Positions 1 to 64,000 of a DNA stretch of 64,000 nucleotides are shown one piece after another; the first letter of the stretch is position 1; each line of letters starts with the position of its first letter. The notes under the pieces are model-generated. The model saw only the letters and a list, made by a program, of their open reading frames with translations. It did not search any database and was not told the origin of the DNA. Position numbers and translations under genes: made by a program. The stretch is from Streptomyces sp. NBC_01197 (GTDB lineage: Bacteria > Actinomycetota > Actinomycetes > Streptomycetales > Streptomycetaceae): the NCBI RefSeq assembly GCF_036010505.1, contig NZ_CP108569.1, positions 4,630,001-4,694,000 on the forward strand, written 5' to 3'.

Positions 1-2139
1 CCGGGGGGCCGCGAGCCCACGGCCGATGAGGGCGTTCCCGCGGACCGGACCCCCTGGGCCGGGACCGACACCAATGCGGCGCCGGGTGGCCAGGACGGTT
101 CGGTTCCGCTGCCCGCGACCGTGTTCGCGCCGCCGCTTGCCGGTTCGGACGACGAGGAGGCCCCGCCGCCCGGTGTGGCGCCCGAGGCCAAGACGACGCT
201 GATGTCCGGTGGCAGCGGGCTGCCGAGGACGACCATCGCGCCCGCGCTGGACGGGTCCCAGCAGCCGCAGCCGCCGCATCAGCCGTCGACGGGGGGCCAG
301 CAGCCGCCGTCGCAACGGCAGCCGATGGGAGGTCAGCCGGGGCAGTCGTTGCCGCAGCCCCCGGCGCAGACGCTGCCGCCGGCCGCCGGTCAGGTTCCGG
401 GCCAGGGTGCCGGTGTGGGTCCCGGTCCTGGCCCCGCTGCCGGTCCCGGTGACATCGCCGACGCCGCGACCAGTAAGGCCACGGCGCCCCCACGGTCGGC
501 GCGCGGCAGTGGTGTGACCACTCCGCCCCCGCCTGGCGCCCCGGGCACCCCGGGTGCGCGGCCCGATGCGGCTCCGCCGCTGCCGCCGGGTGTTCCGGCC
601 GCTGGTTACGTACCTACGCAGCTGGTCTCGCAGCTCGGACCCGAAGGCCCGCAGCCGCCAGGACCGCCCGGCGCCCCGAGCGCGCCGCAGGCTCCCGGTC
701 AGCAGCCGCCCGGTCGGCCCGGCGTGCCGCCAGGGCCGCCGACGCCTCCGCCGCCCGGCGGAAGTGCCGGTGGGAGCACCGGTGGCGATGTGCACCACGC
801 GGCGACGATGCTGGCCGGACCGAGTCTGGGCGGCCAGGGCAGTCTGGGTGGCCCGGGCGGTTCCAGGCCTGCCGGTCCGCCCGGTGCGCCGCAGCCGCCG
901 GGTCCGCCCGGTGTGCCCGGCGCCGGTGTGCCGCAGCCGCCAGGTCCGCCGGGCCGGCCCGGCCAGGCCGGCCCGCAGGCGCCTCCGCCGCCCGGTGGGA
1001 GCGTCGGCGGGGGTGTGCACCAGGCGGCCACCATGCTGGCCGGTCCCGGGGGCACGCCGCCGCCCGGCCGGATGGCGCCTCCCGGTCCGGTGCAGCCGCC
1101 CGGTCACGTGCCGCCGCCGCAGGGTGCTTCGTACGGGTATCCGCAGCAGCCCCCCGGCGGGCTGCCGACGGTGGGCCCTGGCTACCAGGCGGTGCTGCGC
1201 TACCGCGCGCAGGACGGCTCCGAGCAGCAGCTCATCCGCCGCTCCGCGCCCGGCACCCCGCACCCCGAGTGGCAGATGCTGCACGAGCTGCGGGCCATGA
1301 ACGTGCCGCCGCAGCAGGTCATCGAGCTGCACACGGAGCTGGAGTCGTGCGAGCTGCCCGGTGGGTACTGCGCGCGGATGATCCGGGAGACCTGGCCGCA
1401 GGTCCGGATCACCAGCGTTGCCCCGTACGGCAGTGATCACGCCGGCCGCCAGCAGGGGATGCAGCATCTGCTGACCCATCAGGGCGAGTTGCACCAGGTC
1501 GCGGACGGACCGGCGCGGCCGGCGCCGGTGCGTGCTCCGCTGCCGGCGGTGCAGTCGGCGCCGCCGATCCCGCCGCAGGGTGTCGCGCACGAACTGGCGC
1601 AGGCCTTCGGACCGCAGGCCGTCTTCCGTTTCGATCAGCGGGCGGTGTCCCGTCAGGGTGTGCCGGACGTCGTGGCGCAGACACTGGTGTGGGCGGGGCT
1701 GCCGGTCGATTTCGGCCCGTTCTTCTGGGCGCAGGCGGTGCCGGGCCAGCCCGTTCCGACGCTGGCCGAGCTGGCCGCGCAGCGCCAGGTGCAGCCCGCG
1801 TCCGACGCGGGGTCGTATCTGGTGATGGGCTCCGACTTCGGGCGGGCGATCTGTGTGCAGTACGGCACGGCGAACATCGTGGCGGTGCCGGTGGAGGCGG
1901 GTCCTGGCGGCCGGCCGGTGGCGCCGCAGTTCGTGAACTCCGGGCTGCCCGAGTTCGTACGGTCGCTGGCGCTGCTGGGCCGGATGTGGCGGCTGCGCTT
2001 CGGCCTCACTCCGGAGCAGGCCGGCCGGTGGACGGTCGACTTCCAGGCGCAGTTGCTGATGCTGGATCCGGCGGCGCTCGGTTCGCCGGAGAGCTGGTGG
2101 TCGGTCCTGCTGGAGCAGATGTGGGACGGGCTGCTCTGA
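1..2139 (+). CDS. Deaminase-fold / SUKH-4 domain protein, 5' end outside window
   Basis: The frame is open from base 1, so the start lies upstream; the GTG at 121 is only an internal possibility. The visible N-terminal half (to about base 1170) is a Pro/Gly-rich low-complexity region holding two near-identical AATMLAGP blocks and a related TTLMSGG block. It is followed by a compact domain with HPEW, then HTELESC and a second Cys seven residues later (about bases 1260-1380). That is a His/Glu plus Cys..Cys layout seen in the bacterial toxin deaminase superfamily (XOO_2897/YwqJ-like). The C-terminal ~150 residues (GPFF..., VMGSDFGRAICVQYG, FVNSGLPEFVRSL) resemble the SUKH-4 immunity fold. Toxin-like and immunity-like domains in one chain suggest either a self-contained polymorphic-toxin derivative or a domesticated protein. 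The domain assignments are from memory of the families; catalytic competence is not shown. Confidence 0.6.
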   Translation, partial: PGGREPTADEGVPADRTPWAGTDTNAAPGGQDGSVPLPATVFAPPLAGSDDEEAPPPGVAPEAKTTLMSGGSGLPRTTIAPALDGSQQPQPPHQPSTGGQQPPSQRQPMGGQPGQSLPQPPAQTLPPAAGQVPGQGAGVGPGPGPAAGPGDIADAATSKATAPPRSARGSGVTTPPPPGAPGTPGARPDAAPPLPPGVPAAGYVPTQLVSQLGPEGPQPPGPPGAPSAPQAPGQQPPGRPGVPPGPPTPPPPGGSAGGSTGGDVHHAATMLAGPSLGGQGSLGGPGGSRPAGPPGAPQPPGPPGVPGAGVPQPPGPPGRPGQAGPQAPPPPGGSVGGGVHQAATMLAGPGGTPPPGRMAPPGPVQPPGHVPPPQGASYGYPQQPPGGLPTVGPGYQAVLRYRAQDGSEQQLIRRSAPGTPHPEWQMLHELRAMNVPPQQVIELHTELESCELPGGYCARMIRETWPQVRITSVAPYGSDHAGRQQGMQHLLTHQGELHQVADGPARPAPVRAPLPAVQSAPPIPPQGVAHELAQAFGPQAVFRFDQRAVSRQGVPDVVAQTLVWAGLPVDFGPFFWAQAVPGQPVPTLAELAAQRQVQPASDAGSYLVMGSDFGRAICVQYGTANIVAVPVEAGPGGRPVAPQFVNSGLPEFVRSLALLGRMWRLRFGLTPEQAGRWTVDFQAQLLMLDPAALGSPESWWSVLLEQMWDGLL

Positions 2140-2173
2140 CGTAGTCCCTGGCACGGCCCCTGCCGGGCCGTAC

Positions 2174-2208
2174 GAGGCGCCCGACCGCGAGCCGCGGCCG
2201 GGCGCCTC
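2174..2208 (+). terminator. Hairpin terminator after the SUKH-4 gene
   Basis: A perfect 10-bp stem (GAGGCGCCCG at 2174-2183 pairs with 2199-2208) lies 35 bases after the stop codon. There is no strong U-tract, which is usual in Streptomyces. The rest of the 340-base gap (to 2481) holds no gene I can support. Confidence 0.6.
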
Positions 2209-2481
2209 TGCTGTATGCGCGTACGTGAGGGGCGCCGGGGTCGGGGCGCGCGCGTAGGCCGGCCGTGTCTGTACGTGAGGTCCGTCCCTGAGCCGGGTAC
2301 GAGGGACCGAAATCAGCCGTCCCGGACGGCGGTGCCGACTTCCCGAGCCGGGTGACGCATCCTGGGTGGATGGGATGGGCGGAGTGTCGCGGTATGGGCA
2401 TTTCGCGATGATCTACGAAGATGTGCGCCGGGACGCGTGGGCGGCCCGTCGCACATCGTGTTCGAAGAGGGGCTTTGAAGG

Positions 2482-3378
2482 ATGAGTTCAGCAGCGGTGT
2501 CACCTCATGGCTTCACGGGCGTCCGGGGGCGTGGGTACCGGCCCGAGCAGGTCGACCGGTTCGTCGCGGAACTCTCGGAGGACCGCGACGGGGCCTGGGA
2601 GCGCGCGGCTCGGCTGACCGTCCTCACGAAGGAGATGGAGGCGACGTCCGCCGCGCTCGCCGAGCAGGTCGCCGCACTCGCACCGCAGACGTACGAGACG
2701 TTGGGGGAGCGGGCCCGGACGCTGATCACGCTGGTCACCGAGGAGGCTGCCGGGCTGCACAGTGAGGCGCTGGCGGCGGCCCAGCGGCTCCATGACGAGG
2801 CGGGCGCGGCGGAACGGGGGCTGCGGGACGCGGCGCGGGCAGACGCGGACGCGGCGCTGGCGGCGGCCGAGACGCATGCCCAGCGAGTGCTGGCCGCCGC
2901 GCAGGGTACGTCCGACGAGCTGCGGATCGGTTCGCGCAAGGACGCGAAGCAGTGGCGTGGTGAGGCGTTGGGTGTGCTGCGGGAGATGCGGGAGCGCACC
3001 TCGGCTGCGCTGGCGGAGCTGGAGAAGGAGCACGGCGAGCGCGCCGAAGCGGCTCAGCGTGAACTGGCCGCGAGGGAGGCCGACTTCGATGCGCGTCACG
3101 CGGATCTGATCGCCCGCGCCGAGGCCCGTCTGGCGGAGGCGCAGCGGGCGCTGTCGGTGACGGAGGAGACGGCGCGGCACGGCCAGGCGGAGGCGGAGGC
3201 GCAGGCGGCACAGCTGGTCTCGCACGCCCGGGCCCGCGCGGAGCGTACGGAGCGCGAGACGGAGCGGGTGCTTCGCGAGAACGGCGAGGCGCAGGACGAG
3301 CTGCGGGCGCACATGTCCCATGTGAGGAACAGCCTGGCCTCCCTGACGGGAAGGGCCCCGGCGACAGAGGGCAGCTGA
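2482..3378 (+). CDS. DivIVA/FilP-like coiled-coil protein
   Basis: 298 residues. The N-terminus (GFTGVRGRGYRPEQVDRFVA) matches the membrane-curvature/DivIVA-type N-terminal motif found in streptomycete cytoskeletal coiled-coil proteins, often annotated as cellulose-binding protein. From about residue 35 to the end the sequence is almost uninterrupted Ala/Glu/Arg heptad-like coiled coil with few helix breakers. ATG at 2482 has AGAGGGG about ten bases upstream. It is transcribed alone and closed by a strong hairpin. By family knowledge it probably organises apical growth or cell shape; the specific role is inference. Confidence 0.7.
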   Translation: MSSAAVSPHGFTGVRGRGYRPEQVDRFVAELSEDRDGAWERAARLTVLTKEMEATSAALAEQVAALAPQTYETLGERARTLITLVTEEAAGLHSEALAAAQRLHDEAGAAERGLRDAARADADAALAAAETHAQRVLAAAQGTSDELRIGSRKDAKQWRGEALGVLREMRERTSAALAELEKEHGERAEAAQRELAAREADFDARHADLIARAEARLAEAQRALSVTEETARHGQAEAEAQAAQLVSHARARAERTERETERVLRENGEAQDELRAHMSHVRNSLASLTGRAPATEGS

Positions 3379-3395
3379 CCGACGGCCATGCCCCC

Positions 3396-3448
3396 GGCCC
3401 CGGTGGTCCCTGCCCCCGCGGCGGGAGGGGGCAGGGACCGCCGGGGCC
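3396..3448 (+). terminator. Strong hairpin terminator after the coiled-coil gene
   Basis: A 22-bp stem with a single G.U pair (3396-3417 with 3427-3448) and a 9-base loop, starting 18 bases after the stop codon. It also sits at the 3' end of the convergent remnant at 3451-3720, so it may terminate both directions. Confidence 0.8.
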
Positions 3449-3450
3449 GG

Positions 3451-3720
3451 TCAGGGGCGGGTGAAGAGTTCGTCGGCCGAGCCGGCCGTCCAGGCCCCGT
3501 CCAGCCGGTCGGCGAGCGTGGCGAGGTCCGTGCACGCGGTGACACGGGCCGTGCCGCGGGGGAGACGGCGACACCGCGCCGCTCCAGCACCATCACCGCC
3601 GCCCCGGCCTGCGCTTCCGCGCGGCCTTCCTCGCGGACCTTCTTCGCGTCCTTCTTCGCGTCCTTCCTCGCGGACCTGGTGGGCGGCCTCGGACTGGAAG
3701 AAGTAACTCAGGGTGGTCAT
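3451..3720 (-). pseudogene. Decayed C-terminal tail of an Rpn/PD-(D/E)XK transposase-like protein
   Basis: The minus-strand frame starting at 3720 reads MTTLSYFFQSEAA followed by REEG repeats, the charged-repeat tail common to large streptomycete families of Rpn-like (recombination-promoting nuclease) proteins. Family-like sequence then continues in a second frame (VMVLERRGVAVSPAAR, about 3600-3553). It returns to the first frame for ARVTACTDLATLADRLDGA and the stop at 3451. That pattern implies two compensating one-base shifts, near 3640 and 3550. The roughly 200-residue nuclease domain expected upstream is absent. I read this as a truncated, frameshifted remnant; family identity is from recollection only. 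Confidence 0.5.
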
Positions 3721-3950
3721 CAGGTCTCTCCGGATCTGTCATATGAAGGCCATGCCTCAGGCGTGTGCCAGTGTGCTTTTCATGGCTCTTCCTCGCCTCA
3801 ATGGGTGCTGTCCACCCGCGAGTTGACAGCAGCAGCCCGCGGACGCGTTCCCCGTACACCCTTTCCGGCCGGGTGGAGGTCGCCCCTTGCGTCTCCAGCG
3901 GCGTCCGGGTCCAGCGTCCCCTGAGAGGCGGCGCTCCCCGGGGTGGAAAC

Positions 3951-3970
3951 CCCCTAGGGACCGACCCCTA
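3951..3970 (+). promoter_or_regulatory. Direct repeat CCCCTA, possible operator upstream of the ABC operon
   Basis: CCCCTA occurs at 3951-3956 and 3965-3970, 14 bases apart, with an 8-bp palindrome CCCTAGGG at 3952-3959, about 210 bases before the ABC ATPase start. Repeats of this kind can bind response regulators. No regulator is next to it, so the role is speculative. Apart from this and the remnant gene, 3721-4178 shows nothing else. Confidence 0.25.
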
Positions 3971-4178
3971 CTAACGGCCCGGGCGTGTTCGTCCGGCCGG
4001 AGGAGGTGGTGGGCCGGGCCGGTCCTTAGCGTTTGTCTATGGCCGCCCGCAGCGGTGGGGGTGGGGAAAACCCCAGGGCGGATGCGGCTACGCGCACCAG
4101 TGTGCTGCGCGCTCCGGATCGACAGACTTCAACCATGCCTGCTGACAAGCAGGGCGGAACCGAAATAGGAGACTTACC

Positions 4179-4967
4179 GTGACAACGGCTGTAACCATTC
4201 CCAGGCACGGGGGTACTGGAGGGCGTACGGCCGTTGCCGCGCGAGCGCGGCAGGTCGTCAAGGCTTACGGATCGGGTGAGACCCGGGTCGTCGCGCTCGA
4301 CCACGTCGATGTCGACATCGCCCGCGGCCAGTTCACCGCGATCATGGGCCCCTCTGGCTCAGGCAAGTCGACGCTGATGCACTGCCTCGCCGGTCTCGAC
4401 ACGGTGAGCGGCGGCCAGATCTATCTGGACGAGACCGAGATCACCGGGCTCAAGGACAAGAAACTCACGCAGCTGCGCCGGGACCGCATCGGCTTCATCT
4501 TCCAGGCGTTCAATCTGCTGCCCACCCTCAACGCCATCGAGAACATCACGCTGCCGATGGACATCGCGGGGCGCAGACCGGACGCGCAGTGGCTGCGGCA
4601 GGTGGTGGAGACCGTGGGTCTCGCGGACCGGCTCAAGCACCGGCCGACGCAGCTCTCCGGAGGCCAGCAGCAGCGGGTCGCCGTGGCGCGTGCCCTGGCC
4701 GCGCAGCCCGAGATCATCTTCGGTGACGAGCCGACCGGGAACCTCGACTCCCGTGCGGGCGCGGAGGTGCTGGGCTTCCTGCGCAAGTCGGTCTCCGAGC
4801 TGGGCCAGACCATCGTGATGGTCACGCACGACCCGGTGGCCGCCTCGTACGCGGACCGGGTGCTCTACCTCGCGGACGGCAGGATCGTGGACGAGATGTA
4901 CGGCCCGACGGCCGACCAGGTCCTCGACCGGATGAAGGACTTCGACGCGCGCGGGCGGACGTCATGA
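4179..4967 (+). CDS. ABC exporter ATPase, MacB/LolD type
   Basis: 262 residues. Walker A GPSGSGKST is at 57-65, the Q-loop Gln at about 109, signature LSGGQ at 159-163, Walker B IIFGDEP at 179-185 and the H-loop His at about 217. All key residues are present, so it should be an active ATPase. The GTG start at 4179 is preceded by AGGAG with 7-base spacing. The stop overlaps the start of the permease gene by ATGA, so the two are translationally coupled. Members of this family power FtsX-like permeases that extrude lipoproteins, peptides or antibiotics; the substrate is unknown. A close paralogue lies at 49480-50250 (minus strand), and both end with DARGRTS. Confidence 0.92.
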   Translation: MTTAVTIPRHGGTGGRTAVAARARQVVKAYGSGETRVVALDHVDVDIARGQFTAIMGPSGSGKSTLMHCLAGLDTVSGGQIYLDETEITGLKDKKLTQLRRDRIGFIFQAFNLLPTLNAIENITLPMDIAGRRPDAQWLRQVVETVGLADRLKHRPTQLSGGQQQRVAVARALAAQPEIIFGDEPTGNLDSRAGAEVLGFLRKSVSELGQTIVMVTHDPVAASYADRVLYLADGRIVDEMYGPTADQVLDRMKDFDARGRTS

Positions 4968-7537
4968 CCGTCTGGAAGACCTCGATGCGCAACTTCTTCG
5001 CGCACAAGGGACGGATGGCGCTCTCCGCCGTCGCGGTCCTGCTGTCGGTCGGCTTCGTGTGCGGCACGCTCGTCTTCACCGACACCATGAACGCCACGTT
5101 CGACAAGCTCTTCGCGGCCACCGCGTCGGACGTCACGGTCAGCCCCAAGTCCGCCAAGGGCACCGACAACAGCACCCAGAACGGCAAGCCGGATTCGCTG
5201 CCCGCCTCCGCGGTGCGGCAGGTCGAGAAGGCCGACGGGGTGCGGTCGGCGCAGGGCGGCGTCAGCAGCATGAACGTGACGGTCGTCAACAGCCACAACA
5301 AGGACATGGGCTCCAGCAGCGGCGCTCCGACGATCGCCGGCAACTGGACGACCGACGACAACAAGTCGATGGAGATCACCTCCGGCCACGCGCCGCACGG
5401 CGCCACAGAGGTGATGGTCGACGCGGACACCGCGAAGAAGCACCACCTCAAGCTGGGTGACGAGCTGCGCACGATCACCGTCAGCGGTGACATCAGGGCC
5501 CGGATATCCGGTATCGCCACGTTCAAGGTGACCAACCCCGGTGCGGCCGTCGTGTACTACGACACCGCCACCGCGCAGCGCGAACTGCTGGGCGGCCCAG
5601 GCCTCTTCACGAGCATCTCCGTCAACGCCGAGTCCGGGGTGAGCGATGCCCGGTTGAAGCAGAACGTGGAAGCGGTGCTGCACGGCCCGTACAAGTTCGA
5701 GACGCAGAAGGAGAACGCGGACGCCAACCGCTCGGAGGTCGGCTCGTTCCTCGACGTGATGAAGTACGCGATGCTCGGCTTCGCCGGAATCGCCTTCCTT
5801 GTCGGCATCTTCCTGATCATCAACACCTTCTCGATGCTGGTCGCCCAGCGCACCCGTGAGATCGGCCTGATGCGGGCCCTCGGCTCCAGCCGCAAACAGG
5901 TCAACCGCTCGGTGCTGGTCGAGGCGCTGCTCCTCGGTGTCTTCGGCTCGCTCCTCGGTGTCGGCGCCGGTGTCGGCCTGGCGGTCGGGCTGATGAAGGT
6001 GATGAGTTCCGTGGGCATGGACCTGTCCACGGAGGACCTGACGGTCAAGTGGACGACTCCGCTCGTCGGCATGCTGCTCGGTGTCATCGTGACGATCGTC
6101 GCCGCGTACATCCCGGCCCGCCGGGCCGGGAAGATCTCCCCGATGGCCGCGCTGCGGGACTCCGGTACGCCCGCCGACGGCAGCGCCGGCCGGCTCAGGG
6201 CGGCGATCGGCCTGGTGCTCACCGGAGGCGGTGCGGCGGCGCTGTTCGCCGCGGCCGCCGCGGACAAGTCCGGCCAGGGTTCGCTCTACCTCGGCGTGGG
6301 CGTGGTTCTCACGCTCATCGGCTTCGTGGTCATCGGCCCGCTCCTCGCGGGTGTCGTGGTCCGGGGGATCAGCGCGGTTGTGCTGCGGTTCTTCGGCCCG
6401 GTCGGGCGGATGGCCGAGCGCAACGCGCTGCGCAACCCGCGGCGTACGGGAGCGACGGGCGCCGCGCTGATGATCGGGCTCGCACTGGTCGCCTGTCTGT
6501 CGGTCGTCGGCTCGTCGATGGTGGCCTCGGCCACCGATGAGCTCGACAAATCGGTCGGCGCGGACTTCATCGTCCAGAGCGGCAGCGGCCAGCTGATCGT
6601 GCCGCAGGCCCAGAAGGCACTGGAAGCGACGCCGGGCATTGAGCACGTCACCAACTACAAGGCGGTCGACTCCAGGCTGACCGCGCCCGACGGGAAGAGC
6701 GAGGACGAGTCAGTCATCGCGGCCGACCCGACGTACTCGCAGGACCTGCGGCGCGAGACCGTGTCGGGCGACCTCTCGGCGGCGTACGGCAAGGACGCCA
6801 TGTCCGTCGGTGACGCCTACGCCAAGAAGCACCACATCAAGGTCGGCGACACCATGTCCGTCGCGTTCAAGGGCGGCCGGACGGCGAAGCTGAGGATCGC
6901 GGCCATCACCTCGGACGATACGAGCGTCGACAAGGGCGCGATGTATCTGAACATCACGACGGCCGCGCGGTATGTGCCCGCAGCCAAGATGCCGCCGAAC
7001 GTCATCATGTTCGCCAAGGCCAGGGACGGCCAGGAGAAGGCGGCCTACGCCGGGCTGAAGAAGTCCCTGGCCAAGTACCCGCAGTACAAGGTGCAGGACC
7101 AGACCGACTTCAAGCAGGATCTGAAGGACCAGATCGGGCAGCTGCTCAACATCGTCTATGCGCTGCTGGCCCTGGCGATCATCGTCGCGGTGCTCGGTGT
7201 GGTGAACACGCTGGCCCTGTCCGTCGTCGAGCGGACCAGGGAGATCGGCCTGATGCGGGCGATCGGCCTCTCGCGCCGGCAGCTGCGCCGGATGATCCGG
7301 CTGGAGTCGGTGGTCATCGCGCTCTTCGGTGCGCTGCTCGGCCTGGGGCTCGGGATGGGCTGGGGCACATCGGCCCAGAAGATCCTCGCCCTGGAGGGCA
7401 TGGGGGTCCTGGAGATCCCGTGGCCCACGATCATCACGGTCTTCGTCGCCTCGGCGTTCGTGGGCCTGTTCGCCGCCCTGATCCCGGCGTTCCGGGCGGG
7501 CCGGATGAACGTGCTGAACGCGATCGCGACCGACTGA
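4964..7537 (+). CDS. ABC exporter permease, FtsX/MacB type (two FtsX domains)
   Basis: 857 residues, consistent with the two-FtsX-domain actinobacterial form. An N-terminal membrane anchor (about residues 18-38) is followed by an extracytoplasmic MacB-PCD-like region. Then come three membrane helices around residues 265-390 with the TREIGLMRALGSS coupling motif, two further helices (about 410-475), a second extracytoplasmic domain, and the second FtsX domain (about 725-855) with ERTREIGLMRAIGLS. It ends RAGRMNVLNAIATD. ATG overlaps the ATPase stop. It forms the membrane half of the exporter; both FtsX modules are intact. Substrate unknown. A paralogue (841 residues) is at 46860-49385. The 221 bases after it carry no clear hairpin. 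Confidence 0.92.
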   Translation: MTVWKTSMRNFFAHKGRMALSAVAVLLSVGFVCGTLVFTDTMNATFDKLFAATASDVTVSPKSAKGTDNSTQNGKPDSLPASAVRQVEKADGVRSAQGGVSSMNVTVVNSHNKDMGSSSGAPTIAGNWTTDDNKSMEITSGHAPHGATEVMVDADTAKKHHLKLGDELRTITVSGDIRARISGIATFKVTNPGAAVVYYDTATAQRELLGGPGLFTSISVNAESGVSDARLKQNVEAVLHGPYKFETQKENADANRSEVGSFLDVMKYAMLGFAGIAFLVGIFLIINTFSMLVAQRTREIGLMRALGSSRKQVNRSVLVEALLLGVFGSLLGVGAGVGLAVGLMKVMSSVGMDLSTEDLTVKWTTPLVGMLLGVIVTIVAAYIPARRAGKISPMAALRDSGTPADGSAGRLRAAIGLVLTGGGAAALFAAAAADKSGQGSLYLGVGVVLTLIGFVVIGPLLAGVVVRGISAVVLRFFGPVGRMAERNALRNPRRTGATGAALMIGLALVACLSVVGSSMVASATDELDKSVGADFIVQSGSGQLIVPQAQKALEATPGIEHVTNYKAVDSRLTAPDGKSEDESVIAADPTYSQDLRRETVSGDLSAAYGKDAMSVGDAYAKKHHIKVGDTMSVAFKGGRTAKLRIAAITSDDTSVDKGAMYLNITTAARYVPAAKMPPNVIMFAKARDGQEKAAYAGLKKSLAKYPQYKVQDQTDFKQDLKDQIGQLLNIVYALLALAIIVAVLGVVNTLALSVVERTREIGLMRAIGLSRRQLRRMIRLESVVIALFGALLGLGLGMGWGTSAQKILALEGMGVLEIPWPTIITVFVASAFVGLFAALIPAFRAGRMNVLNAIATD

Positions 7538-7758
7538 CGCGGCGCGGGTGCGTCTCTGTTCCGGGCCAGGCTCGGTACGGAATGCCGGTACGGGATGCCC
7601 GTCCGGAATGACCGGGTCCGCTGACCGGGGGGCCGGGGGTACGGGGGCGGGCGGCGGGGGACAACGGGGGTACGGGGAAGGATTCAGCCCCGGTGGACGC
7701 CAGGCGCGTCGGCCGGGGCTGGATCGTGTCCGCTGCCACGCATCTCCACCGGAGAGCA

Positions 7759-8286
7759 TCAACCGGGCGGAGGTGACGACCGGGGCGAGGTGGCCGGGGC
7801 GGTGGGCGTCTCCCTCACCGTGCTGGCGGACGTGGCGCCGGACGGGCGGGACGGTGAGGCCGAGCCGGACCCCATGGACGGGCCCGGGCGCTCGCTGCCG
7901 GCGGAGTGGCGGGGGCTCGGCGGCGCGGCGGGGAGCGCGGGAGGGCCGGGCTGGAGCTGCAGCAAGGCCGCCACGACCCCGCTCGCCAGGACGCACACGG
8001 TGCCGGCGGCGGCCGACGCCAGGACCCGGCGCCTGCGTCCGGCGCCCCGCGCCGAGATGTACGCGGCGGGTGCGGGTGCGGCTGTCCGGCCCGCCGACTC
8101 GGCGGCCTGTTTCATCGCACGGGCCAGAGCGTGATCGGACCTGTGAGCCGACCGGTCGATGGACCTGTCACCGGACCCGTCAGCGGACTCGCAGGGGGAC
8201 GCCCAGTCGGATGTGCGGCCGGACGTGCCGTCGGATCCACGGCCGGGCCCGTTCTCGTACGCGGGCTGGTACTCGGTCTCAGACAC
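7759..8286 (-). CDS. Probable membrane partner (anti-sigma-like) of the SigE-type sigma factor
   Basis: 175 residues. The first ~75 residues are hydrophilic and probably cytoplasmic, rich in Ser/Asp/Arg (SDRSIDRSAHRSDHALARAM). One transmembrane helix follows at about residues 87-110 (VLASAAAGTVCVLASGVVAALL), and the Pro/Ser/Gly-rich tail is probably outside. Its ATG lies 8 bases inside the 3' end of the sigma gene, so translation is coupled. By position and topology it may bind and restrain the sigma factor. No zinc-binding HxxxCxxC anti-sigma motif is present, so this is inference. The codon composition is very G+C-rich and the tail is low complexity. Confidence 0.55.
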   Translation of the reverse strand: MSETEYQPAYENGPGRGSDGTSGRTSDWASPCESADGSGDRSIDRSAHRSDHALARAMKQAAESAGRTAAPAPAAYISARGAGRRRRVLASAAAGTVCVLASGVVAALLQLQPGPPALPAAPPSPRHSAGSERPGPSMGSGSASPSRPSGATSASTVRETPTAPATSPRSSPPPG

Positions 8287-8770
8287 CGTGTTCCTCCTCG
8301 GAGAGATGCGGCGCGAGCGAGGCGCGGGCGCGGGAGAGATGGGTCTTGACGGTTCCCGCCGATATCCCCGTCTCGGCGGCCACCTGCTCGACCGTGAGGT
8401 CGCACACGTAGTGCAGGACCGCCACCCGCCGCTGCCGCTCGGTCAGCTGCCGCAGCGCGGACACCATCGCGACGGTGCCCGGATCGGGCTCGGGCACGGT
8501 CGCGGGGCGGGTGTCGCTGTGCCGGCGCCAGGCCTCGGCGCTCCGGCCACGCCTGCGCCAGCGGCTCACCGCGAGCCGCCAGGCCACGGTCCGTATCCAC
8601 GCCTCGGGGCCGGCGTCCCGGTAGAGCGCGGAGCGCCGGCCCCAGGCCCGTACGAATGCCTCCTGCACCACGTCCTGGGCCTCATGGAGGTCGCCGGTCA
8701 TCAGGTAGACCTGTCCCACCAGCTGTTTCGCGGAGTGAGCGTAGAACTCCTCGAACTCCTCGACGGTCAT
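8279..8770 (-). CDS. SigE-family ECF RNA polymerase sigma factor
   Basis: 163 residues. Region 2 is at about residues 10-75 (TGDLHEAQDVVQEAFVRAWGR, then WIRTVAWRLAVSRWRRR). Region 4 is at about 100-150 (LTERQRRVAVLHYVCDLTVEQVAAETGISAGTVKTHLSRAR), including a helix-turn-helix. The length and missing region 3 fit the SigE subgroup of extracytoplasmic-function sigma factors common in Streptomyces. The downstream gene starts before the stop codon of this one, so its product is the likely regulator. Divergent from mfd across a 382-base gap. Target promoters cannot be read from this window. Confidence 0.9.
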   Translation of the reverse strand: MTVEEFEEFYAHSAKQLVGQVYLMTGDLHEAQDVVQEAFVRAWGRRSALYRDAGPEAWIRTVAWRLAVSRWRRRGRSAEAWRRHSDTRPATVPEPDPGTVAMVSALRQLTERQRRVAVLHYVCDLTVEQVAAETGISAGTVKTHLSRARASLAPHLSEEEHGV

Positions 8771-8817
8771 GCGGCTCCCAGGCGTGGACAGATCTCAGAT
8801 CTCAGACGTGGACGGGT

Positions 8818-8879
8818 CACGGGCAGGTCATCGGGCAGGGTCATCGGACAGGAGGCAGCGGGCAGCGGGCAGGTCATTG
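8818..8879. repeat. Degenerate GGGCAGGTCAT-type repeats between sigma gene and mfd
   Basis: Near copies of GGGCAGGTCATCGG, GGGCAGGGTCATCGG and GGGCAGGTCATTGG lie in a row, with short GGCAGC units between them. A CAGATCTCAGATCTCAGACG repeat lies just upstream (8791-8810). The 382-base divergent region (8771-9152) presumably carries promoters for both genes. I could not assign convincing -35/-10 boxes. Confidence 0.4.
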
Positions 8880-9152
8880 GCCCCGGACCGGTCTGGTCTC
8901 ATGGATGAATACGACGGAGAGGCCGGTCCGGTTGACAGGGGAAGCCGACTTCTTCGTGAAGTCGTACGCTGGAGAGCCCCCGGCCCGTAGGACGTGTCGG
9001 GCCCTTCGCGTTGCACACCGCACCATCCGAACCGTCCGTACCGCCTGAACGATCCGCACCCCCTGAGTATCCGCACCACCACGGCAACACCCCCGACCGC
9101 CCCTGCCCGCCACCATCTGATCTCCGGATCCACCGGACGGAAAGCGTTCTTC

Positions 9153-12692
<3,540 letters not shown>

Positions 12693-12788
12693 GGCGGGGA
12701 GCGTTTGGAAGGGGGCGTTCAGGCGGCGTTCCGCTGCGCGGAGGCGCGCCCGACAAAAGGTCAAACCGGTCATTGTGTACTGAAAAGC

Positions 12789-12794
12789 TATAAT
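12789..12794 (+). promoter_or_regulatory. TATAAT element upstream of the MMPL gene
   Basis: A perfect TATAAT lies 50 bases before the MMPL start, inside an unusually A+T-rich patch (about 12752-12805) in an otherwise very G+C-rich region. No good -35 box sits at 16-18 bases, so a regulator-dependent promoter or a merely A+T-rich operator is possible. Confidence 0.4.
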
Positions 12795-12843
12795 AACCGC
12801 ATTTGTCTCTGCTGTCGGATCTCCGCACCCTCCAGGGGAACGC

Positions 12844-15138
12844 ATGAGCGCGCAGAACGGTACGGACACGGGAGCGACGGCGGCGCCGGGAGCCGGGGCC
12901 CGGGCGGGCCGGCTGCGGCGGCTCGGGGAGTGGTGCGCCCGCCATTTCGTCGTCGTCATCGTGGCCTGGCTGGTCGCCCTCGGCGTGCTCCATGCCCTCC
13001 AGGGCAGCTTCGGCGGCACGTACTCGGACGACTTCTCGCTGCCTGGTACGCAGTCGAACAACGGCGCCCAGGTGCTCAGCCACCACGACCCGGCGGCCGG
13101 CGGGATCGGCGCGCAGGTGGTGCTGCACGACGGGAAGAAGTCCCTGACCGGCTTCCAGAGCCAGATCGACCAGACCGTCAGCTCGCTGCAGAAACTCCCG
13201 CACGTCCTCTCGGCGGTGAACCCGCTGCCTGCCTCGTCCTCGTCGCCGCCCACCGGCGCGCTGTCCTCCGACGGGAAGACCGGCTACATCACCGTCCGAT
13301 TCACCGCTAACCCCACCTCGTTCGGGACGTCGTACCTCCACGGCGTGGACTCCGCGGTGTCGCCACTGCGGGCCGCGGGCGTCGAGGTCGAGTACGGCGG
13401 GCCGCTCGGGGAGCTGGCCCGGCCCAAGGCCACCGATCTGACCAGTGAGGGCATCGGGTTCGGGGTGGCCGTGGTCGTCCTGCTCATCGGCTTCGGCAGT
13501 GTCATCGCCGCGGGGGTGCCGCTGGTCACCGCGCTGATCAGCGTCATCGTCGGGCTGAGCTGTCTGGCGCTGCTCGCCGCCGCGTTCACCTTCGCCAGTG
13601 TCTCGCCGACCCTCGCCACGATGATCGGGCTCGGCGTCGGGATCGACTACGCACTGTTCCTGATCACCCGTCACCGGCAGCAGCTCATCGACGGCGCCGA
13701 CCCGGTCACCGCGGCGGGGCGGGCGGTCGCCACCAGCGGCCGGGCCGTGCTGGTCTCCGGCTGCACGGTCGTCGTCGCGCTGGCCGGGCTGTACGTGTCG
13801 CAGGTCAGCTTCATCGGCAGACTCGGGGTCGCGTCCGCCGTCACGGTCGTCACCGCGGTGATCGGCGCGGTCACCCTCGTACCGGCGCTGCTCGGGCTCG
13901 CGGGGCGCCGGATCGACCGCTACCGGGTGCGGAAGCCGGTCGCCGAGGGCCCGGCCGAGCAGGGTGCGGAACCGGCCGCGAAATCCGCGGGGCCCGCGAA
14001 GTCCGCGGGTCGGGTCGGCGGCTGGCACCGTTACGCACAGCGCATCGAGCGCCGCCCGTGGTGGTTCCTGGTGACCGGAGTGGTGATCGCCGGGGTGCTG
14101 GCGATCCCGCTGTTCTCCATCCGGCTCGGCCACATCGGTGACGGCGCCGACCCCACCAGCTTCACGGACCGGCGTGCGTACGACCTGATCGCCAGTGGGT
14201 TCGGGCCCGGCGCCAACGGGCCGCTGACCCTCGTCGTCGACCAGAGCAAAGTGCCGTCGAGCGACCGGTCGGCGCTGGCGGACAGTCTCAAGAAGGCGCT
14301 CACCGACGTCCCCGGCGCGGCGAGCGTCAGCAGCCTCAAACCCACCAGCGACGGCCAGGTGCTGACGGGGTCGGTGGTCTCCCGCACCTCACCGCAGGAC
14401 GCCGGAACCAGCACACTGTTCAAGAACCTCAAGAACACCATCCTGCCCAACGCGGTGGCCGGGACCGCCGCCACGACCTATGTGACGGGCACGACCGCGG
14501 CCCAGCAGGACTTCCTCGACATCATCGCCGCCCGGCTCCCGCTCATCATCGCCGTGGTCGTCGCGGTCGCCTTCGTCATCATCCTGGCGGTGTTCCGCGG
14601 GCTCCTCGTGGCGCTCAAGGCCGCCGTGCTCAACCTCCTGTCGATCGCGGCGTCCTACGGAGTGGTCGTCGCCGTCTTCCAGTGGGGGTGGGGCGGCCCC
14701 TCGCTCGGCGTCCACGGGACGGTGCCGATCGAGAGTTACGTCCCGATGATGATGTTCGCCATCGTCTTCGGGCTCTCCATGGACTACGAGGTCTTCCTGC
14801 TCGCCCGGGTGCACGAGGCCTGGGTGCGCACCCGCGACAGCAGGGGCAGCGTCGCGCACGGTCTGGAGATCACGGCGCGCGTCATCAGCTGCGCGGCGCT
14901 CATCATGGTCAGCGTCTTCGCCGCGTTCCTCCTCAGCGACAACATCGTGGTCAAGATGCTCGGCCTCGGACTGGCCGTCAGCGTCCTCATCGACGCGACG
15001 GTCGTCCGGCTGCTGCTGGTCCCCGCCGTGATGACCCTGCTCGGCAGCAGCGCGTGGTGGACGCCGCACTGGCTCGACCGGGTGCTGCCGCACATCGACA
15101 CCGAGGGCGAGCGCCAGGGGGCTGCCGGGGCCGGCTGA
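12844..15138 (+). CDS. MMPL-family RND transporter
   Basis: 764 residues. An N-terminal helix (about residues 35-52) precedes an extracytoplasmic domain (GTYSDDFSLPGTQS and following). A block of five helices (about 200-360) contains GLGVGIDYALFLITRHRQQL, the family's conserved Asp-Tyr segment in helix 4. A second helix (about 410-430), a second external domain and a second five-helix block (about 560-745) with GLSMDYEVFLLARVHEAW complete the duplicated layout. These are proton-driven exporters, often of lipids or small hydrophobic molecules. ATG at 12844 follows AGGGGAA. The transported substrate is unknown. A secreted HNH protein gene follows 67 bases later. Confidence 0.92.
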   Translation: MSAQNGTDTGATAAPGAGARAGRLRRLGEWCARHFVVVIVAWLVALGVLHALQGSFGGTYSDDFSLPGTQSNNGAQVLSHHDPAAGGIGAQVVLHDGKKSLTGFQSQIDQTVSSLQKLPHVLSAVNPLPASSSSPPTGALSSDGKTGYITVRFTANPTSFGTSYLHGVDSAVSPLRAAGVEVEYGGPLGELARPKATDLTSEGIGFGVAVVVLLIGFGSVIAAGVPLVTALISVIVGLSCLALLAAAFTFASVSPTLATMIGLGVGIDYALFLITRHRQQLIDGADPVTAAGRAVATSGRAVLVSGCTVVVALAGLYVSQVSFIGRLGVASAVTVVTAVIGAVTLVPALLGLAGRRIDRYRVRKPVAEGPAEQGAEPAAKSAGPAKSAGRVGGWHRYAQRIERRPWWFLVTGVVIAGVLAIPLFSIRLGHIGDGADPTSFTDRRAYDLIASGFGPGANGPLTLVVDQSKVPSSDRSALADSLKKALTDVPGAASVSSLKPTSDGQVLTGSVVSRTSPQDAGTSTLFKNLKNTILPNAVAGTAATTYVTGTTAAQQDFLDIIAARLPLIIAVVVAVAFVIILAVFRGLLVALKAAVLNLLSIAASYGVVVAVFQWGWGGPSLGVHGTVPIESYVPMMMFAIVFGLSMDYEVFLLARVHEAWVRTRDSRGSVAHGLEITARVISCAALIMVSVFAAFLLSDNIVVKMLGLGLAVSVLIDATVVRLLLVPAVMTLLGSSAWWTPHWLDRVLPHIDTEGERQGAAGAG

Positions 15139-15205
15139 GCGTGTGCAGGATTGCGCGGTTCTAGGATTGTGCGGTCCCGACCCCTATCCGCCAGGACGGC
15201 TCTCC

Positions 15206-15892
15206 TTGATACGTACGCGCTCCGCCCTCCCCGCAGTTGTGGCCGTCGCCACCGCACTCGCCCTCGGCGGCTGCAAGGCCGGTGACGGCTCCTCAGGTTC
15301 GTCCGGGCCCGCGGGGAAGGCGCCGCACGGCTCCGCGCTCGCCGCCGCCGACGCCCTGACCGTCAAGGGGCGTGCGCCCAAGACCGGTTACGCGCGCAAG
15401 GAGTTCGGCAGCGCCTGGTCGGACACCGACCACAATCACTGCCCGACCCGGGACGACGTGCTCAAGCGCGATCTGCGGGATGTCCGGTACAAGAGCGGTG
15501 ACTGCCAGATCACTTCGGGAACGCTGGTCAAGGACCCCTACACCGGGACGACGATCAACTTCGTGCGCGGGCACAGCAAGGTCGACATAGACCATGTCGT
15601 GGCACTCTCCGACGCCTGGCAGAAGGGCGCCCAGCAGTGGGACAGGACCAAGCGGACCGCCCTCGCGAACGATCCGCTGAACCTGCTGGCGGTCGACTCC
15701 TCCACCAATCGCAGCAAGGGCGACGGTGACACGGCGACCTGGCTGCCCGCGTACAAGCCGGCGCGGTGCGGCTATGTCGCACGGCAGGTGGCGGTGAAGA
15801 AGAAGTACGGGCTGTGGGTGACGGGCGCGGAGAAGAACGCGATGAAGCGGATCCTCTCCGGCTGCCCGTCCGAGAGACTGCCCACCGGCTGA
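15206..15892 (+). CDS. Secreted HNH endonuclease-family (DUF1524) lipoprotein
   Basis: 228 residues from a TTG start at 15206, preceded by AGGACGG with 6-base spacing. The N-terminus IRTRSALPAVVAVATALA then LGGC is a lipoprotein signal with lipobox Cys. The catalytic region reads VDIDHVVALSDAWQKGA, then ANDPLNLLAVDSSTNRSKGD: the Asp-His and Asn..Lys-Gly-Asp motifs of the HNH/DUF1524 (GmrSD C-terminal) nuclease fold. An exported, membrane-anchored metal-dependent nuclease is the likely product, perhaps for DNA scavenging. It ends convergently with the MFS gene, 89 bases away. That gap holds three imperfect GACCGCCGGGCTG repeats and no clean hairpin. Confidence 0.85.
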   Translation: MIRTRSALPAVVAVATALALGGCKAGDGSSGSSGPAGKAPHGSALAAADALTVKGRAPKTGYARKEFGSAWSDTDHNHCPTRDDVLKRDLRDVRYKSGDCQITSGTLVKDPYTGTTINFVRGHSKVDIDHVVALSDAWQKGAQQWDRTKRTALANDPLNLLAVDSSTNRSKGDGDTATWLPAYKPARCGYVARQVAVKKKYGLWVTGAEKNAMKRILSGCPSERLPTG

Positions 15893-15981
15893 CCCCGGCA
15901 CCGGGCTGTCGGGACCGCCGGGCTGACGCGACCGCCGGGCTGTCGCGGGGTCCGGGTGATGTAACTACCGGGCCCCCGCGA

Positions 15982-17253
15982 TCAGTTCTCTGCCGGCGGC
16001 GCCCAGCGGATCCGGGTCGCGCACAGGGAGACCAGGAGGGCCGCGGCCGCCACGGCGCCCATGCCCCACACCAGGCCGCCGGCGTTCGCGATGAAACCGA
16101 TCACCGCCGGCCCGGCCAGCAGGCCGACGGTCCCCATCGCGGCGACCAGCGCCAGCGCCTCCGGGCCCTGCCGCGCGGCGGCGACATACACGCAGGGCGT
16201 CACGGCCGCCACCCCCAGGCCGACGCAGGCGAATCCGATGAGCGCCGGGACCACGCCGCCGACCAGCAGGGCGAGCGCCAGGCCCACGCCCGCCAGCACG
16301 CTGCCGGTCAGCACGATCCGCCCGTCGCCCCAGCGGGTGCGCCAGCCGTCGGCGAAGACGCGGGCCAGCACCATCATGACCGAGACGACGGCGATGCCCA
16401 GCGGGGCCACCGAAGCCGCCGCCTTGAGCACGTCCTTCATATAGAGCGCCGACCAGTCGTTCATGGCGCCCTCGGTCACGGTGCCGAACGCCATCGCGCA
16501 CCCCATCCACAGCGTCAGACGCGACGGTACGGAGAGTCGTCGCCGGGTCGTCGCCTTCTTCTTCTCCGGCTGCCGGCTCTCCGGCTGCTGGTCCTCCGTC
16601 AGTAGCCCGGTCTGGGCGAACCCGACCAGCAGGAGCAGGATCGCGGCCGCCGTACCGAAGTGGACGGCCAGCGACGTGGTCAGCGTGTTCACGCCGGACG
16701 CCAGCAGCGCCGCGCCCAGCGAACCGGCGCTGAACGTCGCGTGCAGTCTGGCCATGGCCGTACGCCCGTACGTGGTTTCGAGCGCGGCTCCCTGCGCGTT
16801 CATGGCCACGTTCAGACAGCCGACGGCGATTCCGTCGCAGCCCACGATGACCACGGCGACCGGATAGTTCGGCACCTCGGCAAGCGCCAGCAGGAGCAGC
16901 CCGAGGCAGAGCGCGGAGAGCGAGGCGAGGCGGCGCGAGCCCAGGCGCCTCATCAGTACGGTGACGAGCGGGAACGAGACCGCCGCACCCGCACCGCAGG
17001 CCATCAGCAGCAGACCCAGTTCCGCCTCGGTCAGATGGAGCTGTGCCTTGAGGGTGGGCAGCCGCGATGCCCAGGTGCCGTACTGGAAGCCCAGGAAGCA
17101 GAACAGCGCGGCGATCGCCACCTGCGCCCGGCGGAACGGATCGCGCACGCGGATCAGATCGAGCGGCCGCCGCCGGGCGGCCGGACTCGGCTCGGTGGCG
17201 GGGTCGACGTCCGGTTCCATGACCGGTTCGGTTCCGACGTCTTGGTGGGTCAC
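15982..17253 (-). CDS. MFS transporter, last gene of the dioxygenase operon
   Basis: 423 residues with twelve predicted helices and a short N-terminal acidic/Pro-rich extension. The first helix region reads FCFLGFQYGTWASRLPTL, and a loop between helices 2 and 3 carries RRLGSRR. The central cytoplasmic loop has EKKKATTRRR. It resembles sugar/fucose-permease-like actinobacterial MFS proteins. The GTG start lies one base after the stop of the GNAT gene, so co-expression is expected. In this context it is the likely exporter or self-resistance pump for whatever the operon makes; that is inference. Confidence 0.85.
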   Translation of the reverse strand: MTHQDVGTEPVMEPDVDPATEPSPAARRRPLDLIRVRDPFRRAQVAIAALFCFLGFQYGTWASRLPTLKAQLHLTEAELGLLLMACGAGAAVSFPLVTVLMRRLGSRRLASLSALCLGLLLLALAEVPNYPVAVVIVGCDGIAVGCLNVAMNAQGAALETTYGRTAMARLHATFSAGSLGAALLASGVNTLTTSLAVHFGTAAAILLLLVGFAQTGLLTEDQQPESRQPEKKKATTRRRLSVPSRLTLWMGCAMAFGTVTEGAMNDWSALYMKDVLKAAASVAPLGIAVVSVMMVLARVFADGWRTRWGDGRIVLTGSVLAGVGLALALLVGGVVPALIGFACVGLGVAAVTPCVYVAAARQGPEALALVAAMGTVGLLAGPAVIGFIANAGGLVWGMGAVAAAALLVSLCATRIRWAPPAEN

Positions 17254-17254
17254 T

Positions 17255-17752
17255 TCATACCGCCTTGGACATGTACACCGCGTTCGTCCCGTAACTTCCC
17301 GGGAGTGCGATGTCGCGATGGGCCGCGTATCCGTTCGCCGACCAGAAGGTCTCGCTGCCCGCGACGGAGATGAGGGAGATGCGTTCGTGCGTCTTCGACC
17401 TGGCGGCCGTCGTGAGGTGGTGCAGCAGACGCTTCGCCAGCCCTCTGCCGCGCAGGTGTTCGGCGATGACCAGGTCGTGCAGATGCAGATTGGGCGAGCG
17501 GAAGACGGTCTTCTCCGCCCGGTTCAGGTCGGGGTACTGGAACAGCGGGTAGGGCAGGGCCAGCAGATAGCCCGCGATCTGCCGGTCGAGACGCAGCACG
17601 AAGCAGGTGGCGGGCGAGGGGCGGGCCCGGGACTCCAGCGCGGCCCGGCCCTCCGAGAGGGCGTTGTCGGTGTACGTACTGGCTTCCAGCGCCGCGATCG
17701 CGTTCCAGTCGTCGGCGGTGATGTTCCGTATCTGAACGTCCTGGTCCGTCAT
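17255..17752 (-). CDS. GNAT N-acetyltransferase
   Basis: 165 residues. GNAT motif A (acetyl-CoA pyrophosphate loop) is at about residues 95-108 (VIAEHLRGRGLAKRLLHHL), following the core strand NLHLHDLVIAE. The C-terminal ETFWSANGYAAH matches the family's aromatic/Gly segment. ATG overlaps the decarboxylase stop by 4 bases. In this operon it probably acylates an amine, possibly the decarboxylase product, either as a biosynthetic step or for self-protection. The substrate cannot be read from the sequence. Confidence 0.85.
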   Translation of the reverse strand: MTDQDVQIRNITADDWNAIAALEASTYTDNALSEGRAALESRARPSPATCFVLRLDRQIAGYLLALPYPLFQYPDLNRAEKTVFRSPNLHLHDLVIAEHLRGRGLAKRLLHHLTTAARSKTHERISLISVAGSETFWSANGYAAHRDIALPGSYGTNAVYMSKAV

Positions 17753-18996
17753 GGCAGATCCTCCGTGGCAGAACCGGGGGTGGATGTCCCGGACCCGGAC
17801 GGCAGCCCGCGTATCACGGTGTACGGAAGGGGGCTGAAACCGTTGAAGCCCTGCGTCGCGTAACTGGTGGCGTAGGCGCCGGACGAGAGGACCCAGACCG
17901 GGTCCCCCGACGCGACGGCCTCGGGAACCTGGACGAGGCGGTGCTCATGGGCGTAGGCGTCGTCGCTGTCGCAGGTGGGGCCCGCGACCACGGCCGGCAC
18001 CGAGGGCGCTCCCGGGTGGGACGGGAAGACCAGGCGGTACTGGAGCTGGTCCATCTCGTACAGGCCGTTGAACTTTCCGCAGCTCAGATACAGCCAGTGC
18101 TGACGTTCACCGTTCAGCTGCTCCCGCGTGGACAGCCGCGCCACATGGGCCCGGATGGCGCCGTGGTCGGCGACCAGGTGGCGCCCCGGCTCCATGACGA
18201 AGTCCAGCGGGGTGCCCGACACTGCCCGCAGCTGCCGGATACCCTCCCGGATCGCCGCGAAGATCTTGTCCAGCGGCGGATCCAGCGGTCGGCCCCGGCT
18301 GTCGAGATAGCCGAGTGCGGGCAGCCCGCCGCCGAGATTGATGTGGTCGAGGTGGATCCCCCGGCCCCGCAGGGCCGCCAGCACGCCGGCGAGGCTCGCG
18401 AACGCGCTTTCCCAGGCCTCGGCCGTCATCTGCTGGGAGCCGACGTGCACGGAGAGACCGGCAGGTGTCAGCCCCGTGGCCCGGGCCGTCTCCAGCACCC
18501 GTACGGCGTCGGTGCCCGAGCAGCCGAACTTCTTGCTGAGTCCCCACAGCGCACCCTCGCCGCTGGTGGCCAGCCTGCAGAACACCCGCGCGCCGGGGGC
18601 ATGGGCCGCGATGGCCGTCACGTCCTCCACGCTGTCGGTCGCGAAGTCCCGGACGCCGAGCCGGTACGCGTCGCCGATGTTCCGGTCGGACTTGATGGTG
18701 TTGCCGTAGTGGATCCGGCCGGCCGGGACGCCGGTCCTGATGGCCCGCTCGATCTCGTGGGGGCCGGCCGCGTCGAACCCGGCGCCCAGCTCCGCCAGGC
18801 AGGCGAGCACCTCGTCCACCGGGCAGGCCTTCATCGCGAACCGGACGGCGACGTCCGGCAGTTCCCAGGTCAGCGTCTCGTACTGCTGCCGGATTCCGCC
18901 GAGGTCGTAGACGATCCGGTCGTCGGAAGCCGCTGCCAGGGCTTCATAGAGGGGGGTGCTGAGGTGCCCGGTTCTGTTGAGGGGCCTAGTGCTCAT
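17749..18996 (-). CDS. Fold-type III PLP-dependent decarboxylase (ornithine/diaminopimelate decarboxylase type)
   Basis: 415 residues. PLP Lys is at about residue 56 (FAMKACP). HVGSQ, the phosphate-binding GGG (INLGGGLPALG), EPGRHLV and the second-subunit catalytic Cys in PTCDSDD (about 343) are all present. These features fit alanine-racemase-N/ODC-DapDC family enzymes and closely follow the ODC-like WGPTCDxxD pattern. The stand-alone location in a biosynthesis-like operon suggests decarboxylation of a modified amino acid, not polyamine or lysine housekeeping. The ATG lies 11 bases inside the previous gene. The substrate (ornithine, lysine or an hydroxylated derivative) is undetermined. Confidence 0.88.
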   Translation of the reverse strand: MSTRPLNRTGHLSTPLYEALAAASDDRIVYDLGGIRQQYETLTWELPDVAVRFAMKACPVDEVLACLAELGAGFDAAGPHEIERAIRTGVPAGRIHYGNTIKSDRNIGDAYRLGVRDFATDSVEDVTAIAAHAPGARVFCRLATSGEGALWGLSKKFGCSGTDAVRVLETARATGLTPAGLSVHVGSQQMTAEAWESAFASLAGVLAALRGRGIHLDHINLGGGLPALGYLDSRGRPLDPPLDKIFAAIREGIRQLRAVSGTPLDFVMEPGRHLVADHGAIRAHVARLSTREQLNGERQHWLYLSCGKFNGLYEMDQLQYRLVFPSHPGAPSVPAVVAGPTCDSDDAYAHEHRLVQVPEAVASGDPVWVLSSGAYATSYATQGFNGFSPLPYTVIRGLPSGSGTSTPGSATEDLP

Positions 18997-20293
18997 GGAT
19001 GCCTGCTTCCCTGCTCACCCGTATCAGTGGTCCCCAGGCCTGGATCAGCAGCGCGAAATCCTCCATGTCCTGCTGGGCCTCGTTGAGCAGCCGGTCACCG
19101 CGCTCCGCCAGCGCATCGGCGAACTCGGCGTATCTGCCGCCGAGTTTCCGGTAGGAACGGTCGAGGCTGCGCAGCCGCTCCTCGTTCTCCTCCCGGTCCA
19201 GCCAGCTGCTCTCCCGGGCGAGTTCGGCCACTTTGTCCGCGCGCAGCCGCAGCCGGTCGTCGAGCAGCGAGTCGCCGGCCTCCGCCATCCGCTCGTACAC
19301 GGAATTGAAATAGAGCATCGACAGGAAGAACTTCACCAACCGCAGCTGGTACGCCATGAATCCGGCGTCGGTGCGCCGTTCCCCGGTGTAGAAGTTCACG
19401 ATGTGGCGGTTGTGCAGGACGCCGGGCAGTCCGGCGTCGTGGACCAGATGCATCAGGAAGTAGTCGCTGCCGATGGTGTCGGTCGCGGGCGGCAGCGGCA
19501 CGCTCTCGTACACGTCGCGGTGGAAGCTGATGTTGCACATGTCCACCCGCATGGGATCGACCAGGCCGACGGCCGAGTGATCGTGCGTGAAGAGGCCGGT
19601 GCCCGCGCCCTTGAACGCCTCGGCGACCAGCTGTTCCCTGGCCTCCTCCGACCACGTGCGAGGGGCCCACAGGCTGACGACGTCGTGGTAGACGGAGGGG
19701 TCGAGCTGCTGGATCTCGCTGATGTCCACGGACAGTTCGCCCACGAAGGAGCTGCCCACCAAAGACACCGTCCGCTCCGCGTGGGCGGGGTCGAGGTGGG
19801 TGTCGGAGACGCTGTCCACCGCGTCGATCGCGCGCTTCCCGAGCGACACCAGCTCGTGGTGGACGGGGAACAGCGGCACGCCGTTCAGCGTCTGGTAGGT
19901 GCTGTCCGAGTCCCTGCGGTGCAGCGATTCACAGCCGAGCGCGGCAGCGATCAGAAAGGCGCGGTTCGTGCAGGCGCCGTACGAGACCTCGGAAGGCAGC
20001 ATGAGGTCGAGCAGCAGATCGGGCTTGGGCACATCGGCGAGGCTGATCAACCGCCGCAACAGCGAACGCTGTTCGGCTTCGTCCAGGTGGTGCACGATCA
20101 CATGCGGCGTCCCGGTGGCTTCACCGGCGACTTCCGCGTGCTCGGCGAAATCCCGCTCGCCCGACGAGTCCAGGATCAGCAGATGCACGTCGACGTCGAA
20201 GTGAGCTGCGGCGTACTGCGCCTCGGCGCGCATGGCCGAAATCGTCGCGGCGCACGCCCTGTTGGTGGGAAGGGTCAGACAGATTCGGTGCAT
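18986..20293 (-). CDS. Uncharacterised protein (DUF6271-like, possible GT-A-like N-terminus)
   Basis: 435 residues, no signal peptide or membrane segment. The N-terminus MHRICLTLPTNRA looks like the first strand of a Rossmann/GT-A fold, with HLLILDSSGE and a later RRDSDSTYQ that could be a DxD-like metal site. The C-terminal third (from about residue 330) is charged and helical (DREENEERLRSLDRSYRKLGG). From memory it resembles the actinobacterial family DUF6271, which I cannot verify here. The start overlaps the dioxygenase gene by 19 bases, so it is tightly coupled. Its unknown chemistry is the most interesting gap in this operon; glycosyltransferase-like activity is a guess. Confidence 0.6.
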   Translation of the reverse strand: MHRICLTLPTNRACAATISAMRAEAQYAAAHFDVDVHLLILDSSGERDFAEHAEVAGEATGTPHVIVHHLDEAEQRSLLRRLISLADVPKPDLLLDLMLPSEVSYGACTNRAFLIAAALGCESLHRRDSDSTYQTLNGVPLFPVHHELVSLGKRAIDAVDSVSDTHLDPAHAERTVSLVGSSFVGELSVDISEIQQLDPSVYHDVVSLWAPRTWSEEAREQLVAEAFKGAGTGLFTHDHSAVGLVDPMRVDMCNISFHRDVYESVPLPPATDTIGSDYFLMHLVHDAGLPGVLHNRHIVNFYTGERRTDAGFMAYQLRLVKFFLSMLYFNSVYERMAEAGDSLLDDRLRLRADKVAELARESSWLDREENEERLRSLDRSYRKLGGRYAEFADALAERGDRLLNEAQQDMEDFALLIQAWGPLIRVSREAGIHEH

Positions 20294-21339
20294 GCCAGTT
20301 CTCCGGTAAACCGCTCGGCGTTCCGGCCGCCCCAGGATTCGAGTCCCAGGAGCTTCGCGCCGAGGTCGCTCAGTTCGGCGGCGCCGTACCTGAGGGATTC
20401 ATGCCGGTCCGCGTCGCCGACCAGCGTCTTGTTCCAGTCCGGGGTGGAGAGGGTGCGCCAGGACTCGATCCGGGACTTCCGCATCTCCTGGTGGGACTCC
20501 AGCGCGGGCATCATCGAGAGGTACTGGACGGCGCGGACGCCGCTCTCCGAGATGTTGCGTGCCACACCGTGGGCGAGCAGGCCGTTCCAGATCAGCAGAT
20601 CGCCCGCCTTGAGTTCCGGCTGGACGACTGGGAACTCCGCGCGGTCGGTGCCCGGCCTGATCGGGTCCCGGCCGTCGGGCTGCGCGATCCTCCACCGGTC
20701 GAACTGGCGGAACAGCTCGGGCGAGCACTGGAATCCGCCCCGCTCGGGCTCGGTGTCGTTCAGCGCGATGATGCCCTGGACACGCTGGGGCAGCACGCTG
20801 AGCGTGGTGTCGACGTCCCAGTGGAGCTCGATGTCGAACCCCTTGTCCGTGGGCGCGATCAGCGCGCGGTCACGGTTCTTGATGTTGGGCGGGTTCAGGT
20901 TGAGCCGGTCCAGGGTCACCCACAGCTCCTCGCAGTCCCACACGTCGGCGAACGCGTCATGGACGCGCTGCGCCTGGCGGCTGTCCCAGATGAGCTGGTG
21001 GTGGTACGCCTCCACGAAACCGTAGATGTGCAGTTCACGGTCCAGGTCCGACCGGAAATCGCGGTCGGCGTACCAGGTGTCGGGCCGGTCCGGATCGAGA
21101 CCCTGGAAGTCCCAGGTGAAGTCCAGCAGGCGCTGCGCCGCGGCAGGGGGTATCGCCTCTTTCACGACGATGTAGCCGTAGGTCTGCCAGAAGGCGAAGT
21201 CCTCCTCCGACAGCACGCGCAGCGGCTGCGACTTCTTGATGTCCCGCAACGGTGTCTGCGCCAGGTACATCTCCCCGTCCGTACTGAAATAGGGGATGTC
21301 CGATGCGGCTCGATACAGATAGGGGTCAGACGTCGACAT
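20275..21339 (-). CDS. Phytanoyl-CoA-dioxygenase-like Fe(II)/2-oxoglutarate oxygenase
   Basis: 354 residues. The Fe-binding facial triad is visible as HWD (in ELHWDVDT, about residues 172-174) and a distal His (LLAHGVARN, about 256), with a 2-oxoglutarate-binding Arg in RAVQYLSM soon after. The N-terminal segment carries DFAFWQTYGYIVV, typical of phytanoyl-CoA-type (PhyH) oxygenases. It is the first gene of the five-gene minus-strand operon; ATG has GGAG six bases upstream. It probably hydroxylates an amino acid or small metabolite that the downstream decarboxylase and acetyltransferase then use. Substrate unknown. Confidence 0.85.
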   Translation of the reverse strand: MSTSDPYLYRAASDIPYFSTDGEMYLAQTPLRDIKKSQPLRVLSEEDFAFWQTYGYIVVKEAIPPAAAQRLLDFTWDFQGLDPDRPDTWYADRDFRSDLDRELHIYGFVEAYHHQLIWDSRQAQRVHDAFADVWDCEELWVTLDRLNLNPPNIKNRDRALIAPTDKGFDIELHWDVDTTLSVLPQRVQGIIALNDTEPERGGFQCSPELFRQFDRWRIAQPDGRDPIRPGTDRAEFPVVQPELKAGDLLIWNGLLAHGVARNISESGVRAVQYLSMMPALESHQEMRKSRIESWRTLSTPDWNKTLVGDADRHESLRYGAAELSDLGAKLLGLESWGGRNAERFTGELACTESV

Positions 21340-21666
21340 GCAACCACTCCAGGTATGAATGTGCTGGTTCTGGTTCTGCTTCTCGTTCTGGGCGGAAAGT
21401 TCGGGCGCGGCCGCCCGGCGGCGCGTCCCGCGCGGCCAGGGCCGTGGACCGGGCCGGGCCAGGCCACGGAAGGATGCCGTCGGCGGACCGCGGGTCCGGC
21501 GGGACGGCCGCGGGGTGGGGAGCTCACCCGCGCGACGGGGGATGCGGCGGCGTTGCCGCGTACGCGCTCCGGGCCGGCACCGCGCGGCGGGAGCCAGTCC
21601 CGCGGTGCGGTGGGTGCCGGGCGGCGGGTGGGAGGTGGTGAGGGGGATGTGCCGGGTGGGGCGCGG
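21340..21666. other. Intergenic region upstream of the dioxygenase operon
   Basis: 327 very G+C-rich bases between the dioxygenase start and the GH3 stop. A CTGGTTCTGGTTCTGCTTCTCGTTCTGG-like run of hexamer-type repeats lies at about 21362-21391, next to the dioxygenase ribosome-binding site. No credible gene or hairpin was found, so the operon promoter may lie here or transcription may read through from the GH3 gene. Confidence 0.4.
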
Positions 21667-23169
21667 TCAGCCGGCCAGTACCTCGGCCGCTGCCACACCC
21701 GATGCGGTGGTGGCTCCGTAGGTCGTGATGTGCACCGCACCCTGGGTCGCGGAGGCCGGCAGGCCCATCTCGATCACTACGGAGTCGGGCCGCGCGGTCA
21801 GCAGGTGCTTGAGGGAGTCCGTCATCCAGGTGTGCCGACAGGCGTCCCGGACCACTACGACCAGCGGGCGTTCGGTGGCGGGGTCCAGCGCGTACTGGTC
21901 GAGTACGGTCAGGTCCGCCGCCACGTCCTCCTCGTGGATCCCGACCGAGGTCGTTCCGGCCAGCCGCTCGCGCAGCGGGGCCGCGACGCCCCAGGGTGTC
22001 TCCTTGGCGATGGCGAGGTTCATCGACGGGATGAGCTCCACGACGTGCGGTGCCGCGTCGAGCGGCAGGGACCCGCCGTCGGCCAGGGTCAGGCGCAGCG
22101 CCCGCCGGGCGGCCACGAAGCCGATGTCCGACTTGATCCGGTGCGGTGGCGTGGCGTGGAAGATGCCGTTCGACCAGGCCGAGAACTCCTCGACGCGTGC
22201 GGCCGCTTCTCTCAGCCGCTCCTCGGACAGCTCACCGTCGTGCACGGCGGACACCAGGGCCGCGCTCAGCAGGCCGACCACCTCGGGGTCGGCGCTCTCG
22301 CCGCCGACGCACACCGCGTCTGCGCCGCCCGCGACCGCCCGTACCGTGGCGCCGTCGATACCGTAGAGACCGCTGACGGCCCCCATCTCGATGGCGTCCG
22401 TGATGACCAGGCCGTCGAAGCCCATCTCCGTGCGCAGCAGGTCGACGAGGAGGCGGGGGCTCAGCGTGGCGGGGAGGTCGGCGTCGTAGGCCGGTACGAG
22501 CAGATGGCCGCTCATGACGGCCCGTACACCGCTCTCCATGGCCGCGTGGAACGGCGGCAGCGCCTGCTCCCTGACGGATTCGGCGGTCGCGTCGTAGCGG
22601 GGCAGTCCGAGATGGGAGTCCACCGCGGTATCACCGTGTCCGGGGAAGTGCTTGGCGCAGGCGGCCACTCCGGCGGACTGGAGACCGCGGATCCAGGCGC
22701 CGGTGTGCCGGGCCACCAGATCCGGGGTCGAGCCGAACGACCTGACGCCGATGACCGGGTTGTTCGGATTCGAGTTGACGTCCGCACTGGGGGCGTAGGT
22801 CAGGCTGATGCCGGCGGAGTGCAGCTCGTGGCCGATGTCCCGGCCGACGGCCTCGGTCAGCTCCGTGTCGTCGATCGCGCCCAGTGCCAGATTCCCCGGG
22901 CGGGTGCTGCCGGTCAGCGACTCGATCCTGGTGACGTCGCCGGCCTCCTCGTCGATGGCGATGATGAGGTCCGGGTTCTCCGCGCGCAGCTGCCGGGTGA
23001 GCCGGACCAGCTGACCGGGGTTGGCGATGTTGCGCGAGAAGAGAACCACGCTGGACAGTCCCTCACCGATCCGGCGGAGCAGCCAGTCCGGTGCCTCGGT
23101 GCCCTTGAAACCAGGCTGGAGGATCTTGTAGGCGAGGTGCGTCAGTTCACTGCTTGGTGTGCTGGGCAA
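21667..23169 (-). CDS. Glycoside hydrolase family 3 beta-N-acetylhexosaminidase (NagZ-like)
   Basis: 500 residues. The diagnostic NagZ/GH3 motif KHFPGHGDT is at about residues 171-179, with a His-containing loop, and the nucleophile Asp is in VITDAIEMG (about 255). IDEEAGDVTR and RSFGSTPDLVA are also family-typical. The C-terminal ~160 residues form the second alpha/beta domain. No signal peptide, so a cytoplasmic enzyme cleaving GlcNAc from chitin or cell-wall oligosaccharides is expected. It starts at TTG 23169 with AGGAAGG upstream. A near-perfect DasR operator lies about 80 bases upstream, implying control by the GlcNAc regulator. A housekeeping role in cell-wall recycling is the alternative. 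Confidence 0.88.
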   Translation of the reverse strand: MPSTPSSELTHLAYKILQPGFKGTEAPDWLLRRIGEGLSSVVLFSRNIANPGQLVRLTRQLRAENPDLIIAIDEEAGDVTRIESLTGSTRPGNLALGAIDDTELTEAVGRDIGHELHSAGISLTYAPSADVNSNPNNPVIGVRSFGSTPDLVARHTGAWIRGLQSAGVAACAKHFPGHGDTAVDSHLGLPRYDATAESVREQALPPFHAAMESGVRAVMSGHLLVPAYDADLPATLSPRLLVDLLRTEMGFDGLVITDAIEMGAVSGLYGIDGATVRAVAGGADAVCVGGESADPEVVGLLSAALVSAVHDGELSEERLREAAARVEEFSAWSNGIFHATPPHRIKSDIGFVAARRALRLTLADGGSLPLDAAPHVVELIPSMNLAIAKETPWGVAAPLRERLAGTTSVGIHEEDVAADLTVLDQYALDPATERPLVVVVRDACRHTWMTDSLKHLLTARPDSVVIEMGLPASATQGAVHITTYGATTASGVAAAEVLAG

Positions 23170-23243
23170 GGTCAGCCGGGCCTTCCTGGCGTGCCGATAG
23201 GGGACCGAGCCGCCACAGGCGGGCCATGTACTTGGCCATGCGC

Positions 23244-23257
23244 TTGGTCCAGACCAA
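23244..23257 (-). promoter_or_regulatory. DasR-like (dre) operator upstream of the GH3 gene
   Basis: TTGGTCCAGACCAA is a 14-bp near-palindrome matching the published dre core TGGTCTAGACCA at all but one central position. A further half-site GGACCAA at 23272-23278 makes a second, wider inverted repeat with 23244-23250. The position about 75-90 bases upstream of the GH3 start fits repression of a GlcNAc-releasing enzyme. Confidence 0.75.
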
Positions 23258-23278
23258 TTGGATAGTGGCCTGGACCAA

Positions 23279-23921
23279 GCGTCACGTCAAGTGCCGTGAA
23301 GGTGTGCGCTCGCCCCTGTTCGCCCGGAATGACTGCCCGTCAGTACCGCTCCGTCTGCCCCGAAATGGGGCCGCATGGCTCTGGTGTTCCGGCGCGAGGG
23401 AGGGTGGATTCCGGCGTTGCGGAACTGCGTCGGCAGCTGAACTTGGCTAGTTCTGGCGGGAGTTCATGGATCGACGGGCTCCTGGGCGATTCCCTTCGCC
23501 TCGGCCGCCGGGCGGTACCGGCCATGCTCGATGACCGGCCTGGCCGGGGCGGCGGTCTCGTACGGGTCCGCCGGGGCGTCCGGCAGGGCGGGTCCCGGTG
23601 TACGGAAGGCGCGCTGTTACGGGTCGCGGGGCCCCGGGTCCGGACGGGCTCACGCGGGGCCGGGAAGCGAGCGGCGCGTGAACGGTGAACGGTCACCGAG
23701 GTCCTGCGTGATACAAGACCGGGCGCGACATGCCTCGCCCGGCCTCCGAGTCACTCCGGGAATTCCCGCATGAATGCCTGTGAACGCCATGATCATTTCG
23801 CCGTTCACCATTCAATTGAAGCCTTGAGGACCGGGATCCCTGGCTCCCTTTGCGTGCGTCCGGTTCCTGAGTTTGACTGAGACCGCAAGGAACGAATCCC
23901 CCTATACGGATGGGAAGCGTC
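23279..23921. other. Long intergenic region upstream of the peptide operon
   Basis: About 640 bases without a supportable gene. The part from 23740 to 23921 is less G+C-rich and has two perfect palindromes: CGGGAATTCCCG (23757-23768) and TTCAATTGAA (23811-23820). A 36-codon ORF with two Cys runs from ATG 23770 to 23880; it lacks a good ribosome-binding site and I do not call it a gene. A TTGACT at 23873-23878 is the only -35-like hexamer; no well-spaced -10 is seen. Confidence 0.35.
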
Positions 23922-24110
23922 ATGTACTCCACTGAACCGGTGACCGACCGCCTGGCAACCGACCTCGATGAGGATGTCGAGGCTGCGCTCAACCCGGGCG
24001 AGGCCGAAGGCGTCTTCCGCGACTCGCGTGAATGCGCGAGCCTGGCGCTGATCAGCGGAGGAGGCAGCTTGCTGCTCTCGCCGCCGACTCCGCGCCCGAA
24101 GAGGGCGTAA
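23922..24110 (+). CDS. Small acidic peptide, candidate precursor of a modified peptide
   Basis: 62 residues from ATG 23922 (GGGAAG four bases upstream; an in-frame ATG at 23910 is the alternative). Residues 1-37 are strongly acidic (VTDRLATDLDEDVEAAL, NPGEAEG), like a RiPP leader. From Cys38 the sequence changes to a neutral, hydrophobic, Ser/Gly/Leu-rich stretch (CASLALISGGGSLLL) and a Pro-rich end (SPPTPRPKRA). It is the first gene of a five-gene operon whose next start is only ten bases away. I do not recognise the family. A RiPP-like precursor is an inference from size, charge asymmetry and context; a small regulatory protein is the alternative. Confidence 0.5.
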   Translation: MYSTEPVTDRLATDLDEDVEAALNPGEAEGVFRDSRECASLALISGGGSLLLSPPTPRPKRA

Positions 24111-24120
24111 GCAGGCGCAC

Positions 24121-24807
24121 ATGGACGAGTCAAGTGCGTCCTCCCGCATCGCGGGGGCTGTGCGTGACCTGGCGTCCGAGGTGGTCTTCGCTCTGCAGAG
24201 CGAAGACCACCTCTCCACGGTCTGCGGCGCCGCCGGAATCGGCGAGGACGACAGAACCGGGATCGCCGCGGTCAGGGTGATCGGGGCCGATCTCCTGCTG
24301 CCGAGCCTGCTGTACGGACGTGATCCGCACCCCGGTGACGTGGCGGTGCTCCAGCGTGCCGTGATCGACTTCCCGCCGCGCGCGGGCGCCCCGGCGGCGA
24401 GCACCTGGAGCCACTGGGCGATGGAGTCGGCGCTCGGCACACCGCCGACCGGCGACACGGTGGTGGAACCCGATGCCGCGTGGCTCGAACAGGCCCCCTG
24501 GCAGGCGTTCACCCACCAGCTCTCCGTACTCGCCCCGCTCGCCAGACCCGCTTCCGCCTCGGCGGTCAACCGGGCCGCGAGCCGCCGGCCGGCCGACGTG
24601 GCCCGTGGATTCGTCCGAGCCGTACGGCGCCGCGACTGGCTCCAGGCAGCCGGGGCCGGCCGCTGGCTGGCCACGCTCGACGGGGTGCCCGACACCCTGG
24701 GCCTGGCCGCCGGCCTGGACTTCGTCCAGCTCATGGGCGGTCAGGATCCCCGGGTGGCCCTCCATCTGCGCGCGGCCGGACTGATCAGGTCGGGACAGGC
24801 GCGGTGA
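24121..24807 (+). CDS. Unrecognised protein, second gene of the peptide operon
   Basis: 228 residues, no signal peptide or membrane segment. Visible blocks are AAVRVIGADLLLPSLLYGR, STWSHWAMESALG and, near the C-terminus, VPDTLGLAAGLDFVQLMGG. The composition is Ala/Leu-rich and probably all-helical. ATG at 24121 is ten bases after the peptide stop, with only a weak ribosome-binding site (AGCAGG). The stop overlaps the next gene's GTG (GTGA). I see no catalytic motif. A helical partner or scaffold of the two following proteins is possible but unproven. Confidence 0.6.
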   Translation: MDESSASSRIAGAVRDLASEVVFALQSEDHLSTVCGAAGIGEDDRTGIAAVRVIGADLLLPSLLYGRDPHPGDVAVLQRAVIDFPPRAGAPAASTWSHWAMESALGTPPTGDTVVEPDAAWLEQAPWQAFTHQLSVLAPLARPASASAVNRAASRRPADVARGFVRAVRRRDWLQAAGAGRWLATLDGVPDTLGLAAGLDFVQLMGGQDPRVALHLRAAGLIRSGQAR

Positions 24808-25769
24808 CCGCCGCCCCGGAGGCGCGAACGCAACCACCGGGCACCGGGCTTGTGCACGGTGTCGCGGGCGCCGCCCTGGACTGGGTGCGGGAGAACCGCA
24901 CCGGGTTCGCGCTGCCCGACGACGTCCTGGAACCCCACACCGATGTCAACCGCACCATGAAGCCCCTGGGCGAACTGGCGCAGCTCTGCACCACGGTCCG
25001 CCGCCGTACCCATCCCGACGACCCGCATCACGCGGCGGCTGCCGCTCTCGTACGGTTCGCCTGGGAGCAGGTCCGCGAGGGGGAGCTGCTCCTCGACCTG
25101 GCCCGCAACGAGCCGTTCGCCACGTACCCCTTCGAGATCTACGCGGCCTTCGCGGGTGAAGGCCTGCGACACGAGGGCTTCGAACGCCTCGCCTCCATCG
25201 TTGCCACCACCCGGAGCTGGGCGCTCACCGAGCAGCAGGCCAACCGCGAGCTGGGGCTGCTCAACTCCGAGCGGCGGATCGGCGTTCCCGCGCACACGGC
25301 GGCGGACCCGGTGCTGCACCGCACCTGGCTCGGCGGGCTGCCCGAGCCGTGGACCTTCGAGCGCGCTTCCGGGTACGCCCTGACGCATGTGGTCTTCCAC
25401 CTCACGGACTGGGGCAACGCCCCGCAGCGGATGCCGTACGACGTCGCCGGGTATCTCGGCACCTGGCTGCCGGCGTGGATCGACGGCTGCTTCGAGAACG
25501 GCCAGTGGGACCTGGGGGGCGAGCTGCTCGCCGTCGCCGCGTGTCTGCCTGACCCGCCGCCGGTGGAGCTGGTGGAGACCTGCTGGCCGGTGCTCGCCGC
25601 CGTACAGGACGCCACGGGCGCCGTCCCCGAGACGGGCCCGCCCGATACCGGCGAGACTCCGCGTGAGTTCCTGAACTGCTACCACTCCACGCTGGTCACG
25701 GCCTTCGCGGCCGCCCTGACCCTGGCCCGGAACGGCCTGGTCGGCCCACCGGACGGAGGTGCCGTATGA
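24804..25769 (+). CDS. Unrecognised helical protein, paralogue 1 (DUF6895-like?)
   Basis: 321 residues from GTG 24804, overlapping the previous stop by 4 bases. It aligns over its length with the next gene product: LDWVRENRTGF, KPLGELAQL, YPFEIYAAF, the central THVVFHLTDWG, then GYLGTWLPAWIDG, WDLGGELLAVAACLP, an AVQDATGAVPETG block and YHSTLVTAFAAAL near the end. The helical repeats plus a Q..x-G-A-x-P block recall alpha/alpha-toroid proteins such as terpene-cyclase-like folds; this is only a resemblance. The conserved His, Asp and Trp of the central motif could form an active or metal site. From memory it may belong to DUF6895; not verified. Cytoplasmic. Confidence 0.65.
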   Translation: MTAAPEARTQPPGTGLVHGVAGAALDWVRENRTGFALPDDVLEPHTDVNRTMKPLGELAQLCTTVRRRTHPDDPHHAAAAALVRFAWEQVREGELLLDLARNEPFATYPFEIYAAFAGEGLRHEGFERLASIVATTRSWALTEQQANRELGLLNSERRIGVPAHTAADPVLHRTWLGGLPEPWTFERASGYALTHVVFHLTDWGNAPQRMPYDVAGYLGTWLPAWIDGCFENGQWDLGGELLAVAACLPDPPPVELVETCWPVLAAVQDATGAVPETGPPDTGETPREFLNCYHSTLVTAFAAALTLARNGLVGPPDGGAV

Positions 25770-26773
25770 ACGACAGCGAGCAGACAGCAGACGCGGCAGC
25801 CAGTACCGGCACCGGCACCGGCACCGGCACCGGCACAGGCACAGGCACCGCCACCGGCATCCGGCGGATCCACGACGTCGGATCACGCGCCCTGGAGTGG
25901 CTGTACGCCCACCGCGACGGCTTCCGGCTGGAGGACGACCCGGACCCGGAGGCCGGGGCGCTGGACCGCTTCAAGCCGCTCGGCGAGCTGGCCCTCATCG
26001 GGAAGGTCATCTTCCGCGAGGGCGTCGCGGGCTCGAAGCAGGCCGCGACCGCGCAGAAGCTGCTGGATCACGCCTGGCACGAACTGCTGGCGTCCGGAGC
26101 CAGGCTCGCCGAGGGCCAGACCCATGAACCGCTGTCGCCGGTGCCCTTCGAGGTCTACGTACCGTTCAAGGAGCTCGGCTACAGCAATCCGCGGATCGAG
26201 GCCGCGGCCCGGCTCAACCACCGGCTCGTCAGTCGGCAGGTGCTGGAAGTGCTGCCGGTCCGCCGACTCGGGCTCTCCGCCATGGAACGCCGCTTCGGTC
26301 TCGCGCCCGGCCTGCCGGAGGACGAGGCCGCCGCCCGCACCTGGCTCGCGCACCGCCCGGAGCCGTGGACGGTGGAGGGCCACATCGGCTACGACATCAC
26401 GCACACGGTGTTCCATCTGACCGACTGGGGTGAGAACCCGTCCGGTCTGCCCCCGGCCATCGCCGACTATCTGGCCATCTGGCTGCCGGTCTGGCTGGAC
26501 GACTGGCTCGCCCTCGGACGGTGGGACCTGCTCGGCGAACTGCTCGTCGTGGACGCGTGCCTGCCGGAACCGACGCTGGACCCGGCGGCCTGGCGCGGCT
26601 TCGCGGCCGCCCAGCAGCCCGACGGCGCGATGCCCGTGCGGGGCCCGATGCCCGAGGGCGACGAGGAGCACGTCTTCGATCTCGTCTACCACCCGACCCT
26701 GGTGGCCGCGTTCGCCTCCGCCCTTGCGGTCTCCCGCGCCATGGCCGACCTGACCGCACCGGCCCCTTCATGA
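25766..26773 (+). CDS. Unrecognised helical protein, paralogue 2 (DUF6895-like?)
   Basis: 335 residues. ATG at 25766 (GGAGG upstream) overlaps the previous stop by ATGA. After an N-terminal Thr-Gly repeat (about residues 14-30, encoded by a hexanucleotide array) it follows the same plan as the preceding protein: LEWLYAHRDGF, KPLGELALI, VPFEVYVPF, THTVFHLTDWG, DYLAIWLPVWLDD, WDLLGELLVVDACLP, QQPDGAMPVRG and YHPTLVAAFASAL. Tandem paralogues that both keep the THxVFHLTDWG block suggest a heterodimer or two successive reactions on the same substrate. No known catalytic family was identified. Confidence 0.65.
   Translation: MNDSEQTADAAASTGTGTGTGTGTGTGTATGIRRIHDVGSRALEWLYAHRDGFRLEDDPDPEAGALDRFKPLGELALIGKVIFREGVAGSKQAATAQKLLDHAWHELLASGARLAEGQTHEPLSPVPFEVYVPFKELGYSNPRIEAAARLNHRLVSRQVLEVLPVRRLGLSAMERRFGLAPGLPEDEAAARTWLAHRPEPWTVEGHIGYDITHTVFHLTDWGENPSGLPPAIADYLAIWLPVWLDDWLALGRWDLLGELLVVDACLPEPTLDPAAWRGFAAAQQPDGAMPVRGPMPEGDEEHVFDLVYHPTLVAAFASALAVSRAMADLTAPAPS
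25805..25858 (+). repeat. In-frame hexanucleotide array (ACCGGC)n
   Basis: Nine consecutive six-base units: five perfect ACCGGC, then variants ACAGGC, ACAGGC, ACCGCC and ACCGGC. They encode a Thr-Gly linker at the N-terminus of the second paralogue. The unit length keeps frame, so copy-number change would alter linker length without disrupting the gene. Confidence 0.85.
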
Positions 26774-27975
26774 CGAGGAAGGCACCGGGAACGGGACCCG
26801 AGTCGGGACCGGAGACGGCGGCGGCGGTGGCGGAAGAGACGGGGACGGAACAGATGTCGACACGCACGCGGACGCGGACCGGGACCGCCGATCGCCTGGC
26901 CGCCGCCGCGCAGGCCATCGACGCCCCGGGCCTCGTCATCGCGGTGAGCCACCGCGGCCACCGCACGGTCCACTGCGGGGGCGGCGCCCCTCCGCCGGTC
27001 CTCCCGCGCGACCAGCAGCGGTACGAGATCGGCTCGGCGTCGAAGACGTTCACCGGCCTCCTCCTCGCGGAACTCGTGGGCACCGGCCGCCTCTCGTACG
27101 ACGACGTGGCCGCCCGCCACTTGGCGCCGGGCCGGACGCCGGACACCGCCCCCAGGAACCCGGCGACCCTGCGGCACCTGATCACGCACACCGCCGGGCT
27201 GCCCGCCCTGCCGGCCGACTTCTACCCGCAGGCGGTACGGCGCTGGTCGACCGACCCGTACCGGGGCTACCCGGCCGAACGCGTCGTAGCCGCCTACCTC
27301 CGCACCCGGCCACGCCACCGCCCGGGCACCCGCTGGCACTACTCCAACTTCGGCGCTTCGGTCCTGGGCCACACTCTCGCCGCCGCGACGGCCACCCCAT
27401 GGGAGGAACTGATCACCCAGCAGGTCCTGACCCCGCTCGGCCTGGCCGAGACCCGCCTGCACCCGGAGGGCACAGGCGGACCGGGCACAGACAGGCCGGG
27501 CACAGACAGGCCGGGCACAGGCGGACCGGGCGCGGGCGGACCGAGCACGGACCGGCCGGGCGCCGACGCCACGGGGTACCGCCCGAACGGCATGACTCCC
27601 GTACCGGGTCTGGCCATGGGCGGCTTCCAGCCCGCAGGCGCCGTACGAGCGACCCCCGGCGACCTCCTGACCTACCTGGAAGCACACCTGGACCCGGCCG
27701 GCACCCCGCTGGAGACCGCCCTCCACACCATCCGCCGCCCCGTGCTCCGCCGTGGAACGGGCCACCGTCACACCCACACCCTCGCCTGGTTCCAACACCC
27801 CTCACCGCAGGGCCCGTTGTACTTCCACGCGGGCGCCACCACCGGCCAGCAGGCATTCATCGGCTTCCGGCCCGCCACACACACGGCCGTGGTGGCCGTG
27901 GCCACCCGCCGTATCCGCCTCCGGGACACGTTCATCGCGACGGCGTACGCACTGCTCAGCGAGGAATCCGGCTGA
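26770..27975 (+). CDS. Beta-lactamase-fold serine hydrolase (class C / DD-peptidase type)
   Basis: 401 residues from ATG 26770, overlapping the previous stop by 4 bases (an internal ATG at 26854 is an alternative). Ser-x-x-Lys is SASK at about residues 89-92. The second motif YSN is near 191, and the third motif is HAG (YFHAGATTGQ, about 353) in place of KTG, as in many esterase/peptidase members. LRHLITHTAGLP is also family-typical. A Pro/Gly/Thr/Asp repeat (PGTDRPGTDRP and similar, bases 27476-27560) interrupts the domain. No clear signal peptide, so a cytoplasmic peptidase or esterase acting on the operon product is plausible, for example leader trimming or amide/ester chemistry. Confidence 0.85.
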   Translation: MTRKAPGTGPESGPETAAAVAEETGTEQMSTRTRTRTGTADRLAAAAQAIDAPGLVIAVSHRGHRTVHCGGGAPPPVLPRDQQRYEIGSASKTFTGLLLAELVGTGRLSYDDVAARHLAPGRTPDTAPRNPATLRHLITHTAGLPALPADFYPQAVRRWSTDPYRGYPAERVVAAYLRTRPRHRPGTRWHYSNFGASVLGHTLAAATATPWEELITQQVLTPLGLAETRLHPEGTGGPGTDRPGTDRPGTGGPGAGGPSTDRPGADATGYRPNGMTPVPGLAMGGFQPAGAVRATPGDLLTYLEAHLDPAGTPLETALHTIRRPVLRRGTGHRHTHTLAWFQHPSPQGPLYFHAGATTGQQAFIGFRPATHTAVVAVATRRIRLRDTFIATAYALLSEESG

Positions 27976-28259
27976 GTTGCAGCTGCACTCGCAACAATTC
28001 CTGGAAGCGGGCCGGTTGAGGAACAAGGGGATTCGGCTTGGTCCTCACCGGCTGCGGGGATCAAGCCGAAATGGCCGGCCCTGCGAGGCGATGTGCCGGC
28101 TATCCGATTTCTGATATTGGCGCCGGGGGCCTCACATCCACTATGTGGAGGTTACTTTCCGAACTCATGCCATCACGTGTAGTGTTTGGCGCGCCGCTGT
28201 CGACGCGGCCGTATTCCGTGAACGTCTGCTCTGCACGCCCCGATGGGAATGAGTAGCCA

Positions 28260-28814
28260 ATGTCCACAGGCACTTTCACAGCACATGGTCCGGACAGGAC
28301 TGGATGGCACACTGTGTCAGGTCGCCCGCCGGCTGACCCTGCGGTGACTGTCGAACCGATTTCCCGCGGGCGATGGATGCTCGCGGCTCAGGGGTACGTC
28401 CCCGTCTCGGTGCACCAGACATCCTCCGAGGTCCATCTCGTGTTCGCGCCTTCCCCGGAACCGGAGGCCTTTCCCGGGTACATGGCTGAAAGAGTCGAAT
28501 CGGCCGCGCCCCCGGAGCCCCTTACGGACCCCATACAAGTCGACCACGGTGCCCGCACGGTGCACGTCGCGGGGCGTCAACTCGAACTGCCGAAGCTGGA
28601 GTTCGACCTGTTGGCATATTTCATTTCCCGGCCGCTCCACGTCCATACGCGCCATCGGCTCATCGCTGCGATCTGGCCCGATTCAGCAGGCAGTGAGCGC
28701 ACGGTGGATGTGCATGTCGCCCGGCTGCGCCGCCGCCTCGGCCCGCAGTACCGAAAGGCCATCGCGACAGTGGTCGGCGTGGGCTACAAGTACGTTCCGG
28801 CCCCCGCGGGGTAA
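28260..28814 (+). CDS. Orphan OmpR/PhoB-type winged-helix regulator
   Basis: 184 residues. The C-terminal ~95 residues are a Trans_reg_C winged helix (IQVDHGARTVHVAGRQLELP, LEFDLLAYFISRP, RTVDVHVARLRRRLG, VVGVGYKYVP). The N-terminal ~90 residues are not a receiver domain: no conserved Asp phosphorylation pocket is visible. It therefore acts without a classical histidine kinase. It lies 284 bases downstream of the serine hydrolase in the same direction, and the gap has a TGCAGCTGCA palindrome (27978-27987). It could control the peptide operon. Convergent with the methyltransferase, 15 bases away. Ribosome-binding site weak (GGGAA). Confidence 0.8.
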   Translation: MSTGTFTAHGPDRTGWHTVSGRPPADPAVTVEPISRGRWMLAAQGYVPVSVHQTSSEVHLVFAPSPEPEAFPGYMAERVESAAPPEPLTDPIQVDHGARTVHVAGRQLELPKLEFDLLAYFISRPLHVHTRHRLIAAIWPDSAGSERTVDVHVARLRRRLGPQYRKAIATVVGVGYKYVPAPAG

Positions 28815-28829
28815 GCGGGAGGCCGGCCT

Positions 28830-29786
28830 CTACCCGCGCCGTCGCGCGGACGCTGCCGCCTTCGTCAGGAACGGTGGCAGGACGTTCGCCGCGAACCGGT
28901 GCAGTTGTGGGCGGCCGCGGGGTGCCGTGGCAGGGCCGGGTCCGGGGGCTGTCGCGGTCCGCGGTGGTGCGGGGTGGCGGGACACCGGCTGCGGCGGGAG
29001 CTGCGCCTTCTTGCCGCTGATGCGGATGAGCGGTTCGCCCGCGACGGACTCCTCGCCGTGCCAGAGGTCCTTACGGGTCGCGAGCCAGGCCGCCAGCTCG
29101 GCGCGCAGGGCGGAGGGATCGCCCCAGGTCCCGTAGAGCTTGGTGCCGGTGATGCAGAGGACGTGCAGACCTCCGCTGGTCACCGCCTGCCAGGCCGCTG
29201 CGGCGACGCCGGGGCAGTGCTCGGCGCGGAAGTCGTCCAGCACGACGACGCCGTACGGCTTCAGCGCCGCGCGGGCCGTCGCGATGTCGGCATGGACGTG
29301 TTCGTACAGATGTGAGGCGTCGACATGCACGAAGCGGCAGCTGCCGTCGGCCACCTGTCCGGGCACCATCGAGGACAGGCCCTGCACAACGGTCGGCAAC
29401 TCGTCGTGGAAGGAAAGGTAGTTCGCCTCGAACGCCCGCCGGGTGAGGGTGGAGTAGGACTTGGCCATCTCGGCGTCGTTGGCGGAGTCGTCGGCAGGGC
29501 CGTCGAAGAGATCGCAGACGGTGAAGCGTTCACCGGGGCGCAGATAGGAACCGGTGAAGATCGCGCTCTTGCCCATGTACGCGCCCACTTCCAGCAGATC
29601 GCCGGCCTGGGCGAGGACCTTCTGCCGGGTCAGGAGCCAGTCGAAGAGCAACTGGTCCGCCGCGAAGAACCACCCCTTCACCTCGTCCAGCCCGGCGGGG
29701 GCCGGAAGTTGCTCGGTGTCATCCGCAGGCATGTAGTCCGAAGGCCTGCTGTCCGACGGCGTTGCGCCGGGTGTGCTGCTGGTCAT
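28830..29786 (-). CDS. Class I SAM-dependent methyltransferase (Methyltransf_24 type)
   Basis: 318 residues from ATG 29786. SAM motif I is in DLLEVGAYMGKSAIF, with the acidic post-I residue in FTVCDLFDGP, then VHVDASHLYEHVHADI and VVVLDDFRAEHCPG. These are the motifs of the CmcI/TylF-like Rossmann methyltransferases. A long Pro/Ala/Arg-rich tail follows the catalytic domain (from about residue 255). The substrate is unknown; homologues act on sugars, small metabolites and surface polysaccharides. It is downstream of the YfhO gene on the same strand (184-base gap). The open frame extends to 29963, but the extension lacks family sequence. Confidence 0.8.
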   Translation of the reverse strand: MTSSTPGATPSDSRPSDYMPADDTEQLPAPAGLDEVKGWFFAADQLLFDWLLTRQKVLAQAGDLLEVGAYMGKSAIFTGSYLRPGERFTVCDLFDGPADDSANDAEMAKSYSTLTRRAFEANYLSFHDELPTVVQGLSSMVPGQVADGSCRFVHVDASHLYEHVHADIATARAALKPYGVVVLDDFRAEHCPGVAAAAWQAVTSGGLHVLCITGTKLYGTWGDPSALRAELAAWLATRKDLWHGEESVAGEPLIRISGKKAQLPPQPVSRHPAPPRTATAPGPGPATAPRGRPQLHRFAANVLPPFLTKAAASARRRG

Positions 29787-29970
29787 GAGGGATCCGTTCG
29801 GAGATCGCTGAACCCGCCAGTACATGTGCGTCGGGGCGCTGGACACGCCGCGCTGTGGGTTCGGCGGGCCGCGCCGGCTGCCCGAGAGCCTGGTAGCCGC
29901 CGGTGTCGTCGCGGTGAGATCCACCCGTCCGCCCCGTGAATGGGCGGTGCAAGATCCGGTCACGCGTCAC

Positions 29971-32532
29971 TTAACGGACATCGACGTATGATGCATCGCT
30001 GTATGGTGTGGGCTCCGCGTCCCCGGCGCTGCCCGGCTGCCGGCGGTGTGCCCGGCCGACTCCCCGGCGCTGCACCCTCCGTACGACCGCCGACCCGATC
30101 AGCAGCGCCAGTGCCAGACCTCCCGCCGCCGAACCGAGCCGAAGTCCGGGCGGGCGGAAAGCGCAGCTCACCTCTGTCGCGTCGCCGGTCAGGGGGACCG
30201 CCACCAGGCCCAGATACGAGCGCGCCGGGCGGTCGGCCCCGTGGCCCGTGTGGCACTGCCAGCCGGAGATGCGGGGCATCGCGAATACCGCCGTTCCCCG
30301 TGAGCCCGGCGGGAGTTGGGCCCGTACCGCGTCGTCCGTGACCTGGACCGAGCTGGCTCCCGTCTTCGTCAGATGATTCACCGCCGCGGCCAGTTCCGTA
30401 CGGGACAGACAGCCCGTCCTGCCGTGCGGATGCGGGGTGACCGCCGCGCCGCCCGGCGCCCGGCCCATCGGCTGGAGTGCCGCGCGCCGGCCCCGCCGGC
30501 CGCCGCGCAGTTCCACCGGTTCGCCGCCGCCCAGCCGGGCGAAGCCGGTGAAGTCCGGTGCCGAGTAGAAGACATCGGTGCCGACCGGGCACTTGTCCGC
30601 GTACGTGTACACATCCGCGCCAAGGAGCAGTTCCTGGTTCCGGAACGGGGAGCGCCCGAAGTGCGGCACCGGGCCCGGCGGCCGTACGGTCACCAGCGGA
30701 GGCGCGGCCGCCCGCGTCACCGTCACCGCACCGGCGCCCTTCGCGTCCGGCGCCGACCGAACCCGCGCGCCCACCGAGAAGATCGCGTCCGTCACCGGGT
30801 TGTCCAGCGACTGCATACTCCGCCCCCGCGAGGTCCAGCCGGCCCCCAGCGCGGCCATCGTCCGGGTGTACGGGTCCGGCGTCATGCTGCTGTAGTACGA
30901 GCCGCCCTCCCCGCCGACCAGCAAGGGGTCGTTCCCGGTGGTCTGCTGACGCCCCGGGTCGGTGCGGTAACGCGGCCAGCCGTCCGCCCCGGCGACCGCT
31001 GCCGCCTCCTCGTCCAGGTGGCGGCCCCAGGGCGCGTAGTCGTCGAGCCGGTGGATCTTGACCCGGTCCGCGTACGCCGTCGTCGCGGCCGCCTGACCCG
31101 CCTGCGCCCCCACCAGCAGCAGCACGGCGACAACCGGCTGCCACCGCCGAACCCGCAGCCGGGGCCGCGGAGTGTCGCCTTCCGGTCCCGAGTCGCTCCC
31201 GGGCCGCGCGTCGCCGGGCCGCCCGGCGCCCGGTCCCCGCACCCGCCCCGCCCTTCCCAGCAGCACCAGCCCGGCCACCGCCGCGGCCAGGCCGAGACCG
31301 AAGAGCGGATACGTATATACAGTCACCGTCCGCGAGAAGCCCGCGAAGGCCGCCCCCGCCGCGAGCACCCCGGCCCCGCCGACCAGGGCCCGGCCGCCCG
31401 GCACCCCGTACGAGAGCGCTGTCCAGGCCGCGATCACCAGCAGGCCGCTCAGGACGAACGTCTGCCGGTACGGGCTGCCGTTCGGCGTCGCGAACACATG
31501 CCAGAACAGATGCGTGGGCTTCCACTGCATCGACAGCGCGACCAGCACCACGAGCCCCGTCCACACGGCCCGCTCCCGGCGCGGCACCGCACGGTGGAAC
31601 GCCAGCGCGCAGACCAGCAGCAGGGTGCCCGTGCCGAGGAACAGCGCGGGCGTGGAGAAGCTGTATGTGGCGGGGAGCGTGCGCGCGAACACATCCGTCC
31701 ATGAGGCGGGCGCGAAGTTCCGGGTCCAGCCCGGGTACGCGTGCCGGGTCCCGAGGAAGACCGTACAGAGGAGCGGGGCCGAGAGGCCGATGCCGAGCAG
31801 GACCGTTCCGGCCGCCCGGAGCAGCACCCGGACCGGGCGGTGCGCCCCCGCCCCCTCTCCCTTGCTCAGCAGCAGCCGTACCAGCAGCACCAGCGCGGCC
31901 CCGATGGTCGCCATGTACGCGGTGTAGAAGTTCGCGGTCCAGGCGAGCGCGACGACCACCGGCCCGAGGAGCGGTCGGCGCCCGTTCCGCACCCACTCGC
32001 CGACCAGGCACAGCAGCGGGAAGGCGATAAGCCCGTCCAGCCACATCAGGTTGTACGACGCCTCCAGGACCGACCAGCCGCAGAGCGCGTACGAGGCGCC
32101 GAGCAGCCCGGCCGCCCACCAGCGGCCGGGCCGCAGCGTGAGGAGCAGCGAGGTCATCGCCGCCGAGGCCGCCGCCATCTTGAGCAGCGTGACCACATAC
32201 ACCGCGAGGTCGATCCGGTCCTTCGGGAAGGCCGCCACAAGCAGCGCGAACGGGCTGCTCAGATACGTCCCCAGATCCGGCAGGAAGGACGTGCCGTACC
32301 CCGACTGCCAGTTGAGCAGCAGTCCGCCGTGCGCCCTGCCGTGCAGCAGATCCTCGAGGTGGGCGTGGAAGGGGATGTACTGGTTGCCCAGGTCGCTGAC
32401 GCTTCGGTGGCGCGGACCGTAGGGATAGATGCGGGCGGCGGCGTCCCCTGTGCACACGGCCAGTACGGTGAGCAGCGTGGCCAGTACGGTGGCACGAAGG
32501 CGGGGTGTCACTGCCGGACGGCGGGGTCTCAT
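29971..32532 (-). CDS. YfhO-family membrane glycosyltransferase-like protein
   Basis: 853 residues from ATG 32532 (GTG at 32586 is an alternative with a poor leader). About a dozen membrane helices fill residues 10-430. The first outer loop has GDAAARIYPYGPRHRSVSDLGNQYIPF, with acidic residues as in GT-C enzymes, and GYGTSFLPDLGTYLSSPF is the family hallmark. A large extracytoplasmic region (about 480-810) and one final helix follow. YfhO-type proteins add sugars to teichoic acids or lipid-linked polymers in Firmicutes. Divergently paired with a GtrA flippase gene, which supports a role in envelope glycosylation. Confidence 0.87.
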   Translation of the reverse strand: MRPRRPAVTPRLRATVLATLLTVLAVCTGDAAARIYPYGPRHRSVSDLGNQYIPFHAHLEDLLHGRAHGGLLLNWQSGYGTSFLPDLGTYLSSPFALLVAAFPKDRIDLAVYVVTLLKMAAASAAMTSLLLTLRPGRWWAAGLLGASYALCGWSVLEASYNLMWLDGLIAFPLLCLVGEWVRNGRRPLLGPVVVALAWTANFYTAYMATIGAALVLLVRLLLSKGEGAGAHRPVRVLLRAAGTVLLGIGLSAPLLCTVFLGTRHAYPGWTRNFAPASWTDVFARTLPATYSFSTPALFLGTGTLLLVCALAFHRAVPRRERAVWTGLVVLVALSMQWKPTHLFWHVFATPNGSPYRQTFVLSGLLVIAAWTALSYGVPGGRALVGGAGVLAAGAAFAGFSRTVTVYTYPLFGLGLAAAVAGLVLLGRAGRVRGPGAGRPGDARPGSDSGPEGDTPRPRLRVRRWQPVVAVLLLVGAQAGQAAATTAYADRVKIHRLDDYAPWGRHLDEEAAAVAGADGWPRYRTDPGRQQTTGNDPLLVGGEGGSYYSSMTPDPYTRTMAALGAGWTSRGRSMQSLDNPVTDAIFSVGARVRSAPDAKGAGAVTVTRAAAPPLVTVRPPGPVPHFGRSPFRNQELLLGADVYTYADKCPVGTDVFYSAPDFTGFARLGGGEPVELRGGRRGRRAALQPMGRAPGGAAVTPHPHGRTGCLSRTELAAAVNHLTKTGASSVQVTDDAVRAQLPPGSRGTAVFAMPRISGWQCHTGHGADRPARSYLGLVAVPLTGDATEVSCAFRPPGLRLGSAAGGLALALLIGSAVVRRVQRRGVGRAHRRQPGSAGDAEPTPYSDASYVDVR

Positions 32533-32600
32533 GCCCCGAATATGGCAGCGAATACGCGGAATTGGCCTGGAATATGGTGAGTTCACTCAGCCGTCACCGG

Positions 32601-32648
32601 GACTTCAACTTCAACTTCAACTTCATCTTCGACTTCGACTTCGATTTC
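32601..32648 (+). repeat. Eight-unit hexamer array between yfhO-like and gtrA-like genes
   Basis: Eight consecutive RAYTTC-like hexamers (GACTTC, AACTTC three times, ATCTTC, GACTTC twice, GATTTC). They lie in the divergent promoter region, 70 bases before the GtrA start. The unit period is six bases. It could be a slippage-prone spacer or a protein-binding array. Translated as an N-terminal extension of GtrA it would give Phe-Asn/Phe-Asp alternation, which I regard as spurious. Confidence 0.8.
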
Positions 32649-32717
32649 ACCTGGACCGGGTGGGTCCTACTGCGCCCTGCCCCTCCCCTCCTCCCGCTTT
32701 CAGGAGCGCGTACGCAG

Positions 32718-33170
32718 ATGAACACCGCACGGTTGGCCCCTACGGCGAAGCTGGGCCAGCTGGTCCGCTTCGCTCTCGTCGGCGTGGTGAACACCGGTAC
32801 TTACTACGGCTGTTACCTGCTTCTGCTCACCCGGCTCCCGTACCTCGCCGCGCACACCGTCGCCTTCTGCCTCAGCATGGTCGGCTCCTTCTTCATGAAC
32901 GCCCGGTTCACCTACCGGATCCGGCCGACCTGGCGGAAGTTCCTGCTCTTCCCGCTGACCAACGCGGCCAACTTCGTGATCACCACCGGCGGGGTGTACC
33001 TGCTGGTGGACGTGGCCGGCCTCGGCGCCGCCTACGCTCCGCTGGTCGCGGCGGCTGCCGCCATTCCGCTCACTTTTGTCATCTCTCGGACGATCATGCT
33101 CCGCCCCGACAACCGGCAGGCCCCTGAATCGTTGGTCGAACCAGTGGCCCCCGCCACGCCAAGTGCCTAA
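32718..33170 (+). CDS. GtrA-family membrane protein
   Basis: 150 residues from ATG 32718 (AGGAG 11 bases upstream). The family pattern of four helices is seen: LVRFALVGVVNTGTYYGCYLL, then TVAFCLSMVGSFFMNARFTYR with the conserved FxxNxxFTF-like motif, then FPLTNAANFVITTGGVYLLV, then AAAAIPLTFVISRTIM. GtrA proteins are proposed flippases for polyprenyl-linked sugars feeding glycosyltransferases such as YfhO, transcribed divergently here. It may use an upstream start through the hexamer array, but residue content argues against that. Confidence 0.87.
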   Translation: MNTARLAPTAKLGQLVRFALVGVVNTGTYYGCYLLLLTRLPYLAAHTVAFCLSMVGSFFMNARFTYRIRPTWRKFLLFPLTNAANFVITTGGVYLLVDVAGLGAAYAPLVAAAAAIPLTFVISRTIMLRPDNRQAPESLVEPVAPATPSA

Positions 33171-33278
33171 CATCGATCAACGCAAGGCCTTGTGCTCCCA
33201 CCCGTCGCCCGACCCCCCTCAAGGAGGCGCCGGGCGCCGCACCAAAGTTTGCACAAACCAGCCCGCCAGGAGGCTCCT

Positions 33279-33950
33279 TTGCACCGCCGTCGTCGCACTG
33301 CGCTCTCCGTATCCGCCGCGCTCGTCGCCGCAGCCCCGCTCCTCGCCGCCTGCGGCAGCCAGCCCCACCCGGGTGCCGCGGCCGTCGTGGGCAAGGACCG
33401 GATCACGGTCGCCGCCCTCCAGACGCAGGTGAACGACGTACGCGCGGCGCAGAACAAGTCCCCGCAGGCCGCCGAGCTGATCAGGAGCAGCAACAACCTC
33501 AGCGGCATGAAGCTCGGCAACATGATCTTCGACCGGGTACTCGCGAAGGCAGCGGCGGACGCCGGGGCCAAGGTCACGCCCAAGGACATCCAGGACGCGC
33601 GCGCCCAGCTGGTCAAGCAGGCGGGCAGCGAGCAGCGGCTCCAGCAGGTCTACCTCCAGCAGAACGGCATCGCGCCCGGCCAGATCGATCAGGCGCTCCA
33701 GGAGCAGGTCACCGCGTCGAAGCTGGCCGAGAAGCTGGGCGCCTCGCTCAGCACTCCGCAGGGCCAGAGCGCGGTGCTCCGGGCGATGATGAAGACGTCC
33801 AAGGCGATGGGCGTGGACGTCAATCCGCGCTACGGGGTCTGGGACGTCAAGAAGAGCCAGCTCGGTACGTACAAGACGCCGTGGATCACCCAGGTCACCA
33901 AGGAACAGGCCGACCCGTCCGCCGGAACCGGAGTCAGTGCGGCGGGGTAG
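33279..33950 (+). CDS. SurA N-terminal-domain lipoprotein
   Basis: 223 residues from TTG 33279, with a perfect AGGAGG five bases upstream. Signal HRRRRTALSVSAALVAAAP then LLAAC gives a lipobox Cys. The mature part has AAVVGKDRITVAALQTQV and long amphipathic helices to about residue 185, the SurA_N chaperone fold; no PpiC rotamase domain follows. It is an extracytoplasmic, membrane-tethered chaperone-like protein. mazG starts 9 bases after its stop, so the two are probably co-transcribed, a neighbourhood conserved in streptomycetes. Confidence 0.87.
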   Translation: MHRRRRTALSVSAALVAAAPLLAACGSQPHPGAAAVVGKDRITVAALQTQVNDVRAAQNKSPQAAELIRSSNNLSGMKLGNMIFDRVLAKAAADAGAKVTPKDIQDARAQLVKQAGSEQRLQQVYLQQNGIAPGQIDQALQEQVTASKLAEKLGASLSTPQGQSAVLRAMMKTSKAMGVDVNPRYGVWDVKKSQLGTYKTPWITQVTKEQADPSAGTGVSAAG

Positions 33951-33959
33951 TTTCGAGGG

Positions 33960-35018
33960 GTGACCGCTGAAAACACCCCTGACGCCACCGGCTCCGCGCC
34001 CTCCTTCGCCGCCGTCCCCGAGGCGCTCGACGCCCCCGGCCGGGTCGTACTGCTCACCACCAGCCACCGGGTCGCGCCTGGGCTGCTGTCCTGGCCGGCC
34101 TGGCAGCTGCTGCACACGGCGGACCGGGTGCTCTGCGTGGACACCGAGCACCCGCAGCTGCCGTATCTGCGTGAGGCGGGGGTGACCGTCGAGCACGCTG
34201 CGCCCGACGCGCACCAGCTGGTCGAGGAGTGCGCGGGCGGCCGCACGGTCGTCGTCCTCCCCTCGGGCGAGGGCGACCGGCAGCTGACCGACGGTCTGGC
34301 CAGGCTCGCGGGCAGCGGCCGGGTGCGGATGCCGGACCTGGAGCTGCTGCCCGGTTCGTACGATCTGCCGGGAGCGCGCCTGCTCGACCTGGTGCAGGTG
34401 ATGGACCGGGTGCGCCGCGAGTGCCCGTGGACGTCCCAGCAGACCCACCGGGGGCTCGCCAAGTACCTGATCGAGGAGGCGTACGAACTCGTCGAGGCGA
34501 TCGAGGACGGCGACCGCGACGAACTGCGCGAGGAGCTGGGGGACGTACTGCTCCAGGTCGTCTTCCACGCCCGGATCGCGCAGGAGGGCACCGGGGAAGA
34601 AGGGGACGAGCCGTTCTCCATCGACGACGTCGCGGGCGGCCTGGTCGAGAAGCTGATCCACCGCCACCCGCATGTGTTCGGCGACGAGACGGCGGAGACC
34701 GCCGAGGACGTCCACGCCCACTGGAACCGCACCAAGGCGATCGAGAAGCAGCGTGCGTCGGTGACGGACGGCGTCCCGGTCGGTCAGCCGGCCCTCGCGC
34801 TCGCGGCGAAGCTGACGTCCCGGGTGCGGGGCTCGGAGCTCGACGTGCCGCTCCCGGCGGGGGAGGGTGTCGGCTACCGGTTGCTCGCCCTGGCCGCGAG
34901 CGCGGAGGCGGCGGGTACGGACCCGGAGGCCGCGCTGCGCGCCGCGGCGCGGGCGTACCGGGACGCGATCCGGGCCGCGGAGAGCGCGACAGCCGGTACG
35001 GCTACCGTCGAGGAGTGA
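33960..35018 (+). CDS. mazG: Nucleoside triphosphate pyrophosphohydrolase MazG
   Basis: 352 residues. The catalytic MazG domain begins at about residue 140 (VMDRVRRECPWTSQQTH). The metal-binding helices follow as EEAYELVEA and EELGDVLLQVVFHA (about 171-202), then HVFGDETAETAEDVHAHW. The N-terminal ~130 residues resemble the degenerate tetrapyrrole-methylase-like domain of actinobacterial MazG. It hydrolyses (d)NTPs to monophosphates, house-cleaning abnormal nucleotides. GTG at 33960 is directly preceded by GAGGG. Its stop overlaps the P450 start (GTGA). Confidence 0.92.
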   Translation: MTAENTPDATGSAPSFAAVPEALDAPGRVVLLTTSHRVAPGLLSWPAWQLLHTADRVLCVDTEHPQLPYLREAGVTVEHAAPDAHQLVEECAGGRTVVVLPSGEGDRQLTDGLARLAGSGRVRMPDLELLPGSYDLPGARLLDLVQVMDRVRRECPWTSQQTHRGLAKYLIEEAYELVEAIEDGDRDELREELGDVLLQVVFHARIAQEGTGEEGDEPFSIDDVAGGLVEKLIHRHPHVFGDETAETAEDVHAHWNRTKAIEKQRASVTDGVPVGQPALALAAKLTSRVRGSELDVPLPAGEGVGYRLLALAASAEAAGTDPEAALRAAARAYRDAIRAAESATAGTATVEE

Positions 35019-36307
35019 CCGACAACAGCACCGCAGGCCCGGCCCCCACCCTTTTCACCTGGGAGTTCGCGACCGACCCGTACCCCGCGTACGCCTGGCT
35101 CCGCGAGAACGCGCCCGTCCACAGGACCGCGCTCCCGAGCGGGGTGGAGGCCTGGCTCGTGACGCGGTACGCGGACGCGCGGGCGGCACTCGCCGAGCCC
35201 CGGCTGTCGAAGAACCCCGCGCACCACGCGGAGTCCCCGCACGCCAAGGGCAAGACCGGCATTCCGGGCGAGCGCAAGGCGGAGCTGATGACGCATCTGC
35301 TGAACATCGACCCGCCGGACCACACCCGGCTGCGGCGTCTGGTCTCCAAGGCGTTCACCCCGCGCACCGTCGCGCTCTTCGCACCGCGCGTGCAGGAGCT
35401 GACGGACCAGCTGATCGACGCCTTCGTGGCGAGGAGCGCGGAGCGGGGCGAAGGGGAGGAGCAGGAGGCCGGGGGGCAGGCCGATCTCATCCATGACTTC
35501 GCCTTCCCGCTCCCCATCTACGCCATCTGCGACCTGCTCGGCGTCCCCCGCGAGGACCAGGACGACTTCCGTGACTGGGCGGGCATGATGATCCGTCACG
35601 GCGGCGGTCCGCGCGGCGGGGTCGCGCGGTCGGTCAAGAAGATGCGGAACTACCTCGCCGAACTCATCCACCGCAAGCGGGAGAGCCCCGGCGACGACCT
35701 CATCTCCGGGCTCATCAGGGCGAGCGACGACGGCGAGCACCTGACCGAGAACGAAGCGGCGGCGATGGCGTTCATCCTGCTCTTCGCCGGGTTCGAGACG
35801 ACGGTCAACCTCATCGGCAACGGTATGTACGCGCTGCTCCGCAATCCGGACCAGCGCGAGCGTCTGGAGGCCTCGCTGGCGGCGGGGGAGAGCGACCTCC
35901 TCGCCACCGGTGTGGAGGAACTTCTGCGGTACGACGGGCCGGTGGAGCTGGCGACCTGGCGGTTCGCCACCGAGGCGCTGACCCTGGGCGGACAGGCCGT
36001 CTCGGAGGGCGATCCCGTACTGGTCGTGCTGGCCGCCGCCGACCGCGATCCGGAGCGCTTCGCCGAGCCCGACACACTCGACCTCTCACGCACCGACAAC
36101 CAGCATCTGGGATACGGGCACGGCATCCACTACTGCCTCGGCGCGCCCCTCGCCCGGCTGGAGGCGCAGACCGCGCTAGCCACCCTGCTGCGCCGTCTGC
36201 CGGACCTGCGACTTGCGGTGGAACCTGGCGATTTGCGCTGGCGCGGTGGACTCATCATGCGGGGATTGCGCACGCTTCCGGTGGAGTTCGGTACGCCGTC
36301 GAACTGA
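35015..36307 (+). CDS. Cytochrome P450 (CYP107-like)
   Basis: 430 residues from GTG 35015, overlapping the mazG stop. The I-helix oxygen-binding motif AGFETT, the ExxR motif (EELLR), and the heme loop HLGYGHGIHYCLGAPLAR with the axial Cys near residue 373 are all intact. PDHTRLRRLVSKAFT is the conserved C-helix. The length and motifs fit a soluble class I bacterial P450 that needs ferredoxin partners, none of which is encoded nearby. The substrate is unknown. Coupling with mazG is probably historical. Confidence 0.92.
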   Translation: MTDNSTAGPAPTLFTWEFATDPYPAYAWLRENAPVHRTALPSGVEAWLVTRYADARAALAEPRLSKNPAHHAESPHAKGKTGIPGERKAELMTHLLNIDPPDHTRLRRLVSKAFTPRTVALFAPRVQELTDQLIDAFVARSAERGEGEEQEAGGQADLIHDFAFPLPIYAICDLLGVPREDQDDFRDWAGMMIRHGGGPRGGVARSVKKMRNYLAELIHRKRESPGDDLISGLIRASDDGEHLTENEAAAMAFILLFAGFETTVNLIGNGMYALLRNPDQRERLEASLAAGESDLLATGVEELLRYDGPVELATWRFATEALTLGGQAVSEGDPVLVVLAAADRDPERFAEPDTLDLSRTDNQHLGYGHGIHYCLGAPLARLEAQTALATLLRRLPDLRLAVEPGDLRWRGGLIMRGLRTLPVEFGTPSN

Positions 36308-36376
36308 CGGGTTGTCGGATGCCCGGCTGACGGGGCGTCAAGGCTGTGACTTTCACGTGATCTCCGCTGCATCGAC

Positions 36377-36406
36377 TTGTGACTGGTGTTCGAGTGCGGC
36401 TACGTT
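36377..36406 (+). promoter_or_regulatory. Candidate vegetative promoter of the first rpf gene
   Basis: TTGTGA (36377-36382) and TACGTT (36401-36406) are separated by 18 bases, about 38 bases before the start codon. The only deviations are at positions where Streptomyces hrdB promoters often vary. No riboswitch is seen here, unlike the second rpf gene. Confidence 0.4.
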
Positions 36407-36443
36407 CACCCCTCGACTCATCCGTCACACGGAAGGCCACCGC

Positions 36444-37508
36444 ATGCGCACCGGGAACGGTCGGCACCGCCGCCCCCGTCAGGCTCCAGCTCTTGTCGTA
36501 GCGGCAGGAGTCACGGGCTCGGCCATCGCCCTTCCGCTGCTGGCGTCGACCGGCGCCCACGCGGCTGACGCCACGACCTGGGACCGGGTGGCACTGTGTG
36601 AGAGCGGCGGCATCTGGAGTACCGACCTCGGCAACGGGCACTACGGCGGCCTCCAGTTCTCGCAGGCGACCTGGGACAAGTACGGCGGCGGGCAGTACGC
36701 GGCCCGCGCCGACCTGGCCAGCCGCTCCCAGCAGATAGCCGTCGCCCAGAAGGTGTACGCGGCCGAGGGCGCGGCTCCCTGGGCCAGTTGTGCGGCCATC
36801 GCCGGTCTGACCAAGGACGACGCCGACACGGCCCTGGTGGACCCGGGCGCCCCGGACACCGCGAGCCCCAGCCCCACGAAGGCGACCGGTTCCGCCGGGG
36901 ACCCGCTGGGTGCGGACACGAGTGCGGACGGTTCGAAGCAGACGTCCTCCACGCAGGCGCCGTCCAAGCAGGCGAGTCCGAGCCCGTCGGATTCCCACTC
37001 CGGATCGTCGTCCTCATCATCGCCGTCATCTCCGGCATCTGACCCTTCATCGGACGCATCGGACTCTTCCCGCGATTCGGGTCATTCCGACACTCCGGAT
37101 ACTTCGGCCACTTCGGACTCCAGTGCATCCGCCGCGCCCGGCCCGTCGGATTCCGCGCCTCCAGCCCCTTCCGGCTCGGCGACATCCGACGGCCCTGATT
37201 CCGGGAATGCCCCGGCGCCCTCGGGGGCCGGCAAGCACCGGGGCGGTGAGGCCGCCGGCGACACCGGCGCGAGCCGTGACGAGACCGGCCGGCACGCTTC
37301 GCGCGGCGGGGAGACATCCCGAGAAGACGCCCGTACGGAGGGCAGCTACACGGTCCGCGCGGGTGACAACCTGTGGTCCATCGCGGAGGCGCACGATCTG
37401 CCCGGCGGATGGCCCGCGCTCTACGCGGCGAACCATCGGACCGTCGGAGGCGATCCGGACTTCATCGTTCCTGGCCAGAGCCTTGATCTCGACCGGAATC
37501 AGGGGTAG
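36444..37508 (+). CDS. Resuscitation-promoting-factor-type transglycosylase with Ser/Asp-rich linker and LysM
   Basis: 354 residues. A Sec signal peptide ends near residue 40 (THAHA-type site in STGAHA). The Rpf lytic-transglycosylase domain is at 41-118 with catalytic Glu53 in LCESGG and YGGLQFSQATW. A long Ser/Pro/Asp/Ala low-complexity linker runs from about 130 to 295, and a C-terminal LysM domain (YTVRAGDNLWSIAEAHDLPGGW) from about 302 to 350. Secreted cleavage of peptidoglycan during germination and outgrowth is expected. ATG 36444 has GGAAGG seven bases upstream. The unusually long linker and lack of the riboswitch distinguish it from the next paralogue. Confidence 0.9.
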   Translation: MRTGNGRHRRPRQAPALVVAAGVTGSAIALPLLASTGAHAADATTWDRVALCESGGIWSTDLGNGHYGGLQFSQATWDKYGGGQYAARADLASRSQQIAVAQKVYAAEGAAPWASCAAIAGLTKDDADTALVDPGAPDTASPSPTKATGSAGDPLGADTSADGSKQTSSTQAPSKQASPSPSDSHSGSSSSSSPSSPASDPSSDASDSSRDSGHSDTPDTSATSDSSASAAPGPSDSAPPAPSGSATSDGPDSGNAPAPSGAGKHRGGEAAGDTGASRDETGRHASRGGETSREDARTEGSYTVRAGDNLWSIAEAHDLPGGWPALYAANHRTVGGDPDFIVPGQSLDLDRNQG

Positions 37509-37763
37509 TTCGGGGTCGTATGTCCGCTTCTGTTCGAGTGAGACATGACTCTCGTCGGCTCGGCTGAATGACCAGACTGTCCGCCCGGCGCGCGCCGCCT
37601 CTCACCTGGGGAAACGGGTAACGCCGGGTCGTAAACCGGGAATTTGCTCCCCGATGTTCATCTTTGAATATCGGGGGGTCCTGTGATTACGGTCAGACCG
37701 CTCGCACCGCGGGCCTCTTCGATCGCCACGCCGAATCCTGCCATCGGTCGAAGGGAGACAGTT

Positions 37764-38661
<898 letters not shown>

Positions 38662-38679
38662 TATCAGCTCTCCGCAGCA

Positions 38680-38722
38680 CCCCCGGCCCGGCGCGACTCC
38701 CCCGTACGCGCCGGGCCGGGGG
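38680..38722 (+). terminator. Strong hairpin terminator after rpfA
   Basis: A perfect 16-bp stem: CCCCCGGCCCGGCGCG (38680-38695) pairs with 38707-38722 around an 11-base loop, 19 bases after the stop. Confidence 0.85.
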
Positions 38723-38928
38723 TCTCTCCATCGGAGCCGACCGGACTGACCGGAGCCGACCGGACCGACCGGAGCCGCGTCCTGGTTCATCCCGCGACCC
38801 GGCCGGGGCAGGTCACTTGGTCACCGTCTGGTAGATTTGTTGACTTTCACACCGTCATACAAGCTTTTGGGCCCTTTTTCGTCCCACGGGCCGGGCGCCC
38901 TGCCGACTGATGACTCAGAGCCGGTTAG

Positions 38929-40275
<1,347 letters not shown>

Positions 40276-40474
40276 AACGGTTCGAGGGCAGTTGCCACGG
40301 CCGGGAGCTGACACAGCCGGAGAGCAGCTGAATCGAACGAAGAACAGCTGACACGGCCGAAGAACTGAATAAAGAGCTGAATCAGCAGCAAAGGCGCAGC
40401 CACGCGCAGCCGTCCCCGTACCCGGTCCCGTACCGTGTCCGGGGACGGACGTGCGTGTGTAACGGGGAGGCGGC

Positions 40475-40951
40475 ATGGCAGGGAACCGGGACCGGTTCTC
40501 CACCGCGACCAGACTCAAGGTGCTCGGCGAGCAGACCGCGGCCCGTGTCTACCGCTCCCAGTCCAGGCGCCAGGCACGCAGACCCCGGCTCACCGGCCGG
40601 GCGGCGATACTGCTGATGGTGCTCTGCACCCTGGTGGTGGCGCTCGCCTATCCGATGCGGCAGTACGTGTCGCAGCGCGGCGACATCGCCGACCAGCGGC
40701 GCCAGGTCAGCGACGCGAGGGCGCGGGTCGAGGAGCTGCGGGACGAGAAGGCCCGCCTCCAGGACAACGCGTACGTGGAGCGGCTGGCCCGTGAGCAACT
40801 GCACTACGTGCGGCCGGGGGAGACCAGCTACACCATGATCGACCCCGATGCCCGCACCCAGCGCTCCGGCGGCAAGGGCGCGGCGGACCGGCCGTGGTAC
40901 TCGAACCTGTGGGACGGCGTGGACAGCGCGGACCGCACCAAGGCCCCTTAG
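40475..40951 (+). CDS. FtsB/DivIC-family septum formation initiator
   Basis: 158 residues. A basic cytoplasmic N-terminus of about 45 residues leads to one membrane helix (AILLMVLCTLVVALAYPM). A periplasmic-side coiled coil follows (about 68-105: DIADQRRQVSDARARVEELRDEK), then RLAREQLHYVRPGE, the family's C-terminal FtsB motif. It belongs to the divisome subcomplex FtsQ-FtsL-FtsB/DivIC. ATG has GGGAGG five bases upstream. It opens the conserved set with DUF501 and ppx. Confidence 0.9.
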   Translation: MAGNRDRFSTATRLKVLGEQTAARVYRSQSRRQARRPRLTGRAAILLMVLCTLVVALAYPMRQYVSQRGDIADQRRQVSDARARVEELRDEKARLQDNAYVERLAREQLHYVRPGETSYTMIDPDARTQRSGGKGAADRPWYSNLWDGVDSADRTKAP

Positions 40952-41068
40952 GCGGGGCCGCGCCGGCCATCAGCTGTTCGCTGCCGGCCCCGTCCCACAG
41001 GCACGCACTTCCCGAGCACATCACTTCCCGAGCACATCACTTCACAGGCACTCAGATCCAAGGCAGGC

Positions 41069-41617
41069 ATGGAAACGCCCCCTCCGCAGACCGACCGTAC
41101 CGAGCCCACCGACGCGGACATCAGCGCGTTCAAGGAGCAGCTCGGCCGCCCGCCCCGCGGGCTGCGCGCCATCGCGCACCGCTGTCCGTGCGGCAACCCC
41201 GACGTCGTCGAGACGGCCCCGCGTCTGGAGGACGGCACGCCGTTCCCGACGACGTACTACCTGACGTGCCCGCGTGCGGCCTCCGCGATCGGCACGCTGG
41301 AGGCGAACGGCGTCATGAAGGAGATGACCGAGCGCCTGCGTACCGACCCCGAACTGGCCGCCGCCTACCGGGCCGCGCACGAGGACTACCTCGCCCGCCG
41401 CGACGAGATCGAGGTCCTGGAGGGCTTCCCGAGTGCGGGTGGCATGCCCGACCGGGTCAAGTGCCTGCACGTCCTGGTGGGTCACTCGCTGGCCGCGGGG
41501 CCGGGCGTCAACCCGCTGGGGGACGAGGCGATCGCGATGCTGCCCGAGTGGTGGGCGAAGGGCCCGTGCGTGCCGCGGGCGCGGGACGGCGAAGGCTCCA
41601 CCCCGCTCGGCGACTGA
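41069..41617 (+). CDS. DUF501 domain protein
   Basis: 182 residues. Contains the DUF501 signatures RCPCGNPDVVETAPRL with paired Cys, FPTTYYLTCPRA, and CLHVLVGHSLAAGPGVNPLGDEA. The conserved Cys/His set could bind a metal. The biochemical function is unknown, but the gene is nearly always between the divIC-like and ppx genes in actinobacteria, so it may serve division or phosphate metabolism. ATG 41069 has AGGCAGG upstream. Confidence 0.9.
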   Translation: METPPPQTDRTEPTDADISAFKEQLGRPPRGLRAIAHRCPCGNPDVVETAPRLEDGTPFPTTYYLTCPRAASAIGTLEANGVMKEMTERLRTDPELAAAYRAAHEDYLARRDEIEVLEGFPSAGGMPDRVKCLHVLVGHSLAAGPGVNPLGDEAIAMLPEWWAKGPCVPRARDGEGSTPLGD

Positions 41618-41676
41618 GGATCTGGGCCGGGGATGGAACCCCACCCCCCCTTTCATACATCTGTGAGGACACTCAT

Positions 41677-42606
41677 ATGACCCGCGTCGCTGCCATTGAC
41701 TGCGGTACGAACTCCATCCGTCTGCTCGTCGCGGACGCCGACCCCGCCACCGGTGAACTCGTCGACCTGGACCGGCGGATGACCATCGTCCGGCTGGGCC
41801 AGGACGTCGACCGGACGGGCCGGCTCGCCCCCGAGGCGCTGGAGCGGACCTTCGCGGCCTGTACGGAGTACGCCGAGATCATCAAGGCCCACGGCGCCGA
41901 ACGCCTCCGCTTCGTCGCCACTTCCGCGTCCCGCGACGCCGAGAACCGCGACGAGTTCGTCAGCGGGGTGCGCGACATCCTCGGCGTCGAACCCGAGGTG
42001 ATCACCGGCGACCAGGAGGCCGAGTTCTCCTTCACCGGCGCGACGAAAGAGCTGGCCGGGCAGGGCGGCGAGTACCTGGTGGTGGACATCGGCGGCGGCT
42101 CCACCGAGTTCGTCGTCGGGGACGAGAACGTCGAGGCGGCCCGCTCGGTGGACATCGGCTGCGTACGGCTCACCGAGCGGCACGTCCGCCACGACCCGCC
42201 GACGCTCGGCGAGATCACCGCGATGCGGGCCGACATCGACGCCGCGCTGGACCAGGCGGCGGAGACGGTCCCGCTGTCCGGGAACCGCACACTCGTCGGT
42301 CTCGCCGGTTCGGTCACCACCGTCAGCGCCATCGCGCTGGGCCTCGAAGCCTACGACTCGACGGCGATCCACCACTCACGGATCACCGCCGCGCAGGTCG
42401 GCGAGATCGCCGGAACCCTGCTGATCTCGTCTCACGAAGAGCGAGCGGCGATCCCGGTGATGCATCCGGGACGGGTCGACGTCATCGGCGCGGGCGCGAT
42501 GATCCTGCACTCGGTCATGAAGCGGACCGGCGCCGGCGAGGTGGTCGTCAGCGAGCACGACATCCTGGACGGCATCGCTTGGCATGCCGCACTCGACGAC
42601 GAGTGA
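41677..42606 (+). CDS. ppx: Ppx/GppA-family exopolyphosphatase
   Basis: 309 residues, the short single-module actinobacterial form. Actin-like ATPase-fold phosphate motifs AIDCGTNSIRLLVAD and YLVVDIGGGSTEFVVG, plus FVATSASRDAENRDEF with the catalytic region and LVGLAGSVTTVSAI. It removes phosphate from polyphosphate or ppGpp-related nucleotides. ATG 41677 has GAGGA nine bases upstream. Its last codons (DGIAWHAALDDE) are duplicated in a decayed form at 43268 onward. Confidence 0.92.
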   Translation: MTRVAAIDCGTNSIRLLVADADPATGELVDLDRRMTIVRLGQDVDRTGRLAPEALERTFAACTEYAEIIKAHGAERLRFVATSASRDAENRDEFVSGVRDILGVEPEVITGDQEAEFSFTGATKELAGQGGEYLVVDIGGGSTEFVVGDENVEAARSVDIGCVRLTERHVRHDPPTLGEITAMRADIDAALDQAAETVPLSGNRTLVGLAGSVTTVSAIALGLEAYDSTAIHHSRITAAQVGEIAGTLLISSHEERAAIPVMHPGRVDVIGAGAMILHSVMKRTGAGEVVVSEHDILDGIAWHAALDDE

Positions 42607-42620
42607 CCCTCTGCTGTGAG

Positions 42621-42650
42621 GCGGCCCGGAGTCTCAGGGCTCCGGGCCGC
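42621..42650 (+). terminator. Hairpin terminator after ppx
   Basis: Perfect 11-bp stem GCGGCCCGGAG (42621-42631) with 42640-42650, loop of 8 bases. It lies between the convergent ppx and toxin genes, 7 bases from the toxin stop, and can serve both. Confidence 0.75.
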
Positions 42651-42656
42651 TTGATC

Positions 42657-42926
42657 TCAGATGTGGCGGTAGACGTCGCGCCGGTCGCCGATCTTGACGA
42701 CGAGGATGATGAGCTCGCCGTCTTCGACCTGATAGGCGACCCGGTAGCTGCCGACCCGGAGCCGATAGAGGCCCGACGGGCCGGTGAGTTTCCTGATGTC
42801 GGCGTCCTCACGGTACGGATCGTCGCCGAGCGCGGTCAGCGCCGCCAGGATGTGCATGGCGGCAGGCCGGCCGATGGCCCGAAGTTGCCGCGGTGCGGCT
42901 GTGGTGAACCGGAACTCGTACTTCAC
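42657..42926 (-). CDS. RelE/ParE-family toxin
   Basis: 89 residues. MKYEFRFTTAAPRQLRAI, then LYRLRVGSYRVAYQVEDGELIILVVKIGDRRDVYR is the RelE beta-sheet core with the basic residues used for ribosome-dependent mRNA cleavage (Arg in GSYRVAY, KIGDRRDVY). Its ATG overlaps the antitoxin stop by ATGA, the usual arrangement of antitoxin first, toxin second. It looks intact. Confidence 0.92.
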   Translation of the reverse strand: MKYEFRFTTAAPRQLRAIGRPAAMHILAALTALGDDPYREDADIRKLTGPSGLYRLRVGSYRVAYQVEDGELIILVVKIGDRRDVYRHI

Positions 42927-43195
42927 GCCGCGTCGTCGGTGCGCTCGGCGAACAGGTCTGCCAGCAGCTCGGCCATAGGCACCGTCGGGCCGCCCTGGGC
43001 CAGGACCGCTTCCGCCTCCCGGGCCAGCAACACGTCGGCTGCTTCCTCCAGTGCGTTGAAGTCCGCGATCGGCACCACGGCCGCGACGGGCTCGCCGTTG
43101 CGGGTGATCACCGTAGGTGTGCCCTCCTCGGCACGATTGATGTGGTCCGCCAGGTGTGCGCGGGCTTCCCGTACAGTCACAGTGCGCTCGGCCAT
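42923..43195 (-). CDS. Phd/YefM-family antitoxin
   Basis: 90 residues. The N-terminal DNA-binding domain (TVTVREARAHLADHINRAE, PTVITRNGEPVAAVVPIADF) is typical YefM. The acidic Ala-rich C-terminus binds and neutralises the toxin. A TGTACA-containing operator lies just upstream, consistent with autoregulation. It is first in the operon and overlaps the toxin gene by 4 bases. Confidence 0.93.
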   Translation of the reverse strand: MAERTVTVREARAHLADHINRAEEGTPTVITRNGEPVAAVVPIADFNALEEAADVLLAREAEAVLAQGGPTVPMAELLADLFAERTDDAA

Positions 43196-43202
43196 AAAGG
43201 AA

Positions 43203-43230
43203 GTGTACGCACGATCGTGTACACGTACAC
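43203..43230 (-). promoter_or_regulatory. YefM-type operator with TGTACA cores
   Basis: A perfect dyad GTGTACACGTACAC is at 43217-43230, and a further GTGTAC at 43203-43208 sits 14 bases away. E. coli YefM-YoeB is known to bind palindromes with a TGTACA core. The site begins 7 bases before the antitoxin start, so it overlaps the promoter. Confidence 0.75.
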
Positions 43231-43267
43231 GCCTCGGGAGTGGAGTGACGCTTTGGAGGCGATGCCC

Positions 43268-43409
43268 GACGGCATCGCTTGGGGCTGCGCGCGCGACGCC
43301 GGGTGACCCCCAGGCTCTGAGGCGGCCCGGAGTCTCAGGGCTCCGCGCTGCCTGCTCTCAGATGTTGCGGCAGGCGTCGCGCCGGTCGCCGGTTTTGACG
43401 ACGAGGACG
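43268..43409 (+). repeat. Decayed direct duplicate of the ppx 3' end, terminator and toxin 3' end
   Basis: Bases 43268-43409 repeat 42568-42708 at an offset of 700-701. Matches: the ppx tail (DGIAW conserved, then diverged, stop at the same offset), the GCGGCCCGGAG stem with a decayed partner arm, and the toxin C-terminus on the minus strand (LVVKTGDRRDACRNI against LVVKIGDRRDVYRHI, stop 43358). Homology ends at about 43409. The rest of 43410-43830 has nothing I recognise apart from the upstream region of the next gene. Confidence 0.85.
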
Positions 43410-43830
43410 TGGGTCAGGGAAGCGTCTCCGGGGGTGTCGATGACAGCGTTGTCAGGCTTCCGGGGCGTCCCTGTGAGCCGCCCCGGCGGTCGGCCGCGGG
43501 AAACTTCGTGAAGTTCTTCACAAGGAATTCGGGCCTCTCGGCCGAAGATCTGCGGACATTGGTCGCCGTCGAGTGCCCACAGGTCTCTATTCCGCGTATC
43601 GCGTGCGGTGTTGGACGTGTCGCAGGGGGCTGTCATCGGGCAGTGGTCCACCCGCCGCGACGCCGTGAGGGCCAGCTCAAGAGGGGTGGACAACGTCCAT
43701 CAAGGGGTGCTGGTTCCCTTATGGAGGAGTGACCTCCGTCATGTGAGCCGCGCAGTGTAGCAGAGGTGCCCGTCGACCTTGTGAAGGGGCGCACGAGGTA
43801 CCCCCCCTCAGGAGGTGGATACTCGATGCC

Positions 43831-45243
43831 ATGAGCACCACGGAGCGTCCCAGGATCCTCGTAGTTGGAGGCGGGTACGTAGGCCTGTACGCAGCTCGAC
43901 GCATTCTCAAGAAGATGCGCTACGGCGAAGCGACCGTCACGGTCGTGGACCCGCGCTCGTACATGACGTACCAGCCCTTCCTCCCCGAAGCTGCTGCCGG
44001 CAGCATCTCGCCCCGGCACGTCGTCGTCCCGCTGCGACGCGTGCTGCCGAAGGCCGAGATCCTCACCGGCCGAGTCACCACGATCGACCAGGACCGCAAG
44101 GTCGCCACGGTCGCGCCGCTCGTCGGCGAGGCCTACGAGCTGCCCTTCGACTACCTGGTCATCGCGCTCGGCGCGGTCTCCCGCACCTTCCCGATCCCCG
44201 GCCTCGCCGAGCAGGGCATCGGTATGAAGGGTGTCGAAGAGGCGATCGGTCTGCGCAACCACGTCCTTGAGCAGCTCGACAAGGCCGACTCGACGACCGA
44301 CGAGGACGTCCGCCGCAAGGCGCTCACCTTCGTCTTCGTCGGCGGTGGCTTCGCTGGTGCGGAGACCATCGGCGAAGTCGAGGACATGGCCAGGGACGCC
44401 GCGAAGTACTACACCAACGTCAAGCGCGAGGACATGCGCTTCCTGCTGGTCGACGTGGCGGACAAGATCCTTCCCGAGGTCGGGCCGAAGCTCGGCGCGT
44501 ACGGCAAGGAGCACCTGGAGTCCCGCGGGGTCGAGGTCTACCTCAAGACCGGCATGGACTCCTGCATCGACGGCCACGTGGTGCTGAACAACGGCCTGGA
44601 GGTCGACGCCAACACGCTCGTCTGGACCGCCGGCGTCAAGCCGAACCCGGTCCTGGCGCGCTACGGTCTGCCGCTCGGCCCCCGCGGCCACGTGGACACC
44701 TCCGAGAAGCTCCAGGTCCAGGGCACGGACTACATCTGGGCTGCGGGTGACAACGCGCAGGTCCCGGACATGGCCGCCCGCAAGGCCGGCGTCGAGAACG
44801 CATGGTGCCCGCCGAACGCCCAGCACGCGCTGCGCCAGGCCAAGGTCCTCGGCGACAACGTCATCTCGGGTATGCGCGGCTTCCCGCAGGGCGACTACGA
44901 GCACGCCAACAAGGGCGCGGTGGCGGGTCTCGGCCTCCACAAGGGCGTCGCGATGATCGTCATGGGCAAGATGAAGATCAAGCTCAAGGGTCGTCTCGCC
45001 TGGTACATGCACCGTGGTTACCACGGCCTCGCGGTGCCGACCTGGAACCGCAAGATCCGCGTCGTCGCCGACTGGACGCTCGCGATGTTCCTCAAGCGCG
45101 AGGTCGTCTCGCTCGGTGCGATGGAGACTCCGCGCGAGGAGTTCTACGAGGCGGCCAAGCCGGCGCCCCGTCCCGCGGCGCCGAAGTCCGAAGCGAGCAG
45201 GTCCGAAGCGGGCAAGTCCGACGCCGAGAAGGCCAAGGCCTGA
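43831..45243 (+). CDS. ndh: Type II NADH dehydrogenase (NAD(P)/FAD-dependent oxidoreductase)
   Basis: 470 residues. FAD-binding Rossmann motif VVGGGYVGLYAARRIL at about residues 11-27, NADH-binding FVGGGFAGAET near 170, and the second FAD motif YIWAAGDNAQVPD near 300. The C-terminal part (WYMHRGYHGLAVPTWNRKIRVVADWTLAMFLKRE) is the amphipathic membrane-attachment region of NDH-2, and an Ala/Lys/Glu-rich tail follows. It transfers electrons from NADH to menaquinone without proton pumping. ATG 43831 has AGGAGG 15 bases upstream, a long spacing. Confidence 0.92.
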   Translation: MSTTERPRILVVGGGYVGLYAARRILKKMRYGEATVTVVDPRSYMTYQPFLPEAAAGSISPRHVVVPLRRVLPKAEILTGRVTTIDQDRKVATVAPLVGEAYELPFDYLVIALGAVSRTFPIPGLAEQGIGMKGVEEAIGLRNHVLEQLDKADSTTDEDVRRKALTFVFVGGGFAGAETIGEVEDMARDAAKYYTNVKREDMRFLLVDVADKILPEVGPKLGAYGKEHLESRGVEVYLKTGMDSCIDGHVVLNNGLEVDANTLVWTAGVKPNPVLARYGLPLGPRGHVDTSEKLQVQGTDYIWAAGDNAQVPDMAARKAGVENAWCPPNAQHALRQAKVLGDNVISGMRGFPQGDYEHANKGAVAGLGLHKGVAMIVMGKMKIKLKGRLAWYMHRGYHGLAVPTWNRKIRVVADWTLAMFLKREVVSLGAMETPREEFYEAAKPAPRPAAPKSEASRSEAGKSDAEKAKA

Positions 45244-45270
45244 CCCGGTAGCGCAGCAGGTTCGTTCAAG

Positions 45271-45314
45271 TCGAAGAGGCCGTCCGCCATCCGTGGTGCG
45301 GGCGGCCTCTTCGA
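45271..45314 (+). terminator. Strong hairpin terminator after ndh
   Basis: A 17-bp stem with one G.U pair (45271-45287 with 45298-45314), 27 bases after the stop. Confidence 0.85.
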
Positions 45315-45448
45315 CGTACCGGGACAGATGTACATGTATCCACCACGGATTTTACGCTCCCGTTATGTGGTATTGGGACTGTGGCGGCGGGTGTTCGGTG
45401 TTTACCTACTGCTGAGCCTTTCCCATCTGTTGTACGGAGGTGTGCGCC

Positions 45449-46744
45449 ATGGCCGACGCCGCGCTGCGGCTGACCACTCTCGCCGAGGAGCTGCTGGGAG
45501 CCCCGCTCCCGGTCCGCATCCGGGCCTGGGACGGCAGCGAGTCCGGGCCGCCGGGGACGCCCGCCCTGGTGATCCGTCACCGGCGCGCCCTGCGGCGGCT
45601 GTTGTGGAAGCCGGGGGAGCTCGGCCTCGCCCGGGCCTGGGTCGCCGGTGAGATCGATGTGGACGGCGATCTGTACGCGGCGCTCGACCTGCTGGCCGGA
45701 CTGATCTGGGAGCGCGACGACCCGGCGGAGCTCAAGAAGGCGCGCCTGCCGCTGCTCGACCCGAAGCTGCGGGCCGCCGCCCGCGGGCTGCTGGACATCG
45801 GCGGGCTGCTGCCCCCACCGCCCCCGCCCGCGGAGGAGATCAGACGCCGCCGTGGCCCGATCCACACCAAGCGCCGCGACCAGCAGGCCATCAGCCACCA
45901 CTACGACGTCGGCAACGACTTCTACGAGCTGGTGCTCGGGCCCTCGATGGTCTACTCCTGCGCCTACTGGGCCGAGGACTCCACGCTGGAGACCGCCCAG
46001 CGCGACAAGCTCGACCTGGTCTGCCGGAAGCTGGATCTCAAGGAGGGCATGCGGCTGCTCGACGTCGGCTGCGGATGGGGCTCGATGGCCATCCACGCCG
46101 CGCGCGAGTACGGGGCGCGGGTCACCGGTGTCACGCTCTCCCGCGAGCAGGCCGCGTTCGCACGCAAGCGCATCGCCGAGGAGGGCCTGACCGACCGGAT
46201 CGAGATCCGCGTCCAGGACTACCGGGACGTCAAGGACGGCCCGTACGACGCGATTTCGTCGATCGGGATGGCCGAGCACGTCGGTTCGGTCCGCTACCGG
46301 GAGTACGCGGACGATCTGTTCGCGCTGCTCAAGCCCGGCGGCCGGCTGCTCAACCACCAGATCGGCCGCCGCCCCGAGCGCGACGAATCGGCGTACGAGA
46401 TCGACGCGTTCATCGACGCCTACGTCTTCCCGGACGGTGAGCTGTCGCCGGTCGGCCGGACCGTGGAGCTCCTTGAGGAGGCCGGTTTCGAGGCCCGCGA
46501 CGTCGAGATGCTCCGCGAGCACTACGCGCTGACGCTCCGGGAGTGGGTGGCCAACCTGGAGGCCCGCTGGGCGGAGGCGGTCCGGCTGACGAGTCCGGGC
46601 CGGGCCCGGATCTGGCGCCTCTACATGGCCGCCTCCGCGCTCGCCTTCGAGAAGAACCGGATCGGCGTCAACCAGGTGCTGGCCGTGAAGACCCCGGAGA
46701 GCGGGGCCTCGGGGCTGCCGCGCCGGGCCCGCGACTGGCGCTGA
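45449..46744 (+). CDS. Cyclopropane-fatty-acyl-phospholipid synthase family methyltransferase
   Basis: 431 residues from ATG 45449 (GGAGG eight bases upstream; GTG 45440 overlaps that site and is rejected). The N-terminal ~150 residues are the lipid-binding domain of CFA synthases. The SAM domain begins at about 155 (QAISHHYDVGNDFYELVLGPSMVYSCAYW) with motif I LLDVGCGWGSM, then ISSIGMAEHVG and the bicarbonate-site region. It transfers a methylene group from SAM to membrane lipid double bonds. Transcribed alone; convergent with the ABC permease gene. Confidence 0.92.
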   Translation: MADAALRLTTLAEELLGAPLPVRIRAWDGSESGPPGTPALVIRHRRALRRLLWKPGELGLARAWVAGEIDVDGDLYAALDLLAGLIWERDDPAELKKARLPLLDPKLRAAARGLLDIGGLLPPPPPPAEEIRRRRGPIHTKRRDQQAISHHYDVGNDFYELVLGPSMVYSCAYWAEDSTLETAQRDKLDLVCRKLDLKEGMRLLDVGCGWGSMAIHAAREYGARVTGVTLSREQAAFARKRIAEEGLTDRIEIRVQDYRDVKDGPYDAISSIGMAEHVGSVRYREYADDLFALLKPGGRLLNHQIGRRPERDESAYEIDAFIDAYVFPDGELSPVGRTVELLEEAGFEARDVEMLREHYALTLREWVANLEARWAEAVRLTSPGRARIWRLYMAASALAFEKNRIGVNQVLAVKTPESGASGLPRRARDWR

Positions 46745-46785
46745 CGGGCCCGCGAGCCTGCCGGGAGGGCGCCGGGCACACACAA

Positions 46786-46822
46786 GGGAGGCCCGGGAGA
46801 CTGTCGATGTCCCGGGCCTCCC
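46786..46822. terminator. Hairpin between convergent cfa-like and ABC permease genes
   Basis: Perfect 13-bp stem GGGAGGCCCGGGA (46786-46798) with 46810-46822, loop of 11 bases. Probably bidirectional. Confidence 0.8.
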
Positions 46823-46859
46823 CGCCTGCGTATGACCGGCGCCCGCCGGCCTACTCCGC

Positions 46860-49385
46860 TTACTCCGTCTTGATCGCCGTCAGCATGTTCAGCCGTGCCG
46901 CGCTGCGGGCCGGCCAGAGCGAGGCCAGCACTCCGACGACCGCCGCGAGCGCCAGGAAGACGCCGATCCGCCCCCACGGCATGACCAGTACATAGTGCGG
47001 GATGCTCGACTTGATGGTCTGGCCGACCGCCCAGGCCAGGAAGGATCCCAGCGCGATCCCGACCACCGCGCCGAAGAGCGAGATCACCACGGCCTCCAGC
47101 CGGATCATCCGCTTCACCTTTGCCCGGTCCAGGCCGATCGCCCGCAGCATCCCGATCTCCTGCTGACGCTCGAAGACCGACATCGCCAGGGTGTTGATGA
47201 CGCCGAGCACCGCGATGATCAGGGCCATCGCCAGCAGCCCGTACATGATGTTCAGGGTGGTGTTGATCATGCCGCCCATGGAGTTGCGGATGTCCTGCTG
47301 ACCCATGACGGAGATGGCCGGGTTGCCGCCCATCGCGTCCACCAGGGCCTGCTCACCGGAGCCGCTGCCGCCGTCCGTCTTCACCAAGATCTGCTGGATG
47401 TCCTGCGTCTTCTCGTGCGGGGCGAGCACCGAGGCGGGGGCCAGTACGGACGAGACGAACTGGTTCTCCTTGAAGACCGCGCCGACCGTCAGCGAGCCCT
47501 TCTTGTCGTCCAGGTACTTGGCGGACACCTTGCTGCCGGGCTTCCAGCCCTCCTTCTCCGCCGTCTTCTGCTCGACAGCGATCCGCCCATTGGCGAGCGA
47601 GTCCAGCGAGCCCGAGACCACGGGGAGGTTGAGCACCTGCTGGATGTCGCCGGGCTTCACACCGGAGACCGACTGATCACTGCCGTCGATGACGATCTGG
47701 GTGCCGCTCAGCGGGGAGACCGCGGTGACGCCCTTCGCCTTCTCCAGCGCGGTGACCGTGGACGGCGTCAGCGACATGCCGTTGGCCATCTGGACCATGT
47801 AGTCGCCCTTGAAGTTGTCCGTGGTCATCCGGTCCACGGACTGGCCCACCGTGACACCGATTACCGAGAGACCGGTGACCAGGGTCAGACCGATCGCCAG
47901 CGCGGAAGCGGTGGCCCCGGTGCGGCGCGGGTTACGGACCGCGTTCTGGCCCGCGAGCTTGCCCGACACCCCGAACACCCGGGTCAGCAGCGGCCGTACG
48001 AGCGCGATGACGGGACGGGAGAGCAGCGGGATCAGCACGATCACGCCGATCAGCGCCAGGAACGCACCGGCCCCGATCATCATCCGGCCGCTGGAGCCTG
48101 CCGACGCGCCGGCCAAGATCACCGCGGCGCCGGCCAGCGTGATGACGGCGCCGATCGAGTTCCGTACCACCAGGGACTTCGTCGTGGCGGGCAGATGGGC
48201 GCTGCCCATCGCCGCGACCGGCGGGATCTTCGCCGCCCTGCGGGCCGGCAGCCAGGCGGCGAGCATCGTGATCAGCACGCCGACGAGCAGCGCGATCAGC
48301 GCCGTGCTGGGCGCCACGATCAGCGGGCCGCCCGGCACCTTCGCCCCGAACGAGCCCATCGCCGAGCGCAGCCCCACGGCCAGGCCGATGCCGAGTCCGA
48401 AGCCGACCACGGAGGCGATCGTGCCCACCACCAGCGCCTCGGCGAGCACCGAGCGGGTGACCTGCTTACGGGACGCGCCGACGGCGCGCAGCAGGGCCAG
48501 CTCCTTGGTGCGCTGGGCGACCAGCATGGTGAAGGTGTTGGAGATCAGGAAGATCCCGACGAAGAGCGCGACCGCTGCGAAGCCGAGGAGCATCTGGCTC
48601 AGCCCCGACATCTCCCGCTCGATCTGCTTGGCCTGCTTGTCGGCGAGCTGCTTGCCGGTCTGGGCGTCGGCGTTCTTCGGGAGGAGCGGCTTGACCTCGG
48701 AGAGGAGCTTCGCCTGGGAAGTGCCGGGGGAGGCCGCGATGTTGACGTCCTGGTACCAGCCGGGCTGCAGATAGAGCTTCTGCGTGACCGCGGTGTCGAA
48801 GAGGACCAGGCTGCCGCCCGCGCCGACCGCGCCGTCGTCGGTGGTGAAGATCCCTCCGAGGGTGTACGTGCGCACCGGCCCGTTCGTCGCGACCCGCACG
48901 GTGTCGCCGACGTGGTAGCCGCCCTTGTCCGCGGTGTCCCGGTCCAGCGCGATCTGGCCGCCGCGCACCGGGCCGGAGCCGTCGGTGAACGCGTACTGGC
49001 TGTCCTTGCCCTGGGCGCCGGGGGAGTAGTTCCCGCCCTTGTTGGACCAGCCGTTGCCGATCAGCTTGCCCTTGTGGTCGGCGACACCGGCGAACCCGGA
49101 GAGGCGGCCGGTGGCCGAGGCGACACCGTCCAGGCCCCGTATCCGGTCCAGGGTCTTCGCGCTGACCCCGGGGGCCTCCTTGGGGTTGTCCGAGTCGGAG
49201 TACGAGGTGACCGCTACGGCCACGTCCGAGTAGTTCTTGGCCGACTGGTTGCGGAAGGCGTGGCTGAGGGTGTCGGTGAAGACCAGGGTGCCGGAGACGA
49301 AGGCCACGCCGAGCAGCACGGCGAGAACGGTCATCAGCAGCCTGGCCTTGTGCGAGAGCACATTGCGCAGGGCGGTACGGAACAT
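46860..49385 (-). CDS. ABC exporter permease, FtsX/MacB type, second copy
   Basis: 841 residues. Same plan as the 4964-7537 protein: an N-terminal anchor (ARLLMTVLAVLLGVAFVSGTLVF), an external domain, a first FtsX block with TKELALLRAVGASRKQ, then two extra helices and a second external domain. The second FtsX block has RQQEIGMLRAIGLDRAK and the protein ends RAARLNMLTAIKTE. All coupling motifs are intact. ATG 49385 has only a weak ribosome-binding site. It is 94 bases after its ATPase gene. Substrate unknown. Confidence 0.92.
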   Translation of the reverse strand: MFRTALRNVLSHKARLLMTVLAVLLGVAFVSGTLVFTDTLSHAFRNQSAKNYSDVAVAVTSYSDSDNPKEAPGVSAKTLDRIRGLDGVASATGRLSGFAGVADHKGKLIGNGWSNKGGNYSPGAQGKDSQYAFTDGSGPVRGGQIALDRDTADKGGYHVGDTVRVATNGPVRTYTLGGIFTTDDGAVGAGGSLVLFDTAVTQKLYLQPGWYQDVNIAASPGTSQAKLLSEVKPLLPKNADAQTGKQLADKQAKQIEREMSGLSQMLLGFAAVALFVGIFLISNTFTMLVAQRTKELALLRAVGASRKQVTRSVLAEALVVGTIASVVGFGLGIGLAVGLRSAMGSFGAKVPGGPLIVAPSTALIALLVGVLITMLAAWLPARRAAKIPPVAAMGSAHLPATTKSLVVRNSIGAVITLAGAAVILAGASAGSSGRMMIGAGAFLALIGVIVLIPLLSRPVIALVRPLLTRVFGVSGKLAGQNAVRNPRRTGATASALAIGLTLVTGLSVIGVTVGQSVDRMTTDNFKGDYMVQMANGMSLTPSTVTALEKAKGVTAVSPLSGTQIVIDGSDQSVSGVKPGDIQQVLNLPVVSGSLDSLANGRIAVEQKTAEKEGWKPGSKVSAKYLDDKKGSLTVGAVFKENQFVSSVLAPASVLAPHEKTQDIQQILVKTDGGSGSGEQALVDAMGGNPAISVMGQQDIRNSMGGMINTTLNIMYGLLAMALIIAVLGVINTLAMSVFERQQEIGMLRAIGLDRAKVKRMIRLEAVVISLFGAVVGIALGSFLAWAVGQTIKSSIPHYVLVMPWGRIGVFLALAAVVGVLASLWPARSAARLNMLTAIKTE

Positions 49386-49479
49386 GGTGGGTGTCAGTCC
49401 TGAGGTGAGGAGCCGGCGGGGCGGGCGGAGTGGCCCGTACGGAGTGGGGTCGGCCGGGGCGGGACCGGCCGGGGCGGGG

Positions 49480-50250
49480 TCAGCTGGTCCGGCCCCGGGC
49501 GTCGAACTCCTTCATCCGGTCCAGTACGGCGTCGGCGCCGGGCGACAGCATCTCGTCGACGATCCGGCCGTCCGCGAGGAAGATGACCCGGTCCGCGTAG
49601 GCGGCGGCCATCGCGTCATGGGTCACCATGACGACGGTCTGGCCCAGCTCCCGTACGGAGTTGCGCAGGAAGCCGAGCACCTCGGCGCCCGAGCGCGAGT
49701 CCAGGTTCCCGGTCGGCTCGTCGCCGAAGATGATCTCGGGCTGCGAGGCCAGCGCACGGGCCACCGCGACGCGCTGCTGCTGCCCGCCGGAGAGCTGGGT
49801 GGGCCGGTGGCTGAGCCGGTCCTTGAGCCCCACCATCTCGATGACGTTCGCCAGCCACGCCTTGTCGGGCTTGCGGCCCGCGATGTCCATCGGCAGGGTG
49901 ATGTTCTCGGCAGCCGTCAGCGTGGGCAGCAGGTTGAAGGCCTGGAAGATGAAGCCGATCTTGTCCCGGCGCAACTGCGTGAGCTGCTTGTCCTTGAGGG
50001 TGCTCAGCTCGGTCTCACCGATGCGTACGGATCCCGATGTGAAGGTGTCGAGCCCCGCGACGCAGTGCATCAGCGTCGACTTCCCGGAACCGGACGGGCC
50101 CATGATCGCGGTGAACTCGCCCTGCCGGAAGTCCACGGACACGCCGTCCAGGGCGACCACCTGGGTCTCCCCCTGGCCGTACACCTTGGAGAGGTCGGAG
50201 GCGCGGGCGGCCACCGCGGTGGCGCGGCGGGCGGTGGTGGTCGAGGTCAC
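49480..50250 (-). CDS. ABC exporter ATPase, MacB/LolD type, second copy
   Basis: 256 residues from GTG 50250 (AGGAG six bases upstream); longer frames to 50556 are rejected as low-complexity. Walker A GPSGSGKST at 51-59, LSGGQ at 153-157, Walker B IIFGDEP at 173-179, H-loop His211. Highly similar to the 4179-4967 product throughout, ending DARGRTS. It energises the neighbouring FtsX-type permease. The 408-base region upstream (50251-50658) holds no other gene, only the bldA promoter near its far end. Confidence 0.92.
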   Translation of the reverse strand: MTSTTTARRATAVAARASDLSKVYGQGETQVVALDGVSVDFRQGEFTAIMGPSGSGKSTLMHCVAGLDTFTSGSVRIGETELSTLKDKQLTQLRRDKIGFIFQAFNLLPTLTAAENITLPMDIAGRKPDKAWLANVIEMVGLKDRLSHRPTQLSGGQQQRVAVARALASQPEIIFGDEPTGNLDSRSGAEVLGFLRNSVRELGQTVVMVTHDAMAAAYADRVIFLADGRIVDEMLSPGADAVLDRMKEFDARGRTS

Positions 50251-50600
50251 GTGGGGCTCCTGTTCGGAACGGGTTGCGGGGACCTCTCCATCCTCGCGGC
50301 CGCCCGGCGCCGGAACGTCCCTCCGCATGCCCGTTCCCATGGCCCTCTTGAGAGTGACCGGGAGGGCGCCGCCTCCTCCTCCGGTATGACACCGCCCCTG
50401 AGGCCGTCCCCCGCGGGTACCTGGGCCCGGCGGCGCCCCGTGGCCCGGCCGGGGGTGGCGGGCGCTACGGCGACTTTCCGTCAATCCCGAACGCTTCGGT
50501 ACGGGGCCGTCACCACGTGCGGCATGTGCCGATGGCGCATCCACTCGCTGACGCACCTTCAGGCATCAATAAAATAAGACAACATCGGGATAAGGGTCCG

Positions 50601-50628
50601 CTGTCAGGGCGGCGCGTCCGGATAGTCT
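50601..50628 (+). promoter_or_regulatory. Candidate bldA promoter
   Basis: CTGTCA (50601-50606) and TAGTCT (50623-50628) spaced by 16 bases, ending 30 bases before the tRNA 5' end. An unusual A+T-rich patch (AATAAAATAAGA, about 50567-50579) lies just upstream. Confidence 0.45.
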
Positions 50629-50658
50629 CTGAAACGCGAATGCGGTGCCGCGCGTCTT

Positions 50659-50741
50659 GCCCGGATGGTGGAATGCAGACACGGCGAGCTTAAACCTCGC
50701 TGCCCCTCGGGGGCGTACCGGTTCAAGTCCGGTTCCGGGCA
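50659..50741 (+). tRNA. bldA: tRNA-Leu (anticodon UAA), bldA
   Basis: Acceptor GCCCGGA at 50659-50665 pairs with TCCGGGC at 50734-50740. The anticodon stem GCGAG/CTCGC (50684-50688, 50696-50700) closes the loop CTTAAAC, with anticodon TAA at 50691-50693. A long variable arm (CCCCTCGGGGG) and a T arm with GTTCAAGTC follow, as expected of a class II tRNA. CCA is not encoded. The sequence agrees with what I recall of S. coelicolor bldA. It is the only tRNA that reads UUA efficiently and thereby controls development and antibiotic genes containing TTA codons. Confidence 0.97.
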
Positions 50742-50870
50742 CCTCGCCGGGCACCGGGTGCGGCCGGTGTCACGATCGCGGAAAGATCCTTCCCAGGCAC
50801 TACGCCCTTCTCTTTGCTGTCCCATTACTCTGTCTCACGAGGCCACGCACCGTGGCCACTGAGGAGTGAG

Positions 50871-51752
50871 ATGAGGAGCAGCAACCCGGTCTTCTCGCGA
50901 CGGGGCTTCAGCCGCGACAACGGCTACGCGGGATTCAACGCGGCGCCGCAGGCCGGGGGCCCCGCGGTAGGGACCAACCCGTACGCGCAGAACCCGTCCG
51001 GCCAGAACCCGTACGCCAACCCGTACGCCGCCAATCCGTACGCGACCGACCCGTACGGCCCCCAGGCGCCCGCGCGCGCCGGCGCGATGACGATGGACGA
51101 CGTCGTCACGCGTACGGCCATGACGCTCGGCACGGTCGCTCTCGGCGCTGTGCTGGCCTGGGCGCTGCTGCCGGTCTCCTCGACCAGCTACGGGCTGGCC
51201 GTCGGCTCCGCGCTGGTGGCCTTCGTGCTGGCGATGGTGCAGTCCTTCAAGCGCACGCCGGCACCCGCGCTGATCCTCGGTTACGCGTTCTTCGAGGGCG
51301 TCTTCCTCGGCGTGCTCAGCGAGATGTACAACAGCCAGTGGTCGGGCGCACCCTTCCAGGCGGTACTGGGCACGATGGCGGTGTCCGCCGCGAGCCTGCT
51401 GGCGTACAAGCAGCGCTGGATCCGGGTCACCGCGCGGTACGCCCGCATCGGCATGATCATCGCGATGGCGTTCCTCATGGTGATGGTGGTCAATCTGCTG
51501 CTGGTCGCCTTCGGTGTCGCCGGTGACGGCGGGCTGCGCGACTTCGGACCGCTCGGTGCGCTCGTCGGGGTGCTGGCGATCCTGATCGGCTGCTTCTTCC
51601 TGACGCTGGACTTCAAGCAGATCGAGGACGGCATCACCTACGGCGCCCCGCGCCAGGAGTCGTGGCTGGCGGCGTTCGGTCTGACCATGTCGCTCGTCTG
51701 GATCTACCTGGAGATGCTGCGGCTCGTCGCGATCTTCAGCGGCAACGACTAG
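50871..51752 (+). CDS. Bax inhibitor-1/YccA-family membrane protein
   Basis: 293 residues from ATG 50871 (GAGGAG just upstream). The N-terminal ~75 residues are Asn/Pro/Tyr-rich repeats (NPYAQNPSGQNPYANPYAANPYA). Seven membrane helices follow, with EGVFLGVLSEMYNSQWSG, the Bax1-I signature region, and FLTLDFKQIEDGITYGAP with acidic residues near the last helices. Homologues are calcium/proton channels or protease modulators; the role in actinomycetes is unknown. Follows bldA by 130 bases. Confidence 0.9.
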   Translation: MRSSNPVFSRRGFSRDNGYAGFNAAPQAGGPAVGTNPYAQNPSGQNPYANPYAANPYATDPYGPQAPARAGAMTMDDVVTRTAMTLGTVALGAVLAWALLPVSSTSYGLAVGSALVAFVLAMVQSFKRTPAPALILGYAFFEGVFLGVLSEMYNSQWSGAPFQAVLGTMAVSAASLLAYKQRWIRVTARYARIGMIIAMAFLMVMVVNLLLVAFGVAGDGGLRDFGPLGALVGVLAILIGCFFLTLDFKQIEDGITYGAPRQESWLAAFGLTMSLVWIYLEMLRLVAIFSGND

Positions 51753-51798
51753 GGCAGTGGCACCGGGGCAGTGAGTGGGCGGCCCCGGCCGCCAGTGA

Positions 51799-51831
51799 GG
51801 GGCCCGTCCGGAGGTGATCCGGACGGGCCCC
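51799..51831 (+). terminator. Strong hairpin terminator after the YccA-like gene
   Basis: Perfect 14-bp stem GGGGCCCGTCCGGA (51799-51812) with 51818-51831, loop of 5 bases, followed by a short T/A stretch. Confidence 0.85.
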
Positions 51832-51897
51832 TTCAACTTGCCCTGTCACGTGCGCTGGAATGGTGGGTCGCTTTGCGGTGCCTGGTGCCCGGAGGTC

Positions 51898-52128
51898 CTA
51901 GAGCAGCCGCCTTGCGGCTCGTCTCAGGTCGTACTCGTGGATGATCGCCTTGGCGTGGCCGTAGGCAAGCTGGTGTTCGGTCCTGAGCCAGCTGACCTTC
52001 TCGTCGAAGCGGACGAGGGTCGGGCCTTCGTCGACGGCACGGAGCCAGTCGGACACTTCACGGCCGGTGCACTCGGGGATGCGGGAGAGCATGTTGCGAT
52101 GGGTCTCTTCGGAGAAGACTTGGGACAT
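51898..52128 (-). CDS. DUF4287-type small protein
   Basis: 76 residues from ATG 52128, with GGAGG six bases upstream. NMLSRIPECTGREVSDWL, then EKVSWLRTEHQLAYGHAKAIIHEYDLRRA matches the small DUF4287 fold (a helical module ending in GHAxAIIHE). Widely conserved in streptomycetes, function unknown. The open frame extends to 52194 without family sequence. Confidence 0.8.
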   Translation of the reverse strand: MSQVFSEETHRNMLSRIPECTGREVSDWLRAVDEGPTLVRFDEKVSWLRTEHQLAYGHAKAIIHEYDLRRAARRLL

Positions 52129-52238
52129 CGGCGCCTCCGGAGGCATTGCGCTGAGTCGGTATTGCTGTGCCTTCACTGCACCGTGCCTCAGCATTGGCCC
52201 GTTGGCAACCGTCAGGGCCGGGCGCGTAGGGTCGCGGC

Positions 52239-52556
52239 GTGCTCGATACGACGCCCTTCACCACCGCTGCGGACCGCTTCGCCGACCGGCTGCGCTCCGC
52301 CCCGCAGAGTCGGCTCCAGCGCGGCGCCGCCGCCGTCGGTCTTGAGCTGGCCAGGGAACTGTCCTCGCGTTCCCAGCGTCTGGAGTCCCCGGACACCGCC
52401 GTACGGATCATGCCGGACGCCGGGATATTCGCCGTCGCCGATCAAGTCGCCGTGGCGGCACACGACTTGGCCGATGAGTTGCGAACGGCCCCGTCCGTGG
52501 AGCTGGACGAGGCCGTGAAGTCGGTGGAGGCTGCCGAGGCCCGATCGGGGCTGTGA
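52239..52556 (+). CDS. Conserved hypothetical protein
   Basis: 105 residues from GTG 52239, TAGGG about ten bases upstream. Predominantly helical, Ala/Arg/Glu-rich (FADRLRSAPQSRLQRGAAAV, AVAAHDLADELRT). No motif, signal or membrane segment. I do not recognise a named family. Codon use and ribosome-binding site favour a real gene, divergent from the DUF4287 gene. Downstream, 52557-52630 holds GGCGC..ACGG-type repeats. Confidence 0.6.
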   Translation: MLDTTPFTTAADRFADRLRSAPQSRLQRGAAAVGLELARELSSRSQRLESPDTAVRIMPDAGIFAVADQVAVAAHDLADELRTAPSVELDEAVKSVEAAEARSGL

Positions 52557-52630
52557 GGGGCGCGAGGGGCGCTACGGCGACGGGGGTTGCAGCGACGGGT
52601 GCTACGGCGGCGCTGTGACGCGGTCCGGCG

Positions 52631-53482
52631 TTACAGCGACGCTATGACGCGGTCCGCGAGGATGTAGACGTTCTCCTCGCCGCAGGTGAAGGTCAGCGCG
52701 TACGCGCCGGAGATGCCGGAACCGCCCAGCAGGACCGGGTTGTCGCCCGCGCGCAGGGCCTCGGAGAGCCGCTCGGCGGTCTCGCGGTGGCCCGGCGTCA
52801 TACAGAGCGTCGTGCCGTCCGTGAAGACGTACACATCGAGCGTCCCGAGCGGGCCCGGACGGACGTCGGAGAGCGCGGTGCGGGTCTCGGCGAGCTCTTC
52901 GAGGCGGGTCACCATGCGCTCGTGCTCGGTCACCACGGGTGTCTGCACCGGGACGAAGTCGGGGTGCGAGGGGTGCCTGCGGCGGGCCGCGGCCAGTTCG
53001 GCGCTGTCGGCCACGTACTCGTCGGGGCCCGGCTCGTCGTCCGCGTCGGCGCCCGGCTCGACGGCCGGTTCCAGCTCCGGGCCGAAACCGGCTTCGAAGG
53101 CCGGGTCGACGCCGGTGAAGTCGGTCTGGCGCGGAAGGAAGAACGCGGCGTCCTCGCCGAGTCCGGCCAGGCCGCCCAGCAGGGACGGGGCGTCCGCCGC
53201 GTCGCGGGACTCCTGCGCGGCCCAGAAGGCGCGCGCCTCGGCCAGCTCGCGCTCACGCTCCTCGGCCAGCGCTTCCGCCACGGCCGCCCGTATCTCGGCC
53301 GCCGGGGTCTCACGCGCGGCCGGTACGGTCGCGCCCCGGGTGCTGCCGCCGGACGCGCCGGCGAGGTCGTCGCGCAGGGCGGCGATCTGGCGGCGCAGGC
53401 CGTGTGCGGCATGCAGGGACGCAGCGCCGACGGCCGTGGCGGCGGCCGTCGTCAGCAGCAGGGCAATCGACAAAGTGCTCAC
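52631..53482 (-). CDS. Membrane-anchored conserved hypothetical protein
   Basis: 283 residues from GTG 53482 (GGGAG upstream). One N-terminal membrane helix (LSIALLLTTAAATAVGAASL) is followed by a short coiled segment, an acidic variable region (about 90-170), and a conserved C-terminal domain (about 185-283: ERMVTRLEELAETRTALSDVRPGPLGTLDVYVF, CMTPGHRETAERL, GISGAYALTFTCGEENVYILADRVIASL). The C-terminal domain recurs in streptomycete proteins of unknown function. Upstream, 53483-53758 is intergenic and shows no further gene. Confidence 0.75.
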   Translation of the reverse strand: MSTLSIALLLTTAAATAVGAASLHAAHGLRRQIAALRDDLAGASGGSTRGATVPAARETPAAEIRAAVAEALAEERERELAEARAFWAAQESRDAADAPSLLGGLAGLGEDAAFFLPRQTDFTGVDPAFEAGFGPELEPAVEPGADADDEPGPDEYVADSAELAAARRRHPSHPDFVPVQTPVVTEHERMVTRLEELAETRTALSDVRPGPLGTLDVYVFTDGTTLCMTPGHRETAERLSEALRAGDNPVLLGGSGISGAYALTFTCGEENVYILADRVIASL

Positions 53483-53758
53483 TGACTTACTCCCGGATTC
53501 AATCGGTCCCCGACTTCCTACATCAGCTTGTCGTGAGAGTGTGTCCGCTGTCAGTGCATTACGTCATGAATTGGACAGGTCTTTGGGCCCTGTTTTTCCC
53601 TCTGATACTGCCGTGACCTGCGGGAACGAAAAGTTCCCAGGAGATAGGTCACATCCTGGGGGAGATTCGGTCACGACTGGGTGGCGAGAGGCGTGAGCGG
53701 AGGGGAGTTGTGACAGTGACGGCATCAATCGTGCCTCTGGGTAGCGGAGTTGCGACCG

Positions 53759-53788
53759 CCCCGACCCCTCCTGCGGGAGGGGTCGGGG
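53759..53788 (-). terminator. Hairpin terminator downstream of the thiolase gene
   Basis: Perfect 13-bp stem CCCCGACCCCTCC (53759-53771) with 53776-53788, loop of 4 bases, about 115 bases past the thiolase stop on the minus strand. Confidence 0.7.
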
Positions 53789-53903
53789 GCGGTTTGACCG
53801 ACGCAGCGTCAGTGTCCGGGTGCGCAGTGTGCGTGTCTGTGATGTCGCTGTGGGATCACTGTGGGGCGACTGTGAACCACGGTGGAACCGGGGCCTGGCG
53901 GGA

Positions 53904-55124
53904 TCAGCTGAGGCGCTCGATGACCATCGCCATGCCCTGGCCGCCGCCCACGCACATCGTCTCCAGGCCGAACTGCTTGTCGTGGAACTGCAGGCTGTTG
54001 ATCAGCGTGCCGGTGATGCGCGCGCCCGTCATGCCGAAGGGGTGGCCGACGGCGATGGCGCCACCGTTCACGTTCACCTTGTCCAAGTCGAGGCCCAGGT
54101 CCCGGTAGGACGGGATGACCTGGGCGGCGAACGCCTCGTTCAGTTCGGCCAGGTCGATGTCGCCGATCGTCAGGCCCGCCCGCTTCAGCGCCTGCTTGGA
54201 CGCCTCGACCGGTCCGTACCCCATGATCTCGGGGGAGAGGCCGGTGACGCCGGTCGAGACGATCCGGGCCAGCGGGGTCAGGCCCAGCTCGCGGGCCTTG
54301 GTGTCACTCATGATCACCACGGCCGCCGCGCCGTCGTTGAGCGGGCAGCAGTTGCCCGCCGTGATGCGGCCGTCGGGGCGGAAGACCGGCTTCAGGCCCT
54401 GGACTCCTTCGAGGGTCACGCCGGCGCGCGGGCCGTCGTCCGCCGAGACGACCGAGCCGTCGGGAAGCGTCACCGGGGTGATCTCACGGGCCCAGAAGCC
54501 GTTCTTGATCGCTTCCTCGGCGAGGTTCTGCGACCGCACGCCGAACTCGTCCATGTCCTGCCGGGTGACGCCCTTGAGCCCGGCCAGGTTCTCGGCGGTC
54601 TGGCCCATCGCGATGTACGCGTCCGGGACGAGGCCGTCCTCGCGGGGGTCGTGCCAGGAGGCGCCCTCGCTCTTGGCCACGGCCTCGGTGCGCGCCTCGG
54701 CCTCGGCGAAGATCGGGTTGTGCGTGTCGGGAAGGCTGTCGGAGTTGCCCTTCACGAACCGCGACACCATCTCGACACCGGCCGAGATGAAGACGTCGCC
54801 CTCGCCCGCCTTGATGGCGTGCAGCGCCATCCGCGAGGTCTGGAGGGAGGACGAGCAGTAGCGGGTGACCGTACAGCCGGGGAGGTGGTCCATCCCCATG
54901 GCCACGCTGACGATGCGGCCCAGGTTGTTGCCCTGTTCGCCGCCGGGCAGCCCGCAGCCCAGCATCAGGTCGTCGATGTCCCGCGGGTCCAGCTCGGGGA
55001 CCTTGGCGAGGGCGGCCTGGATGATGGTGGCGGTGAGGTCGTCGGCGCGCAGGTCCTTCAGCGAACCCTTGAAGGCGCGGCCGATGGGGGAGCGGGCGGT
55101 TGAGACGATCACGGCTTCGGGCAT
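53904..55124 (-). CDS. Acetyl-CoA C-acetyltransferase (thiolase)
   Basis: 406 residues from ATG 55124 (GGAG upstream). Catalytic nucleophile Cys in [12 protein letters not shown] (near residue 90), His in [16 protein letters not shown], and the second Cys in [34 protein letters not shown] is the typical start. It catalyses reversible thiolysis or condensation of acyl-CoA in fatty-acid degradation or acetoacetyl-CoA formation. No beta-oxidation partner is adjacent, so the direction is undetermined. Confidence 0.94.
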
Positions 55125-55159
55125 CACGGCTCCATGAGGCTGAGAAAGCGGGCTGGCTG

Positions 55160-55229
55160 GGCGGCAGTGCTGGTTCGGACGGCAGTGCTGTTTCGGGGGC
55201 GGTGCTGGTTGGGCGGCAGGGCTGATTGG
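55160..55229. repeat. Degenerate GGCAGTGCTGGTT repeats upstream of the thiolase gene
   Basis: Four imperfect copies of GGCAGTGCTGGTTCGG in tandem within the 176-base gap between the SGNH and thiolase genes. No function evident. Confidence 0.6.
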
Positions 55230-55300
55230 AAGTTACCCGGACGTACCGCCTGGGTCACCGGGGACGGTGTGTGATGCGGGCCTCTTTTCTAAGCGACCGC

Positions 55301-56446
55301 TCAGGATGGCGGGACCGGGGGCTGCGCGACCCCCGGCTCCCGGCCCGGATCAGGGCCCGGCCCCCGGCGGGGAGCCGGGTCCGCATCCGGGCCCGGTCCC
55401 GGCCCGGGGGCGATCGGCGGCTGCGGCCCGTGCCGGTGCTCCCCGGCCGGCGCGGCGTGCGCCGTTTCGGGTGACTCCGGCAGGCGCCGCCGCCTGCGGT
55501 GCTTCAGCAGGGCCCAGGGTGCGCGGGCGCCCGTGACCTCGGTGCCCGCCTCGGACGCGGCGGCCGACGCGGCCTTGGCCACCGGCAGCATGCCCTCGTC
55601 GCGGGTGGCGTCCAGGCGGTCGGTCTCCGGCCACAGACCCAGCACCGCGCAGAGCGTGGGCAGCACCGCCATCGCGGCCGTCGCATACCCCTCGGCGGAT
55701 GGGTGGTAGTTGTCAGGGCCGAACAGCTCGCGGGGGTTCGCAGCGAACTCCGGGCCCAGCATCTCGCCGAGCGACACCGTCCGCCCGCCCTGTTCGACCA
55801 CCCCGATCGTCTGCGCCGCCGCCAGCTGCCGGGAGACCCGCCGGGCCAGCCACCGCAGCGGCTGGTAGACGGGCTCGACCGTGCCCAGGTCGGGGCAGGT
55901 CCCGACGACGACCTCGGCCCCCGCGGTCCGCAACCTGCGGACCGCGGTCGCCAGATGGCGTACGGACTGGGTGGCCGGCATCCGGTGGGTCACGTCGTTC
56001 GCGCCGATCATGATCACGCAGACCTCGGGCAGCCGCGCCGGGTCGGCGAGCACCAGCCCCACCTGCCGGTCCAGATCGTCCGACATCGCGCCGGGCAGCG
56101 CGACGTTCCGCAGATCCACCGGCCGCTCGGCCACCGCGGAGAGGCCGGAGGCCAGCAGCGCGGCCGGGGTCTGGCCCGCCCGCCGTACGCCCTGGCCCGC
56201 CGCCGTCGAGTCGCCGAGCATGGCCAGCCGTAACGGCTCCAGACGCCCCGTGCGGTCCGCGAACGCCAGCCCGTACCGCCCGTCCGCGCTCGGAGCCTGC
56301 GGGGCCCGCCCCCCGCCCACGGAACGCTTGGCCAGCTGGACCTCCGCCAGCACCACACCCACCGCGGCCGCTCCGACCAGCCCGATGCTGCCGCCTCCGT
56401 ACGCCGCGCCCGCGGCGATCCGTCGCGCCACCCTCGCCCTCGACAC
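55301..56446 (-). CDS. SGNH/GDSL hydrolase with an in-frame TTA codon
   Basis: 381 residues from GTG 56446 (GAGGAGG five bases upstream). An N-terminal membrane anchor (IGLVGAAAVGVVLAEVQLA) precedes the catalytic core: block I LAMLGDSTAAGQG with nucleophile Ser, NVALPGAMSDD, block III MIGANDVTH, and DNYHPSAEGYA with the Asp-x-x-His pair. A Pro/Gly/Asp-rich tail of about 60 residues follows. The Leu codon at 56233-56231 (EPLRLAM) is TTA, the only one I found in any gene of this window, so translation should need bldA. An extracytoplasmic esterase or lipase is likely; substrate unknown. Divergent from the cbs gene. Confidence 0.88.
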   Translation of the reverse strand: MSRARVARRIAAGAAYGGGSIGLVGAAAVGVVLAEVQLAKRSVGGGRAPQAPSADGRYGLAFADRTGRLEPLRLAMLGDSTAAGQGVRRAGQTPAALLASGLSAVAERPVDLRNVALPGAMSDDLDRQVGLVLADPARLPEVCVIMIGANDVTHRMPATQSVRHLATAVRRLRTAGAEVVVGTCPDLGTVEPVYQPLRWLARRVSRQLAAAQTIGVVEQGGRTVSLGEMLGPEFAANPRELFGPDNYHPSAEGYATAAMAVLPTLCAVLGLWPETDRLDATRDEGMLPVAKAASAAASEAGTEVTGARAPWALLKHRRRRRLPESPETAHAAPAGEHRHGPQPPIAPGPGPGPDADPAPRRGPGPDPGREPGVAQPPVPPS

Positions 56447-56525
56447 TGCCACCTCCTCATAGCCGTACACGACGTAACTGCCCGTACACCGGTGCTGCCC
56501 AATCTTGTCCAATACGCTGACCGCC

Positions 56526-57920
56526 ATGGTGCACTTCCACGACTCGATGATCAGCCTCGTCGGCAACACCCCGCTGGTGAGGCTCAACAACGTGACCGCA
56601 GGGATCAGGGCGACCGTCCTGGCCAAGGTCGAATACTTCAATCCGGGCGGTTCCGTGAAGGACCGTATCGCCGTGCGCATGATCGAGGCGGCGGAGCAGA
56701 GCGGCGAGCTGCAGCCCGGCGGCACGATCGTGGAGCCGACCAGTGGCAACACTGGTGTCGGCCTGGCGATCGTGGCCCAGCAGAAGGGCTACAAGTGCAT
56801 CTTCGTCTGTCCGGACAAGGTGTCGACGGACAAGATCAACGTACTGCGGGCGTACGGGGCCGATGTCGTCGTCTGCCCCACCGCCGTCGACCCCGACCAC
56901 CCCGACTCGTACTACAACGTCTCCGACCGCCTGGTCAGGGAGACGCCGGGCGCGTGGAAGCCCGACCAGTACAGCAACCCCAACAACCCGCGCTCGCACT
57001 ACGAGACCACAGGCCCCGAGCTGTGGGAGCAGACGGACGGGCGGATCACCCACTTCGTCGCGGGCGTCGGCACGGGTGGCACGATCACCGGCACCGGCCG
57101 GTACCTCAAGGACGTGTCCGACGGCCAGGTCAAGATCATCGGCGCCGACCCGGAGGGCTCCGTGTACTCGGGCGGCTCGGGGCGGCCCTACCTGGTCGAG
57201 GGCGTCGGTGAGGACTTCTGGCCTTCCGCGTACGACAGGACGGTGACCGACGGCATCGTCGCCGTGTCCGACAAGGACTCCTTCCAGATGACGCGCAGGC
57301 TCGCCAAGGAGGAGGGCCTGCTGGTCGGCGGCTCCTGCGGGATGGCGGTCGTGGCGGCGCTGCGGGTGGCGGAGGACCTCGGGCCCGACGACATCGTCGT
57401 CGTGCTGCTGCCGGACAGCGGGCGCGGCTACCTCTCGAAGATCTTCAACGACGAGTGGATGAACGACTACGGGTTCCTGGAGCAGCCCGGCACCGAGCCG
57501 CGCGTCTCCGATGTGCTGCTGGGCAAGGAGGACGGCATCCCCCACCTGGTGCACATGCACCCGGAGGAGACCGTCGGCGACGCGATCGACGTGCTGCGCG
57601 AGTACGGCGTGTCGCAGATGCCCATCGTGAAGCCGGGGGCCGGGCACCCGGACGTGATGGCCGCCGAGGTCATCGGTTCGGTGGTGGAGCGCGAGCTGCT
57701 CGACGCGCTGTTCACCCAGCGGGCCTCGCTGGGGGACGCGCTGGAGAAGCACATGTCATCGCCGCTTCCGCTGGTCGGCTCGGGCGAGCCGGTCGCCGAT
57801 CTGATGGCCGTCCTGGAAAAGGCGGACGCGGCGATCGTACTGGTGGAGGGGAAGCCGACGGGGGTGGTCAGCCGCCAGGATCTGCTGAGCTACCTGGCAC
57901 GTAACGCCGACGCCCGCTGA
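56526..57920 (+). CDS. cbs: Cystathionine beta-synthase
   Basis: 464 residues from ATG 56526 (MVHFHDSMISLVGNTPL). PLP Lys in NPGGSVKDR (near residue 44), the PLP-phosphate loop region VEPTSGNTGVGLA, GVGTGGTITGTGRYL and SGGSGRPYLVEG. Two C-terminal CBS domains (about 335-464: HPEETVGDAIDVLREYGVSQMP, and AVLEKADAAIVLVEGKPTGVVSRQDLL). It condenses serine with homocysteine for cysteine synthesis by reverse transsulfuration. No ribosome-binding site is evident, so a leaderless or short-leader mRNA is possible. Confidence 0.93.
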   Translation: MVHFHDSMISLVGNTPLVRLNNVTAGIRATVLAKVEYFNPGGSVKDRIAVRMIEAAEQSGELQPGGTIVEPTSGNTGVGLAIVAQQKGYKCIFVCPDKVSTDKINVLRAYGADVVVCPTAVDPDHPDSYYNVSDRLVRETPGAWKPDQYSNPNNPRSHYETTGPELWEQTDGRITHFVAGVGTGGTITGTGRYLKDVSDGQVKIIGADPEGSVYSGGSGRPYLVEGVGEDFWPSAYDRTVTDGIVAVSDKDSFQMTRRLAKEEGLLVGGSCGMAVVAALRVAEDLGPDDIVVVLLPDSGRGYLSKIFNDEWMNDYGFLEQPGTEPRVSDVLLGKEDGIPHLVHMHPEETVGDAIDVLREYGVSQMPIVKPGAGHPDVMAAEVIGSVVERELLDALFTQRASLGDALEKHMSSPLPLVGSGEPVADLMAVLEKADAAIVLVEGKPTGVVSRQDLLSYLARNADAR

Positions 57921-57964
57921 GACCTGGCACTCCGGTCCGGCAGCCGGTGTGCGGCTGGTTCGGT

Positions 57965-58007
57965 CGGCGGCTCTCCCCGCGTATCCCGTGCGCGGGGAGG
58001 ACCGCCG
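57965..58007 (+). terminator. Hairpin terminator after cbs
   Basis: Inverted repeat with two stem parts: CGGCGG (57965-57970) with 58002-58007, and CTCCCCGCG (57973-57981) with 57991-57999. The remaining gap to 58379 contains no supportable gene. Confidence 0.65.
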
Positions 58008-58379
58008 TACACCCGCTGATCCCGCCTCCGCGGGCAGTGCTCGTCCGAGCGGTACACGCAAGCGGTACACGGGTGACACGCCCGCGCAGCACCCTCTTAA
58101 CAAGGCTGCGGCAGATTGGTGGATGCCGGCAGGGAGACCCGCCGGCACCACGAACGGCGTCACGGACCTCCGGAGCGGCTCCCGGCCTCCAGGACGCCCT
58201 GGACGCGGCACCCCGGCCCCTGACCCGGACCCGCGTCCCTCGCGGGGACCGCTGTCGTCCCGGCCCCCGGTCCGCCGGGGGTGCGGCGGTCCCCGCGCTC
58301 ACCCTTGTGCGGGGGCAGCAGCGGCTGCTGTCTGCCGCGCCGGGCCGGCCGGCGGCTGTATGGGATGACCGGACCCTCG

Positions 58380-58823
58380 TCAGTCCTCCCAGCCGGATTC
58401 CGGCGAGGTCTTCGAGTGGGTGCGCAGCCGATGGAACAGCCCGCCGTCGCGCGCGGCGTGGACCATGTTGACCCCGGCGATCCCCGCCCACGTGACGATG
58501 AGACCCGCCAGGCCCGCGTTGACCACCCCGATCGCCGACAGCGGGACGGCCAGGAACATCGTGACGATCCCGAACCCGAACCGTTCGCCGAAGCTGCCCT
58601 CGGGCTGCTGCGGGCGCTTGCCGCCCCGCGCGACGACCATCTGCTGTTCGGCCATCTGCCGGCGAACCCGCCGGTCCACCGTGGAGTCGAGCCGCTGCTC
58701 GACCTTCTCCAGGAACGATTCGACCAGGGCCGAGTCGTAATCCTCGCCCAGTTCCCTGCGGGCGTGCAGGGCGGCGTCGAGTTCCTTCTTCAACTCCGGG
58801 TCGCTGGCTTCCATGGTGTCCAT
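58380..58823 (-). CDS. Small membrane protein with two helices
   Basis: 147 residues from ATG 58823 (or 58814). A charged helical N-terminus (ELKKELDAALHARRELGEDYDSALVESFLEKVEQRLDS, about 10-48) precedes a basic stretch (RRVRRQM). Two hydrophobic helices follow (FGIVTMFLAVPLSAIGVV and GLIVTWAGIAGVNMVH). The family is conserved in actinobacteria as an integral membrane protein of unknown function. The ribosome-binding site is weak for both starts. Confidence 0.75.
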   Translation of the reverse strand: MDTMEASDPELKKELDAALHARRELGEDYDSALVESFLEKVEQRLDSTVDRRVRRQMAEQQMVVARGGKRPQQPEGSFGERFGFGIVTMFLAVPLSAIGVVNAGLAGLIVTWAGIAGVNMVHAARDGGLFHRLRTHSKTSPESGWED

Positions 58824-58859
58824 GGTACGAACCCGGGGCGCGGGGAGCAGTGGGGCTAA

Positions 58860-58877
58860 CCCCCCAATTCAGGGGGG
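58860..58877 (-). terminator. Small hairpin after the NCS1 permease operon
   Basis: CCCCCC (58860-58865) and GGGGGG (58872-58877) around AATTCA, about 30 bases past the permease stop on the minus strand. Confidence 0.4.
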
Positions 58878-58907
58878 ACCTCCACCCGTCCCGCCGTCCG
58901 CGCCGCC

Positions 58908-60332
58908 CTACGGGGACGGCACCTGCTCCGGTACGGGCTCGGCGGCCGGCGTCGACAGGATGGTGGCCGCCGGGATGTGCGAGGTGTTCCGCCGCGCCAG
59001 GACCCAGTACAGCGCCGCCGGGACCACGAGCCCCACTATCCAGGAGACGTCGGCGCCGCCGAGGGGGCCGACCAGCGGTCCGGTGTAGAAGGACGTGGCC
59101 AGGAAGGGGAACTGGGCCGCCAGGCCGATCCCGTAGACCAGCAGGGCGTCCCAGCGCCAGGAACCGTAGCGGCCCTTCGGGTCGGAGAGGGCCGGGATGT
59201 CGTAGCGCTCGCGGGAGACCAGGTAGTAGTCGACCAGGTTGATCGCCGACCACGGGGTGAAGAAGGCCAGCAGGAAGAGCAGGAAGTCCTTGAAGGAGTC
59301 GAGGAAGCTGTCTTTGCCCGCCAGGGCCACCGCCGTGCCCGCGACCATGATGACCAGGATGTAGAGCGTGCGGCCGCGCGGGGTGAGGGTCTTCTGGCCG
59401 CGGAAGCCGCTGATGCTCGTCACCATCGACATGAAGCCGCCGTAGGTGTTCAGCACGTTGATCGTGAGCTTGCCCAGCGCGATGACGAAGTAGAGGACCG
59501 AGGCCATCAGGCCGGTGCCGCCGAGCCCGACCACGTAGCCGACCTGGCTGTTCAGGAAGGCGTCGCCCGCCGTGGCCGCCACCAGGACACCGAAGGTCAT
59601 CGACCACTGCGAGCCGAGCGTGGTGCCGCCGAGCGTCCACCAGAACGTGGCCCGGCCGCTCGTCGTACGGGGCAGATAGCGCGAGTAGTCCGCCACGTAC
59701 GGGCCGAACGCCAGCTGCCAGGAGGCCGAGAGCGAGACCGCGAGCAGGAACAGCGGGAACGAGAAGCTGTGGTCGTGCAGGACCGTGCCCAGGTCGATGC
59801 GGTCGAGCAGCCGGATCCCCAGGTAGATGAAGGCGATGGCGCAGATGACGCTCGCCACCCGGCCGAGGGTGTGGATCACCCGGTAGCCGATGACCGCCAT
59901 CGCCGCGGTGATCACGGCGAAGATGACGATGCCCGCGGTGTCGCCGAGGTGGGTCAGCTTGCCCACCGCCTGTCCCGCCAGGACGGTGCCGCTGGCGAAG
60001 AACCCGACGTACATCAGGATCACCAGGGCCAGCGGGACCACCGCGCCCTTGACGCCGAACTGCGCACGGGACGAGATCATCTGGGGCAGCCCGAGCCGGG
60101 GGCCCTGCGCCGAGTGGAGGGCCATCACCGTCCCGCCCAGCAGATTGCCGAGCAGCAGTCCGACGATCGACCAGAGCGCGCCGCCGCCGAAGACCACGGC
60201 CAGCGCGCCGGTCACGACCGCGGTGATATGGAGGTTCGCGCCCACCCAGAGGGTGAACTGCGAGAAGGCGCTGCCGTGGCGCTCCTCGTCGGGGACGACA
60301 TCGATCGACCGCTGTTCAACCAGGCCTGCCAC
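58908..60332 (-). CDS. NCS1-family nucleobase (cytosine/purine) permease
   Basis: 474 residues from GTG 60332 (GGGAGG six bases upstream), rejecting the 7-codon longer frame. About twelve helices; family motifs FTLWVGANLHITAVVTGAL, GPRLGLPQMISSRAQFGV, FGPYVADYSRYLPR and FTPWSAINLVDYYLVSR are those of CodB/Fur-type transporters. It is the last gene of a minus-strand set with a cupin and an amidohydrolase, all divergent from a LacI regulator. The imported compound is probably a cyclic nitrogen compound that the amidohydrolase opens; this is inference. Confidence 0.9.
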   Translation of the reverse strand: MAGLVEQRSIDVVPDEERHGSAFSQFTLWVGANLHITAVVTGALAVVFGGGALWSIVGLLLGNLLGGTVMALHSAQGPRLGLPQMISSRAQFGVKGAVVPLALVILMYVGFFASGTVLAGQAVGKLTHLGDTAGIVIFAVITAAMAVIGYRVIHTLGRVASVICAIAFIYLGIRLLDRIDLGTVLHDHSFSFPLFLLAVSLSASWQLAFGPYVADYSRYLPRTTSGRATFWWTLGGTTLGSQWSMTFGVLVAATAGDAFLNSQVGYVVGLGGTGLMASVLYFVIALGKLTINVLNTYGGFMSMVTSISGFRGQKTLTPRGRTLYILVIMVAGTAVALAGKDSFLDSFKDFLLFLLAFFTPWSAINLVDYYLVSRERYDIPALSDPKGRYGSWRWDALLVYGIGLAAQFPFLATSFYTGPLVGPLGGADVSWIVGLVVPAALYWVLARRNTSHIPAATILSTPAAEPVPEQVPSP

Positions 60333-60490
60333 TGACGGCCTCCCTCTCACCACTGCGCTGCGTTCACCGCGCTGCCATCGCTGGCCGGGTGTGTGCCGAC
60401 CGACGTTGTATCGATCTATGCAGAGTGTGCCGTGATGAATGGAAGGTCAATAGGTCCAGGCAAATTAGTGCCGGTTGGTTAGCTGATCCT

Positions 60491-60994
60491 TCAGGCGGCG
60501 GGACTGTCCATTGGGCGTAGTTCGTCCGCATATGACACGGAAATCCGGCGCATCAGACCGTCATCGCTGATGTCGTACTGGCCGAGCCTCCAGAGCGGCG
60601 GCGAGTACGCGTGGATCGAGACCGCGTCGTCCGTCGCCCCGGTCAGGCGGTGGATGTGGTCCGGACCGAAGCAGAAGGAGGTGTCCGCGCCGACCGCTGT
60701 CGCGAGGTGCCGGCCGCCGATGCGCGGATTCGACTCGGTCAGCACGCCCTGGACCACCCGGACCGCGCCCGACGAGATGTCGTGGTCGTGCCAGCCGGTG
60801 TCGTTCTGCCGGGTCCAGCAGAGCAGCCAGATGTCGACGTACTCGTCGCGGTGCAGCGAGGCGTAGTGCCGGTCGGTGTCCGAGAAGGCGACCTCGGAGC
60901 GCCAGAGCTCCGGGCGGGCGGCCAAGTCGTCCACCAGCGCCTGGAGTTCACGCTTGTCGAGATTACGGTCGGGCAGCGCGGCGTCGTACGTCAC
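60491..60994 (-). CDS. Cysteine-dioxygenase-family cupin
   Basis: 167 residues from GTG 60994 (AAGGAG seven bases upstream). The cupin metal site is visible as His-Asp-His in TGWHDHDISSGAVRVVQG, with the third His in PDHIHRLTG and a further conserved IHAYSPPL. This fits bacterial thiol dioxygenases (cysteine or 3-mercaptopropionate type). It may oxidise a sulfur compound released in this pathway. It is 28 bases after the amidohydrolase start and 158 bases before the permease start. Confidence 0.87.
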   Translation of the reverse strand: MTYDAALPDRNLDKRELQALVDDLAARPELWRSEVAFSDTDRHYASLHRDEYVDIWLLCWTRQNDTGWHDHDISSGAVRVVQGVLTESNPRIGGRHLATAVGADTSFCFGPDHIHRLTGATDDAVSIHAYSPPLWRLGQYDISDDGLMRRISVSYADELRPMDSPAA

Positions 60995-61022
60995 GGGGTT
61001 GCTCCTTTCGGGAGGAGGGGTT

Positions 61023-61913
61023 TCACCGGATCCGCAGGAGGCGGGCGGGGTTGGCGGCGCGGAGCGCGTGGACGGCCGCTTCGGCGCCGAGGTCGGGGAT
61101 GACGGGCCGGGCGTACGGGCGGTCGCTGCCGGACACGATCACGTCGATACCGGCCGCCCGCACCAGGGCGTCCACCGCCCGGGTGCCGTACGAGGAGGTC
61201 TCGTAGAAGACATCGGAATCGACCTGGCCCCGGCCGCCGCCCCGGGCCGCGAGCCGCTCGCCGTGCAGCGGGGCGAGACCCGCGAGGGCGGCGAAGCAGA
61301 CCCGCAGGCCGGGGTGGCGCGGTCGGCCGAACGCGCGGAAGGCGAACCAGGAGGCGTGCAGCTGCTGGACGTACGGCACAAGTGCGGGCCACCACGGCGG
61401 GGCGCCGGGGCCGCTGGGCGGCGCCGCGCCCGGGTGGACGAAGAGCGGCTTGCCGATGCGGGTGAGCGTGTCGAGCAGCGGTGCGCAGTGCGCCCAGCCC
61501 GCCTCGTCGAGCAGTGCGGTGGCGGGCAGTTGGAGCCCCGCGCACCCCTGGCCCAGGGTGCGGGCCAGAGCTTCGGGGTCCGGCGCGACGAGCCCCGCCG
61601 ACGCCCAGGCGCCGAAGGGTGCCGGGAGGGCCAGTGCGCCGTCGTGGAAGGCGGCCAGCAGCGGGTCCGCCTCGGCGGGCGGCAGGTATTCGATACCGAG
61701 CGGGCTGGAGAGCGAGACGAGCGCCAGGCCGAGGCCGTCGGAGTGGGCCAGTGCGGTGCGGGCCGCGATGTCGTGATCGGCCGGGTCGACGGCGTACGGC
61801 GGCTCTCCTTGCAGGTGGAGCGTCCAGCCGTCGAGGTGCGGGGCGGCGGTGCGGGCACGCAGCAGCTCCGTGAAGCCCGGCGGCCAGAGGTGCTGGTGGA
61901 CGTCTACAAGCAA
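61023..61913 (-). CDS. Amidohydrolase-family metal-dependent hydrolase
   Basis: 296 residues from TTG 61913 (AAAGGTG four bases upstream). TIM-barrel amidohydrolase with VDVHQHLWP (His-x-His metal pair), KPLFVHPGAAPP (third His) and SGSDRPYARP (catalytic Asp). It resembles amidohydrolase-2 enzymes (decarboxylase or lactonase/hydrolase group). First gene of the minus-strand catabolic operon, next to the operator array. Substrate unknown. Confidence 0.87.
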   Translation of the reverse strand: MLVDVHQHLWPPGFTELLRARTAAPHLDGWTLHLQGEPPYAVDPADHDIAARTALAHSDGLGLALVSLSSPLGIEYLPPAEADPLLAAFHDGALALPAPFGAWASAGLVAPDPEALARTLGQGCAGLQLPATALLDEAGWAHCAPLLDTLTRIGKPLFVHPGAAPPSGPGAPPWWPALVPYVQQLHASWFAFRAFGRPRHPGLRVCFAALAGLAPLHGERLAARGGGRGQVDSDVFYETSSYGTRAVDALVRAAGIDVIVSGSDRPYARPVIPDLGAEAAVHALRAANPARLLRIR

Positions 61914-61926
61914 GGTTCACCTTTGT

Positions 61927-61965
61927 GTTAAGCGATTAACTGACGCGCTTAAGTGAAGCGGTTAA
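61927..61965. promoter_or_regulatory. Three-unit 13-bp operator array between LacI regulator and its operon
   Basis: Three consecutive 13-mers, GTTAAGCGATTAA (61927), CTGACGCGCTTAA (61940) and GTGAAGCGGTTAA (61953), with the consensus G-T-(T/G)-A-A-G-C-G-N-T-T-A-A. The first, extended by one base, is palindromic (GTTAA..TTAAC). It sits 14 bases upstream of the amidohydrolase start. LacI-type repressors bind such dyads with a central CG. Confidence 0.75.
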
Positions 61966-62159
61966 CGAGGTGTGGTGTCAAGGTGAGGTGTCAGGGCTGG
62001 GTGCCGGGTGGGCGCCGGCCGGCACCCGGTGCCGGGCCGGGCGGGGCCAGTGAGCGGGCCGGGCTGGGCCGGACGGGGCCGATCGGGCCGGGGAAAGCCG
62101 GTCGCGGGTCTGCGCAATGGCACGGCGGGCTGTCGGAGGTGGCCGGTAGGCTTCCCGTC

Positions 62160-63194
62160 ATGGCCAGGCCGAGCAAGCGCACCACCCTCCGCGAGGTGGC
62201 AGAGGCCACCGGCCTCTCCACTGCCGCCGTCTCGTACGCCCTGCGCGGCAAACAGGTCTCCAAGGAGACCGAGGAGCGGGTCCGCAAGGCCGCCGCCGAG
62301 CTGGGGTACGAGGCGGATCCCATCGCCCGCGCCCTCGCCAGCGGCCGTACGAGCATGGTCGGTGTCCTCGCGGGTGACCTCCAGGACCTCTGGCAGCAGC
62401 AGTTGATGGCGGCGATAGGGCGCGAACTCCTGGCGGGGGACCGCTATGCGCTGATCCTCGACGCGGGCGGCGACCCCGCACGGGAGCTCGTCCTCGCCAA
62501 GCAGCTCCGCGACCAGCGGGTGGACGGTCTGCTCGTCTCGCCCGTCGACCCGTCGGCCGAGGGGTGGGCGAAGATCGCCGACGTGGTGCCGGTGGTCTCC
62601 ATCGGTGACTCGCTCCAGCAGGCCAGGACCGCCGGGGAGGTGCTCTTCGACAACCGGGCCGGGATCGACGCGGTGCTCGCGTATCTGGGCCGGCTCGGAC
62701 ACCGGCGGGTGACGGTGCTGACCCCGACGGGGCCCAGCACCCCCGACCGCCCCGCCGACGTCTATGTGCGCGAGGCGGCGGGCCGGCTCGGGCTCGATGT
62801 CGAAGTGGTGCCGTGCGCACAGGAGTTGGGCGAGGCGACCGGGGTGGCGCGCGGAGTGGTGGACGGCCGCTCCACCGCGGTGTTCTGCTTCTCGGACTCG
62901 ATCGCGTACGGGGTGTACGCGGCGGCCGCCGAAGCGGGCCTGGCGATCGGCCGGGACCTGTCGGTGGTCGGCTTCGACGACCACCCGGTCTCCCGGGTCC
63001 TGACGCCCGCGCTGACGACCCTGGACTGGGGCCTCGCGGAGATCGCGGCGGAGGCGGCGCGGCTGGCCGTGGCGGCGATCGAGGGGCGGCGGGTGCGGCG
63101 CAAGCGGATTCTGTGCGCGCCGCGGCTGGTGGAGCGCGGGTCGGCTGCGGGGGCGATGCCCCCGGGCCCCCGGCACTCGAACTCCCCCAGCTGA
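62160..63194 (+). CDS. LacI-family transcriptional regulator
   Basis: 344 residues from ATG 62160 (the frame extends to 61953 but the extension is low complexity). N-terminal LacI helix-turn-helix TTLREVAEATGLSTAAVSYALRGK with the hinge SKETEERVRKAAAELGYEADPIARAL, then the periplasmic-binding-type effector domain (MVGVLAGDLQDLWQQQLM, DGLLVSPVDP, FDNRAGIDAVLAYLG, VVGFDDHPVSRVLTPALTTLD). It is divergent from the amidohydrolase-cupin-permease operon and most likely represses it. The array at 61927-61965 is its probable site. Confidence 0.93.
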   Translation: MARPSKRTTLREVAEATGLSTAAVSYALRGKQVSKETEERVRKAAAELGYEADPIARALASGRTSMVGVLAGDLQDLWQQQLMAAIGRELLAGDRYALILDAGGDPARELVLAKQLRDQRVDGLLVSPVDPSAEGWAKIADVVPVVSIGDSLQQARTAGEVLFDNRAGIDAVLAYLGRLGHRRVTVLTPTGPSTPDRPADVYVREAAGRLGLDVEVVPCAQELGEATGVARGVVDGRSTAVFCFSDSIAYGVYAAAAEAGLAIGRDLSVVGFDDHPVSRVLTPALTTLDWGLAEIAAEAARLAVAAIEGRRVRRKRILCAPRLVERGSAAGAMPPGPRHSNSPS

Positions 63195-63349
63195 CGCTGG
63201 GAGGGGCCCCTGGACGGGCTTGGACGCGACCTCAAGCGCCGGGCGGCTCGGTTCGGCCTGGAAGCCGTTCTCCTGACGGATGTGATTCGTTGGTTTTCGC
63301 TGGTCAGGGATGTTCTCGGGTTGTTGAGGGGGCCGGTGGGGGCCTTCTG

Positions 63350-63383
63350 TGGCCTCAGGTTTGAAAAGTCAAGCCTGAGGCCA
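63350..63383. terminator. Hairpin between the lacI-type gene and the binding-protein gene
   Basis: A 15-bp stem with one G.U pair (63350-63364 with 63369-63383) and an AAAG loop, in the convergent gap. The rest of 63195-63460 has no gene. Confidence 0.8.
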
Positions 63384-63460
63384 GGAGGCACCTCCCAGCG
63401 ATAGCAGGGGAAGAGGGGGGTTGCGGACCGGGCCCGGGGCAGCGCCCCGGAACGGCAGCG

Positions 63461-64000
63461 CTACGCCATCAGCCTGTGCCGCTTCAGCCACGCGTCCGCG
63501 ACTCGGTCCGGGTCCTGCTTCTCCTTGTCGACCAGCCGGTTCAGCTTCGTCAGCTCCTCCGTCGTCAGCGCGTTGCCCAGCAGGGCCAGTGCCTTGCGGA
63601 CCTTGCCGTCCGCCTTGCGGGCGGCGATCAGCGGGACGATGTGCTGCGCGGGCACCAGGTGCTTCGGGTCCTCCAGGACCACCCAGTGGTTCGCCGCGAC
63701 ATCAACGTCCGTCGTGAAGACGTTGGCGACATCCACATCACCCTTCTTCAGCGCGCCCTTGACCAGCGGGCCCGACGAGTCCAGCGCCTTGAACTCCTTG
63801 AACTCCACGCCGTACTGGTCCTTCAGGCCGACGACCCCGACCACCCGCTTCTGCATCTCGGCCGCCGCGCCGAACACCAGCTTGCCGTTGGCCTTCTTCA
63901 GGTCGGCGAGGGTCTTGAGGCCGTACTTGTCGGCCGTCTCCTGGGTCACCGCGAAGCTGTCGCGGTCCTCGGCCGCCGCGTACGGCAGGACCTCCAGACT
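63461..64000 (-). CDS. Glycine betaine/osmoprotectant-type ABC substrate-binding protein, 5' end outside window
   Basis: Only the C-terminal ~179 codons are inside the window; the frame is open through base 64000. Family features: FAVTQETADKYGLKTLADLKKA, KLVFGAAAE, EFKALDSSGPLVKGALKKGDVDVANVFTTD (the ligand-binding lobe of OpuAC/OsmF/ProX-like proteins), LEDPKHLVPAQHIVPLI and LNALTTEELTKLN near the end. It would deliver quaternary ammonium osmolytes to an importer encoded upstream, outside this window. Confidence 0.88.
   Translation of the reverse strand, partial: SLEVLPYAAAEDRDSFAVTQETADKYGLKTLADLKKANGKLVFGAAAEMQKRVVGVVGLKDQYGVEFKEFKALDSSGPLVKGALKKGDVDVANVFTTDVDVAANHWVVLEDPKHLVPAQHIVPLIAARKADGKVRKALALLGNALTTEELTKLNRLVDKEKQDPDRVADAWLKRHRLMA

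Follow-up and report, generated by a model that had tools for sequence, protein, structure and literature searches.

A set of five genes in Streptomyces sp. NBC_01197, lying within the 64,000-nucleotide stretch analyzed here (the window), forms a real cassette whose conservation goes beyond chance. The genes encode, in order, a short precursor-like peptide, an all-helical partner, two DUF6895 proteins, and an S12 serine hydrolase (Table 1). We consider it about an even chance (probability around 0.5) that this is a self-contained RiPP-type cassette, in which the DUF6895 proteins would make D-residues and the S12 enzyme would cut or join the peptide chain there. All five open reading frames lay where a sequence-only reading of the window had placed them, as did the 10-base gap between the peptide gene and the 228-aa gene and the 4-base overlaps at the remaining three junctions.

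Table 1. Features of the cassette (positions within the window)
Feature	Position	Strand	Basis
Ribosome-binding-site-like GGATGGGA before the peptide gene	23908..23915	+	sequence; putative function
Precursor-like peptide type 1, 62 aa	23922..24110	+	22/22 tandem loci; at least 114/392 genomes; frame selected
Putative leader: acidic N-terminal part, residues 1-37, net charge -8, ending in an FRDSRE motif	23922..24032	+	
Putative core: hydrophobic Cys/Leu/Ser/Gly stretch CASLALISGGGSLLLS, residues 38-53	24033..24080	+	
Follower or product part: Pro-rich cationic tail PPTPRPKRA, residues 54-62	24081..24107	+	
All-helical partner, 228 aa, possible peptide-binding/scaffold protein	24121..24807	+	no Pfam family (Pfam scan)
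DUF6895 D1, 321 aa, putative peptide epimerase	24804..25769	+	PF21836, E 1.2e-93
DUF6895 D2, 335 aa, putative peptide epimerase	25766..26773	+	PF21836, E 3.8e-83
Serine hydrolase of the S12 family (resembling class C beta-lactamases), 401 aa, putative D-residue-dependent peptidase/cyclase	26770..27975	+	PF00144, E 2.6e-52

The gene order was kept in all 22 loci with tandem DUF6895 genes, with the peptide at the same place in each. For loci selected by their peptide, the order was found in 20 of 20 and in 16 of 20; the tandem and the peptide-selected loci are possibly not independent, as the named and unnamed collections may share strains. The type-1 peptide profile matched at least 114 of 392 Streptomyces genomes, 112 of which also carry DUF6895, and a recognized precursor occurs together with DUF6895 in 148 of the 392, i.e., more than one-third; these counts may be low, as the profile screens scored only the best first-look candidates (up to 6, 16, or 16 per genome). 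In the screen with six candidates per genome, 168 of its 170 genomes exceeded the Pfam cutoff. A short precursor gene is thus genetically linked to putative maturation genes, as in RiPP pathways, and the linked genes probably do serve maturation. The proposal of an operon for peptide modification, made from the sequence alone, gains support from these counts, and the small gene, whose loss at this position in other genomes had been named as grounds for abandoning the proposal, is retained throughout the tandem loci.

The two DUF6895 proteins share 40% identity and had rightly been recognized as paralogs, but they are not wholly unknown, as had been supposed. Both belong to PF21836 (314 and 279.6 bits versus a cutoff of 23.8), one member of which is called a lasso peptide epimerase in the title of a paper (Shi et al., ACS Catal. 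2026, 10.1021/acscatal.5c08590, cited in PMC13352647). The D1 copies fall on one side of a weakly supported tree branch. Two histidines are conserved and one aspartate is invariant in DUF6895 (the L052 row was omitted from the later residue comparison), and both paralogs carry the same His/Asp set; the conserved residues of D2 are His213, Asp220, Asp254, Glu258, and His309. The predicted structure of D2 is an (alpha/alpha)6 barrel, in which the 8th long helix carries His213 and the 12th carries His309. The histidines of the AGE superfamily are likewise on helices 8 and 12. AGE sugar 2-epimerases (cellobiose 2-epimerase and GlcNAc 2-epimerase), described as (alpha/alpha)6 barrels with two acid/base histidines (PMC5726027), match the DUF6895 model well in structure; however, neither D1 nor D2 matched PF07221 of the AGE superfamily at an E value of 0.001 in the Pfam scan, and the substrate is different. 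A Foldseek search with the DUF6895 model gave no match at an E value of ≤0.001.

For a ribosomal peptide, acid/base inversion via two His/Asp pairs is reported for MslH, the epimerase of the lasso peptide MS-271 (PMC10406935), and is the mechanism that we would propose by analogy for DUF6895, although MslH, which contains Ca(II), adopts a calcineurin-like fold, whereas DUF6895 is predicted to be an all-helical barrel. The paper title, together with the analogies in fold and residues, suggests that D1 and D2 may be peptide epimerases. The DUF6895 lasso peptide epimerase of Shi et al. shares the family name with D1 and D2 and, going by its title, also has a ribosomal peptide as its substrate. 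It belongs to a lasso pathway, whereas the present cassette is without a lasso B or C protein and combines two paralogs with an S12 hydrolase and a helical partner; neither the lasso B2 transglutaminase-like protease nor the asparagine synthetase-like cyclase turned up among the five proteins or in a scan of 12 flanking genes. Likewise, enzymes of the LanM, YcaO, radical SAM, and ATP-grasp classes were lacking among the five proteins, as had been remarked earlier, the Pfam scan returning only DUF6895 (twice) and Beta-lactamase. Neither a transporter nor a usual RiPP peptidase was found within the cassette, and none of the five proteins matched the PADLOC anti-phage defense models.

It is unlikely, though deserving of serious weight, that the cassette is of the RiPP type and DUF6895 performs some other modification (dehydration, cyclization, or ester chemistry), while the S12 protein simply cleaves off the leader or follower. 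Enzymes with an (alpha/alpha)6 barrel catalyze many reactions; terpene cyclases, GH105 hydrolases, and lyases score as well against the model as the sugar 2-epimerases do, and two old, distinct paralogs could catalyze two different reactions. Furthermore, the published epimerase, as its title presents it, works on another substrate, in a lasso pathway. However, epimerization is the only published DUF6895 function that was found, and the identical His/Asp set of the two paralogs suits a single type of proton transfer.

The last gene encodes a beta-lactamase-fold hydrolase, as the sequence-only reading had recognized, with PF00144 spanning residues 46 to 391. SxxK, YxN, and HxG are the motif names of S12/class C enzymes, and SxxK, YSN, and HxG were present in all 34 cassette hydrolases, a set that excludes L057|9, L058|0, and WIN|18 (not cassette hydrolases), a second hydrolase (L072|10), and a duplicate window row. 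Class C beta-lactamases have PF00144 and these motifs in common with the cassette hydrolase. Assignment as a class C beta-lactamase or resistance gene was rejected on the score (76.7 bits versus an equivalog cutoff of 415), the lack of an obvious signal peptide in the 401-aa protein, and the peptide operon setting. The best PDB relatives include alkaline D-peptidase and D-Ala-D-Ala carboxypeptidase, and SurE (6ksu) was also among the matches (E value of 2.9e-9). PBP-type thioesterases of nonribosomal peptide synthetases (SurE, 6KSU; PMC11735501) handle D-residues at the reactive site. These thioesterases and the D-stereospecific S12 peptidases share an S12-like catalytic domain with the cassette hydrolase; in contrast, SurE-type enzymes have a C-terminal lipocalin domain and a nonribosomal synthetase context, and the cassette hydrolase has neither, showing PF00144 only. 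By analogy, the cassette hydrolase may depend on D-residues.

The epimerase reading suggests the following sequence of events. The 62-aa precursor, with its acidic leader, Leu-rich hydrophobic stretch, and cationic Pro-rich tail, would be held or presented by the 228-aa helical protein, which is modeled with an AF2 mean pLDDT of 90.2 and has 17 invariant columns among 31 sequences. The DUF6895 pair would then probably turn at least one L-residue of the hydrophobic stretch into its D-form, the alpha-carbon proton being removed and returned on the opposite face. From the lasso peptide case and the barrel sugar epimerases, the likely groups for this transfer in D2 are His213 and His309 with Asp220 and Asp254. 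The S12 hydrolase, probably cytoplasmic, would attack the chain at the D-residue, and the mature peptide could thereby be released, trimmed, or cyclized. Whether this amounts to a new RiPP class, with an (alpha/alpha)6-barrel epimerase pair that uses no radical chemistry, D-residues that signal S12 release or macrocyclization, at least three precursor families, and a wide distribution in Streptomyces, is doubtful, and we put it forward tentatively; on that reading, the S12 step might be a ribosomal counterpart of the off-loading by PBP-type thioesterases in nonribosomal synthesis.

Ribosomal peptides seldom contain D-residues, which are valued because they resist proteases. If the epimerase reading is true, such peptides would have an overlooked source in a cassette that more than one-third of the sampled Streptomyces genomes carry and that is free of the usual RiPP marker enzymes, and peptide engineering would gain a barrel-type peptide epimerase, possibly with a D-dependent serine peptidase or cyclase. 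The cassette may also yield a natural peptide of a so far undescribed kind.

The peptide itself departs from what had been expected of it. Its first half is acidic (-8), as the sequence-only reading held, but the second half is not neutral (+3), because the tail PPTPRPKRA is cationic. The hydrophobic stretch had a median length of 14 and a hydropathy of 2.1 among the 63 type-1 peptides measured, and the tail motif [SA]P[PS][TAP]PRPK was present in 63 of 65, being absent from L129 and L142, whose frames continue into the next gene; these two and L132, a chance match, were excluded from the charge and hydropathy measurements and from the C-terminal alignment. For three type-1 peptides (L038, L112, and L146), the start was assigned by a script, gives more than 75 aa, and is doubtful, and Cys is missing from the peptides of L149 and L038. 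Conservation was highest in the C-terminal LLLSPPTPRPK, with variation in the N-terminal part and in a short Gly/Ala hinge; the columns of the tail motif are conserved by construction, because the alignment was anchored on it, and the dN/dS analysis described below is the unbiased test. A conserved leader with a more variable core, the usual though not obligatory RiPP pattern and the one predicted earlier, was thus not seen in type-1 peptides, and the last ~25 residues are not necessarily the core.

Cassettes with one DUF6895 gene have two further precursor families besides type 1, so that three distinct families occur at one position upstream of this enzyme set. This argues against a membrane-active or regulatory peptide that acts unmodified, with the helical proteins and the S12 hydrolase as partners or in processing or immunity. 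The hydrophobic stretch and cationic tail, the lack of a transporter, and the peak of conservation at the C terminus, unusual for an antimicrobial core, would suit such a peptide, but DUF6895 also co-occurs elsewhere with LanC-like and radical SAM enzymes and, by the title cited above, with lasso enzymes, which points to peptide modification; we therefore regard an unmodified peptide as improbable.

The peptide frame is under selection: the median pairwise dN/dS was 0.52, and of the 533 usable pairs of equal length, 482 gave a value below 1; the control, the same stretch read one base out of frame, had a median of 1.40, with values below 1 in 71 of 515 pairs (comparisons were ungapped, and pairs are not independent). 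S12 proteins and alpha/alpha barrels often have small molecules or sugars as substrates, and the top barrel matches include sugar enzymes, but the selected frame, the 22 of 22 tandem loci, and the co-occurrence in 112 of 114 genomes make it very improbable that the peptide gene is a chance or relict frame and that the four other genes act on a small molecule, with the S12 protein as an esterase.

Measurements on type-2 peptides cover 11 of the 14 whose sequences were seen. No peptide was found at L057, a cassette with a single DUF6895 gene, and L064 lies on a 3.5-kb contig, its genome (G050) having a type-2 peptide on another contig. AAGGATGGGAAGCGTC stands upstream of the peptide in L033, L065, and L066. 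Long stand-alone DUF6895 genes without cassette partners occur at L154-L156 and L059. The type-2 screen listed five matches with one internal TGA; in the one inspected (G043, the same as L046), the TGA is the peptide's own stop.

The five-gene cassette in the window is a real, conserved, RiPP-type cassette. Its coordinates bear out the layout, spacing and overlaps of the five ORFs described in the sequence-only reading, with 4-base overlaps at the last three junctions. The two middle proteins, D1 and D2, are indeed paralogues: they share 40% identity, both score far above the cutoff of the Pfam family DUF6895 (PF21836), and D1 as a query against the window's genome matched only itself and D2. 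Searches of Pfam, NCBIfam, PADLOC and PHROGs, with the limits that were applied, gave no match for the peptide or the 228-aa protein. An in-frame GGCACC/GGCACA repeat (window 25805-25858) gives D2 an N-terminal Thr-Gly run, around which (residues 1-25) the D2 model is of low confidence.

Genes of the cassette in the window
Feature	Position	Strand	Observation
Precursor-like peptide, 62 aa	23922-24110	+	ORF, where the sequence-only reading placed it
228-aa protein	24121-24807	+	begins ten bases past the peptide ORF
Paralogue D1	24804-25769	+	ORF, PF21836
Paralogue D2	25766-26773	+	ORF, PF21836
Beta-lactamase-fold protein (hydrolase)	26770-27975	+	ORF, PF00144 by Pfam match

The window's proteins were compared against 40 loci from other genomes (L-numbers) chosen by DUF6895 match, 22 of which carried the tandem, two-DUF6895 form. 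In all 22, peptide, 228-aa homologue, D1, D2 and hydrolase occurred in that order (the D2 match is split in two pieces in L039), and the small gene proposed to accompany the paralogues elsewhere was thus retained at the same place. Another 40 loci were chosen by peptide match, in two sets of 20. The full order was found in 20/20 loci of the first set, which held the more divergent peptides, and in 16/20 of the second; among these peptide-selected loci, the hydrolase of L118 and the D2 of L137 are each in two pieces. Exceptions to the order were L131, where the beginning of the 228-aa gene continues into what resembles, by eye, the end of the hydrolase gene; L142, from which D1 and most of the 228-aa gene are missing; and L146, whose two peptides are orphans close to a transposase-like gene. 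L132 was rejected as a chance match to the peptide. Beyond the cassette, flanking genes formed only small shared groups (the largest 8/41 loci); the five genes are therefore retained or moved together at many locations.

The L131 region (7095-7782) is a decayed cassette with an intact peptide. In L146 (1449-5362), the two peptides lie 3.8 kb apart, one on each side of the transposase-like gene, with no cassette; a different contig of this genome carries both a peptide and DUF6895. Downstream of the window's cassette, 28260-28814 encodes a small protein that matches a Trans_reg_C DNA-binding domain but no receiver domain; of the relatives seen, just the three closest have it next to the cassette.

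The peptide gene of the tandem cassette (type 1) had a median pairwise dN/dS of 0.52 in frame, with values below 1 in 482/533 pairs, compared with a median of 1.40 (below 1 in 71/515 pairs) in a control read one base out of frame. Type-1 peptides have a Leu/Ala/Gly stretch (median length 14 residues, hydropathy 2.1) directed by no gap from an RDSREC-like motif ahead of it; in the 63 measured, everything before the stretch is acidic (median charge -6, range -9 to -2) and the tail after it is basic (+2 to +5). The halves of the window's peptide carry -8 and +3; the second half, supposed to be neutral, is thus cationic. The C-terminus was the most conserved part in a 16-row alignment, and [SA]P[PS][TAP]PRPK occurred in 63/65 peptides. 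The expected conserved leader with a variable core is therefore not what these peptides display, and the tail may be a follower recognized by the enzymes or part of the product. Cys is missing from the peptides of L149 and L038, and L042 and L145 each have two tandem precursors in one cassette. The type-1 peptides without the tail motif (L129:1462-1629 and L142:1211-1375) continue in frame into the next gene; the resulting single ORF spans peptide and helical partner and may be an error or a real fusion.

A shorter cassette with a single DUF6895 gene was present in 11/40 DUF6895-selected loci. In nine of the 11, a different peptide (type 2) lies ahead of the 228-aa homologue; it combines an acidic EPEAPxSDAP motif with a Leu-rich stretch and has a tail resembling SPKEPKEP. 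No peptide was found in L057, and L064 is cut by a contig end. Divergent type-2 peptides occur in L160-L163 and on a Kitasatospora plasmid. The plasmid also encodes a partner of 248 aa, DUF6895 and a serine hydrolase, the last annotated as no more than a short gene. The peptides of L151 and L153 form a third type, containing LSSNPKKEEPIED or LLSANPRRNEPIED. We read the precursor types as sharing one design: an acidic part, a hydrophobic stretch and a Pro-containing charged tail.

Among 392 genomes of the genus, DUF6895 was detected in 170 (168 above the Pfam cutoff), type 1 in 114 and type 2 in 38, counts that may be low as only the best candidates per genome were scored. DUF6895 was present in 112/114 type-1 genomes (Fisher p 2e-51, uncorrected for kinship) and 38/38 type-2 genomes (p 1e-15, likewise uncorrected), and by set comparison 148/170 DUF6895 genomes had a recognized precursor. 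The type-1 genomes without DUF6895 were G702 (L131) and G710 (L132; peptide match E 5e-5). In a phylum-wide sample, DUF6895 exceeded the cutoff in 6/396 genomes; all six, counting that of the window, belong to this genus. The family also exists beyond genus and phylum, as matches were found on five plasmid records (two Streptomyces and one each of Kitasatospora, Cupriavidus and Pseudalkalibacillus). Gene prediction around the Cupriavidus copy, which is unannotated, yielded no gene.

The paralogues had been proposed as novel enzymes. Judging from a paper title cited by a 2026 review (PMC13352647), the one paper in the literature searched that mentions DUF6895, their family has published precedent in lasso peptides; however, no description of this cassette was found in the literature searched. 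In L049, two DUF6895 genes lie on either side of a radical SAM gene. Pfam also identifies a haem-oxygenase-like gene and another radical SAM gene there, a glycosyltransferase match is weak and falls short of the cutoff, and further genes look by eye like those for MFS and S9-peptidase proteins. L050-L052 have the same genes, and L049 and L050-L052 are possibly another RiPP pathway using DUF6895; seven further genomes resemble L049 in gene spacing, the only feature compared. L053, with DUF6895 beside a LanC-like gene (Pfam) and ABC transporter genes (by eye) in the region 8034-12513, may hold a lanthipeptide pathway that employs DUF6895; its DUF6895 protein carries a C-terminal extension. In L054, DUF6895 lies between an 84-aa ORF (8232-8486) and a PNPOx gene. 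On the Bacillaceae (Pseudalkalibacillus) plasmid (L166:6362-8281), an 86-aa ORF, by eye like that of L054, lies directly upstream of DUF6895 and also ahead of another protein, of 215 aa. The long DUF6895 proteins of L154, L155, L156 and L059 had no match to cassette partners nearby, which argues against a purely RiPP role. L157 and L158 look partial, and L152 was left unassigned.

The 228-aa partner was modeled confidently (pLDDT 90.2) and has 17 invariant columns across 31 sequences; structure comparison gave no clear relative, and no sequence relation to DUF6895 was found. As its gene adjoins the peptide gene, our guess is that it binds the precursor. SxxK, YSN and HxG motifs were present in 34/34 cassette hydrolases, and in none of these is the N-terminus clearly hydrophobic (17-residue mean hydropathy ≤1.7). 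PDB relatives of the hydrolase are mostly ordinary beta-lactamases and include IS11, alkaline D-peptidase, D-Ala-D-Ala carboxypeptidase, S12 peptidase, ClbP and SurE (6KSU), whose class joins an N-terminal L-residue to a C-terminal D-residue (PMC11735501). These relatives lead us to speculate that the hydrolase might act where DUF6895 would have placed a D-residue.

Upstream, genes for an MFS transporter, a GNAT acetyltransferase, a PLP-dependent Orn/DAP/Arg decarboxylase, a DUF6271 protein and a PhyH dioxygenase (15982-21339, minus strand) look like a separate small biosynthetic cluster.
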